A DNA stretch of 64,000 nucleotides from NCBI GenBank assembly GCA_949361645.1, contig OX442428.1, forward strand, positions 7,786,964 through 7,850,963. The letters run 5' to 3'. The DNA comes from Spongilla lacustris (taxonomy: Eukaryota > Porifera > Demospongiae > Spongillida > Spongillidae). The translations under genes were made by a program, and so were the position numbers. Of the stretch, positions 1 through 64,000 are shown in pieces. The notes beneath the pieces were generated by a model that was not told the origin of the DNA, searched no databases, and saw only the letters and a program-made list of their open reading frames with translations. Every line of letters begins with the position of its first letter. Positions within the stretch are counted from its first letter, which is position 1.

Positions 1-223
1 CGGGTACACTAATTTAATTGGCCTGACCCCCTCCCCCTCCCCCCTCTCCCCCGCCCCCCCTCCCCCCCTCCCCTTCCCCCTTTTCCCCCACCGGTAAAAT
101 GCACCAGCTGGTACATGTACTAACAATTTGTAGATTGCTATGGGAATTGGGGAATTGTGCGCCTGGAACTTCGCCCCCACAAAAACAAACAAACAAAACT
201 ATGGAAACACTATTAACACTCAC

Positions 224-1836
224 TGTAGACGTCGAGAGTCGCGTATGTTGAGATAATCCCACCTCCCAGCGGCATTGGCAGCGTCACTGTACACTTGTAA
301 ACCCCAGCGTCCGCTTTCGCCACACTCGGGATGGCCATGTTGAAGTTCGGGTAGGGGAGCGGAGGAAATAATGTCGTGGTCTGCTGGTGATACCACTGGA
401 CATTGCCATTGTACAGTTTAGACGAAAGCGTTCCTATACTTGAGCTAAAGAGGCAGGATAGGTTGGCCTGTTGTCCGCGCGTAGCACTGCCAGCGAACTG
501 TTCGTTGCAATCTTCGGATACGCTGCGCAAAAAATTACAACGATTCCAGGCGCGTATCCAGAAATTAAAGGAGGGGGGTGCTGAACGGATAGTTCGCGCG
601 CGAAATTTTTGCAACCACGCCCACTCAGCAGTATAGTTTAACAGAAATACAACGGCTCAATCGCCAAGGATGGCGCCAAGCGCATACACTAATAGGGTGC
701 ATGCATATATATCCAGAAGCCGCCAAAGCCGGAGTGCATTAGCTCACTAAATGATCCGCTGAGTGTGTTGTGAATACCGATAAGCGCTCTGGCATATTTG
801 CCAGCAATGCAGCTTTAAAATAGTGTGGGTACAATCTGCTGATGGAAGATTTGCAAACTTCTGAAACTGTATCCATGCCAAGGATATATTTAGAGCCATT
901 TATATTGTAAAAGTGCATGTAATCAGCACCTGGCTTCAAGTGGTTGACGAAGCAGTAACTAAAATGCGCTTTTCAGCTGGAGGACGACTAACAGTCAACG
1001 GAATCCAACTACGTATATACATGTCCCAACGAAATAATGTCTCGTGTTTTAAACTAGCGCGTCTTCGTAATCGTTAACGCTTCCGGACATCCTGTTTAGC
1101 ATTTCAGGAAAGAGCTGGTACTCCAGGCAACAGGATTTTAAAGAACGGCACGCATGCAGCTGCGTTCACGATTACGAAGATATGCTCATTTAAACACGAG
1201 ACATTTTTTTCGGTGGGGGCAGAGTGGACTTTACGGTAATCTTATATAGTGATGTTAATAATAGACTGAAGTGAATGAATTAAATTACCGCGCTAAAGCG
1301 TACGTATATGCCTGCGAAGGGAAATTATGAGCGTACTCACTATTTGATTATTTTAATTATATTCATTCTTGGGTCGGAGGGGGGTGCCTTAGCCCCCTGA
1401 GCCCCCCCCTAAATACGCCACTGACTCATTCAGTAGCGCGGTAAACTATAAAAGCAAGTTCGCGAATCTTACCGACGACGGTAACGTTATTTGTTGAGGT
1501 GGAGCTGGTTAAGGCTGCGTTTCTACATATGTACGTACCCTCCTGCGCGGGCGACAGCTCAAACACCATGTACGTGGCGCCGCTGCCGTCCGTTTCGGTT
1601 TGGTAAAGGTTACTCACGATCGTGTAATCGTTCATTCTGAAGAATTGCGTTCTGGTCCACCCGGCTCCGGAGTAACACACTAGGGACACGATATTCTGAT
1701 AGGACTTCGTCGATCGCTCCGCACATATGGTAGCTTGGGTACTTGGAGCGCACGGCTGGAAGGCAAGACTTAGAGCAGTCTGGGAGGTGAGAAGCAGCAA
1801 CAGGCAACGGCACACGACTTTCCCTGAGAGCTGCAT
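224..1836 (-). pseudogene. Receptor gene D: signal peptide-Ig1 and Ig2 exons, frameshifted and cut by the window edge
   Basis: Two exons of a receptor paralogous to genes C, B and A: 1473-1836 (ATG, hydrophobic signal peptide ending near TALSLA, then Ig1 with cysteines and a TYIC strand-F motif) and 224-522 (Ig2, with C, W and DAGVYKC). Exon 1 ends in phase 1 before gtaaga. Exon 2 is 299 nt, where A, B and C have 297. The two extra bases fall near 475-481 (GCGCG replaces TCG), so reading on from exon 1 reaches a stop inside Ig2. Intron 1 holds an 877-bp inserted element, where the paralogues have about 60-85 bp. Ig3, Fn3 and membrane exons would lie left of position 1. It is probably a pseudogene; a sequencing error at the indel is the alternative. 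Confidence 0.65.
547..1423. mobile_element. hAT-like non-autonomous DNA transposon in intron 1 of gene D
   Basis: Gene B has an uninterrupted gattcagtagcgcgg at the equivalent place, so the inserted segment is well delimited. Its left end begins CAGGCGCGTATCCAG. Its right end, read inward, begins CAGTGGCGTATTTAG. These match each other and the CAGTGGCG type of hAT termini. The flanking octamers aacgattc (539-546) and actcattc (1424-1431) look like a decayed 8-bp target duplication. The interior (about 1035-1235) has an imperfect palindrome shared with repeats near 20.65 and 46.83 kb. No transposase reading frame is present. Confidence 0.55.
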
Positions 1837-1940
1837 TGGATCGTTGTTAATCGGACTGCCGTCTGCCTCTATTTATTACTATCTATCTGATAGGGGAAAA
1901 ACCCGTGTACGTACATGTGTGGGTTGAAATTAATTATAAT

Positions 1941-1970
1941 TGCGTACTTCAAGTGATCTCATGCAACGCA
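1941..1970 (-). promoter_or_regulatory. Conserved upstream block, receptor gene D
   Basis: A 30-bp block beginning TGCGTACTTC and ending ATGCAACGCA lies about 105 bp upstream of the ATG. Near-identical blocks precede all four receptor genes at 105-115 bp. The ends TGCGT and ACGCA are inverted copies. A TATTTATTA stretch, possibly TATA-like, sits between block and ATG. A regulatory role is inferred from conservation among otherwise diverging upstream regions. Confidence 0.4.
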
Positions 1971-1991
1971 AATTATAACAGATGATTCCTC

Positions 1992-1992
<1 letters not shown>

Positions 1993-2022
<30 letters not shown>
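1993..2022. repeat. Poly-C tract
   Basis: An uninterrupted run of about 30 C, replaced by a short tccccctgg in the paired region upstream of gene B. Its length is probably unreliable in the assembly. Confidence 0.8.
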
Positions 2023-2023
<1 letters not shown>

Positions 2024-2359
2024 ACGAATAAGTAGATTCACATGCTATTGCAATGAGATTCACCACTGATGACAGTGACCTAGCGTGGGTGCGAATTTTG
2101 CAACAAATGCGTTCCATACTGTACGTGATGTTTACTGTAAGCGATAAATACATTTGGGTCTGGGTACGAGACTAGGTCACGGGTGCTCTTGAAGGAGATG
2201 CATGCAGGATGGCATGGGAGGAGGGGCACGAGTGCATGTTGAGGAAGGATAGCATGAGAGTTGACGGAAAAATATCATAGACTGCACAACAGTCAATTTG
2301 ATAACTATTTGACGTATTTAATTAGGGGTGTATTGGTTATAGGTCACATCTTATTGGCT

Positions 2360-3343
2360 TCACAAGTCTGTTCTTCCTCCTGCAACAGCACCACTGATAC
2401 TCTCATCCATGACTGTATCTTCACATCCTTCACCATCGTCAGATACTCTATTTGTAGCCCCTCCTCGTATTTGATTAATTTCAACATATTCATTTTGATG
2501 TGTAGTGGGAGGAGCTGGTGGGGCAGGTACCAGGTTGCTGTCTTTGTCACATTGGCTGGCTTCTATACTCCTGTCTGTTACTGTAGGATTCCCTTCTCCA
2601 CTTCCCTCCCTATGATTTAACTCCTCATATTGTGGAGATGATTGGCCTCTCTCGCTGGGACATTGGGTGATACCATTCTCTTCATCCATGGTTGCCTCTC
2701 CATCAGAAGCTGATGGTCCATCAGAAGCTGATGGTCCATCAGAAGCTGATGGTCCATCAGAAGCTGCTGTTTTGTGACTGCATTTCCTCCTGTCTTTGTG
2801 ATTGTGCCAGCCTAGTTTATAGCAACACACACAGCAGATGAAGGAGCATATGACCCAGCACAGCAGTCCTGCCAACACCACTGCAGACAGCCATAGGTGC
2901 TGTTTAATTAGGGTGGTTAGGGAAGAGGAGGGGGGTCCTATTGGCAGGAGGACAAGGGGTTAAAAATTAATACATGGTTATTTCTATCAATGGCTATCAT
3001 AAGAAATGCATAGCAGGAGAGGGGAGGGGCTCTACAAGTGGAGCAATGTGAGGGGGAGGGTGGTATGGGTGGAGCAATGGGAGGGGAGGGTATGGGTGGA
3101 GCAATGGGAGGGGAGGGTGGTATGGGAGGGGGGTATGGGTGGAGCCAGGGGAGGGTGGAACAATGGGAGGGGGAGGGTGGTATGGGTGGAGTCTCCAACA
3201 GCACAGGGCTAGAGAGATCTGCACCTGGCTCCCTAAGGGTAGCTGCTTATACAAGATATCATCCATATTGCCTTAAACATTAACCTTCACTTTCAATATG
3301 GCCCTTTCTCTCTATTTCATATCTTTGGATGACTGCATTATTA

Positions 3344-3379
<36 letters not shown>

Positions 3380-5573
3380 ACACTGGAGCATTCCTAAACT
3401 ATGTCACATTGGAAGGGGGAGGAGGTACTGATCAAACAGTGTGACAATGTATACGTTGGTTCATACATTAGTACTGGATAATACAACATGACGGGGGGAA
3501 GGGGAGAGGGAGGGAGGAGGGAGGGAGGAGGGAGGGTTTTGAGCAGAGAGGATGATCCATAATGGCAAAAATGCATGGCATAGTTTGTGAATGCTCCACA
3601 ACACACATACACACCAATGGACCAATACCTTCTCTCCAGACCTTTTTGCATTACCTCATACCTAGATCTATTTCTGTTGCCTCCTCCCCAGACCTCACAC
3701 TAGCACATGTTGACTGCCTCTTACCAATCGGAGTGCTCTCCTGGCTGTAGGGTCCCATCTTATCCCCCACCTTAATGGCCACTGCTACTGTGAAGTCCTT
3801 AAATGGAGGCATCTGGCCTGATAGTACCATGTACAGGGAGGGGGAGGAGTCCACTCCAGCTAATGTGATATACACTGGAGTGGTCCCTGTCTGTGTGAAG
3901 CGTACCACCATACTCCATGGCTGGTGGATAGGCTGCTGAGTGACATTGAGGTATAGCTGTCCATCAGAGCCTGTTAGGGTACTGAGAAATGGCTTCCCTG
4001 AAAGTGAAAGATAGTGATGGGGAGGGTGGTGATGATGTGATGATGGGTGGTGATGATGGGTGAGGGTGGGGATGATGTGATGATGGGTGAGGGTGGTGAT
4101 GATGAGGGGTGGTGATGATGGGTTGGAGGGTGGGGATGGAGAAGACATAAATGAGAGAAGTCAGTACCTACCAATGATGGTGCAGTAAAACATCTCCTTG
4201 ACGGTAAAGCCCTTCCAGGAGAACTGACATTGGTATACACCAGAGTTCTGCACCAGCCCACTGGTCAATGTTAGGTAGGAGGTCATGGTGTTATTGAGGT
4301 CATCAACTGCCACTGAGGGGGCTGTGGTGACCATAAAGCGACCTGAGCCAGCAATGGTGGTCACATCCAAGCCATTGAGGTACCAGGTTACCATGGGGAT
4401 ACTGCTATCAAGAGCACTGCCATACTGCACCTTGCACATGAAGCTGTTGTCTGTATCTCCACCTGGCATATAGACAGCAGCACTGGTCTCCTGGTACTGG
4501 CTGACCACTTCCAGAGGAACTGAGGGGGGAGGGGGGCAATGGCATGGGAAAGAGAAGCATGGGGGGCAATGGCATGGGGAGGAGAAGCACGTGGGGATAC
4601 GAAATAAAACAAATGGACAAAAAATGGTGAAGTATATGATCCATAGGGCACATATAGCGGGTGCACTAATTGAATTGGCTTGACCTCCCCCCCCCTTCTC
4701 CACCGGTAAAATGCACCAGCTGGTACATGTACTAACAATTTGTAGATTGCTATGGGAATTGGGGGAATTGTGCGCCTGGAACTTCGCCCACACAAATACA
4801 AACAAAACTATTAACACTCACTATAGACGTCGAGAGTCGCGTATGTTGAGATAATCCCACCTCCCAGCGGCATTGGCAGCGTCACTGTACACTTGTAAAC
4901 CCCAGAGTCCGCTTTCGCCACACTCGGGATGGTCATGTTGAAGTTCGGGTAGGAGAGCGGAGGAAATAATGTCGTGGTCTGCTGGTGATACCACTGGACA
5001 TTGCCATTGTACAGTTTGGACGAAAGCGTTCCTATACTTGAGCTAAAGAGACAGGGGAGGTTGGCCTGATGTCCTCGTGCCACTGCCAGCGAACTGTTCG
5101 GGGCTATCTTCGGATACGCTGCGCAACGATTAATCATAGGTATTTGATATAAAAATACATTCAGCTGCGTGGTAAACTGTTTTATATGGTTCGCGAATCT
5201 TACCGATGAGGGTAACGTTATTTGTTGAGGTGGAGCTGGTTAAGGCTGCGTTCCTACATATGTACGTACCCTCGTCCAGCGCGGGCGACAGCTCAAACAC
5301 CATGTACGTGGCGCTGCTGCCGTACGCGTTCGTTTCAGTTTGGTAACTCACGATCCTGTAATCGTTCATTCTGAAAAATTGCGTTCCAGTCCACCCGGCT
5401 CCGGGGTAACACACTAGGGACACGATATTCTGATAGGACGACTTCGTCGATCGCTCCGCACATATGGTAGCTTGCATGGTACTTGGAGGAGCGCACGGCT
5501 GGAAGGCAAGAGCAGTCTGGTAGGTGAGAAGCAGCAACAGGCAACCGCACACGACTTTCCCTAAGAGCTGCAT
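2360..5573 (-). CDS. Receptor gene C: 3 Ig domains + Fn3-like + TM + tyrosine-motif tail
   Basis: Exons are 5204-5573, 4822-5118, 4172-4519, 3725-3997 and 2360-2937. All introns are GT-AG and phase 1, and the joined frame is open for 621 residues. Exon 1 gives a signal peptide (about residues 1-23) and Ig1. Exon 2 is Ig2 (C, WYHQQ, DSGVYKC). Exon 3 is Ig3 (C, VTWYLNG, NSGVYQC). Exon 4 is Fn3-like, ending [10 protein letters not shown]. Exon 5 has a cysteine-rich membrane segment (about 444-469) and a tail. The tail carries a tandem SDGPSA repeat, YEEL (Tyr about 533), a VPAPPAPP stretch and YVEI (Tyr about 580). These motifs suit phosphotyrosine-SH2 and SH3 binding. The likely role is a surface recognition or adhesion receptor; the ligand is unknown. 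Gene A is its closest relative. Confidence 0.85.
3044..3195. repeat. Minisatellite in intron 4 of gene C
   Basis: About five copies of a GGGAGGGTATGGGTGGAGCAAT-like unit (26-29 bp). The paired array in gene A is at 24160-24395 and has more copies. Confidence 0.8.
3354..3375. repeat. CA microsatellite, intron 4 of gene C
   Basis: An (AC)n run. The counterpart in gene A (24540-24625) is longer and interrupted. Confidence 0.85.
4010..4137. repeat. GATGATGGGTGGT array in intron 3 of gene C
   Basis: Degenerate tandem repeats of GATGATGGG and GTGGTGATGAT. The same intron in genes B (21330-21545) and A (25310-25530) carries expanded versions, so copy number changed after duplication. Confidence 0.75.
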
Positions 5574-5680
5574 TGCATCGTTAGTTAACCGGACTGCCGT
5601 ACGATCGTCTGTCTCTATTTATTACTATCTACCAAAGTTAATAGGGGAAAAACCTGTATCACTGTTGAAATTTATTTAAT

Positions 5681-5710
5681 TGCGTACTTCAAGTGATCTC
5701 ATGCAACGCA
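5681..5710 (-). promoter_or_regulatory. Conserved upstream block, receptor gene C
   Basis: Same block as upstream of gene D, 108 bp from the ATG. Further upstream the C and A genes share one sequence (about 5720-5990 and 27120-27340), whereas D and B share a different one (about 2030-2340 and 23165-23460). This gives two promoter types. Confidence 0.4.
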
Positions 5711-5984
5711 TACTACCCCCAACCAAAACATAAGGTCTATCTATGGTTTTAACATAATCATGACGTACTAAGTCTCGAATCATGAGCATACTATTCGCGA
5801 ATCATGTATTAATTAACCGATAGGATTTAGTGTTCAAACTGAGTAGGCCCTGCCTGCATTCAGTGCAGGATAAATCAATGGCAACTATGTTTGTAGGTCT
5901 GTGATAGGAGGACCTCGAGCCTCTGATGCACATTATTGCAGATCGCAATATAAGGAGAAACTCAACTTGCACGTTAGCCAAAAC

Positions 5985-6188
5985 AGAGTGGAGCTATGTG
6001 GATTATTGTGTTTTTCAGCTATGAGCGAGGCCATTCTTTGTGCACAGTAGTGGCTATCGGACCCGTACCTCCTGAGATTGAGGATACTAGGAGCGCAAGG
6101 GAGCCATGTTCATCCTTTCTTCATACGCCCACCTTTTTCTCATCTTGCAGCACTGTGTTGGGGACATCCCCTGCTCCCTCGCCAGTAC

Positions 6189-6190
<2 letters not shown>
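5985..6190 (+). other. Duplicated remnant with short ORF upstream of gene C
   Basis: A short plus-strand ORF beginning MWIIVFFSYER lies here and again at 27367. The copies differ by frame-changing indels and their C-terminal parts do not agree. It is therefore likely non-coding sequence carried by the segmental duplication. It ends at the poly-G tract. Confidence 0.4.

Positions 6191-6192
<2 letters not shown>

Positions 6193-6220
<28 letters not shown>
6193..6220. repeat. Poly-G tract at the end of duplication block 1
   Basis: A run of 28 G. Similarity to block 2 fades here. Confidence 0.8.
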
Positions 6221-6445
6221 CGGCTGCCGAGGGCCCACTGCTCTTTGAGGGACCCCACCGTACTCATAATGACTTCATATTTCATATAGTTTAGTTTTTA
6301 AAGCGAATTAAGAAATAACGCATGGAACCGTCGCGGCAGAGGATCGTAGTGCGTGCGAATGGGTGCATCAAAACGAAAAGCAGCCTTGATGACGTTATAA
6401 AGCAGGCTGCAAAGGCTTCGTCACCAACCCGGAATGAATTAATTT

Positions 6446-6815
6446 GGACAATCGCCAGGGACCCCCCCCCCCCGTATTTGTATTTGGCCCAGCGGAAACA
6501 TCTTGGCCAAGATCTTGCATCGTAATCTTGGGATCTTGGGGCAGCAATCTTGGCCAAGAGGCTCCAAGATCTTGGGATCTTGGGGGCACTCTCTTGGCCA
6601 AGATCCTGGGGTCTTGGGGGGGAAACATCTTGGCCAAGATCTTGCATCGTAATCTTGGGATCTTGGGGCAGCAATCTTGGCCAAGAGGCTCCAAGATCTT
6701 GGGGGCACTCTCTTGGCCAAGATCCTGGGGTCTTGGGGGGGTTAACCTTGGCCAAGAGACCCAAGATCCTGCCCAGATCTTTGCCGGAAAATCCTTGTCT
6801 CTTGGCCAAGATTCT
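6446..6815. repeat. CTTGGCCAAGATC repeat cluster
   Basis: Tandem and palindromic copies of CTTGGCCAAGATC and GATCTTGGGATCTTGGGG, including a near-exact duplication of about 110 bp. It starts with a CAATCGCCAGGGACCCCC segment followed by GTATTTGTATTTGG. That lead-in recurs in the same orientation at 18.23 kb, on the other side of the giant inverted repeat, where a similar CATCTTGG cluster occurs. ORFs here follow the repeat and are not convincing genes. Confidence 0.7.
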
Positions 6816-7305
6816 TGGCTTCAATCCTGATTTCATCCTGCAGTGCATTCTTCCCTTCATGTACATGCATGTAACGTTAACAATGTAGCTACAATCACAT
6901 GAGTTCAAATGATATACATGTACAGCTGGCTAAACATGGGTAAACATGAGTTCAAATGATATACATGTACAGCTGGTTAAACATGGGTAACAGTTGATGA
7001 CCTGGTAAACAGTTGATGAGCTGCAGGTGGTAAACAGTTGTTGAGCTGGGTAGCAAAGTTGATAAGTTAGGACATTGAAGTACCACTACCTCCCTTCGTC
7101 AACATATGCCTTTTGTTTTCTTTTTTTTTATCTCGGCACTTTTGGTTGCACCTGTCTTGTGGCATTAAGGTTCTCTTCAACTGCATTATTTCCATACCTC
7201 CTGTACAGACATTCTGTACATGAAAAAAAGCATGACAGAAACAGTAGTACTAAAAAAGGTACACAAAAAACATTTAATTTACCTTCAAGCAGTTTGACTT
7301 TTGAA
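6816..7305. other. Stretch without a recognised gene
   Basis: It contains two direct copies of a roughly 45-bp segment starting at GAGTTCAAATGATATACATG (about 6900-6990) and variants of GGTAAACAGTTGATGAGCTG. The rest shows no recognisable coding or RNA signal. Confidence 0.5.
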
Positions 7306-7309
7306 GGTT

Positions 7310-8165
7310 CTAACGGGGGTTTGTCACTAGCTGTTCCCCTCCTGACTGAACAAAGCATGACATTTCATGTGCCTTGATGTTTCTGATATCAATACCATTT
7401 TCCTAAAATAAAAACAAACATTTATTAAGTTGTGTCTCAAAAAATTATAGAAACCTCTTCTCTTTCAGGTGGTGGTGATGTTATCTGGGGCACTTCATAA
7501 TAGTGATCAATGTCACTACATTTGTATTGAGTACATCAATACTTTGCTATGGAAAAACATTTATGAATAAAATCAAATTAAGCAAAATACTCACCTTCAG
7601 ACAGCTGGTTATGTTTCCACTTTTTTGCTCTGGCCGCCAGTCATTGTCAATGTCATGATTCACATGTGGATTACCAAAAATGTGATTTAACTTATCTTAC
7701 ATCACACTCAGTATAGCTGCTAAGATGTTCTGATCTTGATCAACTGATCTCTGAACATAGATTTTAAAAATATCAGATAAAAAAATACTACATGTGTCTA
7801 CTTACCTGCTGACTATGAATTTCTGCTTGTGGCTCTGATGTCTACAAGAAAAAGAAAATTAAACATCTATTCAAACCACATTATGAAAAATAAATTTAAT
7901 TACACAATCTGTATTGCATAATTAAATGTTGTACCTTTTCCCTAGCAAGTTCCTCTGCTGAATCTTCAAATGCTTATTAGCAGGCTTAGGCTTCCCATCC
8001 ACCTCCTGTAGAACTGTTGTATACATTTTCCCTTTGTTTTTCCACACCATCTCTGCTCCTGGTATCAGATCGTCTTCTTCAACAACCCCTTTATCTTCAC
8101 TTTCCGGATGGCTTGACTTTGCGTTTGGGTGACGGGGCTGAGGGGTTGACTCCGGGAGTGGCCGC
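7310..8165 (-). other. Unrecognised spliced exon remnants, minus strand
   Basis: Four minus-strand exon-like segments have plausible splice sites: about 7935-8165 (contains PGAEMVWKNKGKMY), 7806-7841, 7595-7690 (contains FGNPHVNHDIDNDW) and 7310-7402 (ends in a stop). The last three join in phase 0. The first ends in phase 2, so the four do not form one open frame as read. This may be a pseudogene or a mis-set exon. No family was recognised. Confidence 0.25.
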
Positions 8166-8461
8166 GAAAAGGAAGGAATCCCCTCTTCCGATTAGGGCTA
8201 AGGGGAACAGGACTCCAAGGCTGTCTCCGAATCGAAGACCACGTGTATTTCTTTAAAAAACCACGTCACCAAAGTCGGACGAGACTAGAGCTGGCGCTTT
8301 GTCGAGGCATCTGATGGTGCAGTGGGAGGGTGAAAGACGGCTTCCTTTTTGAGTGTATTGTGTATGTATAGCTGGTTATATATAATGTAGTGTATTTTTG
8401 GTTAAACTACCAAAACCATGCCTCATATATGCATCACACGCCACATTTTGTAAGCAGCCTG

Positions 8462-11400
8462 GTATGGGATGTAATTCGTGCCAAAACTACACCACACGCG
8501 GTTTACGACGCACACCATACCCAAAATTGCACAGCCTGGGGACCCGATTGATGGTTTCGGGTCCCCATACCGGTCACATGTGTCAATCGTGCCAAAACTC
8601 GCCACTGTCATTTCATAATTTCTCTGCTTTCTTTTTATAATAAGACGTTCCACTTTCGATGTATTTCTCGTATTTACTTAACACATGGCCACGCTTTGGA
8701 CTTGTCTTCCAGGAAAGGTTTTATCTTTTAGTATAGCTCAAGGACGCTGGAGGTGAGGCTAACGTTTAGAATGACGGTGTAATTGCATGTCATTCTGAAG
8801 CTGCCTGTGTTACGCGTGCATGCTACTTAGTAGTTATCACTAGCTAATATTTTATGTTCACTCAATTGTTCTTTCCAGATCTCCTGAGTGACGACAACCG
8901 GTCTGTCGACTCCAACTCTCACGTATGTTTTGATCAGTCGTCTCGGTGCCATTTCACCAATTAAAGGATTGACTCTTCCAAATGTAATTTACCTACATGT
9001 ACTTTGCGGGGCTCGGAGGACCGTAGCTTTGTGTTTTGGTGTGTGTTGTGCCCAGACACGCGGTACTTTTACATGTGTACCTTGCTGTTCTGTGTAGTTT
9101 TCTTTTCATAACATTGGGGGTGTGGAAAGGAAATGAGGATGGGGACTGGGGCTTTGATCATCATCTGTGTGCCTGATACATGTCTGCCATAGTAAGCTGA
9201 CATTTTCGGGGATGTTTGTGCGTATACATATAGGCCTACTTGCATGTGTATGCATGCACGTATGTATACATGTGCATGATTGTGTGTGTCAGTGTGTGAG
9301 CGTGTGTGCGTGCTTATGGTCCTCTATGTTCTTTCCAGATCTGCTGGGTGATGAGCACCGGACCATCGATTTTCAACTTCAACTCTCGTGTATGTTAATT
9401 CTACTAGCTTGCACTAGTTAGATGAAGGAATCTAATTGTGTCCATGATTCAAAATGTTATGCAGGGTATTAACAGGACCATAGATATCTGATTTAGGTTG
9501 TATGTGCTGAATAATTGTCCTGCCCAAAAAAGTGGTATTTTGGGACAGGTTATTAATAATGATCAACAGTTACAATTTTAGCCCCCACACTATTTCAGCA
9601 CATAATGAATGATTTGTTGTACAACCAGTTGTTCTGTTTAACTCTCACTCTACTTACTCTATGATGTATATTAAATTCTCATTATTATAATACTGGTCCA
9701 AAATAAATTCTCCTGTAAGTGTACATCAAGTAATGTTGTACCTGAAAGCACTTGGGGCGGGGGGGGGGGGCACAGCTACAGTTATCTATGGCCTTGATAA
9801 ATCAATCATGACCCAATGCACTTTGATCTTTGTATTAAACATATTGGGACAACCAGAATAGGTTGGACGTAGGATTTTGAAGCATACTTGGAGAGGATGG
9901 GGGAGGGGGTGTGACCAAACCCCAAATAGATATTCCCACATAGCAACATTACTATTTATTGCACCTTGAATAGCATACATCTATACATATATATCAAGAA
10001 TAAAATTATTTATAACGTGAAGATTTCTGAAAGCTGGTTATTGGAGCTGTACTTTCCTATTCGCTTGTGCTTTTCAATTTTAACATGCTTAAATTCCTTG
10101 ATGTTATTAAAATTGGGTTTTTTAAATTGATGTCCACATATTTCAATGACATTACCATGTTATAATTTTGCCTTTTACCGTAAAAAGATACATGACCAAC
10201 TTGAAGGCTTTTCCTGATCAATTTAGGCTGAAAGAGTGGGTGTTTTAGGATTTCATTTCAAAGTAATCATAATACTTGCAACACACTATATTCATATCCC
10301 ACTTACCAATTTGTGTATTTTTAAAAATGTGTGAGTGTTTTTTTGTAGGCCAGATATGTATGTCTGGTCTATTTTGTGTATAAAGAGCTCTTGGCAGTGG
10401 TCATTGCACAGCACTCTGGCAGGCTTGACCACTACAGCTGCAATTTCAGGCTCATCGTGCATCAGCAATGTAGTTAGTTTTGCTTAATGTTAGTATTAAC
10501 CTGTGCATGCAAAAAAATATTGTATTTTGATTAAATTGTTTCACATCTATGACCTGCAATATCTTCCCTACACTGTTGGATTGTTTTGTTTAGTTGTTAA
10601 TTTGGTTCAATAATTATTAATTTCTAGATATGGATAGCCAAGCACATCTCAGCAATTTGGCTGAAACTAAAGTTACCCACAGAGCAGTATACATTTAATT
10701 ATATAACAATGTCCTACATGTACATGTAGGTGTAGAACTTTTGTCCTACACGTAGATCTAGGATATTTGAAGATTAAAGAAGTAAAATATTGTGAGGTGT
10801 CCCTTTGGTGATGGGGCAGAGTCACAGAGGTGTGCTCTTTTTGTGGACTGGTTACGTGTCTCTGTGTGTGTTTGCATGAGTGTGAGCGTATGTGGTGTGT
10901 GCATCAATCCTTACACTCAATTTTTTCTCTCTCTCCCTCTCTTAAATCTTCCTCCCCCCCCCCCCCCCCCCCACCCAACAGTTACACCAACTTCAATGGA
11001 ACACTTCCTGCTTAGTGTTCAATATTCTGTACAAGAGCTCTTTGCAAACTGACTAGTCTGTATAATCCAATATATGGAACGGTTTTTTTAATGCAAATTG
11101 TGGGATGTTTAAAGCGTTGCTACGTTGCTACGTGCATGAATCCAGCCAATTCCGATTAAGTGGAGAGAAGCAGTATTTTAGTTGTTTCCACCATCCATGC
11201 AGAGTAGAAGGATATTTAAGATAGATATTATTTTTCATGTTCATGGTGACCTGCAAATATGGTGGTAATGCTGACCTGTTCTCAGGCACAACAAGCTAAG
11301 GGACATTCTACTGGAGTCATCAATTGGGCCCACATACATGTTCAAGTTGAGGCTGGCTGGATGACATAGTTTTTCTACTGGGACTGCAGTAAAAAACCTG

Positions 11401-12459
11401 GCTGTCATTTTACTACTTTGGAGTGGGTATGACAGCTGGTGCAGCAGCTAAGGCTGCAGAGGAAGCTATTAAATTAAGCATACAGCCAACAACCAGAAAT
11501 GTATTGAGTTGGAATGGTCTTGTGTCTCTTGCTGTGGAGTCATATGGCGCTTGGGGCAGAAAAGCCCAGGAGTGCTTCACACATTGAGCAGCAAGTCCAA
11601 GACAACATCCAATCTTTTAACCTGGCTCTGATCATTTCAAAATCAACTTGTGATAATTTTAATTGTAATTATATAAGGTATTTCGTGTATTATGCATAAC
11701 TTGATTATGTTCACAACCCAATGAGCACAGTCACAATATCATAAATTAATCCTGTTCAAAAAAGTTCTAGTGCACTCTAGTTCTGATGTCAGTTTACTCT
11801 TCTTCCCATTTACTATCCCCAGTTTCTTTTTCCCTTGCAGAAATTAAGTTTTTTGTGGGTGCTAAACTACATGCACCACCTCAGTTGCATCTCAGTTTAA
11901 ATCCTAAATGATTCTAGAAGAGCGAGTAGCTGTATAATCAATACGTAAGCTACAATTTTCAAGCTATCTCTGGACTTGCATTTGAATTTTAAAAGATAAT
12001 GATAAGACATAATTGTGAAACTGCACATGCCTCTCCTGCCAAATTAATTCACTCTAAGGAAAAATGTAATTTAATGAATACTGCAACAGTATGAACACAT
12101 GATCAATATATTCCTTGCAATGTTGATTGGGATAAGCAGGTAGTGAAACATTGCAAGGAATGTATGTATGGTTCTAGCCAACTGCAGATGTGTTCTGGTG
12201 TCAGTTCATTCTTCCAATGTACCATTCCCAGTTTTATTGTTTGTCCCTTGCAGAAATACAGCTTTTTGTTCACCTATTACTAAACCACCACCTTAGCTAC
12301 ATCTTTGTTTAAATCCTCTTTTAATGATTCTAGAAGCAAGAGTAACTGTAGAAGCTATATATAAGCTATAAATGTTTCAAGCTATGACCAACCTGGCTCT
12401 TCATTTAATGCATTACAATTTTATTTTATAATTGTGAAAAACTCAAAGATAGGTCTATA
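8462..12459 (+). repeat. Left arm of the giant inverted repeat
   Basis: This arm is the reverse complement of about 13351-17045. The outer 200 bp differ at about one position by eye, while the interior has several indels. The outer tip is GTATGGGATGTAATTCGTGCC. Similarity stops abruptly outside it (left flank gcctg, right flank tctttg) with no clear target duplication. Two related exon-like stretches lie between splice-like sites: 8880-8922 (LLSDDNRSVD) and 9340-9390 (LLGDEHRTID). A third segment near 10980 ends MEHFLLSVQYSVQELFAN and a stop. All three recur in the other arm, but I could not assemble an open gene. Confidence 0.85.
11380..11590 (+). mobile_element. Fragment of a retroelement reverse-transcriptase C-terminus
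   Basis: A short frame reads MTAGAAAKAAEEAIKL, then LAVESYGAWGRKAQ and a stop. It resembles the C-terminal part of RT-like ORFs common in sponge and cnidarian genomes (family recognised from memory). A second fragment of the same family lies at 33.48-33.85 kb. In the right arm this stretch is further eroded by an internal deletion. Confidence 0.4.
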
Positions 12460-12545
12460 TGATTCCCATGCCTTGTCTTCAAATTAGCCCACTGTAGGGA
12501 AAGTGTACTTTAATGAATGCCACAATAGGGTTAACACATGATCCA
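11790..12545. repeat. Diverged tandem duplication inside the left arm
   Basis: Two direct copies of about 370 bp (about 11790-12110 and 12190-12545) share the order CCCTTGCAGAAAT, ATGATTCTAGAAG, ATAATTGTGAAAA, then TTAATGAAT. The right arm has both copies, so this duplication predates the inversion. The right arm breaks off within the inner copy. Between the copies an inverted pair CCTTGCAATG/CATTGCAAGG forms a short hairpin, kept in both arms. Confidence 0.65.
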
Positions 12546-13350
12546 GCAAGATTAATGAACCCATTTCCTTACAACACACATGATGTCACGTTGTGACATG
12601 GTCATTGAAAGAACAAATTCGCCTGAAACATTTAAATATTTTTGCCCAAAACATCTTACATATATATTTATAATTGGCTACATGTACATGTATACATGCG
12701 TTGAAGATTTAGTACTGTGTTATCTTCTTTTTCATGTTTGCCCATAAAATAACATTTAGTGCTTTGCATAGTGTAAATATGCAAGATTTGTCAATTCTGC
12801 TAGTTGTTTATCATGCTAGTAATGTGTTTGCATATGTAGATGTCAGTATGGGAAATATTAACTCAACCTGTATGTACACAAATATGCATTGCTAAATTAT
12901 TCTAGGCTCAATATATCCTCGTTGCTGCATTGATAGCATACTTTTAATATCTATGCCTAGTCAGGTCTAAAATATGTCATGGCAATCATGCAGCTTAGAT
13001 GCAGTGTGTATATATATGCACCTGTATGTTTGTTTACAACAATTGATAGAATCAAATGATATTGTTAACAACGCTTCATTACTAACATCCAAATATTAAG
13101 TCTATCAGTGAGAATACCTAAATGCATAGAACCAGGTATAACAGTCAAGTTAACCAAAAAAAAAAAAGAATACTTTATTTTTCGCTACTTGTATATCATA
13201 TTGCTATGCATGCATGTGGCATGTTTACACTTTGCACCATTTGAAAAACATTTTATGGGCACACACACAAAAAAAAAAGAAATCAGGCAACAACTAGAAC
13301 ATCCTAAATGACTAAATCTTCAACAATCCATATAGTCAATTAGCTAAACA
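12460..13350. other. Spacer of the giant inverted repeat
   Basis: About 0.89 kb of AT-rich sequence between the arms. The only ORF (13108-13311) is short and shows no recognisable domain. A- and T-rich runs occur near 13157 and 13270. I see no gene here. Confidence 0.6.
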
Positions 13351-14709
13351 TAAATATAGACCTAACTTTTCACAATTATAAATAAAATTATAATACATTA
13401 AATGATGACCAGGTTGGTCATAGCTTGAAACATTTATAGTTATTCTTGCTTCTAGAATCATTAAAAGAGGATAAAAACAAAGCTGTACGTAACTGCATGA
13501 GGTGGTGGTTTAGTAATAGGTGAACAAAAAGCTGTATTTCTGCAAGGGACAAACAATAAAACTGGGAATGGTACATTGGAAGAATGAACTGACACCCGAC
13601 AACATCTGCAGTTGGCTAGAACCATACATACATTCCTTGCAATGTTTCACTACCTGCTTATTCCAATCAGCATTGCAAGGAATGTATTAATTTTACTTGA
13701 TCATGTGTTCACACTGTTGCAGTATTCATTAAATTACATTTTTCCTTAGAATGAGTTAATTTGGCAGGAGAGGCATGTGAAGTTTCAAAATTATGTCTTA
13801 TCATTATCTTTTAAAATTCAAATGCAAGTCCAGAGATAGCTTGAAAATTGTAGCTTACGTATTGATTATACAGCTACTCGCTCTTCTAGAATCATTTAGG
13901 ATTTAAATTGAGATGCAACTGAGGTGGTGCATGTAGTTTAGCACCCACAAAAAACTTAATTTCTGCAAGGGAAAAAGAAACTGGGGATAGTAGATGGGAA
14001 GAAGAGTAAACTGACATCAGAACTAGAGTGCACTAGAACTTTTTTGAACAGGATTAATTTATGATATTGTGACTGTGCTCATTGGGTTGTGAACATAATC
14101 ATTTAATCTTTTATAATCATTACTATTGCAATTAAAATTAAACTACCAACTAACTCAATACACTTCTGGTTGTTGGTTGTATGCTTAATTTAATAGCTTC
14201 CTCTGCAGCCTTAGCTGCTGCACCAGCTGTCATACCCACTCCATTAAAAATCTTGCATAAAGTAGTAAAATGACAGCCAGGTTTTTTACTGCAGTCCCAG
14301 TAGAAAAACTATGTCGTCCAGCCAGCCTCAACTTGAACATGTATGTGGGCCCGATTGAATGACTCCAGTAGAATGTCTCATAGCTTGTTGTGCCTGAGAA
14401 CAGCATCACCACCACTTTGCAGGTCACCACATGAAAATAATATCAAATTTTACTGTATCTTAAATATCTCTCTACTCTACATGGTGGTGGAAATATCAAT
14501 GATACTGCTTCTCTCCACTTAATCGGAATTGGCTGGATTCATGCACGTAGCAACGTAGCAACGCTTTAAAACATCCCACAATTTGCATTAAAAAAAACCG
14601 TTCCATATATTGGATTATACAGACTAGTCAGTTTGCAAAGAGCTCTTGTACAGAATATTGAACACTAAGCAGGAAGTGTTCCATTGAAGTTGGTGTAACT
14701 GTTGGTGGT

Positions 14710-14748
<39 letters not shown>

Positions 14749-17045
14749 GGAAGATTTAAGAGAGGGAGAGAGAGAAAAAATTGAGTGTAAGGATTGATGC
14801 AACACACCACATACGCTCACACTCATGCAAACACACACAGAGACACGTAACCAGTCCACAAAAGAGCACACCTCTGTGACTCTGCCCCATCACCAAAGGG
14901 ACACCTCACAATATTTTACTTCTTTAATCTTCAAATATCCTAGATCTACGTGTAGGACAAAAGTTCTACACCTACATGTACATGTAGGACATTGTTATAT
15001 AATTAAATGTATACTGCTCTGTGGGTAACTTTAGTTTCAGCCAAATTGCTGAGATGTGCTTGGCTATCCATATCTAGAAATTAATAAATGCATGGATACA
15101 AGATACAATAAGATATTAATTATAGATACATTACACAAATTGGTATATAGGATATGAATATTGTGTGTTGCAAGTATTATGATTACTTAGAAATGAAATC
15201 CTAAAACATCCACTCTTTCAGCCTAAAAAAACCTTCAAGTTGGTCATGTATCATTTTACCTTAAAGGGCAAAATCATAACATGGTAATGTCATTGAAATA
15301 TGTGGACACAGATCAATTTAAAAAAAACCGAATTTTAATAACATCAAGGAATTTTAGCATGTTAAATCAAAAAGCACAAGAGAATATGAAAGTACAGCTC
15401 CAATAACCAGCTTTCAGAAATCTTCACGTGATGAATAATTTTATTCTTAATATATGGATAGATGTATGCTATTCAAGGTGCAATAATACTATGTGGGAAT
15501 ATCTATTTGGGTTTGGTCACACCCCCTCCCCCATCCTTTCAAAGTATTCTTCAAAATCTTACTTGGCCTAGTTCTATTAATTGTGCTGCGTTCACTCTCA
15601 GTTATTTTAATTTTAATTCAGCGTCCAACCTATTCTGGTTGTCCCAATATGTTTAATACAAAGATCAAAGTGCATTGGGTCATGATTGATTTACCACTGT
15701 AGCTGTGCATGCCCCCCCCCCCCCCCCCCCCCCCCCCCCACCCCAAGTGCTTTAAAGTACAACATTACTTGATGTAGAATTCTTTTTGGACCAGTATGAT
15801 AATAATGAGCATTTAATGTACATCATAGAATATTAGAGTGGGAGAATTAATTAAACAGAACAACTGGTTGTACAACAAATCATTCATCATATGCTGAACC
15901 TTATAGTGTGGAGGCTAAAATTGTAACTGTTGATCACTATTAATAACCTGTCCCAAAATACCACTTTTTTGGGCAGGACAATTATTCAGCACATACAACC
16001 TAAATCAGATATCTGTGGTCCTGTTAATACCCTGCATAACATTTTGAATCATGGACACAGTTACATTCCTTCATCTAACTAGTGCAAGCTAGTAGAATTA
16101 ACATACACGAGAGTTGAAGTTGAAAATTGACGGTCCGGTGCTCATCACCCAGCAGGTCTGGAAAGAACATAGAGGACCATAAGCACACACACACGCTCAC
16201 ACACTGACACACCCAATCATGCACATGTATACATACGTGCGTGCATACACATGCAAGTAGGCCTATATGTATACGCGCAAACATCCCCAAGAATGTCAGC
16301 TTACTATGGTAGACGTGTATCAGGCCCACAGATGATGATCAAAGCCCCAGTCCCCATCTAAATACTCCACCCCTCATTTCCTTTCCACACCCCCAATGTT
16401 GTGAAAAGAAAACTACACAGAACAGCAAGGTACACATGTAAAAGTACCGCGTGTCTGGGCACAACACACACCAAAAACACAAAGCTACGGTCCTCCGTAT
16501 TTATTCCCGTAAAGTAAGTTAATTACATTGGAAAAGTAAGTCCTTTATTTGCTAAAACGCCCACGAACACTACCTACGACTTATCAAAACGTACGTGAGA
16601 GTTAGAGTCGACAGACCGGTTGTCATCACTCAGGAGATCTGGAAAGAACATAAAATATTAGCTAGTGATAACTACAGCATGCACGCGTGTTAGCATACAC
16701 AGGCAGCTTCAGAATGACATGCAATTACACCGTCATTCTAAACGTTAGCCTCACCTCCAGCGTCCTTGAGCTATACTAAAAGATAAAACCTTTCCTGGAA
16801 GACAAGTCCAAAGCGTGGCCATGTGTTAAGTAAATACGAGAAATACATCGAAAGTGGAACGTCTTATTATAAAAAGAAAGCAGAGAAATTTTGAAATGAC
16901 AGTGGCGAGTTTTGGCACGATTGACACATGTGACCGGTATGGGGACCCGAAACCATCAATCGGGTCCCCAGGCTGTGCAATTTTGGGTATGGTGTGCGTC
17001 GTAAACCGCGTGTGGTGTAGTTTTGGCACGAATTACATCCCATAC
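13351..17045 (-). repeat. Right arm of the giant inverted repeat
   Basis: This arm runs antiparallel to 8462-12459. It is about 300 bp shorter, mainly through deletions such as the loss of the retroelement stretch around 14130-14160. Homopolymers differ strongly: a G run at 14710-14747 against about 18 C in the left arm, and a C run at 15712-15739 against about 12 G. These arm-specific changes show that the arms have accumulated differences and are not one read folded back exactly. Confidence 0.85.
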
Positions 17046-17344
17046 TCTTTGTGGCTTCTTCCACATGGGTGCTTACAAGGTCGTTCAATGATACCTTTTC
17101 GGTAATCGCGCTGGTCTCTTATTAGGAGCTCGAGGCAGACTATTACAAAGCACGTGAATTGAAGAGTGCGCCCGCCCCGTCGGAGAACAAAGTGGCCCGC
17201 CGTGGAACAAAAGAAATTTCTAGCACGTGCGCTATAGTGTTGTATACGTATACATTATTTTAATACGGCCCAGCAAAAGAAATAAATTTGCGCCTGAGGA
17301 CTCCACTGCATTCTGATTGGTCTGATCGGCATACCTACTTGTTC

Positions 17345-17920
17345 ATGGATCCGGCTGCAGCAGATGAAAGTGAAGGTGATGTGTAACATGTGTTATCGTA
17401 CGTAATTTAGTACCTGGACTATCGGCGCAACAATAGTGTTACCAATACGTTGTCATAATTTATCACATTTATAATATTCTTGCATGGCTTCCAGTTCATT
17501 TTTGTCATTATCTCTTCACACATAAGTACAATATTTTGTAGCAATTATAATAATGTCTTCATTGATCTTGGGAACCTTTTTATATTGTGTATACCTTTGC
17601 TTTATACAACTCAACTTACGTGTAGGTGCATGGTGTGCCTGTTCGAAAGAGGTATCGAGAATACCTTTGGAATCACAGCATTCCTATTCTGACATATATC
17701 CAAGAGCATGAGGGTATGTTTGATACTTTTTATTTTCTCTCATGCATATTTAACTGCATGTGTATCAATGTGCATGGTATGAGCATACCCATTCATGTGC
17801 TCACACTGTAGCAAGCAAAGGTGTCCGGTGGAAGTATTACCATGACCCAAAAGTCCCTGTTCCGGGACGAACACTTCGCTGGTGGCGGAATGCTAAGACT
17901 AGTATACTTGTTTTAGTATG
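17345..17920 (+). other. Candidate exons of an unrecognised gene next to the inverted repeat
   Basis: Three exon-like segments on the plus strand: 17345-17375 (ATG, MDPAAADESE), 17626-17716 (VPVRKRYREYLWNHSIPIL, ending GAGG before gtatgt) and 17813-about 17915 (SKGVRWKYYHDPKVPVPG). Exons 2 and 3 join in phase 1 with an open frame. Exon 1 does not join exon 2 in the required phase, so an exon may be missing or the start may be wrong. CACGTG E-boxes lie upstream at 17150-17230. No family was recognised. It could be a gene truncated by the rearrangement. Confidence 0.35.
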
Positions 17921-18024
17921 TAACATTGATTATGCATGCAAATGTGGATGCAAGTGGTTTATTATTATTAAAATGTTGGATAATATACCGAGCTATCTTA
18001 TTATATATTTAACATCTCAGTTGA

Positions 18025-18215
18025 CATCATAGATTGCATCTTGACATCTTGGCTACTTGACTATATCTTGCCATCTTGGCCTACTCATCTTGGTTTGTAT
18101 CTTGCCATCTTGGGTTGCGGCTTGGCATCTTGGCTATCCTGAGTTACACCTTGGTATCTTGGGTTGCATCTTGGGTAAATCTTGCAATCTTGGCCAGGAT
18201 CCTGGCCAAGATACG
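18025..18215. repeat. CATCTTGG repeat cluster
   Basis: Degenerate repeats of CATCTTGGCTA and CATCTTGGGTTGC, ending with CTTGGCCAGGATC. They resemble the 6.5-6.8 kb cluster beyond the other end of the giant inverted repeat. Confidence 0.65.
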
Positions 18216-18232
18216 TAAGAATTTTTCACTGG

Positions 18233-18400
18233 GTGGACTATCGCCAGGGGACCCCCCCCCCCCCCCCCTCGTATTTGTATTTGGACTATCGCAAAAGGGA
18301 CCCCCCCCCCCCCCTTCCCCCGCTCGCATTTCGACTGGGGGCCCACTGAAGCTAGTTGCCCAGGGCCCACGACAGTCTAAATCCGGCCCTGACCCTCACA
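18233..18400. repeat. Dispersed repeat with GTATTTGTATTTGG core
   Basis: Two copies of an ACTATCGC..GGGACCCCC segment, then GGGCCCACTGAAGCTAG and GGGCCCACGACAGTC. The first part recurs at 6446. It may be a SINE-like or MITE-like fragment; no terminal structure was resolved. Confidence 0.45.
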
Positions 18401-18427
18401 CCCTCCACCCCATCCCCTGCACCCTCA

Positions 18428-19210
18428 CAAGGTAGGTGAGGGGGGCAGCAGGGAGGTAGGTGAGGGGGGCAGTAGGGAGGTAGGTGAGGGGGGCAGCAGG
18501 GAGGTAGGTGAGGGGGGCAGCAGGGAGGTAGGTGAGGGGGCAGCAGGGAGGTAGGTGAGGGGGCAGCAGGGAGGTAGGTGGGGGGCAGCAGGGAGGTATG
18601 TGAGGGGGGCAGCAGGGAGGTAGGTGAGGGGGCAGTAGGGAGGTAGGTGAGGGGGGCAATAGGGAGGTAGGTGAGGGGGGCAGTAGGGAGGTAGGTGAGG
18701 GGGCAGTAGGGAGGTAGGTGAGGGGGCAGCAGGGAGGTAGGTGAGGGGGCAGTAGGGAGGTAGGTGAGGGGGCAGCAGGGAGGTAGGTGAGGGGGCAGCA
18801 GGGAGGTAGGTGAGGGGGGCAGCAGGGAAGTAGGTGAGGGGGCAGTAGGGAGGTAGGTGAGGGGGGGCAGCAGGGAGGTAGGTGAGGGGGCAGCAGGGAG
18901 GTAGGTGAGGGGGCAGCAGGGAGGTAGGTGAGGGGGCAGTAGGGAGGTAGGTGAGGGGGGCAGCAGGTGAGGGGGCAGCAGGGCAGCAGGTGAGGGGGCA
19001 GCAGGGAGGTAGGTGAGGGGGGCAGCAGGGAGGTAGGTGAGGGGGGCAGTAGGGAGGTAGGTGAGGGGGGCAGCAGGGAGGTAGGTGAGGGGGGCAATAG
19101 GGAGGTAGGTGAGGGGGCAGCAGGGAAGTAGGTGAGGGGGCAGCAGGGAAGTAGGTGAGGGGGCAGCAGGGAAGTAGGTGAGGGGGGCAGCAGGGAGGTA
19201 GGTGAGGGTT
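18428..19210. repeat. Minisatellite, 23-24 bp unit
   Basis: About 33 copies of GGTAGGTGAGGGGGCAGCA followed by GGGA, varying by a single G and by CAGCA/CAGTA/CAATA. Long proline-rich ORFs on the minus strand are read-through of the repeat, not genes. Confidence 0.9.
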
Positions 19211-19671
19211 CAGCACAGGCTATACATGTACACAAGGTTGTTGGTATTTTGTTATATGTTTAGCTGGACGTTGCCATTTTGCCATTGAGACCCACATATA
19301 CTCAAGATTGCTGGTGCACTGGTTTAGAGTATGTGCATGAGACAACATAGGCCATCCCATAGAGCCCTGCAGGTGCCCAGGCTGAGGCACCCACGGGATG
19401 GGTCTAACCCAAGTGGGCGTGTACATGCAGGTGTGTAATAATCATATCCTGTTTGCTGGTTGGTGTTTCTTGTTCTGAAATTCTGATTTCCTATGATATC
19501 CAAGGTGTGTGGATGAATGCATCTGTGGCCTCAATGTGGGCACAACAGGACAACCTTAAAGTACCCTGACTTATACTGAGGTGTCCATATTTCAACATAG
19601 GTTTTAAAAAAAAATGAATTCATGAGAACAAAATAATTTGACACAGCCTCTATACATGTTCATGAATATTA
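19211..19671. other. Stretch without a recognised gene
   Basis: Unique-looking sequence between the minisatellite and the last exon of gene B. It should contain the 3' UTR of gene B (minus strand), but no canonical AATAAA was found on that strand. Confidence 0.5.
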
Positions 19672-22600
19672 CTAAGGAATTTCTTCATATGTATTTTCAA
19701 GTGCCCGATGTAGACTATCTAATCCTCTACATCTGATGCTGGGATGGTCTGATTGGACAGCACTCGAGCCTCCTTGGAGCTGCCACGGTTCATCCTCTGT
19801 AAGGAAATTATTTTCAAAATACACTTGTTTCTTTGCTGTGATGTCGGTCAGACCACCTTCCAGGTATCGTGCCTGCCAGCAGTACTCCTCCAGCAGTAAG
19901 ACCTTGGGCTCAGAGGCAGCACAATCACCATCATGACATACACCATCATGACATACACCAGATGGTGCTGGACCACCTGATGCATTATTGCAAGGCTTGC
20001 GCTTGTGCCTGAGGTGGCATGTGTAGGCAGTGAAGACAAAGACCACACAGACCAGCAGGAGCACCACAGCTATGAGAGCCACCACCACTGCTGACATCTG
20101 GGGCTGCTGCTTGATGAGAGAGAGCAAGGAACAGGAGGAGGAGGAGGGTGAGGATCCTGTTGGCAGGAGAATCATTATCTGCTAATTGTACATGCACAAG
20201 CTGTTGGTCTGGTGATGTGTGTTAGTAATGGACAACACATGTATTTAGGCACATTTCATCTGTTTCTATAGCAGCAGAAGTAACTAGGCAACCAATGATG
20301 TAACCCTCCCTCTCCCCTGGTATGGGGTAGTCCTGCCCACATATGCCTGAGCATTAGGGTGCTCGTGAATACACTAGGCAACATGTGGTGTTTGCAACTC
20401 AAATAAAAGATTCATTTGCTGACCATATTCATTTGAGTGCACGCAACATGTCACCTAGTATATATGTGTGATCCAAACCCCCTCCCCCCCCCCCCCTTGT
20501 AAGTGGAGCTATGAATGTTAAGCTATACAAATCTCCAAAGTCATTATAATAATTTTGATAGTTATGACTAGGTTTATGAATCAAAGAAACTGTTGGTGTA
20601 CCTAGAACTTGCAGCAATATACCGTAAAGTACCACGAATAAGCTCCACCCACTCCGCCCCCACCAAAAAAATATGTCTCGTGAATCATGAACGCAGCTGC
20701 TTGCTGTTCTTTAACATCCTGTTGGAGTAACATTTCTTTCCTGAAATGTTTAAACAGGTACACGGAAGCATTAACGAGTATGAAGATACGCTCGTTTAAA
20801 CATGAGATTTTTTATTTTTTTTGGTGGGGGTGAAGGGGGGGGGGGTAGCTTATTCAGGGTACTTTACAGTAATACCAATAGTCATAGGTGGGTCATAGGT
20901 ACTTGGATACACACTTCAAAGTCCATTTCTTATTACTTCCTCTCCAGACCTTCCGCCCCAGACCTTCACTTCCTGTTCCCCCCAACTATCCCCATCCTCC
21001 TCCTCCCCAGACCTCACACTAGCACATGTTGACTGCCTCTTACCAATCGGACTGCTCTCTTGGCTGTAGGGTCCCACCTGATCCCCCACCTTAATGGCCA
21101 CTGCTACTGTGAAGTCCTTAAATGGAGGCATCTGGCCTGATGGTACCATGTACAGGGAGGGGGAGGAGTCCACTCCAGCTAATGTGATATACACTGGAGT
21201 GGTCCCTGTCTGTGTGAAGCGTACTGCCATACTCCATGGCTGGTGGATAGGCTGCTGAGTGACATTGAGGTATAGCTGTCCATCAGAGCATGTTAGGGTA
21301 CTGAGAACTGGTGTCCCTGAAAGTGAATGATAGTGATGGTGAGGGTGGTGATGATGTGATGATGGGTGGTGATAATGTGATGATGGGTGGTGATGATGGG
21401 GTGGTGATGAGGGGTGGTGATGATGTGATGATGGGTGGTGATGATAAGTGGTGATGATGGGTGGTGATGAGGGGTGGTGATGAGGGGTGGTGATGATGAG
21501 GGGTGGTGATGATGGGTGATGGGTGGGGATGATGGGTTGGAGGGTGGGGATGGAGAAGACATAAATGAGAGAAGTCAGTACCTACCAATGATGGTGTAGT
21601 AAAACATCTCCTTGACGGTAAAGCCCTTCCAGGAGAACTGACATTGGTAGACACCAGAGTCCTGCACCAGCCCACTGGTCACTGTTAGGTGGGAGGTCAT
21701 GGTTTTATTGAGGTCATCAACTGCCACTGAGGGGGTTGTGGTGACCATAAAGCGACCTGAGCCAGCAATGGGGGTCACATCCAAGCCATTGAGGTACCAG
21801 GTTACCATGGGGATACTGCTATCAAGAGCACTGCCATACTGCACCTTGCACATGAAGCTGTTGTCTGTATCTCCACCTGGCATATAGACAGCAGCATTGG
21901 TCTTCTGGTACTGGCTGACGACTTCCAGAGGAACTGAGGGTGGAAAAGAAGCATGGGGGGGCAAGCAATGGCATGGGGAAGAGAAGCACGGGGGGGGGGG
22001 GGGGGGGGGCATACGAAATAAAACATGGACAAAAAATGGTATCCTCTCGAATGAGCACTATAGAGTTTACATAGCGGGTACACTAATTTAATTAGCCTGA
22101 CCCCCCCCCCCCCCTCCCCCCTTTTCCCCCACCGGTAAAATGCACCAGCTGGTAAACAATTTGTAGATTGCTATGGGAATTGGGGAATTGTGCGCCTGGA
22201 ACTTCGCCCCCACAAAAACAAACAAACAAAACTATGGAAACACTATTAACACTCACTGTAGACGTCGAGAGTCGCGTATGTTGAAATAATCCCACCTCCC
22301 AGCGGCATTGGCAGCGTCACTGTACACTTATAAACCCCAGCGTCCGCTTTCGTCACACTCGAGATGGTCATGTTGAAGTTCGGGTAGGAGAGCGAAGGAA
22401 ATAATGTCGCGGTCTGCTGGTGATACCACTGGACATTGCCATTGTACAGTTTGGACGAAAGCGTTCCTATACTTGAGCTAAAGAGGCAGGGTAAGTTGGC
22501 CTGTTGTCCTCGTAGCACTGCCAGCGAACTGTTCGGGGCAATCTTCGGATACGCTGCGCAAAAAATTACAGCGATTCAGTAGCGCGGTAAACTATTTTAT

Positions 22601-22994
22601 ATATAAAAGCAAGTTCGCGAATCTTACCGACGACGGTAACGTTATTTGTTGAGGTGGAGCTGGTTAAGGCTGCGTTCCTACATATGTACGTACCCTCCTG
22701 CGCGGGCGACAGCTCAAACACCATGTACGTGGCGCCGCTGCCGTCCGTTTCGGTTTGGTAAAGGTTACTCACGATCGTGTAATCGTCCATTCTGAAGAAT
22801 TGCGTTCTGGTCCACCCGGCTCCGGAGTAACACGCTAGGGACACGATATTCTGATAGGACTTCGTCGATCGCTCCGCACATATGGTAACTTGGCCTGCTT
22901 GGGTACTTGGAGCGCACGGCTGGAAGGCAAGAGCAGTCTGGGAGGTGAGAAGCAGCAACAGGCAACCGCACACGACTTTCCCTAAGAGCTGCAT
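19672..22994 (-). CDS. Receptor gene B: 3 Ig domains + Fn3-like + TM with a different cytoplasmic tail
   Basis: Exons are 22628-22994, 22257-22553, 21586-21933, 21044-21316 and 19672-20156. All junctions are GT-AG and phase 1, giving 589 residues. The ectodomain (exons 1-4) is very close to genes C and A. Ig1 differs by codon insertions, for example AGQ before VTICAERS. Exon 5 is unrelated in sequence to exon 5 of C and A: a serine-rich stalk, a clean hydrophobic segment (VVVALIAVVLLLVCVVFVF), a basic stop-transfer (RHKRKPC), and a tail with EEYCW, VYFENN and, at the extreme C-terminus, NTYEEIP. YEEI is the preferred Src-family SH2 target. It is thus a recognition receptor with swapped signalling output. 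A 245-bp MITE lies in its last intron. Confidence 0.85.
20624..20868. mobile_element. MITE with GTAAAGTACC terminal inverted repeats
   Basis: The left end GTAAAGTACCACGAATAAGC pairs with the right end GCTTATTCAGGGTACTTTAC, one base mismatched. Inside, CCCCCACCAAAAAAA pairs with TTTTTTTGGTGGGGG. The middle has the partly palindromic core (ATTAACGAGTATGAAGATAC) seen also near 1.04-1.24 kb and 46.83-47.03 kb. No coding capacity. It lies in the last intron of gene B and is absent from gene A. Confidence 0.7.
21330..21545. repeat. GATGATGGGTGGT array in intron 3 of gene B
   Basis: Expanded form of the gene C array, composed of GATGATGGGTGGT, GATGAGGGGTGGT and GATGATGTGATG units. Confidence 0.75.
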
Positions 22995-23108
22995 TGCATC
23001 GTTAGTTAATCGGACTGCCGTCTGCCTCTATTTATTACTATCTATCTGATAGGGGAAAAACCCGTGTCAATGTCCACGTACATGTGTGGGTTGAAATTCA
23101 TTTTAATT

Positions 23109-23137
23109 TCGTACTTCAAGTGATCTCATGCAACGCA
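23109..23137 (-). promoter_or_regulatory. Conserved upstream block, receptor gene B
   Basis: Variant of the shared block that starts TTCGTACTTC rather than TGCGTACTTC, 115 bp from the ATG. The inverted TGCGT/ACGCA ends are therefore imperfect only here. Confidence 0.35.
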
Positions 23138-23468
23138 AATTATAACAGATGATTTCCCCCTGGACGAATAAGTAGATTCACATGCTATTGCAATGAGATT
23201 CACCACTGATGACAGCGACCTAGCGTGGGTGCGAATTTTGCAACAAATGGCGTTCCATACTTTACGTGATGTTATACTGTAAGCGATAATTACATTTGCG
23301 TCTGGGTACGAGACTAGGGAGGATGGCATGGGGAGGAGGGGCACGAATGCATGTTGAGGAAGGATATAGCATGAGAGTTGACGGAAAAGTATCATAGACT
23401 GCACAACAGTCAATTTGATGACATATTTGATTAGGGGTGTATTGGTTATAGGTCACATCTTATTGGCT

Positions 23469-24539
23469 TCACAAGTCTGTTCTTAACAGCACCATACTCG
23501 CATCCATGACTGTATCTTCACATCCTTCACCATCGTCAGATACTCTATTTGTAGCCCCTCCTCGTATTTGATTAATTTCAACATATTCATTTTGATGTGT
23601 AGTGGGAGGAGCTGGTGGGGCAGGTACCAGGTTGCTGTCTTTGTCACATTGGCTGGCTTCTATACTCCTGTCTGTTACTGTAGGATTCCCTCCTCCCCTT
23701 CCCTCCCTATGATTTAACTCCTCATATTGTGGAGATGATTGGCCTCTCTCGCTGGGACATTGGGTGATACCATTCTCTTCATCCATGGTTGCCGCTCCAT
23801 CAGAAGCTGCCGCTCCATCAGAAGCTGCCGCTCCATCAGAAGCTGCTGGTCCATCAGAAGCTGCCGCTCCATCAGAAGCTGCTGGTCCATTAGAAACTGT
23901 TGTTTTGTGATTGCATTTCCTCCTGTCTTTGTGATTGCGCCAGCCTAGTTTATAGCAACACACACAGCAGATGAAGGAGCATGTGACCCAGCACAGCAGC
24001 CCTGACAACACCAAAGCAGACAGCCATAGGTGCTGTTTAATTAGGGTGGCTAGGGAGGAGGAGGGGGGTCCTATTGGCAGGAGGACAAGGGGTTAAAAAT
24101 TAATACATGGTTATTTCTATCAATAAATGCATAGCAGGAGAGGGGAGGGGCTCTACAAGTGGAGCAATGGGAGGGGAGGGTATGGGTGGAGCAATGGGAG
24201 GGGAGGGTATGGGTGGAGCAATGGGAGGGGAGGGTATGGGTGGAGCAATGGGAGGGGTAGGTGGTATGGGTGGAGCAATGGGAGGGGGAGGGTGGTATGG
24301 GTGGAGCAATGGGAGGGTGGTATGGGTGGAGCAATGGGAGGGGAGGGTATGGGTAGAGCAATGGGAGGGGGAGGGTGGTATGGGTGGAGTCTCCAACAGC
24401 ACAGGGCTAGAGAGATCTGCACCTGTCTCCCTAAGGGTAGCTGCTTATACAAGATGATCCATATTGCCTTAAACATTAACCTTCACTTTCAATATGGCCC
24501 TTTCTCTCTTTTTCATACCTTTGCATAACTGCATTATTA

Positions 24540-24576
<37 letters not shown>

Positions 24577-26065
24577 CACGCACGCACGCACACACACACA
24601 CACACATACACACACACACACACTGGAGCATTCCTAAACTATGTCACATTGGAAGGGGGAGGTACTGATCATACAGTGTGACAATGTATACGTTGGTTCA
24701 TACATTAGTACTGGATAATACAACATGACGAGGGTAAGGGGAAAGGGGGAGGGGAGGGGGAGGGAGGAGGGAGGGTTTTGAGCAGAGAGGAGGATCCATA
24801 ATGGCAAAAATGCATCACATAGTTTGTGAATGCTCCGCAACACACATACACACCAATGGACCAATACCTTCTCTCCAGACCTTTTTGCATTACCTCATAC
24901 CTAGATCTATTTCTGTTGCCTCCTCCCCAGACCCCACACTAGCACATATTGACTGCCTCTTTCTATTTCTGTTGCCTCCTCCCCAGACCCCACACTAGCA
25001 CATGTTGACTGCCTCTTACCAATCGGAGTGCTCTCCTGGCTGTAGGGTCCCACCTGATCCCCCACCTTAATGGCCACTGCTACTGTGAAGTCCTTAAATG
25101 GAGGCATCTGGCCTGATGGTACCATGTACAGGGAGGGGGAGGAGTCCACTCCAGCTAATGTGATATATACTGGAGTGGTCCCTGTCTGTGTGAAGCATAC
25201 CGCCATACTCCATGGCTGGTGGATAGGCTGCTGAGTGACATTGAGGTACAGCTGTCCATCAGAGCCTGTTAGGGTACTGAGAAATGGCTTCCCTGAAAGT
25301 GAAAGATAGTGATGGGGAGGGTGGTGATGATGTGATGATGGGTGGTGATGATGGGTGAGGGTGGGGATGATGTGATGATGGGTGAGGGTGGGGATGATTT
25401 GATGATGGATGATGATGTGATGATGGGTGAGGGTGGTGATGATGGGTGAGGGTGGTGATGATGGGTGATGATGTGACGATGGGTGAGAGTGGTGACGATG
25501 GGTGATGGGTGGGGATGATGGGTTGGAGGGTGGGGATGGAGAAGACATAAATGAGAGAAGTCAGTACCTACCAATGATGGTGAAGTTAAACATCTTCTTG
25601 ACGGTAAAGCCCTTCCAGGAGAACTGACATTGGTAGACACCAGAGTCCTGCACCAGCCCACTGGTCACTGTTAGGTGGGCGGTCATGGTTTTATTGAGGT
25701 CATCAACTGCCACTGAGGGGGTTGTGGTGACCATAAAGCGACCTGAGCCAGCAATGGGGGTCACATCCAAGCCATTGAGGTACCAGGTTACCATGGGGAT
25801 ACTGCTATCAAGAGCACTGCCATACTGCACCTTGCACATAAAGCTGTTGTCTGTATCTCCACCTGGCATATAGACAGCAGCTCTGGTCTTCTGGTACTGG
25901 CTGACGACTTCCAGAGGAACTGAGGGGGGAAGAGAAGCATGGGGGGCAATGGCATGGGGAGGAGAAGCACGTGGGCATACGAAATAAAACAAATGGACAA
26001 AAAATGGTGAAGTATATGATCCATAGGGCACACATAGCGGGTACACTAATTGAATTGGCTTGACC

Positions 26066-26096
<31 letters not shown>

Positions 26097-26973
26097 ACCG
26101 GTAAAATGCGAACTAAAAATAGTCCATTTATAAATTGCTATGGGAATTGTGCGCTCCAAAGTAGGCCTATTCGCCCTTGTATTTATATGAAACTGAAACA
26201 GAAATACATACAAAAAAACTAACTAACAAAACTCACTATAGACGTCGAGAGTCGCGTATGTTGAGATAATCCCACCTCCCAGCGGCACTGGCAGCGTCAC
26301 TGTACAAGTGTAAACCCCAGCGTCCGCTTTCGTCACACTCGGGATGGTCCTGTTGAAGTTCGGGTAGGAGAGCGAAGAAAATAATGTCGTGGTCTGCTGG
26401 TCGTACCACTGGACATTGCCATTGTACAGTTTAGACGAAAGTGTTCCTATACTTGAGCTAAAGAAGCAGGGTAAGTTGGCCTGTTGTCCTCGTAGCACTG
26501 CCAGTGTAGTGTTCGGGGCAATCTCCGGATACGCTGCGCAAAAATTACAACGATTAATCATGATATTGTATCAAATTAATTCAGCTGTGCGGTAAACTAG
26601 GTTCGCGAATCTTACCGACGACGGTAACGTTATTTGTTGAGGTGGAGCTGGTTAAGGCTGCGTTCCTACATATGTACGTACCCTCCTGCGCGGCCGACAG
26701 CTCAAACACCATGTACGTGGCGCCGTTGCCGTCCGTTTCGGTTTGGTAAAGGTTACTCACGATCGTGTAATCGTTCATTCTGAAGAATTGCGTTCTGGTC
26801 CACCCGGCTCCGGGGTAGCACACTAGGGACACGATATTCTGATAGGACTTCGTCGATCGCTCCGCACATATGGTAGCTTGGGTACTTGGACCGCACGGCT
26901 GGAAGGCAAGAGCAGTCTGGGAGGTGAGAAGCAGCAACAGGCAACCGCACACGACTTTCCCTAAGAGCTGCAT
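23469..26973 (-). CDS. Receptor gene A: 3 Ig domains + Fn3-like + TM + tyrosine-motif tail
   Basis: Exons are 26616-26973, 26237-26533, 25572-25919, 25020-25292 and 23469-24070. The phase-1 GT-AG layout matches gene C, with 625 residues. Domain order is signal peptide/Ig1, Ig2 (WYDQQ, DAGVYTC), Ig3 (VTWYLNG, DSGVYQC), Fn3-like, then a Cys-rich membrane segment and tail. The tail repeat is [12 protein letters not shown], coded by an 18-bp tandem repeat with about two more units than C, followed by YEEL and YVEI as in C. The last residues differ from C after a frame-changing indel near the stop: C has DESISGAVAGG where A has DASMVLL, and both resume RTDL. It begins about 1.26 kb from the divergent NOMO start. 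Confidence 0.85.
24160..24395. repeat. Minisatellite in intron 4 of gene A
   Basis: About nine copies of the GGGAGGGTATGGGTGGAGCAAT-type unit, against about five at the same site of gene C. Confidence 0.8.
24540..24625. repeat. CA/GCAC microsatellite, intron 4 of gene A
   Basis: A compound (AC)n run with a GCACGCACGCAC interruption, longer than in gene C. Confidence 0.85.
25310..25530. repeat. GATGATGGGTGAGGGTG array in intron 3 of gene A
   Basis: Third version of this intron array, with GTGAGGGTGGGGATGAT units. Confidence 0.75.
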
Positions 26974-27080
26974 TGCATCGTTAGTTAACCGGACTGCCGT
27001 CTGCCTCTATTTATTACTATCTATTAGTTAATAGGGGACAAACCCGTGTCACTGTCGCTTGGGTTGAAATTCATTTTTAT

Positions 27081-27110
27081 TGCGTACTTCAAGTGATCTC
27101 ATGCAACGCA
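27081..27110 (-). promoter_or_regulatory. Conserved upstream block, receptor gene A
   Basis: Identical in form and spacing (108 bp from the ATG) to the block of gene C, with intact TGCGT and ACGCA ends. Confidence 0.4.
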
Positions 27111-27289
27111 TACTAACCCCCACCAAAACATAAGGTCTATATATGGTTTTAGCATAATCATGACGTACTAAGTCTCGAATAGTGTATTAATTAACCGATA
27201 GGATTTAGTGTTCAAACAGAGGTCCCGCATGCAGTCAGTGCAGGATAAATCAATGGCCTCTATCTTGGTCTGTGATAGGAGGACCTCGA

Positions 27290-27560
27290 GCCTCTGATGC
27301 ACATTATTGCAGATAGTAATATAAGGAGAAATTCAACTTGCACGTTAGCCAAAACAGAGTGGAGCTATGTGGATTATTGTGTTTTTCAGCTATGAGCGCG
27401 AGGCCATTCTTTTGTACACTATCGGTCCCATACCTCCTGAGATTGAGAATACATGCAAGGGGTGCAAAGGAGCCATGCCCACTTCTTCCGGCTCATCTTG
27501 TAGCACTGTGTTGGGGACTTATTATGATAAGAGGGGGCATGGGAGTTAAATACTCATATG
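27290..27560 (+). other. Second copy of the MWIIVFFSYER remnant
   Basis: Partner of 5985-6190. After SYER the reading frames diverge through indels, which argues against a conserved protein. Confidence 0.4.
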
Positions 27561-27582
27561 TCAAAATAAACTCATCGTCTGT

Positions 27583-28180
27583 CATCCCCCCCCCCCCCCC
27601 CCCCCCCCCCCCAAATTATCAGCTGCTGTGTCAAGCCATACACTATCTTCAAAATTTGTAAGAGAACTTTTGTCTCAGGAATTCAACAGACCCCGCAACA
27701 TCTTAGAGCTCACAGGAACTGGCATCTGATTGCTGGCGATATGAGTTGGGGTAGGCTGGTAGCGCATTCTATACTCCTAAAGGACAGTTATAAACCGAGA
27801 AGTCAATTACATTTTATGCGCATGATAAAGCTAGTTTCAAACGAGGTTTCAAACATAAATGTATATGTAATTATTCTTCACGTCAAGTCATACTTTATTT
27901 TAAAAGATCTCCTAAAAATTTGAAGCACCCTCAAATACTCCGTTTTCTGCGGCCTTGAGTCGAGGGAAAAACTGGGGTATTAAACGCTTCCACCCGATGT
28001 AAGCCAATCTATATCCGCTCAGTGTCACAGTCTGTCATGTATGGCCAACTTACTGATCCTGCAAGCTAGCAACGTTGATCAAGCTTTTGATAGAGCTCGA
28101 AGCAGGTACATAGGTGCGTGGGTGTGATTTATTTATTTACCAGCGACTTCATATGTATTAGTAAAGTATGGCCGTCCGTA
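27583..28180. other. Intergenic stretch between gene A and NOMO
   Basis: It opens with a poly-C tract (27583-27612). The rest has no recognisable gene. It should contain the upstream region of plus-strand NOMO; gene A reads the opposite way. Confidence 0.5.
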
Positions 28181-28194
28181 TTGCGCATGCGCAA
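28181..28194 (+). promoter_or_regulatory. NRF-1-type palindrome at the NOMO promoter
   Basis: TTGCGCATGCGCAA is a perfect 14-bp palindrome matching the NRF-1 consensus (YGCGCAYGCGCR). It lies 42 bp before the NOMO start codon, a position typical for housekeeping promoters. No TATA box is seen nearby. Confidence 0.6.
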
Positions 28195-28235
28195 TACCCA
28201 ACCGCAGTGCTCATCAGTTAGAATCCACCGTGGTG

Positions 28236-31200
28236 ATGTTGTTATCCAACTGCTTGCTTATTGTGGCTCTAGGGTTTCTGTTCACACCTTCATGTGCTCA
28301 AGACGTTTACGGGTGTGGAGGTTTCGTGCGCTCTCGCTTCCCTATTGATTTCGGACGGATCCAGGTATTAATACCAGCTTGGTATCTGGAGTCACCTCAT
28401 TAATATCACTCTATTCGGTAGGCAAAGCTGTTCACAAAAGGTGGTGTTCAAAAGGGAGCGGCAGAATGCGCCCCTACGAACGGATACTTCTTGCTCCCAG
28501 TGTATGACAAGGTACAGCCATGCAAACCCAGATACCTTAATAAATCCAAATTTCACCAGGGTGAATATGTTCTGAAATTGGAGCCGCCTTTCGGTTGGAC
28601 TTTTGGTTTGTTTTAAAATTATTTATCATTTCGTGTGTTTACAAAACAATTGTGAACGGCCTCGACCCCAGACCCACCAGCTGTTAGTCTGGTGGTCGAT
28701 GGCGAGACGGACGTGTGCAGTCGCTCACAAGACGTTAATTTCGACCTTCTCGGCTTCACGGTGTATGGTCAGGTACTGACACCTGGATGGATTGCCTGCA
28801 ATCTTAGCTATGGTGTGCTTTTTTCAGGTTCTTAGTCTAGGTCAGTCACAGGGTCCTCAGGGAGTTACTGTTGAACTGTTGAAAGCAGATGGCACTAAGA
28901 TTGATACTGTTACTGAAAGCCAAGGAAGGTGAGCCGGTGTGTGCATTATCATGGCTTTGGGTATGGTGATGGTGATGAGGCTGGTAGCTCAGAGGCAGTG
29001 GGTGGGGTGGTTGTTATGGTGATATCATTGGTGGGGTGGTTGTTATGGTGATAGTGTGTTCTTCTCTACAGGTTTTGGTTTGGTGGTGTGACCCCCGGGG
29101 TATATACTTTGGTGGCCTCCCATCAGATGTGGAGTGTTGGGAAGGTATGTTGAGAGGGAGGGAGGGGAGAGGGGTGGGAGATTTGAAGGTGTGAGTAGAG
29201 TTAAGAAAGTTGTGAGGGGGGTGGGTGTGGAAGGGGAGGTGAGGGGGGTGGGTATGGAAGGGGAGGTGTGAAGTTACATGTTCTTTTCACAGGCTGAAGT
29301 ATCGGTAAAGGTGGTCACTGACTCAGCAGAGATACCTCTAGGCAGTCTGGTTGTTACGGGATTTGATGTCAAGGTAGGATGAGTAGGAGGGGAGGAGATG
29401 GGGTAGGGGAGGAGATGGGAGGGTAGGGGAGGAGATGGGAGGGTAAAGGAGAGATGGGAGGGTAGGGGAGGAGATGGGGTAGGGGAGGAGATGGGAGGGT
29501 AGATGAGGAGATGGGAGGGGAGGAGAGGGTAGGGGAGGAGATGGGAGGGTAGGGGAAGAGATGGGAGGGTAGGGGAGGAGATGGGAGGGTAGGGGAAGAG
29601 ATGGGAGGGTAGGGGAGGAGATGGGAGGGTAGGGGAGGAGATACACCCCATCCCTGCACCCTCACACCCTCCACCCCATCCCCTGCACACTTACACCCTC
29701 CACCCCATCCCCTGCACCCTCACACCCTCCACCCCATCCCTGCACCCTCACACCCTCCACCCCATCACCTGCACCCTCACACCCTCCACCCCATCCCTGC
29801 ACCCTCACACCCTCCACCCCATCCCCTGCACCCTCACAGCCTCCATCCCATCCCCTGCACCCTCACACCCTCCACCCCATCTCCTGCACCCTCACAGCCT
29901 CCATCCCATCCCCTGCACCCTCACACCCTCCACCCCATCCCCTGCACCCTCACAGCCTCCATCCCATCCCCTGCACCCTCACACCCTCCACCCCATCCCC
30001 TGCACCCTCACAGCCTCCATCCCATCCCTGTACCTTCTTCCTTCTCCTTCCTTCTACTCTCATGCCCACCTGGCCACATTTTCCTATTGGTTGGTTTCTC
30101 TACTTACCTTGTAGGGCTTTGTCAGAAGCAAGAAGGAGCCCATAGCCAATGTGCAGTTTCTGCTCTACCCTTTGGCTGCAGATCAGGTAAGTGGACATCA
30201 TGTCTTTGTGGGGTAGCCCTCACAGTTAGCAACAGATTGTAGCACATGTGCCTATTTATGTAGGGGGGTAAATGTTTTGGAGGAAGAACAAGGTATGTGT
30301 TCTTAATCGTCATGCATTTTTAAGGCAGATGGAGTGGGTGGAGGGGACTGTCCCTTGATGTCATGCATATCTCATGTTCAAACTGTGTAACACTTTAAAT
30401 AGCTATAATGAGTGAAAACATCTTAAATGTCATCTCTTACCAACCAACCTTATTCTTTTGGTTTGGTTTTAATCTATATGTGAGTATGGTCTGTTACTAT
30501 TGGAGATAAGGGTGTGGCTAAAATGGACAAACCCTGCTATTGGTTAAATTAACTCTGTTAGTGTGGACAGACTGTGATTGGAATGATCTGTTTCTTTGTA
30601 TCTACTTTAGCAGCTGGACTGCAAGAGGGTGATTGTTTCTGGTGTACCGGAGCAGCCATCTTGTGTGACCACATCAGGGGACAATGGAGACTTCGCCTTT
30701 CTTTCCTTACCTCCTGGACGATATAAGCTGGTTAGCTATAGCATTGTTAGTCACGTGACTGTCATGTGATTGTGGTGTGCTGTCACACTTAGGTACCACA
30801 CTATCATCACGACCAGATTGTCTTTGAAGTGCTTCCAACTGAAATGATGTTTACAGTCGTCAACGATACCCTTCACCTTAAGGTATGGCTTAGTTGCTAT
30901 GGAAATGTTAGAAGTGTGATCATCGGGTCACTGATAAAATTACTAAAGCTATGCCAGGGCTGCAGTTACTAAAGCTATGCTAGGGCTGCAGTTACTAAAG
31001 CTATGCCAGGGCTGCAGTTACTAAAGCTATGCCAGGGCTGCAGTTACTAAAGCTATGCCGGGGCTGCAGTTACTAAAGCTATGCCGGGGCTGCAGTTACT
31101 AAAGCTATGCCAGGGCTGCAGTTACTAAAGCTATGCCAGGGCTGCAGTTACTAAAGCTATGCCGGGGCTGTAGTTACTAAAGCTATGCCGGGGCTGTAGT

Positions 31201-31562
31201 TACTAAAGCTATGCCAGGGCTGCAGTTACTAAAGCTATGCCAGGGCTGCAGTTACTAAAGCTATGCCAGGGCTGCAGTTACTAAAGCTATGCCGGGGCTG
31301 CAGTTACTAAAGCTATGCCGGGGCTGCAGTTACTAAAGCTATGCCAGGGCTGCAGTTACTAAAGCTATGCCAGGGCTGCAGTTACTAAAGCTATGCCGGG
31401 GCGGCAGTTACTAAAGCTATGCCAGGGCTGCAGTTACTAAAGCCATGCCAGGGCTGCAGGTGTAATTTAATTGTTTCATTTTCTAGCCTGCCTTTGAGGT
31501 CCAAGGATTTTCAGTGACTGGTCGAGTGTTGAGATCTGCTGAGGTAAGCAAAGGGCAGGAGA

Positions 31563-31598
<36 letters not shown>

Positions 31599-34500
31599 TT
31601 AGTGAGGGAATGAGGCAATAGGGTGAGGGAAGTACAAGGGAACTGCAAAGGTGAGTTTATGGGAGAGGCAGGCCTAGATGTTGTCTTATGGAAGAGGGAG
31701 GTCTGGATGTTGTCCTATGGTAGAGGGAGGTCTGGATGTTGTCCTATGGGAGAGGGAGGCCTGGATGTTGTCTTATGGAAGAGGGAGGTCTGGATGTTGT
31801 CCTATGGGAGAGGGAGGTCTGGATGTTGTCCTATGGTAGAGGGAGGTCTGGATGTTGTCCTATGGGAGAGGGAGGTCTGGACGTTGTCCTATGGGAGAGG
31901 GAGGTCTGGATGTTGTCCTGTGGGAGAGGGAGGCCTGGATGTTGTCCTATGGGAGAGGGAGGTCTGGATGTTGTCCTATGGTAGAGGGAGGTCAGGATGT
32001 TGTCCTGTGGTAGAGGGAGGTCGGGATGTTGTCCTATGGGAGAGGGAGGCCTGGATGTTGTCTGGGAGGTCTGGATGTTGTCCTATGGGAGAGGGAGGTC
32101 TGGATGTTGTCCTATGGTAGAGGGAGGTCTGGATGTTGTCCTATGGTAGAGGCAGGCCTAGATGTTGTCCTATGGGAGAGGGAGGTCTGGATGTTGTCCT
32201 ATGGTAGAGGCTGGCCTAGATGTTGTCCTATGGGAGAGGGAGGTCTGGATGTTGTCCTATGGGAGAGGGAGGTCTGGATGTTGTCCTATGGGAGAGGGAG
32301 GTCTGGATGTTGTCCTATGGGAGAGGGAGGTCTGGATGTTGTCCTATGGGAGAGGGAGGCCTGGATGTTGTCCTATGGGAGAGGGAGGTCTGGATGTTGT
32401 CCTATGGTAGAGGGAGGTCTGGATGTTGTCCTGTGGTAGAGGGAGGTCTGGATGTTGTCCTATGGGAGAGGGAGGCCTGGATGTTGTCTGGGAGGTCTGG
32501 ATGTTGTCCTATGGGAGAGGGAGGCCTGGATGTTGTCTGGGAGGTCTGGATGTTGTCCTATGGGAGAGGGAGGTCTGGATGTTGTCCTATGGTAGAGGGA
32601 GGTCTGGATGTTGTCCTATGGTAGAGGCAGGCCTAGATGTTGTCCTATGGGAGAGGGAGGTCTGGATGTTGTCCTATGGTAGAGGCAGGCCTAGATGTTG
32701 TCCTATGGGAGAGGGAGGTCTGGATGTTGTCCTATGGGAGAGGGAGGTCTGGATGTTGTCCTATGGGAGAGGGAGGCCTGGATGTTGTCCTATGGTAGAG
32801 GCAGGCCTAGATGTTGTCCTATGGGAGAGGGAGGTCTGGATGTTGTCCTATGGGAGAGGGAGATCTGGATGTTGTCCTATGGGAGAGGGAGGTCTGGATG
32901 TTGTCCTATGGGAGAGGGAGGTCTGGATGTTGTCCTATGGGAGAGGGAGGTCTGGATGTTGTCCTATGGGAGAGGGAGGTCTGGATGTTGTCCTATGGGA
33001 GAGGGAGGTCTGGATGTTGTCCTATGGGAGAGGGAGGCCTGGATGTCGTCCTATGGGAGAGGGAGGTCTGGATGTTGTCCTAAGGGAGAGGGAGGTCTGG
33101 ATGTTGTCCTTAAGGGAGAGGGAGGCCTGGATGTTGTCCTGTGGGAAACAGGCAGTCCAGTACTGTTCAGAAAGTAGGCTGTTGAGGTTCTCATATGTGT
33201 GTGTCATGCGGTTAGTAACTGTAGTTATTGTATTATGGGCAGAGGTGGGGGAGGTTTAGCTAAATAACAATACCATAATATCAGCCATAGATTGATCAGA
33301 TGCATACAAGTGGTACTGAAGTAAGTGTAATGGTCCCTTATGGCTATCCATGCCTTCTGAAGTAAATAATAGATATCTATGCCTTCTGAAGTAAGTAATG
33401 GTCCCTACTGACTTTAATAATAACTTTATAATAACTTAGTGGTGTCATTTTATTTGCGTCACATGATTAAAAGGAGACGTGGTCACCCATCACAACCATC
33501 TGCGCAATGTGTTGGTGGAGACTTGCCGTAGAGCCCACTTGAGTGTGAAGGTGGAGATGGGCAGCAACCTTACTTCAGACCATGACCACTCACGCCCTGC
33601 AGACATTGTGCTACCCAACTGGGCCCTGCTGCCTTTGATATCTCAGTGACATCACCGCTAAATCCAAAAATTGTATCATGCAGTATTGTCAGCAGGGGCA
33701 GCGAAAGGAAGCCATGGACTCATTTAATATGCTTGCCTCCCGTCTTGCCATAATATCGGGCAAAACAAAGTCAGCTGTGCTGTGTGAGCTGTTTAGTAGG
33801 CACAACCTGCATTTGGTGAGAGCAAATGCAACAGCGATCCTCTCCAGGTGGCTAAAGTTTAATTCTGACCATCATCACTGCTTTGACCATCATCACTGCT
33901 CTGACCATCATCACTGCTCTGACCATCACTGCTTTGACCATCATCACTGCTTTGACCATCACTGCTTTGACCATCATCACTGCTCTGACCATCACTGATT
34001 TGACCATCACTGCTCTGACCATCATCACTGCTCTGACCATCATCACTGCTCTGACCATCACTGCTTTGACCATCACTGCTTTGACCATCATCACTGCTTT
34101 GACCATCACTGCTTTGACCATCATCACTGCTTTGACCATCATCACTGCTCTGACCATCACTGCTTTGACCATCATCACTGCTTTGACCATCACTGCTTTG
34201 ACCATCATCACTGCTTTGACCATCACTGCTTTGACCATCACTGCTTTGACCATCACTGCTTTGACCATCACTGCTCAGACCATCACTGCTCTGACCATCA
34301 CTGCTTTGACCATCATCACTGCTCTGACAGTTACTTACATCTATATCTGGTTCCACCAGATGTGTTGTCTTGAATACCCAGATCATGTGCAACTTCCTTC
34401 TGCTACAGTCTTCCTTCTACACACTCTCCCTCAGTTATCCTTGTGGTGTGACCTGTACCTCCACGCCTGTAACAGCTTCTTCATTTGAAGGTGGACACCG

Positions 34501-37500
34501 TGTGTAGCTTGCCTCTTCAACTTTGTCTTCGTCCAGCTTCAGCAAACTGTGTGTGTCCTTATATGGACAACCTCAAATTGCCACAAGATACACACAGTGC
34601 TGTGGGTTGCATTTTAGCAGTATGTATGGGCCCAATTTTTGGCACATCTTTTATTGTTTTTGCCCGCTCACTTCCCTTCCACAAACTTCATTGGTTTATC
34701 TTTGCCATTGGCACTCGCTTTTGGTCCTTGTTTTAGGCATGTAGCCACATGTGTGTGTTCTCCTCACACCCACCAATTTTAAAACTGTCCCTGGTCATGG
34801 GTGGGCTAGTGCGGTGGCTGTCCCTGGTCATGGGTGGGCTAGTGCGGTGGCTGTCCCTGGTCATGGGTGGGCTAGTGCGGTGGCTGTCCCTGGTCATGGG
34901 TGGGCTAGTGCGGTGGCTGTCCCTGGTCATGGGTGGGCTAGTGCGGTGGCTGTCCCTGGTCATGGGTGGGCTAGTGCGGTGGCTGTCCCTGGTCATGGGT
35001 GGGCTAGTGCGGTGGCTGTCCCTGGTCATGGGTGGGCTAGTGCGGTGGCTGTCCCTGGTCATGGGTGGGCTAGTGCGGTGGCTGTCCCTGGTCATGGGTG
35101 GGCTAGTGCGGTGGCTGTCCCTGGTCATGGGTGGGCTAGTGCGGTGGCTGTTGCTCGTATATATTTACCAAGTCACTGTGGTTGAATCCCTACCATTGAG
35201 CTCCTGTTCGTTGATTTTTGATCTCACAGTGCCTCTCAAGTGGAGGCGCTTTCTTTTGGGATCTTGGCTGTTCATTACTATGAAGTTCTCTTGATGCCTC
35301 AGTGCGCATCTGGTGTCTCTTTTGGCAGGGATAATGCAGTCACAAATGGTTCAATTAAAAAAAAAAAAGAGTTTGCCGTAAGTACAGTAAAATGTCGCGT
35401 TAACAAAACTACCCTTCGAACACAAATTTTGACGCATGCGCGACATGTGACAGCTGCTGCCGAATCGTCGTGTATTATACCGGTGTCATGGATTTGGTCG
35501 ACAACGATTGCCCAGAAGCGCCTTTTTGCTATGCGACATCGCTGCTTGCGAGTTCGGAGGGTTTTCCCGAAATTGAATTCTCCGATACTGAAATAATAAA
35601 AGAGGAGGAGGTATCTGACTGCTTCCACGAAGGGGGGTATAACTCGGACAGTTCGTTGGATAAAGAAGCGGATGGATTCCCGGAGAGAGACGACTCTGAT
35701 AACGAGAGTTCTTCGGAGAAAGAAGGATGTAAGAAGGAGGCTAAAAACAGGAAGGAGCGAGAGAGGGTGGAAAAAATGAACTCGGCGTTTGTTGAGCTGC
35801 AAGGATTGCTATCGCTTACTGCAAAGACCACTAAGCACGACACACTCGTAGCTGCTGTGGAGGAGATACAACGCCTGGAACTCAATATCATTCAGCTCGC
35901 TGGACGCTGCGCCGTGCCCAAGCCGCTGGGTCGCAAGCGATCGCGGATCTCCGGCAAGAAGAGGCCGCCGAATAAATTTTTGCAGTTTTCAAAAGCATTC
36001 AGAGGCAACTTTCTACACTTGCTGCAAGATTACAAAAAGGTTGACCGCGTCGACAACAGAGAAGTTACGAAATTTCTGAGCGTTGTTTGGAAGCATCTTG
36101 ATGAAGACGAGAAGCTTAAGGACTGGACTACAGCCTCGCTTCAAGAGCGCAAGCGGTGTACTAGCTTGGCGATGACCATGCTGTCCGCAATCGCGTAGTT
36201 GCTGTTAATATCCGCTTAGCCACGCCCACTCGAAACACGCTGACTGCTTTGATGCTGCATTTTGCGCATGCGCATTGCGACCAGTACTCATTCTCTTTGT
36301 TTTATAATGAAATGTACTTTGACAGTGCTTTGTATTTGCGCGGTAGGGAACTATATATGTATGTCTCAAACCCTTGCTGCCTTTGTAAAGATCCGTTTGC
36401 ATTCCTCATGAAAGATTATTTCATAGATGGGTGGAATGTTTTGTGGTCGTTTATTGCAGCTGTGTTTTTGGTTCAGACACAGCTGGAATTTGTGGTAATG
36501 TAGTTTTATTCCAGCTGTGGTGTTACAGGGCAAAGATTAGTAGCCCCTTGTGTTGTGGTTTTGTTTTGGTGAATGGGGCTGCATGTTGTACATGTAATTC
36601 TGGGTGGCAATGGTGTAGGGTTCAAGGTACAGCAAGGGCCAATGGGGAGGGAGGGGAGGTAGTGGAGATAGGAGGGGTGGTAATGGAGATGGGAGGGGTG
36701 GTAGTGGAGATGGGAGGGGAGGGAGTGGAGATGGGAGGGGAGGGGTGGTAGTGGAGATGGGAGGGGAGGTAGTGGAGATGGGATCGGAAGTAGTGGAGAT
36801 GGGAGGGGAGGTAGTGGAGATAAAGTGAGGGTGGAGATGGAATACAGAGATAATGAAGACTGGATGTGAGGGGAGGAAGGGAATTATGTATGACAGGAAA
36901 GTGTTTAAATATCATATATAGCTGTTGTCACCTTCAGTTTCAATATGTTCTTTTAGGGGCCACCAATTGTGGGAGCCACTGTGTATGAGTCAGGTGTTGT
37001 CAAGGCAACTACAAACAGCGAAGGGCGGTACCAGCTGTTCAACATCACCACTGGTGACTATATGATTATGGTGAGTTATTAACAACAATATGCACTAGCT
37101 ACATGTAGGGCCATGCTCTAGGTAACAGGGCCATGCTCTAGGTAACAGGGCCATGCTCTAGGTAACAGAGCCATGCTCTAGGTAACAGGGCCATGCTCTA
37201 GGTAACAGGGCCATGCTCTAGGTAACAGGGCCATGCTCTAGGTAACAGGGCCATGCTCTAGGTAACAGGGCCATGCTCTAGGTAACAGGGCCATGCTCTA
37301 GGTTGGCCATCAATCTTATTCATCCTCAAGCTTAGGGTTCTGTATACCCTCCTCATCCCCGCACCATCTTCCTCTTCCCCATACCCTTATCGCTCATCTT
37401 CAGGTTGAGGCACCAGATATGGAGTTTGATGAGTTGCAGATCTACGTTACCCCAGCTACCCCCTATCTTGTGGACATCAGTCCTACAAGGTGTGTGTGGG

Positions 37501-40500
37501 AGTGTGTGTGTGTGTGTGTGTGTGTGGGAGTGTGTGTGTGTGTAAATTAGGGCATTGTGTGTGTATGCATCTGCACGTTCTGTGTAACTTACCCTCCTCT
37601 CCCCATCCTTGTAATAAGGGAACCCCCCATTACTATCAGAACTAGTAGGTACCATGTCAATATAGTATTTGTGCAGTATCATGAGATCATTAGCAATACT
37701 GTGACCCACTTATAACTCGCGTTCTGAGAGTCGGGTAGTTTAGCTCTTTGTGAAGGAAATGAGATATAAAAACATTCTCTTATTAATTAGTGGTATATAG
37801 GATTTGAAGGCAATGGTGGTGTAAAAAGGAAGTGAACAAGGGAGTGGAGATACAATAATTATTCCTATATTTAGCAATTCTACATAAGTGCTAAATATAG
37901 GAATAATTATTGTATCTCCAATCCCTTGTTCCCTTCTTTTTTACACCTCCATTGCCTTCAAATCCTATATACCACTAATTAATAAGAGAATGTTTTTATA
38001 TCTTTTACACTGTGTGTAGCATCCATTTAAAGTATTACCTTCTGTTTGAAGGGTCTGCACGTTGATGCCATTTAGGTATTTTAAAATTAAGGGATAGCAT
38101 GTATACCTCCAAGCAGCTGGTGATTCATTTCTCCCACCCCTTCTGTTTGAAGGTTTGCTGTGTGTGGTGGCATAGTGATGACGTTACCGCCAGGCAAAGG
38201 CATCACAGTGAGTCACCCTCCTCCCCCTACCATCCTATACACCACTTGCCTCTGTATGTCCCTTATCACACAACTATTCCACAACTCAAAATTACACTTC
38301 TCCGCACTTCACACTACATCACACCACACCACACCACACTACATCACACTCCACACTTCACACTACATCACACACCACACTTGACACTTCATCACACTCC
38401 ACACTTCACACTACATCACACTTCACACCACACTACATCACACTCCACACTTCACACCACACTACATCACACACCACACTTGACACTTCATCACACTCCA
38501 CACTTCACACTACATCACACTTCACACCACACTACATCACACTCCACACTTCACACCACACTACATCACACTCCACACTTCACACTTCATCACACTGCAC
38601 ATCTCTTGTGTGTTATGTTGCTCACACCTCCATCCACAACATGTCAGGTTTCCAGGGAGATACACGTGTACAACTCGTCTTCACGAGGCAGAGCTGTGCA
38701 GACTAAGAAGTCTGATCAGAAGGGCAACTTCTGCTTCATGCTACCCCCTGGGAGCTACCAGGTGGAGGTAATGGTGATGGGAGGAGGAAGTGTGGGATGA
38801 AGGGAAGTGTGGGTGGAAGGGTTGAGAGAAGTGTGGGTGAAAGGAATTGGCAATAGATAGCTCTGTCAAGTACTGTAGGTGCAGTCAAATAGTATGGGAC
38901 AATCAAGTTGTGTAGTCAGGTAGTGATGTGATGTAAGGCAATGTGCTACTTTGCAATGTTATGATGTGATGTAAGGGAATGTGCTACTTGCAATGTAAAT
39001 GGTTATGCCTTAATTCCATTAGTTAAGTGAGTGTAGGGTTAACTTTTCACCCTTACTAATGTAGGTATGACTTGGAACATTGTTATGACTTCATGTAGCC
39101 ATGTACCACAGGCCCATGTACATACATTGACCAATCACAGGCCCATGTACACACATTGACCAATCACAGGCCCATGTACACACATTGACCAATCACAGGC
39201 CCATGTACATACATTGGCCAATCACAGGCCTGTGTACATACATTGGCCAATCACAGGCCCGTGTATACACATTGACCAATCACAGGCCCATGTACACACA
39301 TTGGCCAATCACAGGCCCGTGTACAGTGTACATACATTGGCCAATCACAGGCCCATGCACATACATTGGCCAATCACAGGCCCATGTACTCTTGTATATG
39401 TCCTGGAGGCAATACTATAACCGGGTTATACTATGGTTATACTATGGTTACACTATAGTTATACCGTGGTTATACTATGGTTATACTATGGTTCCATAAC
39501 ATGTAGCCATCATAAGGTGTGGCCATACAGCCAAGTTGCCAGCCACTGAATATAGTTAAGCCAGCCAGTGTTGTAGTCCTAGTAGTGAGGTCTGGGTGAT
39601 ATCACAAGGGACTGTCCCCAGTACTTAGGTCTACAGGGGTCATACCACATGCTTAATCACACATGGCTGTAATAACAAGTGTCATAGGAGGGAAATATGT
39701 GAGGTAGGAGGGTCTGGGTCGGGATGATGTGTTACATTGGTGGCAGCTGTCAAAGGTAAACTTGTGTTGGTGCAAATGGTCACGTGATTATCCTTCTGTC
39801 AGGCAGCTGTTTCTGACCACGAGAGGCAGCTGGGTCTCCTCTTCCTGCCCTCCACCCTCCCCATCACTGTGGTGGACACACCCATCCTTGGCGAGCTCAC
39901 CTTCACACAGTACACCACCACCCTCACTGGTACACTGCTTTGCAAGGAGGCGTGTCCTACAGGGGTCAAGGTTCATTTTGAGTGGGAGTATCCCGGGAGC
40001 CAACCTGTACCAAAGAAGGTTGAAGTTATGGTATGCGGGGGGGGGGGGGGGGGGGGGAGTATCAGTGGGGGGTGGGGGCATGGGTATTTATCTGCTGGAC
40101 ACAGAGGTGCCTCTTTAGTGGGACAAGAGGACATGTCTGTTATGGTCCACCTCCAATAGGTGCAGCCATCTTCAAATGTAGGTCACTTCAAGTTTGATGG
40201 AGTCCTACCAGGAAGGGCCACAGGTCAGTCAGGTTATAGTGTTGGACCGTTACTAAGGGGCACAGCCAAGCCTGGACCAGCGTCCTGGCTTGGTACACAG
40301 GTCATCCAGTTGGTGGCCTGCGTCACCCTGGTACCTGTCTTAGCCGGAGGGCTTTCCCAACTATACTGGCCTTGCAGCCAAGCCTGGATCAGCGTCCTTG
40401 CTTGCCATACTGGCCACCTGGCTTGTGGTTAGCGGCACTAGCTGGTGCCACCACAGCTGGGGGTTGGGGAACGTTACACAGGCTCGTGGGATACTCTTGC

Positions 40501-40805
40501 CCTTGCCCCAGTTGTTGCCAATCCAGTCAGTAACATCGCATAACACCTACGGTATAGCACACATAGGCTCAGTTTGGGGCATTACTGATTGATAGGTAAG
40601 GTACTGCATTAGGACTCTACAGCATGGGAGTCTAGAATAAGGCAGCATAGTGGTGAATTACTGGGTTGATAATTAACAGATCCTCTTAATGAGTTGCTTA
40701 CATCTTCCGATACCATTGGTCCGTTGCTTACAATACATTTTGTTGTGGGTTACGTTCGGCTATTCGAGCTTGTCTACATTACCCAAGAATAAAGGCACAT
40801 TCAGC

Positions 40806-40869
<64 letters not shown>

Positions 40870-40902
40870 GAGAGAGAGAGAGAGGGGGAGAGAGAGAGAG
40901 AG

Positions 40903-40982
<80 letters not shown>

Positions 40983-41000
40983 GAGAGAGAGAGAGAGGGG

Positions 41001-41067
<67 letters not shown>

Positions 41068-41068
41068 G

Positions 41069-41167
<99 letters not shown>

Positions 41168-44100
41168 GCAGGCACCTTTTATGGAGTTTCCGCCTATTTG
41201 GAAATGCGTCATTGGTCTGCAGTCAGATCATCGATTGCACTTACAAGCAGTAAACAGGCGTTTGTTCAATCAGCTACTACACAACTTCATTCACTATAAG
41301 TGCATTCCCTACAATTGATCATAGTAACTGCATAGATGGCACTTAGTACCGTGCATGGGAGGTACCTAAACATATATCGGGCCAGGGACGATTTAATGAA
41401 AATAAATAACCCACGCAACTATAACTTTTATAAGACATTTGTACATAGTGCATATAACGTTGGTCTACCTTTGACTGTATGCGTTCCACAGAACAATTCT
41501 TTCTGAACATTGAAAAGCAAAATTGGACTTTGTTGTGTGTGTCTAACTCACACACTATGTACCGAAACACGATGGGTCCGCAACTTGTTCACCGAGCAGT
41601 TGTACCCACATGCTGAAGCCCCTTACAATGGCTATACGTTCGTTCCTTGCTTCTAGAAATGAATGGTTGGAAGCATCTCTAAGTCTGGAATGATAGATAA
41701 TGATAGGTACCTACGTAGAGTGTGCTTAGTGAATTGCATGAACAAGTTACTAACCTAGAAAGCAAGATCAGTGGGAGTACGAAGAATGCTAAGATCTTGA
41801 TTTTTCTCTTCAACAGCAGTGAAAGTACAAATGTGATCTACAAAAGGGTTCATTGAAACACAGTTAGTTTCAAAGGGTCCGCCGCCTACAATTGACAATT
41901 CAGTGGATCACGTGACGCGTTTCATATCCAGGTATTCTTCAATTTATGCCGGAAGTTGACCAAAACACGTCTACGCGTGTCTCATTAGCAATTTCCGCAA
42001 TGTTTTGCTGTATAGAAATCTCTTACAAAAGTTCCATTGTAAATACAGCAAAAATGAAATATGTGATAATTTTCTTCTAAACTAAACTCTAAAAGGAAAA
42101 GCTGTAAGAGCTGTTATGCCATTTTAAAAGTTGACCTCCCTAATTCATGTGTGATGTCAGCGGTAAAAGGGCGAATCATGTATAAATTAAAACTACAAAC
42201 AGTTAGCTGTGTATTGCTGCTACTAGCAGAAGAAGATATTGTATCAAGTAATGGTTGCATCTTCCTCCTGATAATTAGTATTTGGGTGAATTTGTATGTT
42301 CAATAAACTGAAATGATTAATTAAAACCCTCTGCAGTCAAGTACAGTGTGTATGAATCAAGATTTCAACTTTTAATTAATTGAAGCGTACAATTTTATGT
42401 AATTATTAATGATAAATTAACCACTCAGTTTTAATCTGCATTTGGGCATTACCTCTGCCCTCACATTATAACTTTTAATAATTTGAACTCTAATAATGTA
42501 ACATAAAAGCTTGCGGCATTTGGAGCTCTGTGGATATGGTGGCCCTCGACCTTGATGACTTAAGCCACGGGTCACATGACTTAAGCCGGGGTCACATGAC
42601 TTAAGCCGGGGTCACATGACTTAAGCTGGGGTCACAATTTGATGCAAGTGCCCACGGTGCGACATGATGAAAGGAAAAATAAAACCTGCACTTGGCCCTG
42701 CCATCTTTTAAATGCAACAGTGTTGGGTGTGGTTTAGGTGTGGTTTAGGTGTGGTTTAGGTGTGGTTTAGGTGTGGTTTAGGTGTGGTTTAGGTGTGGTT
42801 TAGGTGTGGTTTGGGTGTGGTTTAGGTGTGGTTTAGGTGTGGTTTAGGTGTGGTTTAGGTGTGGTTTAGGTGTGGTTTAGGTGTGGTTTAGGTGTGGTTT
42901 AGGTGTGGTTTAGGCGTGGTTTAGGCGTGGTTTAGGCGTGGTTTAGGCATGGTTTAGGTGTGGTTTAGGTGTGGTTTGGGTGTGGTTTAGGTGTGGTTTA
43001 GGCGTGGTTTAGGTGTGGTTTAGGTGTGGTTTAGGTGTGGTTTGGGTGTGGTTTAGGGGTGGTTTGGGTGTGGTTTATCATGTGACGTTGCATAGCGTCG
43101 CAGGAATAGAAATTTTTCTATTCGTGCGACAACCCATTGCCAGGTGTTACGTCATATTGTGAACAAGGCTTGAGAGTATAACAAGACGTGAGGTGAGGAT
43201 ATGAGGTGAGGAGGTGAGGTGAGGTGAGGATATGAGGTGAGGAGGTGAGGTGATGATATGAGGTGAGGTGAGGATGTGAGGTGAGGATATAAGGTGAGGA
43301 TGTGAGGTGAGGAGGTGAGGTGAGGATGTGAGGTGAGGACGTGAGGTGAGGACGTGAGGTGAGGACGTGAGGTGAGGTGAGGACGTGAGGTGAGGACGTG
43401 AGGTGAGGACGTGAGGTGAGGACGTGAGGTGAAATATATCAAAAAGGCTTCTAGCACTTTTTTCCCCCCAACCATGAGTGTGTAGCACTGGCAGTACACT
43501 GGCTTTGTTTTCTGTAGCCATCTTTGCAAGTAGCCCTCTTTGCAAGTAGCCATCTTTGCAAGTAGCCATCTTGGCTGTTCTTATTTCAAGTGGTTGTTTG
43601 TTCATTAAGGTTTAAAGTGCCTCTATTAAGTTCAGTGGTGGTTTATTGTTGGTACCAATAATTAAGTGTTTGTAGTCCACAGATGATGTACGTTAACACT
43701 GTATAATATTTTAGATTTAGAGATAAGAGGTGTAAGGGAAATTTTCAATCAAATTATTCAAGATGGGAAAAAAAAACCCTAACATATTTCATATAAAACT
43801 TACTAGAAGTTAGAGGTATACAATTTTGCACTATTTTCCTAATTGTTTACCTATTCTAATCACAATGACGTTTATTAACATTATTTTAAACTAATTTTGT
43901 ATCTTGAATATGTGGGTGTTGATTTTCAAATCACGAGGTTACCTGTGTAAGTTGCATTAGAACAACTTAACGTAACAACTTTAAAATATGCACACAGCTA
44001 AAAAAATATATATTGCAACAGCATGGACTATGACTGCAAGATATTATTAATAATAATTGTTAATGTAAAGTGTAGTTTAATAAAAAGTATTGAAGTCTTG

Positions 44101-46750
44101 GTACCAACAATAATAAATTATTGAAGTTGTTTAGAGAGAAAAGGTCACTGCCAGTATGATGCTCTCAGATCGGCGAACGCGATTGGCTGAACAGCGTGTG
44201 GCAACAGATTTTAGTCGTCCTTAATGAGTCCTTTCCTACATAAAATGTCTTTTAGACTCATTACAGCCTTCGAACATTTTTACATGTGAAATGAAATACC
44301 ACAGATTTCAAGCTCAAACGCATCTGGTTGACGAATCGTTTGTAATTGTGATCAAATACGTGGGGGTGTGGTCCAATGCCTGTTGATTCAGTCGTCCAGT
44401 GTGCGTAGCCATTAGCTCATCCATTGATAAAATGGAACCCTGCCTGCCACAGGTCTACAGCATGGCTATGTAAGGCCTGCCACAGGTCTACAGCATGGCT
44501 GTGTAAGGCCTGCCACAGGTCTACAGCATGGCTGTGTAAGGCCTGCCACAGGTCTACAGCATGGCTATGTAAGGCCTGCCACAGGTCTACAGCATGGCTG
44601 TGTAAGGCCTGCCACAGGTCTACAGCATGGCTGTGTAAGGCCTGCCACAGGTCTACAGCATGGCTGTGTAAGGCCTGCCACAGGTCTACAGCATGGCTGT
44701 GTAAGGCCTGCCACAAGTCTACAGCATGGCTAGGCCTGCCACAGGTCTACAGCATGGCTATGTAAGGCCTGCCACAGGTCTACAGCATGGCTGTGTAAGG
44801 CCTGCCACAGGTCTACAGCATGGCTAGGCTTGCCACAGGTCTACAGCATGGCTATGTAAGGCTTGCCACAGGTCTACAGCATGGCTGTGTAAGGCCTGCC
44901 ACAGGTCTACAGCATGGCTGTGTAAGGCCTGCCACAGGTCTACAGCATGGCTAGGCTTGCCACAGGTCTACAGCATGGCTATGTAAGGCCTGCCACAGGT
45001 CTACAGCATGGCTGTGTAAGGCCTGCCACAGGTCTACAGCATGGCTATGTAAGGCCTGCCACAGGTCTACAGCATGGCTATGTAAGGCCTGCCACAGGTC
45101 TACAGCATGGCTATGTAAGGCCTGCCACAGGTCTACAGCATGGCTGTGTAAGGCCTGCCACAGGTCTACAGCATGGCTATGTAAGGCCTGCCACAGGTCT
45201 ACAGCATGGCTGTGTAAGGCCTGCCACAGGTCTACAGCATGGCTATGTAAGGCCTGCCACAGGTCTACAGCATGGCTAGGCTTGCCACAGGTCTACAGCA
45301 TGGCTATGTAAGGCCTGCCACAGGTCTACAGCATGGCTATGTAAGGCCTGCCACAGGTCTACAGCATGGCTGTACACACACTCACATGACCGCTACACAC
45401 TCACATTACACTCACATGACCTCTACACACACTCATATGACCTCTACACACACTCACATGACCTCTACACACACACTCACATGACCTCTACACACACACT
45501 CACATGACCTCTCTACTCACACACTCACATGACCTCTCTCAACACAGTGGACATCTCTAATCCCACGTGGTGTTGGAAGGAGCAGTCCATCCCTGTGACC
45601 ATTACACCCGACCATGTCCCTTCCCTCACCTTTGAACAGAGTGGCTACCTTCTGAGGTGTGCTCTGTCCCATGATGCTGTCCTGGTAAGTGGTATGTGTG
45701 TGGTGTGTGTAGTGTGTGAGGTGTGTGTGATATGTATGAGAGGTGTGTGTGATGTGTGAGGTGTGGGGTATCTGGTGTGTGAAGTATACAAGGTGTGAGG
45801 TGTGGTGTCTCCACCTAGAGCTGGTAACCAAGTGTGTGTTCTTTGGGCAGAGTTACCATCAGGTTGGTGTGGTTCCTGTCGAGGTGGGACTGAAGAGGGG
45901 GAACAATTCTGTGTGCCTCAGCGACCCAGGTAACATTCTTGTGCTAGTGATGGGATGTAGCTATGGGTGTACATGTGGGTATGGAGGTGTACATTACTGC
46001 CCTTCGCCCCATCACTTGGGACCCATACATAGGCATGGGGCACCGCACATATGCACACGTTGGGGTAACCCATGTGTACTTATGCATGTGCTTGTTGTAA
46101 CAACGGCTGTCATATGGTCACGCAGGTGTGTACACCGTCAAGCCAAAGTCATGCCACTCGTTTGGTTCTGAAGCGTACACCTTTGACACGTAAGGCAGCA
46201 CATAGCTACAAGGTTACCTTGGTGTGTGTGTGTGTGCACATATAGCTACAAGGTTACCTTGGTGTGTGTGTGTGTGTGTGTGCACATATAGCTACAAGGT
46301 TACCTTGGTGTGTGTGTGTGTGCACATATAGCTACAAGGTTACCTTGGTGTGTGTGTGTGCACACATAGCTACAAGGTTACCTTGGTGTGTGTGTGTGTG
46401 CACATATAGCTACAAGGTTACCTTGGTGTGTGTGTGTGTGTGTGTGCACATATAGCTACAAGGTTACCTTGGTGTGTGTGTGTGTGCACATATAGCTACA
46501 AGGTTACCTTGGTGTGTGTGTGTGCACACATAGCTACAAGGTTACCTTGGTGTGTGTGTGTGCACACATAGCTACAAGGTTACCTTGGTGTGTGTGTGTG
46601 CACACATAGCTACAAGGTTACCTTGGTGTGTGTGTGTGCACACATAGCTACAAGGTTACCTTGGTGTGTGTGTGTGCACACATAGCTACAAGGTTACCTT
46701 GGTGTGTGACACTGTGTTTGAATGTGTATGTGTACCATAGAGTATAGCAT

Positions 46751-46811
<61 letters not shown>

Positions 46812-49800
46812 CTGCACATACTAAAATAAGGGTCATGTTTTAACGAACATGTCAATGTAATCGTTAATGCAGCTGGGTGCTATTCTTTAAAATCCTGTTG
46901 GAGTTGCAGTTGCAGTTCTTTCCAGAAATGTTTAAACACATACTTGGAAGCGTTAATGATTATGAAGATACACTCATTTAAACACAAGCCTTTTTTTGTT
47001 TAATTCCCGGGGGGGGGGGGGGGGTACGTGTGTTGAAAGCTGCATGTGCTGTTGAATATGTTGCATGGCAACTGTAGCTTCAATTATTCTTCCAGTGTCT
47101 TCCACACTCACTTGTTTTCAATACATGTATAAATATTATTATTATTGCTGTGTAAATATTGAAGGGGAAGCAGGTTTTCCGCCAGTGCCACGCAGTAATT
47201 GTGATTGACCATGTTGATATTTCATGTGGTGTACCTAAGCCTAATTGGGGGCGTATTCCCACAATTGAAAAAAGCTATTTGAGCTCATTGCAGTCAACTT
47301 AAAACATGCATTGGTGACAATCCACGAATAATTAAATTACATCACTTGTGGTATTGATAATCTATTCAATTTCAAAATAAAATTCAATCCAAACAATGCA
47401 TGTTTTAAGTGGACTGCGATGAGCGCACGTACACGTACCAGGCACTCCCTTGTGGGAATACGCCCCCCAATTAGGCTTAGGTACACTGTTATGTTAACAG
47501 CACCACTGTCAATCCATGAATATATCAACATGGTCAACCACAATTACAGTGTGGCGCATGCCACGCCCTGGGAAGGGGGAGGAGAGGGTTGATGAGCAAT
47601 TATCATTCCCTACTCTCTGTATGAGTTAGTGATGTCGCTGCGTAGTTTGGTGACCACTCCCACTTATTTGCTGGTCCCCAGGTCATCTCCCACTCGCCTA
47701 AACCTCACCTCACAGCGGCACTGGTTGGATGTCATGGTTACGGCTCCGCAGAGGGCAGACATTACCCTGGTGGTGCGTTCCCTGAGGTACATGAGCAGGG
47801 AACACACCCACAAGCCTACCATCATCTCTGAGGTCCAGCAGGGGGGTGGGGCCTCGGGGGTTGCTGCTGCTATGTTTGATTACAAGTTCTCCTTCCTCGT
47901 AAGGTGAGGATGTGTGTGAGGGTGTGTGGGAGGGTGTGTGTGCGAGGGTGTGTGTGTGTGAGGGTGTGTGTGTGTGTGAGGGTGTGTGTGAGGGTGTGTG
48001 TGTGAGGATGTGTGTGTGTGAGAGTGTGTGTGTGAGGGTGTGTGTGGATGTGTGTTTGAGAGATGTGTTGGCTGTTTGTCAACACATGCTGTACATTATC
48101 ATTTGGTTGTTGTTTCCATTCTCAGCCCAGGAGATGAGTTGGAGCTAACTCCAAAGTCGATGGAACTCATGTTTACTCCGAGTTATAGAAGGCATACGGT
48201 TACACAAGGTATCCATGGTGATGGAGTGAATGTATTTGTGTTGGGCTGCGTGGGGAAGAGGACATGCTGGGTGGCCTGGGGAAGAGGGCGCGTGGGGGGT
48301 CTGGGGAGGAGGGCATACTGGGTGACTTTTGGGGAGACTTCCCGCATGCTCTGTTTATGTCTTCAGATTGTCCAGAGATGGTGGATCCATTCCAAGGCAG
48401 CCAGGGTCTGATACTGAGTGGTCATGTGATCCCTGCGTTGCCAGGGGTGACCATCTCAATACAACTGAATGATGCTGACACGCTGATAGCTTCCACGGAC
48501 CATGCTGGGGCCTGGAGGGTGGGGCCAGTGCATGGGGACAAGGTGCTGTCTGTGCAAGTGGTGAGTGCCATTGAGTGGGTGTGGCCATGTGAGGGGTGGA
48601 TGGTGAAGTAAGGAGGTAGGGCTATTATTAGAAAATATTCAGAAGTTTCTTAGGATCAGGACTTGCTATTGAATAAAAGTTTTATTTAAAATGTTTATTG
48701 GCAAAGGTTATTACCTAGAGTTATTGGTTAGGATTATCGGCAAAGGTTATTACTTAGGGTTATTGGCTAGGGTTATTGGCTAAGGTTATTAGGGGTTATT
48801 GGCTAGGGTTATTGGCTAGGGTTATTGGCTAGGGTTATTGGCTAGGGTTATTGGCTAGGGTTATTGGCTTAGCTAGGTTACTTCTTTCATGGGGGCATAG
48901 GTGAATGTTCAGTTGTGTTCCTCTGATAGAGCGCCGAGATGGTTGGGTATGTGTTTGAGCCGATGGATGGAGATATGTACTCCTTCAGAGCACGCAAGCT
49001 GAGCCACATTGTGATTAAGGTTGGTTAGATACACATGCACACCACACCACACACACATGCACATACATGCACATACATGCACATACACACCACACACACA
49101 TGCACATACACACCACACACATGCACATACACACCACACACATGCACTACACACCACACACACATGCACATGTACACCACACACACATGCACATCACCAC
49201 ACACACATGCACATACACACCACACAAACCACACAGGCACACCACACACACCACACACACTACACAGGCACACCACACACACCACACACACCACACAGGC
49301 ACACCACACACACCACACACACCACACACACACCACAGGCACACCACACACACCACACACACCACACAGGCACACCACACACACCACATAGGCACAACTC
49401 CATTGACCCAGCCTTACCTTCCTCCTCCCCAGGTCATGGCAGAGGAGGATCACCCTCTAGCTGATGTGCTCTTCTCCTTAAGTGGGGCCAACTTCAGAAG
49501 CAACAACTTCACCAGCAAGGAAGGGTCATTGGTCTATTACAACCTGGTAAGTGGTTTGGTATAGGGCCATTCAGAATGGAATGGTGTCCATGTATAAGAG
49601 CACAAGGGCATTCAGAATGGAATGGTGTCCATGTATAAGAGCACAAGGGCATTCAGAATGGAATGGTGTCCATGTATAAGAGCACAAGGGCATTCAGAAT
49701 GGAATGGTGTCCATGTATAAGAGCACAAGGGCATTCAGAATGGAATGGTGTCCATGTGTAAGCACAAGGGCATTCAAAATGGAATGGTGTCCATGTGTAA

Positions 49801-51241
49801 GCACAAGGGCATTCAGAATGGAATGGTGTCCGTGTGTAAGCACAAGGGCATTAAAATGGTGTCCATGTACAAGGGCATTCATAAGATTCAGAATGGAATA
49901 GTGTCCATGTATAAGTGGCTTAACACACTCTATCCTGCTGGTATTGGCCATCTATTTAAGCTTATAATCTTATCTTTTGGTTGTCTGCCCACACAGTGTG
50001 TCTGGCAAAACTGCTCTCATGGAATGTAAATATTTTTGCTAGGAAATGTGTCGTACGCAAAACATCTCCACAAATGTACAATATTCCCTTTGCATGTATT
50101 GCTCCATTCATTTCTCAAAGTCATTTTGTTTTGTTTGTGGACTTTTTTTGTTGCCTTGGGAACAGTCTGGTAGTCCTTAACCAGTCTGATAGCCTCACCA
50201 GGTTAGGACTCCACATATCTTGTCAGAAGCAAATTCATAAGGTACAAGACTGCAATCATGCTGCCACCTTTGTGTGATGCACTACAGAATGTTGATGGTA
50301 TCCATTACCCCATGGCACAAAGGGACTTGCTCCTTCTTCAAGCACGGGTCACCTTGATGGCTGTGTCACACATCAAATAGGGAGCAGTTTCCGAAATCAT
50401 TAGCACTAATTGAGCGGGGATATGTGCACCCATGCCACTCAACTGGGGAGGAGGGACCAAGCAGATTTTTTTTTTTGGGGGGGGGGGGGGGGAGGGAGGG
50501 AGGGAGGGGGGGGCATTATAGATTTGGTTTTTGCGCTGGATTGGACTGGCTATTATGAGGACGTGGTTCTTTCTTGGTGAATGAAGATCCCAACATGATG
50601 GGGGCTGCAGAACCTCTCTATGCACATACATGATGGGGGCTGCAGAACCTCTCTATGCACATACATGATGGGGGCTGCAGAACCTCTCTATGCACATACA
50701 TGATGGGGGCTGCAGAACCTCTCTATGCACATACATGATGGGGGCTGCAGAACCTCTCTATGCACATACATGATGGGGGCTGCAGAACCTCTCTATGCAC
50801 ATACCCGAGTTTCTTAAAAAGCATTTCTGACGCTTGTGCCTGCAGTTGAGTGGAACTGTTAATCCAGTGGGTTTTGGGTGTTTGTACTCAAGGCAGTGAA
50901 ATTAGGGAGTACTAGCAAACAAAATTGCTTTCACAACAGAGGGAAATAATGGGAACACCCCCATTTCCTCCATTCTATGCCCTGACAACTGAGATTTGCT
51001 TATCCACACCTCTCCTCTCTCTTCCACACCTCTCCACTCTCTTCCACACCTCTAGAACCCTGGCCAATACTACGCTAAGCCTCTCTTGAGAGAGTATGAA
51101 TTCTCCCCAGCTGCAAAGGTATACTCTTGATTCTTTATGATGCCCACTGTGGGACATGACTACCTGCTCAACAGGTGATCAGTTTAGAACAAGGTGCCTC
51201 AACTGAAGTTACCTTTGTGGGAAAGAGGGTTGCTTACAGGT

Positions 51242-51295
<54 letters not shown>

Positions 51296-54200
51296 TGTGG
51301 TTTGTGATGTTCATAGCGCTATCTGCACATCCATTTAAGCTGCACTGGAGTCACAATGACATTGAATAGGCAACCTGAACCAGGTGTGACTGTGGAGGTG
51401 AGTGGGTGTGGTGTGTGACTGGAGGTGAGTGGGTGTGGTGTGTGACTGTGGAGGTGAGTGGGTGTGGTGTGTGACTGGAGGTGAATGTGTGGTGTGTGAC
51501 CTAGGGGATGAGAGTGTGGTGTGTGATCATGGAGGTGAGTGATTCATGCTCCCAGTACAGTACTGTCGTGTTCCTCAACGTTGGACGCGGAATGTATGAG
51601 ATCAGATAGCAAAACAAACAGGAAATGATAGCACTCAAGAATACAGGATGCAGTACAGAGAAACAGTGCAGGTTATATACTTGCCTAACACAATAACACA
51701 ATACACAAAGGTGCGGGTGTCATTGTGCGCAAAGGTGCATGCATGTAACAAAGAGCGGCACTCCTCTAGTCAGAGGGGTGCGCATTAGTGTCCTCCCAAT
51801 TAGCACATCATCATAACATCTCCCTGCCAGCCTTGAAGTACCGTGAGAAGGCGAAAACTCTCATTGTCCATGTGGTTTCCTTCTGGATGAGCGACGTGGG
51901 TTGTCTGGACCATATTGGTCACCTGTTGGCCAACGAGGGTTTCGACGCTTTGACTGCCCAGGCTCCTGTGATGGACCAGAGGTTTCCATTGTCGGGCAGG
52001 GTGCTGCTACCTCAGAATTCAAGGCAATGACAGGAGTAGTTTCAGCTGTTTCTTGCACAAGGGGATCTCCCTTCAGTGTGCTGGCCGGAGCTGGCACTTC
52101 TCCTGGGTCTGCATCTTGATCCACACCATAACGTGGTCGCAGCTGCTCAATGTGGCGTCTCCAGGTTCCACCACGAGGAAACACTCTCACATTCACACTG
52201 CGAGAACCAAACACCTTAGTAACCACTGCTGGAACCCATCTAGGATCTCTTTCACGTCTGGGGCCACAGTATAGAGCATAGCAGGGAGTGCCCACAGTGT
52301 AGATGGGAGCCACTAGCTGAGGAGGCTCCTTGGCTTGGGACTGTGCTGCTGCCTTGGCCTGTCGACCTTGAGCCATGTTTGCTGGAGATGGAAGTAGAGC
52401 ATCAATCTGGGTTCGGATCTGGCGGCCATTTAGAAGTTCACTTGGCGAGTACCCTTCAGCCAATGGTGTCCGTTGGTATTGCATTAGGAACTCTTGCAGT
52501 GCCGCCCGAAGTGGTAGAGAGGATTTTGAGAGAGACTGTTTGAAAGTCTGCACCAAACGCTCTGCTGCTCCATTTGTGGCTGGATGATATGGGGCACCCG
52601 TCAAGTGAATAATGCCCCTCTCCCTACACCACGCCTGAAACTCCTCAGATGGGAATGAAGATGCATTATCTGAGACAATGGTGTGTGGGTATCCAAAATG
52701 GGCAAAGTCTTGCTCTAGCAGCTCAGTTGTTGACTTGGAGGATGTAGATGTTGTTGGATGAATGCAAGGATATTTTGAGTAGGCATCTATGAGGACTGGC
52801 CAGTTGGTGCCCAGGAAGTTAATTGCATGATCTATATGTACTCAGCTCCAGGGTTTCTCTGGGAGTATCCATGGATGGTTGGCCGATTTGGGTGGGTTTG
52901 ATATGTGCTCTGCACATGTAGTGCACTTGTGGCAGAGATCTACAATGTCAGCATCAATGTGAGGCCAGTAGACAGCAGTACGGGCAAGTTGCTTCATCCT
53001 TTGCATGCCGAAATGTCCCAGATGCAGAAGCTGTAGAACTTGAGGTTGAAGACTTGAGGGAATAACCACTCTAGAACCATACAGGAGGCATCCATGAGCT
53101 GTGGAAAGAGAAACTGCCAGCTTCTGAAATATCTCCAAGGTAGTGTCTTCTTCTTATCCCCCTTTCTGAGGCCAGCCTTCTCTGGTGTATCGCATGACCT
53201 TGGAGATGGTGGGATCTTTGTTAGATTCTTTAGCCAGCACACCAGGATCCAAGGGATTCAACTGCAAACCGATGGTATTGATGATACAAACTGTGTCCAC
53301 GTCTGCTTCCTCTTCCCCATCATCAAATGGTGTATCTGGACCAGCAGGAAGGCGACTTAAGGCATCAGCATTTCCATGATCAGATGTTTTCCGATACTCA
53401 ATGGAGTACTCGTACTGGCTGAGCATCAGGGCCCAACGAGCCAGTCTGTTTGCTGCCAGGGCTGGGGTTGCTTTTGTTGGTCCAAACAGGGCAAGAAGAG
53501 GTTTGTGATCAGTGACTAAAATAAAACAGCGTCCATACAGAAACTGATGGAACTTATTCAGTGCAAAGATGATGGCTAGTGCTTCCTTTTGTATTTGGCT
53601 GTACCCCCGCTGGGTAGTTGTGAGTGTCTTAGAGGCATTTGCAATGGGGCGCTCACTACCATCATTGTACCGATGAAACAGGACCGCTCCCACCCCGACA
53701 TCTGAGGCATCACAGGAGATTCCAATGGGAAGAGATGGATCAAAATGTGCCAATACAGTGTCTGCACCAAGAAGGTCCTTCAGCTTCAGAAAAGCGTCTG
53801 CTTGTTCTTTACCCCAACTCCATGGACTGTCTTAGTGAGGCGATGAAGTGGCTCTGTGATGGTAGCCAAGTTTGGCAGAAACTTGCTGTAGAACTGTATA
53901 GAACCTAAGAATGATCGAAGACTAGCTACATTTTCAGGTGGTGGCATCGCTTTGACTGCATCCACCTTTTGTCCTTTGGCTACCCCTTTCTGTGAAAGGG
54001 TGTGTCCCAGGTACTCAATGGAAGGTTGGGCGAAGGAACACTTCTCCAAACGGCAACGGAGACCCTTTTCTTCCAGACGTCTTAGGAGAGCATGAAGGTT
54101 CTGGAGATGTTCGGCTGCCGTTGCCCCACTGACCAGGATATCATCCATGTAAACCGCCACTCCTTGGAGGTCTTTGGTCAATTTATCCATGATTTCCTGG

Positions 54201-57200
54201 AAGTAGCCTGGTGCTGAGCTGATGCCAAAAGGAAGTCTCTTTTGGAGAAGAACCCCTCGATGAGTACTAGGAGCCAACCGTTTCTGACTCTCAGGTGCAA
54301 GTTGAATCTGGTTGTAAGCATATGCGAGATCAATCTTTGTAAACCCATGACCGCCACCCAACCGTTGCATTAGGTCCTCTGGACGTGGCATGGGGTAACG
54401 ATGTGGTTCTAGCTTAGGGTTTACTGTAACTGAATAGTCCCCACAGACTCTCAGTTTGGGTGACACCTGACCAGGAAGGGCTGCTTTGCGGATAGGTACA
54501 ACTGGAGTGCCATAATCGTTGAACTGGATAGGTTGCCAGACACCCTTAGCCATTCCTGCATCGTAGGCTTTGCATAGGTCGTCTTGGATTGAGAAAGGAA
54601 CCACACGAGGCTTGCAGAAAACAGGTTTCATACTAGGCTTGAATTTCACCTCCAGTTGGAAGTCCTTGAGACACCCCAGCTCAGTCTTGAAAAGGTCCGG
54701 GAACTCCTGACATAGCTTCTTGCAAGCCTCTTGCAGAGCCAGGTCTGCTTCGGGTGCATGAATGGTTTTAACAGAGAAATTCTGTTGAGCCTCAGAATGC
54801 ACACCCATCAGAGCTGAAACATTGATGCTAAGCTTGACAATGACATCACGTCCCAGGAGATTAAGCTTTGGGATTTTGGCCACCGTGAAGTTCAGGGGTA
54901 TGCTGGAACTTCCATCTTCCTGAAGTGCCACAGATGCAGTGAATACTCCCAATGTTGGGAGGGGCTGACCATTTGCAACTTCATAGCAGCTTGTTGCTCG
55001 GGTTAGTGCTGGTCTTCCCAGCTTCTTCCATGTGGCTTCTGCACAGAAGTTGTCCCCAGCACCTGTATCAACCTCAAAAGTGAACGTCTCCCTGTTCACT
55101 TTGATTACCTGCTTCAGTTGAGGGACAGCTTTGGCTTCTTTCACTGTCTGGATCCGCTGCTTAATAGCATTCACTGACTGCTGCTCGCTCTTCTTCTTTT
55201 TAAGGCAAACCACCTCGAGATGCCCCGTCTTGTCGCAGAAGTAGCAGACTGCATCTATGAATGGACACTCAACCGCTTTGTGATCATTCTTCCCACAGCG
55301 GGGGGCAGGTACCATAGGTGAAATCTGGTCCACCTTTACGTCCCCGATTCTGTCTTCCTGGAGGCCGGATTTGGTTCACTGGGCTGGGACTTGGCTTAGA
55401 TCCATAAACCGTCTCTTTAGCCACTTTGGCAGCTTCTTCAGTTTCCACAGCAATGGCTATGGCTTTGGCGAAGGTGAGCTCCCCGTCGTTCACCCTGAAA
55501 AGAGCCTTGAGGATCGCCTTGTTGCCCACAGAGCACATGAAACGGGTGCGGAGGGCCTCGTCTAATGGATCTTTGATGCGTGGGAAATCGCAGGTGACTG
55601 CATCTTGACAGATGCGTGCCGCCAGCTCCTGGATCGTCTCACCGGGCTTACGACGCATTTCACTCCAAAATTTAAAACGTTCCCTGACGACGTAACGGGT
55701 GGGGTCGAACTGCTCCTTCATGAACGCTTCTATCTGTTCCAGACTCAGGCCGTTGACGCTGGCGGGTGGTGACTGTTGAGAAGCTAGGTTGCTGAGAAGT
55801 TTGTAGGTGACTCGCGACTGGTTCGTCAGGAATACCTGAGCTCTCTTCTCTTGCGGGACCGAATTTGCACCCAAAAAGGTCAGGAAACGCGCCCAGTAGT
55901 CTGTCCAGAGTTCCGCTGTTGAGTCGAAAGGCACGAAACTGGGAATCGCTGCTGCGGAAAACTCGAGATCGCGGGGGGGCCTGTCGGCTTCGCGGGTGAG
56001 CACCGCAATGAGGGCTTCCATCTTTTTCCGCTGTGCTTCGGCCAGAGCTTCAGTCTGCTTTTTCTGTGCCTCCAACTGCTGTTGCAGCAGCACGATCAAC
56101 TGCGCTGTTTCCGACATTCTGTATATTTTACTCCGATCTGATCCTGCCGACTACGCCACTTTGTCCTGTCGTGTTCCTCAATGTTGGACGCGGAATGTAT
56201 GAGATCGGTAGCAAAACAAACAGGAAATGATAGCACTCAAGAATACAGGATGCAGTACAGAGAAACAGTGCAGGTTATGTACTTGCCTAACACAATACAC
56301 AAAGGTGCGGGTGTCATTGTGCGCGGTGCATGCATGTAACAAAGAGCGGCACTCCTCTAGTCAGAGGGGTGCGCATTAGTGTCCTCCCAATTAGCACATC
56401 ATCATAACAAGTACCCCTTAACTCCTTAACCCTTTAACCACCACAATAGGTGTAGCTAAATTGTGCACACCTGCAAAGCACCACAAAGAAAACAAGATGG
56501 TCATAACATCCTGGGATTTATGTAGGCATTCTGTAGGCATCCTGTGTTCTGAATGCAAAACCATCAACATGCATAAGTTGTCACCAGCTTGCATCCAAAC
56601 TGGTCACCTTGGCTGCCAATGATCCATCTCTGGCTGGTGCCAATCAGGGATTTATCACTCCCACCCCCTCTCCACCCTTACCCACCCCCCTTGTTTGCCC
56701 CTAATTTGACTAACCCACCTCCTGGTTTACACATGCCATGTCAAAATAAAACTGCAGAGGGAAGACTTTCATTTTTGCCCACCCCTTATATTTACATATA
56801 TTTCGAAACCAACCCCCTGTGGCTGGTGCCAATGGTCCATCTCTGGCTGGTGCCAATGGTCCATCTCTGGCTGGTGCCAATGGTCCATCTCTGGCTGGTA
56901 CCAATGGTCCATCTCTGGCTGGTGCTAATGGTGAACCTTCGTGCGTGCGACATTGTCACTGCAGACATGTACACTGGCAACATACATGTAGACTGACTTT
57001 CTTCCCGCACACATAACCTTTGATATCTCTACCGTCACATCACTTTCTGTACAACCAATCACATATAGAGGGAGCATAGTGTCTGTCTAGTTCACTATGT
57101 TCAACCAACAGAAACATGTATTATATGGTGTGTTGGTGTGTCGTGGTGTGTGTGTGTGTGTTGGTGTGTCATGTGGTGTGTGTGTTGGTGTGTGTGTGTG

Positions 57201-60200
57201 TTGGTGTGTCATTGGTGTGGTGTGTGTGTTGGTGTGGTGTGTGTGTTGGTGTGGTGTGTGTTGGTGTGTGTGTGTGTGTGTATGTGGTGTGGTATGTGTG
57301 TGTGTGTATGTGTGGCATGGTATGTGTGGTGTGTGGTAAAGTTAGTAGTTCTGTTTGTGATTACACACATCACACATACCACCAGGCAACAGGTTTGGCT
57401 GGTTCGTCCTGTGAGAATTACATGGAGGCAGCTACCTCAGATAGCCACGGCGTATACAAGCTGAGAGGACTTGTGGTATGTGGCAGAACATGGGCACACA
57501 CTGGGGGGGGGGGTATGGGGCAGGACATGGGCACACACTGGGTGGTATGGGGCAGAACATGGGCACACACTGGGTGGTATGGGGCAGGACATGGGCACAC
57601 ACTGGGTGGTATGTGGCAGGACATGGGCACACACTGGGTGGTATGGGGCAGGACATGGGCACACACTGGGTGGTATGTGGCAGGACATGGGCACACACTG
57701 GGAGGTATGGGGCAGGACATGGGCACACACTGGGTGGGGGCAGGACATGGGCACACACTGGGGTGGTATGGGGCAGGACATGGGCACACACTGGGGTGGT
57801 ATGGGGCAGGACATGGGCACACACTGGCACATGATTTCATCTCTTCTTAGCCATCATGTAGGTTTGTCGTCATGGTGAAGAGAGGGGAGGGCTCAGACAT
57901 TGCTTCATCCATTCCGAACAGCAAGACTTTGCAGGTGGGAGCATATGGGGTATTGTGGGAGGAGGGGAGGTATGGAGTGTTGTGGGAGGAGGGGAGGTAT
58001 GGAGTGTTGTGGGGGAGGGGAGGTATGGAGTATTGTGGGGGAGGGGAGGGGAGATGTGGAGTATTGTGGGAGGTGTGGGGCAGAGGCATTTTGGTTGGAC
58101 ACGATCCGATGTCATGAATTATCATGACTACGGTAACACTGTCCACCCACAAGTGCACACGAGAGTATTATAGTAGTGTTCTCGAGAGTACTCTTACGAC
58201 GAGTGCATTTGTGAGTGAGTGCCATTCATGGTGCGATACAAGATTGTGTCATTGTTATTGCAAGCTTTGCACCATGAACTAGTTTTTGCTTGCCCATATT
58301 TGTGTGCTATTTACAAAACAAGTAATGTAACAGACCAGGTAACATAACGGACCAGGTAACGTTTCACTGTGCGCGATCACAGTGGAAATGCAACTAATTA
58401 GTGGGTGTGGTCTTGTGGACACGATGCACCTAATTAGTGGGTGTGGTCTTGTGGACACGATGCACCTCATTAGTGGGTGTGGTCTTGTGCACGATGCACC
58501 TCATTAGTGGGTGTGGTCTTGTGGACACGATATCGGCACGTAATTAGTGGGCGTGGTCTTGTGGGACATGATCATATCCCCTTGGGTCCCCTCATCCCCT
58601 CATGCCCCCTCATATCCCCTTGGTTCCCTCTACTCCTGGTTCTTCCATCTTCTCCTGTCCTTTGCTCCCTCAGTTGACAGCTGGTGAGGACCTCACTGAT
58701 GTTAACTTCATCGTGCTCTACAAAGCCAAGACGGTTACCATCTCCGGCAGCATCATAGCTGACCCACAGTTCTTTAACTCCCTGAGAGTAAGTTCTTGTA
58801 AATGGAGGGTGTTGGAGAGGTGTAAGTGTATGGTGTGAAGGAGGGGGCAATGGATTGGTGTGGAGGGACAGTGGATTGGTGTGGAGGAGGGGGCAGTGGA
58901 TTGGTGTGGAGGAGGGGACAGTGGATTGGTGTGGAGGGGGCAGTGGATTGGTGTGGAGGAGGGGGGCAGTGGATTGGTGTGGAGGGGGCAGTGGATTGGT
59001 GTGGAGGGGGGGGCAGTGGATTGGTGTGGAGGGGGCAGTGGATTGGTGTGGAGGGGGGGGCAGTGGATTGGTGTGGAGGAGGGGGCAGTGGATTGGTGTG
59101 GAGGAGGGGGCAATGGATTGGTGTGGAGGAGGGGGCAGTGGATTGGTGTGGAGGGGGGGGCAGTGGATTGGTGTGGAGGGGGCAGTGGATTGGTGTGGAG
59201 GAGGGGGCAGTGGATTGGTGTGGAGGGGGCAGTGGATTGGTGTGGAGGAGGGGGGCAGTGGATTGGTGTGGAGGGGGGGGCAGTGGATTGGTGTGGAGGG
59301 GGCAGTGGATTGGTGTGGAGGGGGGGCAGTGGATTGGTGTGGAGGAGGGGGCAGTGGATTGGTGTGGAGGGGGGGGGGGCAATGGATTGGTGTGGAGGGG
59401 GGGGGGGGCAATGGATTGGTGTGGAGGGGGGGCAGTGGATTGGTGTGGAGGGGGCAGTGGATTGGTGTGGAGGGGGGGGCAGTGGATTGGTGTGGAGGAG
59501 GGGGCAATGGATTGGTGTGGAGGAGGGGGCAGTGGATTGGTGTGGAGGAGGGGACAGTGGATTGGTGTGGAGGAGGGGGCAATGGATTGGTGTGGAGGGG
59601 GCAGTGGATTTTACAAAGGGGTGGGTGGGGTTGAAGAACTAAGGTGATGCTGGGCACCCCTCCCGCCCAGCAAGGGGGTGTGGTGAGCACCCCTCCCGCC
59701 CAGCTAGGGGGTGTGGTGAGCACCCCTCCCGCCCAGCTAGGGGGTGTGGTGGAACACTGCCCCAGGAGCCAGTGGGAATAAATTATATTTTCATTGTGGG
59801 TCTAAAGGGTGTGGAGGGTGTAACACTGGGGAGGTGTAGTGTGATGTTGTTTGAAGTTTGATAGGTGTGGGTAGTGAGAGGGAACTGGCCTGAGGGAAGG
59901 TGTGGGTAGTGAGAGGGAAGGTGTGGGTAGTGAGAGGGAAGGTGTGGATAGTGAGAGGGGAGGTGTGGGTAGTGAGAGGGGAGGTGTGGGTAGTGAGAGG
60001 GAAGGTGTGGGTAGTGAGAGGGAAGGTGTGGGTAGTGAGAGGGAAGGTGTGGATAGTGAGAAGAAGGTGTGGGTAGTGAGAGGGAAGGTGTGGGTAGTGA
60101 GAGAGAAGATGTGGATAGTGAGAGGGGAGGTGTTGATATAGACATGCCTCCCCACACCAGGTTGTGATGTATCCTGAGAAGCACAGTGTCACACCTCTGG

Positions 60201-61771
60201 CCACTGTCACTCCTGATGGGGCTGGGTACTTTGATATCTCATCACTTCCTGTTGACCCAAAGGTAGGAGGGGCAATGTGCACACACACATGTGTGCATTA
60301 CTCGCTTCCACCCTTCCAGCGCAAGTATCATGTTGCCTTGGAGACAGTGTTGTCGTCCCACTTCTATAAGTTCAGCACTTCTGAGATCACAGTGGTGCCT
60401 GACCATGACAAACATATAAGCCTCCAGTTCCATGCAGAGGTGAGGGGAGGAGGGAGATGGTGAGGGAAAGAGGAGGGAGATGGTGAGGGGAGGAGGGAGA
60501 TGGTGAGAGAGGAGGAGGGAGATGGTGAGGGAGGAGGGAGATAGCGAGGGGAGGAGGGAGATGGGGGTATAATGTCTGATACTCATAGATCTGGTTATTC
60601 AATAAGCTTCGTGATCACTGACTTACTTATGCTATAACTTTCAATAACTGGTTTTGACCTGCACTTGAATCACGCCATACCATGCCTGAATCATCAATGT
60701 ACACCTCCCCTTCCTTCCTTGACTGCACCTCTTTAAGCGAACATGTGTAAACTTTATCCATGGTTACAGCGATAAACACAAACCTTAGATGAGGGGGGAG
60801 GGACCTTACGTTGTACTGTGGTCCGCTTAGAAGCCACTTTGGTACCACTTAGCCATTTGTAAGTAGGTGAACCAACTGTCATGGGACTATAAGGATGTTT
60901 ACTAATTGGAAACGGGACAAGCGGTATGTATTATACTGCTATTCATTTTAAATTTACAAATTATAATGTACTGCCACATTGTGTACAGGGTGTTGTTCTC
61001 TTTGCTACATTGTGTACAGGGTGTTGTTCTCTTTGCTACATTGTGTACAGGGTGTTGTTCTCTTTGCTACATTGTGTACAGGTGGTGTTTTCTTTCTAAA
61101 ATTGTTGGCTCTGTAGTCAAGGTGTATGCTGTTGTAAATACAATGTAAAAGGCAATGAATACGGTAATGAATTCTGGATGAAAGCATCAGCCCTGCTTAG
61201 CTGGGTATCAGTAATGTGAAACATGGCCACCTGCGGGTTGTGCCCCACCCTCCAATGGTTATGTGTACCACAAAACCACATATGACTTCAGTAATTTTTA
61301 TATGGGAGAATACCAAAATTATAGTGTACGCAAAACCATAGTCTGTTGGCAGTGAATGTAATATGTGCATGGGCAACTGAGGAATGGATATACATGTAGC
61401 TGCCTTATGCAGTTATTTGGGTGACCTATGATACTTACATGTAGGTTATGGGGTTCAAATGTTGGGATTTTTGGCATGCACACACCAGCATCTCATCACC
61501 CTTCCCCTTGCGCCTATGTCTGTGTGATTCATTATCTTAAGGTCAGTTTTTAGGCCATAGGTTGAGTTGTGATGTCATTATCAGGGGGGAAATCCCTTCA
61601 TTACAGGAGCGTACGGTGGAGAAGGATAGCACACAGGGCAGCTTGTTAGGCCTCCTCGGAGCTGTGGCCTTTGTCTTCATCCTCGCCAACTTTGCCAAGG
61701 TCCTTGGCTATGTGCAGGGATTGGTGGCCCCCAAAGGGAGCAGCAGTCCCTCCATGGGACGAAGAAGATAG
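28236..61771 (+). CDS. NOMO: NOMO (nodal modulator), ER membrane protein, 34 exons
   Basis: Exons: 28236-28364, 28422-28511, 28560-28605, 28672-28772, 28828-28928, 29072-29144, 29293-29373, 30115-30186, 30614-30730, 30793-30882, 31487-31543, 36957-37070, 37404-37489, 38153-38207, 38648-38767, 39803-40030, 40160-40223, 45548-45684, 45851-45929, 46126-46189, 47682-47903, 48126-48208, 48367-48560, 48930-49019, 49433-49546, 51056-51118, 51175-51239, 51340-51397, 57386-57475, 57851-57934, 58674-58787, 60161-60262, 60320-60439, 61607-61771. All are bounded by AG/GT and join in one frame of 1155 residues; human NOMO1 has about 1220. A signal peptide ([15 protein letters not shown]) precedes YGCGGFVRS. 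Repeated beta-sandwich modules show VxGxV and PGxY motifs ([39 protein letters not shown]). A C-terminal helix ([17 protein letters not shown]) anchors it, with a short basic tail. NOMO family members work in the ER with nicalin and TMEM147 at the Sec61 translocon. Introns hold arrays, a nested gene and a retrotransposon. Confidence 0.93.
29385..29640. repeat. Minisatellite GGAGATGGGAGGGTAGGGGA, NOMO intron 7
   Basis: About 13 copies of a unit near 20 bp, starting just after the exon 7 donor. Confidence 0.85.
29650..30030. repeat. Minisatellite CACCCTCCACCCCATCCCCT, NOMO intron 7
   Basis: About 13 copies of a 28-29 bp unit, alternating CACACCCTCCACC and CACAGCCTCCATC. The last copies form a higher-order dimer. 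It is C-rich on the plus strand, opposite to the preceding G-rich array. Confidence 0.85.
30945..31458. repeat. Minisatellite, 26 bp, NOMO intron 10
   Basis: About 20 nearly identical copies of CAGTTACTAAAGCTATGCCA followed by GGGCTG, with CCAGGG/CCGGGG variants. It ends 28 bp before the exon 11 acceptor. Confidence 0.9.
31566..31596. repeat. Poly-G tract, NOMO intron 11
   Basis: A run of about 31 G, starting 23 bp after the exon 11 donor. Confidence 0.8.
31640..33150. repeat. Large minisatellite, 29 bp, NOMO intron 11
   Basis: About 50 copies of GGAGGTCTGGATGTTGTCCT followed by ATGGGAGAG, with variants such as GTAGAG and GGCCTGG and shorter 16-bp units. The largest array in the window at about 1.5 kb. 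Its ORFs are repeat read-through. Confidence 0.9.
33470..33855 (+). mobile_element. Retroelement RT C-terminal remnant, NOMO intron 11
   Basis: Broken frames read [20 protein letters not shown], then [10 protein letters not shown] and [12 protein letters not shown]. After frame changes come [16 protein letters not shown] and [16 protein letters not shown]. The blocks match the C-terminal part of RT-like ORFs of a retroelement family widespread in basal animals (from memory). Together with the 11.4 kb fragment (LAVESYGAWG) they represent one family. No intact ORF, so it is a dead copy. Confidence 0.5.
33860..34330. repeat. Minisatellite CATCATCACTGCTCTGAC, NOMO intron 11
   Basis: Mixed 15-bp and 18-bp units (CATCACTGCTTTGAC and CATCATCACTGCTCTGAC), about 28 copies. 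All are multiples of three, so the long ORFs are a by-product. Confidence 0.9.
34787..35150. repeat. Minisatellite, 33 bp, NOMO intron 11
   Basis: Eleven virtually identical copies of CTGTCCCTGGTCATGGGTGG followed by GCTAGTGCGGTGG. The low divergence implies recent expansion or homogenisation. It ends about 340 bp before the nested bHLH-HMG gene. Confidence 0.9.
35433..35441 (+). promoter_or_regulatory. NRF-1-like half-palindrome upstream of the nested gene
   Basis: CGCATGCGC, 47 bp before the ATG of the bHLH-HMG gene, is the core of an NRF-1 site. A CAGCTG E-box follows at about 35451-35456. This suggests that the nested gene has its own promoter. Confidence 0.4.
35488..36198 (+). CDS. Intronless bHLH + HMG-box protein (MEIOSIN/BHMG1-like architecture), nested in NOMO intron 11
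   Basis: A 236-residue single-exon ORF. The start at 35488 has a good context (GTCATGG); an upstream GTG-initiated extension is unlikely. Residues 28-80 are acidic and serine-rich. Residues 86-137 form a bHLH: the basic region [15 protein letters not shown] has the E-box-contacting Glu (E90) and Arg (R91, R93), then helix 1 (AFVELQGLL), a short loop and helix 2 ([13 protein letters not shown]). A basic linker ([12 protein letters not shown]) resembles a nuclear localisation signal. Residues 160-214 resemble an HMG box: [35 protein letters not shown]. The bHLH-HMG pairing is the hallmark of vertebrate MEIOSIN (BHMG1), which with STRA8 switches on meiosis. Orthology is inference from architecture. 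It shares the NOMO strand but lies wholly in an intron; lack of introns suggests a retrogene origin or loss. Confidence 0.8.
   Translation: MDLVDNDCPEAPFCYATSLLASSEGFPEIEFSDTEIIKEEEVSDCFHEGGYNSDSSLDKEADGFPERDDSDNESSSEKEGCKKEAKNRKERERVEKMNSAFVELQGLLSLTAKTTKHDTLVAAVEEIQRLELNIIQLAGRCAVPKPLGRKRSRISGKKRPPNKFLQFSKAFRGNFLHLLQDYKKVDRVDNREVTKFLSVVWKHLDEDEKLKDWTTASLQERKRCTSLAMTMLSAIA
36263..36274. promoter_or_regulatory. NRF-1-type palindrome after the nested gene
   Basis: TGCGCATGCGCA is a perfect consensus palindrome 65 bp downstream of the bHLH-HMG stop codon. It might drive an antisense or downstream transcript; no gene is evident next to it. Confidence 0.35.
36645..36830. repeat. Minisatellite GGTAGTGGAGATGGGAGGGG, NOMO intron 11
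   Basis: About nine copies of a unit near 21 bp with internal variation. Confidence 0.8.
37107..37305. repeat. Minisatellite, 20 bp, NOMO intron 12
   Basis: Ten near-perfect copies of GGCCATGCTCTAGGTAACAG. Confidence 0.9.
37762..38006. mobile_element. Foldback (long-hairpin) element, NOMO intron 13
   Basis: Two arms of about 115 bp are near-perfect inverted copies, from AGATATAAAAACATTCTC at the left to GAGAATGTTTTTATATCT at the right, around a loop of about 15 bp. No coding capacity. Inverted-repeat MITE structure; a transcript would form a long dsRNA hairpin. Confidence 0.75.
38300..38605. repeat. CACACTACATCACAC-type array, NOMO intron 14
   Basis: Degenerate tandem repeats of CACACTACATCACACTCCA and CACTTCACACCA with a higher-order period, running nearly to the exon 15 acceptor. 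Confidence 0.8.
39105..39390. repeat. Minisatellite, 29 bp, NOMO intron 15
   Basis: About ten copies of ATTGACCAATCACAGGCCCA followed by TGTACATAC. Each unit contains a CCAAT box. Repeats of GGTTATACTAT follow at 39425-39495. Confidence 0.85.
40807..41164. repeat. Long GA/CT microsatellite, NOMO intron 17
   Basis: About 360 bp of (GA)n with occasional GGGG interruptions, a pure purine tract able to form H-DNA. Upstream (40240-40560) lie two diverged copies of an AAGCCTGGACCAGCGTCC segment. Confidence 0.9.
41170..42540. other. Intronic stretch without a recognised feature
   Basis: Mostly unique, moderately AT-rich intron sequence. Short ORFs (for example on the minus strand at 41343-41570) show no domain or good splice context. 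Confidence 0.5.
42545..42635. repeat. Short array of TGACTTAAGCCGGGGTCACA
   Basis: Four copies of a 20-bp unit. Confidence 0.8.
42727..43077. repeat. 11-bp array GGTGTGGTTTA, NOMO intron 17
   Basis: About 31 copies with GGCGTGGTTTA and GGTGTGGTTTG variants. The unit is telomere-like in its strand asymmetry, but it is not a known telomere repeat. Confidence 0.85.
43096..43131. repeat. Short perfect-stem hairpin
   Basis: GTCGCAGGAATAGAAA pairs with TTTCTATTCGTGCGAC around a very short loop, with one mismatch. It lies just after the 11-bp array. The same TGCGAC motif occurs before the array at about 42658, so this may be the end of a MITE containing the array. Confidence 0.45.
43183..43437. 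repeat. GAGGTGAGGACGT array, NOMO intron 17
   Basis: Units of about 13 bp (GAGGTGAGGATAT and GAGGTGAGGACGT). Each contains a GTGAGG donor-like hexamer. Confidence 0.85.
43440..44440. other. Intronic stretch without a recognised feature
   Basis: Unique-looking AT-rich sequence, apart from three copies of TTTGCAAGTAGCC (43530-43570) and paired TTGGTACCAA-type segments (43650 and 44098). No gene seen. Confidence 0.5.
44446..45375. repeat. Minisatellite, 33 bp, NOMO intron 17
   Basis: About 28 copies of GGCCTGCCACAGGTCTACAG followed by CATGGCTGTGTAA, with GTG/ATG variants and several shortened units. ACACTCACATGACCTCT repeats follow up to the exon 18 acceptor (45375-45545). Confidence 0.9.
46200..46700. 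repeat. Compound array with 13 copies of AGCTACAAGGTTACCTTGG, NOMO intron 20
   Basis: Each 38-46 bp unit joins a variable (TG)n..CACA run to a constant AGCTACAAGGTTACCTTGG. The constant part contains the near-palindrome CAAGGTTACCTTG. The copies vary mainly in (TG)n length. Confidence 0.9.
46825..47030. mobile_element. Third copy of the ATTATGAAGATAC repeat family, NOMO intron 20
   Basis: It shares the ordered blocks TCGTTAATGCAGCTG, ATCCTGTTGGAGT, GAAATGTTTAAACA and TATGAAGATAC with 20624-20868, and more weakly with 1035-1235. It ends in a poly-G tract (47009-47024). Its termini are eroded. Confidence 0.55.
47187..47558. mobile_element. Foldback element around GCCTAATTGGGGGCGTATTC, NOMO intron 20
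   Basis: The left arm (about 47187-47315) and right arm (about 47385-47558) are inverted copies sharing TAATTGTGATTGACC, TACCTAAGCCTAATTGGGG and ACTTAAAACATGCATTG. The right arm has a roughly 30-bp insertion. No coding capacity. Confidence 0.65.
47905..48058. repeat. GTGAGGGTGTGTGT array, NOMO intron 21
   Basis: The array begins at the exon 21 donor (gtgaggatgtgtgt) and repeats the GTGAGG motif about ten times. Confidence 0.8.
48690..48870. repeat. 13-bp array GGGTTATTGGCTA, NOMO intron 23
   Basis: About ten copies, with degenerate AAAGGTTATTAC units at its left end. Confidence 0.85.
49030..49395. repeat. CACACCACACAGGCA array, NOMO intron 24
   Basis: CA-rich compound repeats (CACATGCACATA then CACACCACACAGGCA). 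Confidence 0.85.
49570..49912. repeat. Minisatellite, 40-41 bp, NOMO intron 25
   Basis: About eight copies of GGGCATTCAGAATGGAATGG followed by TGTCCATGTATAAGAGCACAA. The right-hand copies are shorter variants. Confidence 0.9.
49913..50590. other. Intronic stretch without a recognised gene
   Basis: Contains one G-rich tract (50469-50515) and otherwise unremarkable intron 25 sequence. Short ORFs are unsupported. Confidence 0.5.
50594..50803. repeat. Minisatellite, 35 bp, NOMO intron 25
   Basis: Six essentially identical copies of ATGATGGGGGCTGCAGAACC followed by TCTCTATGCACATAC. Confidence 0.9.
51243..51300. repeat. GT microsatellite, NOMO intron 27
   Basis: A (GT)n run 3 bp after the exon 27 donor, in a 100-bp intron. 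Confidence 0.9.
51384..51540 (+). repeat. Array that re-copies the exon 28 donor
   Basis: The unit GTGTGACTGTGGAGGTGAGT starts inside the last 14 nt of exon 28 and includes its 5' splice site. About six further degenerate copies follow. At least three keep a GGAG/GTGAGT junction at 27-30 bp spacing. Use of the next donor would add an in-frame TGA. Confidence 0.7.
51559..51563. other. Target-site duplication, left
   Basis: AGTAC directly abuts the left LTR and is repeated at 56410-56414. A 5-bp duplication is normal for Ty3/gypsy integrases. Confidence 0.85.
51564..51818 (-). repeat. 3' LTR
   Basis: Starts TGTCGTGTTCCTCAACG and ends ATCATCATAACA. Relative to the other LTR it has extra AACACAAT-type and AAAG insertions. 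Its inner edge abuts a purine-rich stretch on the coding strand (GGCAGGGAGA), the likely polypurine tract. Confidence 0.92.
51861..53153 (-). pseudogene. Retrotransposon integrase region (degraded pol 3' part)
   Basis: One frame with two in-frame stops: a TAA just after the RNase H part (53154-53156) and a TGA at 52842-52844 next to the first catalytic Asp region. The segment has the HHCC zinc finger ([10 protein letters not shown] then CHKCTTC), and a catalytic core with the first Asp in VHIDHA, the second in VSDNASSF, and the Glu in the NGAAERLV motif after [10 protein letters not shown] proline/basic-rich tail follows, with no chromodomain recognised. The function would be cDNA insertion; the stops make it non-functional as read. 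Confidence 0.85.
53154..53785 (-). pseudogene. Retrotransposon RNase H region (degraded pol middle part)
   Basis: The frame runs through [17 protein letters not shown] (first RNase H Asp), [11 protein letters not shown] (catalytic Glu) and LVTDHKPLL (Asp), then DALSRLP, a typical boundary motif of gypsy RNase H. It is displaced by one base from the preceding RT frame near 53820-53830. Confidence 0.88.
53786..55333 (-). pseudogene. Retrotransposon nucleocapsid end, protease and reverse transcriptase
   Basis: This frame opens within the first CCHC knuckle (only [11 protein letters not shown] is in this frame) and contains a complete second knuckle ([14 protein letters not shown]). The aspartic protease motif is VDTGAGDNF, with the second conserved site LLGRDVIV. 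The RT blocks are [40 protein letters not shown] and [10 protein letters not shown], then EYLGHTLS. The frame ends where it shifts before the RNase H part. It would copy RNA into DNA; the frame changes at both ends suggest an inactive copy. Confidence 0.9.
55284..56117 (-). CDS. Retrotransposon Gag
   Basis: 277 residues. The N-terminus is a Gln/Glu-rich coiled-coil-like stretch (about 5-45). The capsid-like retrotransposon Gag core (about 60-235) includes [15 protein letters not shown] and [12 protein letters not shown]. The frame ends inside the first zinc knuckle at a run of six C (minus strand, about 55300), where the pol frame takes over after a one-base change. The start codon is 24 nt downstream of the primer-binding site. 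A coding pattern of capsid assembly and RNA binding is expected from the family. Confidence 0.88.
   Translation of the reverse strand: MSETAQLIVLLQQQLEAQKKQTEALAEAQRKKMEALIAVLTREADRPPRDLEFSAAAIPSFVPFDSTAELWTDYWARFLTFLGANSVPQEKRAQVFLTNQSRVTYKLLSNLASQQSPPASVNGLSLEQIEAFMKEQFDPTRYVVRERFKFWSEMRRKPGETIQELAARICQDAVTCDFPRIKDPLDEALRTRFMCSVGNKAILKALFRVNDGELTFAKAIAIAVETEEAAKVAKETVYGSKPSPSPVNQIRPPGRQNRGRKGGPDFTYGTCPPLWEE
56141..56158 (-). promoter_or_regulatory. Primer-binding site for tRNA-Ser
   Basis: The plus strand shows ATCCTGCCGACTACGCCA, equal to the 3' end of an animal tRNA-Ser (AGA type) including CCA. The element's strand is thus complementary over 18 nt. It lies 8 nt inside the 5' LTR, with the expected position and polarity. 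Confidence 0.8.
56167..56409 (-). repeat. 5' LTR
   Basis: Starts TGTCGTGTTCCTCAATG and ends ATCATCATAACA. It is 12 bp shorter than the 3' LTR because of small indels. Confidence 0.92.
56410..56414. other. Target-site duplication, right
   Basis: AGTAC, the partner of 51559-51563. Confidence 0.85.
56818..56932. repeat. Minisatellite TGGCTGGTGCCAATGGTCCA, NOMO intron 28
   Basis: Five copies of a 24-bp unit. A related single unit lies at 56620-56650. GT-rich repeats follow at 57125-57340. Confidence 0.85.
57470..57832 (+). repeat. Array of about 11 units starting at the exon 29 donor
   Basis: Units near 30 bp: GGTATGGGGCAGGACATGGG followed by CACACACTGG. The first unit begins at the exon 29 splice junction (TTGTG/gtatgtggcag), and two later units restore GTGGTATGTGGCAGG. 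Confidence 0.8.
57945..58080. repeat. GGAGGGGAGGTATGGAGT array, NOMO intron 30
   Basis: About five copies, 26-27 bp, starting a few bases after the exon 30 donor. Confidence 0.8.
58395..58562. repeat. Minisatellite TTAGTGGGTGTGGTCTTGTG, NOMO intron 30
   Basis: Five copies of a 34-42 bp unit that also contains GACACGATGCACC. Confidence 0.85.
58848..59612. repeat. Minisatellite GGGGCAGTGGATTGGTGTGG, NOMO intron 31
   Basis: About 29 copies of a 22-30 bp unit that varies by G-run length. Three copies of a CCCGCCCAGCTAGGGGGTGT unit follow at 59655-59750. Confidence 0.9.
59870..60135. repeat. 21-bp array GGTGTGGGTAGTGAGAGGGA, NOMO intron 31
   Basis: About 12 copies, ending shortly before the exon 32 acceptor. 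Confidence 0.9.
60440..60562 (+). repeat. GGTGAGGGGAGGAGGGAGAT array starting at the exon 33 donor
   Basis: Five or so copies. Each re-creates GGTGAGGG, the exon 33 5' splice-site sequence. Confidence 0.8.
60975..61560. other. Intron 33: short 31-bp array, then no recognised feature
   Basis: Four copies of a TTGCTACATTGTGTACAGGG unit occur at about 60975-61090. The rest shows no gene or structured repeat. Confidence 0.55.
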
Positions 61772-61982
61772 CCTGTGGTCCCCCCACATTGACAGTACTA
61801 TTCTCTGTTGAGGTACTTTACAGTGTGTTCTGTTATATATTAGAATTTACAACTCGGTAAACCTATCAAAATCCACACACACACACACACACCATAGTAA
61901 CCTTTCCTTCACATGGACAACATTGAGAGCATTTAACCCTTTACCCAATTCCCGTGTAAAAAAGACGTCCATTCCATCTATA

Positions 61983-61988
61983 AATAAA
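61983..61988 (+). terminator. Candidate NOMO polyadenylation signal
   Basis: AATAAA, 212 bp after the stop codon. A second AATAAA lies at 62279-62284. Which one is used cannot be told from sequence. Confidence 0.4.
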
Positions 61989-62011
61989 ATTCAAGTCTGC
62001 ATTGATAGACA

Positions 62012-62053
62012 TTCAGCACTTCTGAGATGCTCTTATACCAGATCATGACAAGC
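62012..62053 (+). pseudogene. Fragment of NOMO exon 33, duplicated downstream
   Basis: TTCAGCACTTCTGAGAT and GATCATGACAA match the middle of exon 33 (60375-60415), with several changes between them. No flanking splice sites remain. Confidence 0.55.
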
Positions 62054-62632
62054 AAGGAGGGGTGGGGATGGGAGGAAAGGGAAGGGAGGGGAGGGGTCCT
62101 GACTAGGAGTAAAAGAAAAACAAGTGATTTATTGTGCTACACGGTCATTTGTTGTATTCCACATGTCACATGATGTCTTTAATTTTGGAGGCTTTTCGTT
62201 TACAACTTCCTAGAAACCAAAACTGAAACCATACGCCAGTGACAACACCACTGCCCTCTCTGGAATATTGTCATTCTAAATAAAAGCAGCAACAGCAACT
62301 ACATGTACTACTTTATAGTGACCCCTTCGATCCTATATGGCGGGGAGTGGCCCCCTCATATGTAGACTACAGTGGCCCCCACATGTAGCCCTCTTATGCA
62401 GACTTCTGTAGATATCCACATTTCAGGGATCATACAGTGTGTACTTTTAGAATTGATATGTGCATCACACTGCCATTCAAACACTACCCAACAGTGCACT
62501 GAGAATGGGAATATTCATGTTCAATCAGCCTCTATTACCAAAGTTGGGTTCCATTTGCATGAGCTAGCCAGGTGTGTGTGTGTGTGTGTGTGTGATGGCT
62601 AACAATAGTGCACATGTAGCTCCTTGTACATT

Positions 62633-62741
62633 GAGCAGTGGCCTTTGTGTTCTTGCTCGCCAACTTTGCCAAGGTCCTTGGCTATGTGCAGGGATTGGTG
62701 GCCCCCAAAGGGAGCAGCAGTCCCTCCATGGGACGAAGAAG
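62633..62741 (+). pseudogene. Truncated second copy of the last NOMO exon
   Basis: About 109 bp nearly identical to the 3' part of exon 34, starting in the membrane-helix codons (AVAFVF) and ending at GGACGAAGAAG. The stop codon is replaced and the 5' end of the exon is missing. Together with 62012-62053 in the same order, it suggests a tandem partial duplication of the NOMO 3' end. Confidence 0.75.
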
Positions 62742-62918
62742 TTGTATGTGCATCAAACTAGAACCCTTTGCCTCATAGTATTGTAGGGTGTAGATGCAAC
62801 TCCCCCCTCCCCTCCCCTCCCTCCTGATTGCAAAATTTCACGACATCAAGTTAGTTTAAACATACGCACATGCACACTACATCTAATAAGTGTACTATTG
62901 CACACTATAGTAATCTAT

Positions 62919-63888
62919 TCACATGTACAGCTTCACAATGACTGCAACTGCCAGAGCTCCAAGTAGGACAGGTCCATTTGCCACTGTAGAGCAGTATTAA
63001 GCAAGAATGATGTACATATTGGTGCGTACAATGTTGTGTTCACACAAACTTTTAGCTTATCTGTATCTATATATTTAACATGAAAATATACAGCACTCCT
63101 TAGGCTACAAGTATTGATCCACTTTAGTTCACTACTTAACACTTTTAGATTACTGATTAATAACATACCTGAAGATCCTGGAGTACCACCACCTGAAAGT
63201 GGAAGAAAAGAACCCTGTGTCAAATCAAATACCCAATCGTATGATACTGATTAGTTTTTGACAACAACATAACCCTCCACCAAACACTAGGGAGTCATGC
63301 AACAGTCCTCCCCCAAAGGCCCCCTGCTAGGGGGGGTCACTCATAACTGCCCTCCCCAGGGGATGCATCAGTATCAACTACTTCCAGTAGTTGGATTGAT
63401 TTGAATTGTAGGAGTGTTTAGCATCCAACACAACACTGTTCTACTCCATTCATGCCCTTTGGGTGGTACATTTTTAAATTAATATATATAAATATATAAA
63501 TTCTAAGGTCTTCTGTATACCAGGTAATATATTTAATTTCATCATTTTATTTATCATAATGGCTAAAATTGGTACAACAGGTCTACTTCAGTTTCCACAC
63601 ACAAACTCTTACATTTAGGGGGTACAACAGTTACAGTTGTAGTATTACTCCCTGCACAGTTTGTGGACGTCAGAGTGCCAGTGTACACAGCAGTGATCGG
63701 GAATGGAAGGTTGTACACGACGTTGGCTATTACTCCATCGCTTGGTGGTATAATAGTTTGTGTCCATGTACCGATGGTGACTGAGTAGCTGGTAGGGATA
63801 CCACCATTGGCAGAAGGGACCACGGTTACGTTTACTGTGTTATCCTTACATGACGGTGTGATGGATACAGCAGGAGGACCTGGGTAAG
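62919..63888 (-). CDS. 3' end of a Fn3-type single-pass membrane protein gene (partial)
   Basis: Three exons on the minus strand: 63613-63888, 63169-63192 (a 24-nt microexon, GTPGSS) and 62919-62983. All have GT/AG borders and the phases agree. Exon 63613-63888 encodes an Fn3-like domain: PGPPAVSITPSCKDNTVNVT, a TSYSVTIGTW strand and NCAGSNTTTVTVV at the end. The last exon gives ANGPVLLGALAVAVIVKLYM and a stop, a C-terminal hydrophobic segment with a single Lys. This suits a short tail-anchored or GPI-type C-terminus. Upstream exons lie beyond the window. It may be an adhesion or receptor protein; the module differs in sequence from the Fn3-like exon of receptors A-D. Confidence 0.7.
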
Positions 63889-64000
63889 CTGTGAGGACCA
63901 TACAATAATACACACTCCCATAATAAAGTCCCACACTCCCACAGCAATTAGAATCGTATTATTACAAAGTACATGTAGGACGTATGACTGCAAAGTTAAC

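What the first reader, a model, noticed from the sequence alone, without database searches (positions are those of the whole stretch)
35488..36198. Nested intronless gene encoding a bHLH plus HMG-box protein: possible non-vertebrate MEIOSIN/STRA8-type meiotic regulator
Seen: a full basic region with the E-box Glu and Arg, helix-loop-helix, a basic linker and an HMG-like segment ([27 protein letters not shown]) in 236 residues. Known: this pairing is rare in animals and is the signature of MEIOSIN (BHMG1); its partner STRA8 is reported to have a related layout. Inference: an early-animal member of that pair would place the meiotic entry switch deep in animal history. The acidic N-terminus may activate transcription.
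Basis: partly seen in the sequence, partly recalled or inferred. Interest (0 to 1): 0.87.

Follow-up and report, generated by a model that had tools for sequence, protein, structure and literature searches.

The report
Sponge gene pairing two DNA-binding domains
A small intronless sponge gene, sitting inside an intron of another gene, encodes a conserved probable transcription factor that joins a bHLH domain to an unusual HMG box, a rare pairing that resembles a mammalian meiosis switch in layout but is not shown to be related to it.

Summary
Window 35488-36198 (+) is an open frame of 236 residues lying, on the same strand, inside a NOMO intron (31544-36956) of what I take to be a demosponge genome. 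It carries a full basic helix-loop-helix domain and a divergent C-terminal HMG box. Five other database proteins (64-98% identical; both domains in each, one with a shortened N-terminus) show a maintained gene family; in this genome one intact copy and two decayed fragments were found. The bHLH is of group A type with an invariant ERER motif but fits no named family firmly. The HMG box sits with the sequence-specific class (SOX/TCF/CIC/BBX/HBP1), not HMGB, with six extra residues before helix 2 and a displaced third helix. Most likely it is an E-box transcription factor that pairs with the E-protein also encoded here and uses the HMG box as a second DNA or protein contact. The MEIOSIN/STRA8 reading rests on shared layout only: a recalled STRA8 sequence shows no link (a weak test), and two STRA8 features (no E-box residues; LXCXE) are contradicted. 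No MEIOSIN sequence was reachable, so orthology is open. A role in meiosis is untested.

The parts
35488..36198 (+). Intronless coding frame, 236 aa: acidic N-terminus, bHLH, basic linker, HMG box
   Evidence: homologues
35488..35724 (+). Acidic N-terminus, residues 1-79 (25 D/E against 4 K/R); predicted disordered; possible activation region; much of it missing in P0006
   Evidence: composition; pLDDT under 50 for 1-81; alignment; activation role is inference
35731..35880 (+). bHLH domain, residues 82-131 (Pfam span); basic region KNRKERERV with E90 and R93 invariant in 6 of 6
   Evidence: Pfam E 5.8e-10; alignment; group A profile match 96.4%
35902..35958 (+). Basic linker, residues 139-157 ([14 protein letters not shown]), 81% mean identity; possible nuclear localisation signal
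   Evidence: NLS role is inference
35959..36195 (+). Divergent HMG box, residues 158-236: helices 163-183, 190-203, 206-209 and 218-235; DNR motif as in BBX (and CIC, HBP1, recalled); six-residue insert before helix 2
35432..35441 (+). NRF1-like palindrome ACGCATGCGC (one mismatch), 56 bp before the ATG; a perfect copy sits 53 bp before the NOMO start (28183 against 28236). Possible own promoter
   Evidence: promoter role is inference, motif name recalled
35444..35456 (+). Two E-boxes, CATGTG (35444) and CAGCTG (35451), between the palindrome and the ATG; possible self-regulation
   Evidence: role is inference
31487..31543 (+). NOMO exon ([19 protein letters not shown]) before the nested gene
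   Evidence: assigned by order and splice signs, with NOMO match of neighbouring exons
31544..36956 (+). NOMO intron that holds the nested gene; much of the rest is minisatellite arrays
36957..37070 (+). NOMO exon ([38 protein letters not shown]) after the nested gene

Best explanation
The gene encodes a small sequence-specific transcription factor of a sponge gene family. The group A bHLH dimerises, most likely with the E-protein encoded in the same genome (C3:17434555, L018), and reads E-boxes through E90/R93. The HMG box, of the sequence-specific class, makes a second contact nearby (minor groove, bending) or binds a partner protein. The acidic N-terminus activates transcription. The gene has its own start and promoter inside a NOMO intron and may regulate itself through two E-boxes before its ATG. 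Shown here: frame, conservation, both domains by sequence, the HMG-type fold by prediction, group A and HMG class, nesting, an E-protein bHLH in the genome. Inferred: dimer partner, DNA binding, activation, promoter. Origin: probably a fusion of an ancient group A bHLH with a CIC/BBX/HBP1-like HMG box in the sponge line or earlier.
For: HLH E 5.8e-10. Profile match to four group A rows 96.4%, to three Myc/Max rows 0.9%, 40 shuffles at most 3.8%. In the 41-row bHLH tree the family lies in a 27-row branch (99/95) of group A types that also takes in AP-4 and ID1; joining Myc/Max rejected at p 0.024. HMG part: 96.9% against SOX+CIC/BBX/HBP1, 38.3% against own HMGB-type rows, 40 shuffles at most 14.0%; sequence-specific HMG branch 100/99; best PDB sequence hit BBX, E 0.0015 alone and 0.00036 with the profile; confident helical model with HMG boxes in 32 of 50 listed rows. 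Mean identity of five rows: basic region 85%, linker 81%, HLH 80%, HMG core 80%, N-terminus 65%, C-tail 55%. E-protein bHLH L018 groups with TCF3/TCF4 at 98/100.
Confidence: 0.7

Rival explanations
1. It is a sponge member of the MEIOSIN/STRA8 group: an early animal form of the bHLH-HMG meiotic entry factor, which kept canonical E-box residues later lost in STRA8.
For: Same rare pairing in the same order as described for STRA8 (bHLH residues 28-79, HMG about 216-268) and the same two domains as described for MEIOSIN. MEIOSIN has a zebrafish ortholog, so it is at least as old as bony vertebrates. The bHLH fits no other family firmly.
Against: Recalled mouse STRA8 ranks 39 or worse among itself and 1000 shuffles, 6.7% for HMG, 0.1% for bHLH. 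But STRA8 also fails against known bHLHs (0.3% and 1.9%), so this says little. Joining STRA8 gave p 0.066 and 0.06. No LXCXE in 6 of 6, against the motif reported in vertebrate STRA8. The ERER motif is present, while STRA8 is reported to lack E-box determinants. The HMG box looks CIC/BBX/HBP1-like.
Confidence: 0.17
2. The HMG-like part is not a DNA-binding box but a derived helical module for protein contacts or dimer stability; the bHLH alone binds DNA.
For: Below Pfam cut-off; insert before helix 2 and displaced last helix; structural match ends before the last helix.
Against: Helix 1 residues at the place of the wedge (N162, F164, L165; role recalled) and the DNR motif are invariant in 6 of 6; the basic linker leading into it is conserved.
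Confidence: 0.25
3. The bHLH is a fast-evolving member of a known group A family (ASC-, FIGLA- or E-protein-like) that picked up an HMG box in sponges.
For: Not rejected: with FIGLA p 0.445 and 0.174, with E-proteins p 0.55 (the held tree was slightly better than the free one) and 0.209; with ASCL1 and sponge L009 at 83/85 in one tree. Amphimedon has two bHLHs tied to ASC families.
Against: Long stem (2.0-3.2 changes per column), so any placement may be an artefact.
Confidence: 0.3
4. The frame is a decaying retrocopy without function.
For: Intronless; two decayed fragments of the same gene exist on C13.
Against: Open frame, and relatives at 64-75% identity keep the domains; the broken copies are the C13 ones.
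Confidence: 0.03

Closest known systems
MEIOSIN (BHMG1)
   Same: A bHLH domain and an HMG box in one protein (domains read in PMC9604137 passages).
   Different: Sequence relation not testable here. The sponge protein is only 236 aa (MEIOSIN is longer, recalled); its bHLH is canonical group A. No germline evidence.
STRA8
   Same: Order bHLH then HMG-like domain, plus an acidic stretch (PMC6392498 passages).
   Different: Acidic part lies before the bHLH, not between the domains; ERxR is present; no LXCXE; no detectable sequence link.
Group A bHLH factors (E-proteins, FIGLA, ASC, atonal superfamily)
   Same: Basic region, loop and second helix; 96.4% profile match.
   Different: No family fits firmly; I know of no HMG box in them (recalled).
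CIC / BBX / HBP1 HMG boxes
   Same: KRP.N.F start and DNR motif; BBX, HBP1 and CIC among the PDB hits; 96.3% profile match.
   Different: Six extra residues before helix 2, displaced last helix; those proteins have no bHLH (recalled).

Membership tests
Group A bHLH | HLH domain match | tested here: met
   Pfam HLH above cut-off in 6 of 6
Group A bHLH | Group A rather than B basic region (no R at position 13, rule recalled; ERxR kept) | tested here: met
   ERERV in 6 of 6; 96.4% against 0.9%; Myc/Max grouping p 0.024
Sequence-specific HMG box (SOX/TCF/CIC/BBX/HBP1) | Grouping with this class rather than HMGB | tested here: met
   100/99 branch; 96.9% against 38.3%; human rows recalled
Sequence-specific HMG box (SOX/TCF/CIC/BBX/HBP1) | Pfam HMG_box curated cut-off | tested here: not met
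   14.4-19.9 bits against 25.4 in 6 of 6
Sequence-specific HMG box (SOX/TCF/CIC/BBX/HBP1) | L-shaped three-helix fold | tested here: inconclusive
MEIOSIN (BHMG1) | bHLH plus HMG box in one protein | tested here: met
   the box is divergent and under Pfam's cut-off
MEIOSIN (BHMG1) | Sequence kinship to vertebrate MEIOSIN | not testable with these tools
   No MEIOSIN sequence reachable
MEIOSIN (BHMG1) | Expression at meiotic entry and activation of meiotic genes | not testable with these tools
   No expression data
STRA8 | Sequence kinship | tested here: inconclusive
   No signal, but STRA8 was recalled and is itself not recognised by bHLH profiles; AU p 0.06-0.066
STRA8 | LXCXE motif binding RB | tested here: not met
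   0 of 6 proteins; motif described in PMC10600341 passages
STRA8 | Basic region without E-box determinants | tested here: not met
   ERER present in 6 of 6; STRA8 lack reported in PMC7810945 passages
Atonal superfamily | Grouping of the bHLH inside it | tested here: inconclusive
   Free trees leave it outside; held together p 0.164

The most novel reading that the evidence does not exclude
The gene is a living relative of the ancestor of MEIOSIN and STRA8: a bHLH-HMG factor of the first animals that read E-boxes together with an E-protein and switched germ cells into meiosis, whose canonical DNA-reading residues were later lost in STRA8. That would place the vertebrate meiotic entry switch at the root of animals.
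Probability: 0.17. Interest if true: 0.88.

Novelty: new variant of a known kind. Interest (0 to 1): 0.5.

Why it matters
Fusions of two sequence-specific DNA-binding domains are rare among animal transcription factors, and bHLH+HMG is otherwise known to me only from MEIOSIN and STRA8 (recalled). Sponges have few bHLH genes (16 reported for Amphimedon; 15 loci found here as a lower bound), so an extra type matters for reconstructing the first animal gene set. It turns a vague question (how old is the MEIOSIN/STRA8 switch?) into a concrete test: one tree with real MEIOSIN sequences and one in situ on sponge gametes.

Tried and rejected
Rejected: (1) chance open frame or pseudogene. (2) Group B/Myc-Max bHLH. 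(3) HMGB-type box. (4) An extra NOMO exon at about 35331 just before the gene: dropped, because the exons 31487-31543 and 36957-37070 join in frame. (5) The C13 hits as a second intact gene: they are decayed fragments of 115 and about 290 bases, one including 3' flank to the equivalent of window 36351. (6) Relatives in bacterial/archaeal genome contigs and viral contigs: 374 and 272 pattern matches, none confirmed. (7) A STRA8 gene in this genome by the recalled sequence: nothing among 2 candidates, which shows little. (8) Rfam at gathering thresholds: none in the window.

Led nowhere: structural search with the whole model, whose list is filled by unrelated helical hairpins matching the bHLH; sigma-70 promoter scan, not meant for animals. 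In one search the clade tests for STRA8, AP-4, atonal types and L009 did not finish; I repeated those for STRA8, AP-4 and atonal types on fewer rows, not the one for L009. Ten literature searches (some listed only part of what they found, for example 40 of 110 and 10 of 6,077): no listed title or abstract start names a bHLH-HMG protein in sponges or MEIOSIN/STRA8 in non-vertebrates. Passages of PMC8589329, PMC11273298 and PMC11466302 were also seen and not used. The second and third protein searches added nothing to the first. The plain Foldseek 'pdb' search was asked for and never ran; only its VIA-align second look did.

Full report
WHAT IS THERE. The frame at 35488-36198 (+) encodes 236 residues from ATG to TAG; the frame opens upstream at 35404, and four of the five homologues start at the same methionine, the fifth carrying an extension before it. 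The window lies on contig C15 of a 248.6 Mb genome in 51 contigs. Of 148 cysteine-protease matches 30 were opened as loci, and 5 of those 30 show the serine-type active site CGASYAF that I recall as the silicatein mark. The HLH search finds 17 places, 15 loci if two split pairs are counted once; intron-split genes make this a lower bound. I take the animal to be a demosponge; no name was available.

HOST GENE. Pieces of the surrounding + strand frames joined into one query match human NOMO2 at E 4.7e-32. NOMO starts at about 28236 and runs to about 61.7 kb, judged by eye. The nested gene sits in the intron 31544-36956, between exons 31487-31543 and 36957-37070, which join in frame. Much of the rest of the intron is minisatellites.

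FAMILY. A search of 5.8 billion proteins scored 1053 candidates and returned 5 relatives, all at E below 1e-80: 98, 74, 75, 64 and 80% identical, the last over 67% of the query. A profile search (8000 candidates, capped) and a search with the most divergent relative (547 candidates) returned the same five. Their species are unknown. Mean pairwise identity of five rows, the near-duplicate P0002 left out, is 85% in the basic region, 80% in the HLH, 81% in the linker, 80% in the HMG core, 65% in the N-terminus and 55% in the last 26 residues. In the own genome the protein search gave two further matches, both decayed fragments on C13: 115 bases at 90% identity, and about 290 bases at 75% (with gaps) that include the stop codon and 3' flank to the equivalent of 36351.

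bHLH. Pfam HLH is above cut-off in 6 of 6. The basic region KNRKERERV keeps E90 and R93 in 6 of 6. Profile comparison gives 96.4% against four group A rows (two from this genome, E47, TCF4), 0.9% against three Myc/Max rows, and at most 3.8% in 40 shuffles. In a tree of 41 rows the four sponge rows lie in a 27-row branch at 99/95 made of group A types plus AP-4 and ID1, on a stem of 3.2 changes per column, with no resolved family. In a tree of 27 rows they join ASCL1 and the sponge orphan L009 at 83/85, with a long-branch warning, and group A as a whole is not recovered. Grouping with FIGLA, E-proteins, AP-4, atonal types or STRA8 is not rejected at 0.05 (p 0.174, 0.209, 0.090, 0.164, 0.066); grouping with Myc/Max is (p 0.024). 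I call it an orphan group A bHLH. Amphimedon was reported to have 16 bHLHs with one orphan, two ASC-linked and one atonal/twist-linked (PMC1828162, passages); whether its orphan is this gene I could not check. The one use of 'HMG' in that paper's main text concerns Sox genes.

HOW IT PROBABLY WORKS. Shown: two DNA-binding-type domains, E-box residues, an acidic N-terminus (25 acidic against 4 basic in 79), a basic linker, an E-protein bHLH in the genome (L018, grouped with TCF3/TCF4 at 98/100). Inferred: an E-protein heterodimer on an E-box with the HMG box touching flanking DNA or a partner, activating transcription. An NRF1-like palindrome lies 56 bp before this ATG and 53 bp before that of NOMO; a third copy lies at 36264, and 3 of 100 shuffles of the window reach three. 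In the other loci held, copies of this motif are thin: 14 in 232,070 bases, 4 of them this same gene seen twice. With two E-boxes at 35444 and 35451 this suggests an own promoter with possible self-regulation; none of this is tested.

MEIOSIN/STRA8. A review describes MEIOSIN and STRA8 as having bHLH and HMG domains (PMC9604137, passages); for STRA8 the HMG box was proposed by Phyre2 at residues about 216-268 (PMC6392498, passages). STRA8 is reported to lack E-box determinants (PMC7810945, passages), to bind CNCCTCAG and to carry LXCXE (PMC10600341, passages). The sponge protein has ERER and no LXCXE in 6 of 6. A recalled STRA8 set among 1000 shuffles of itself came 39th with the HMG profile, 865th with the whole profile and 581st of 581 reported with the HLH profile. 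This negative is weak because STRA8 also failed against ordinary bHLHs (0.3% and 1.9%). Zebrafish has meiosin expressed before meiotic entry (PMC12289312, passages), so a deep origin is possible. No MEIOSIN sequence could be reached, so membership is open: similar layout is shown, kinship is not.

VERDICT. The meiotic reading stays a hypothesis at about one in six. What stands is a maintained sponge family with a rare domain pairing, an orphan bHLH and a derived CIC/BBX/HBP1-like HMG box.

Noticed in passing
window 216-27006, minus strand: Repeated frames with Ig-like domain motifs and membrane-tail frames (for example 216-656, 4814-5239, 22249-22575, 26226-26570; tails 2363-2959, 19675-20181, 23472-24092): looks by eye like a tandem array of Ig receptor genes.
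   Followed up: no
window 51864-56150, minus strand: Frames that look by eye like a Ty3-type retrotransposon (gag-like, reverse transcriptase/RNase H, integrase) inside the NOMO gene.
   Followed up: no
window 28183, 35432, 36264: NRF1-like palindromes; two lie 53 and 56 bp before start codons of NOMO and the nested gene, the third 66 bp after the nested gene's stop.
   Followed up: partly
window 34785-35151: Eleven copies of a 33-base repeat at 100% matches, ending about 340 bases before the nested gene's ATG; probably a recent expansion.
   Followed up: no
L004 and L005 (C13:8142500-8160900): Decayed fragments of the nested gene near tandem repeats of about 488 bases with a coding-like frame.
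   Followed up: partly
L009 (C1:1221692-1221847): A second orphan group A type bHLH in this genome (KRIQKNARERQRVAQVRNQYNVLRRTL), also on a long branch.
   Followed up: partly
L015 (C11:679010-679168): A bHLH in a single long open frame (at least 623 residues in the locus) with what looks by eye like a PAS domain, resembling nuclear receptor coactivators.
   Followed up: no
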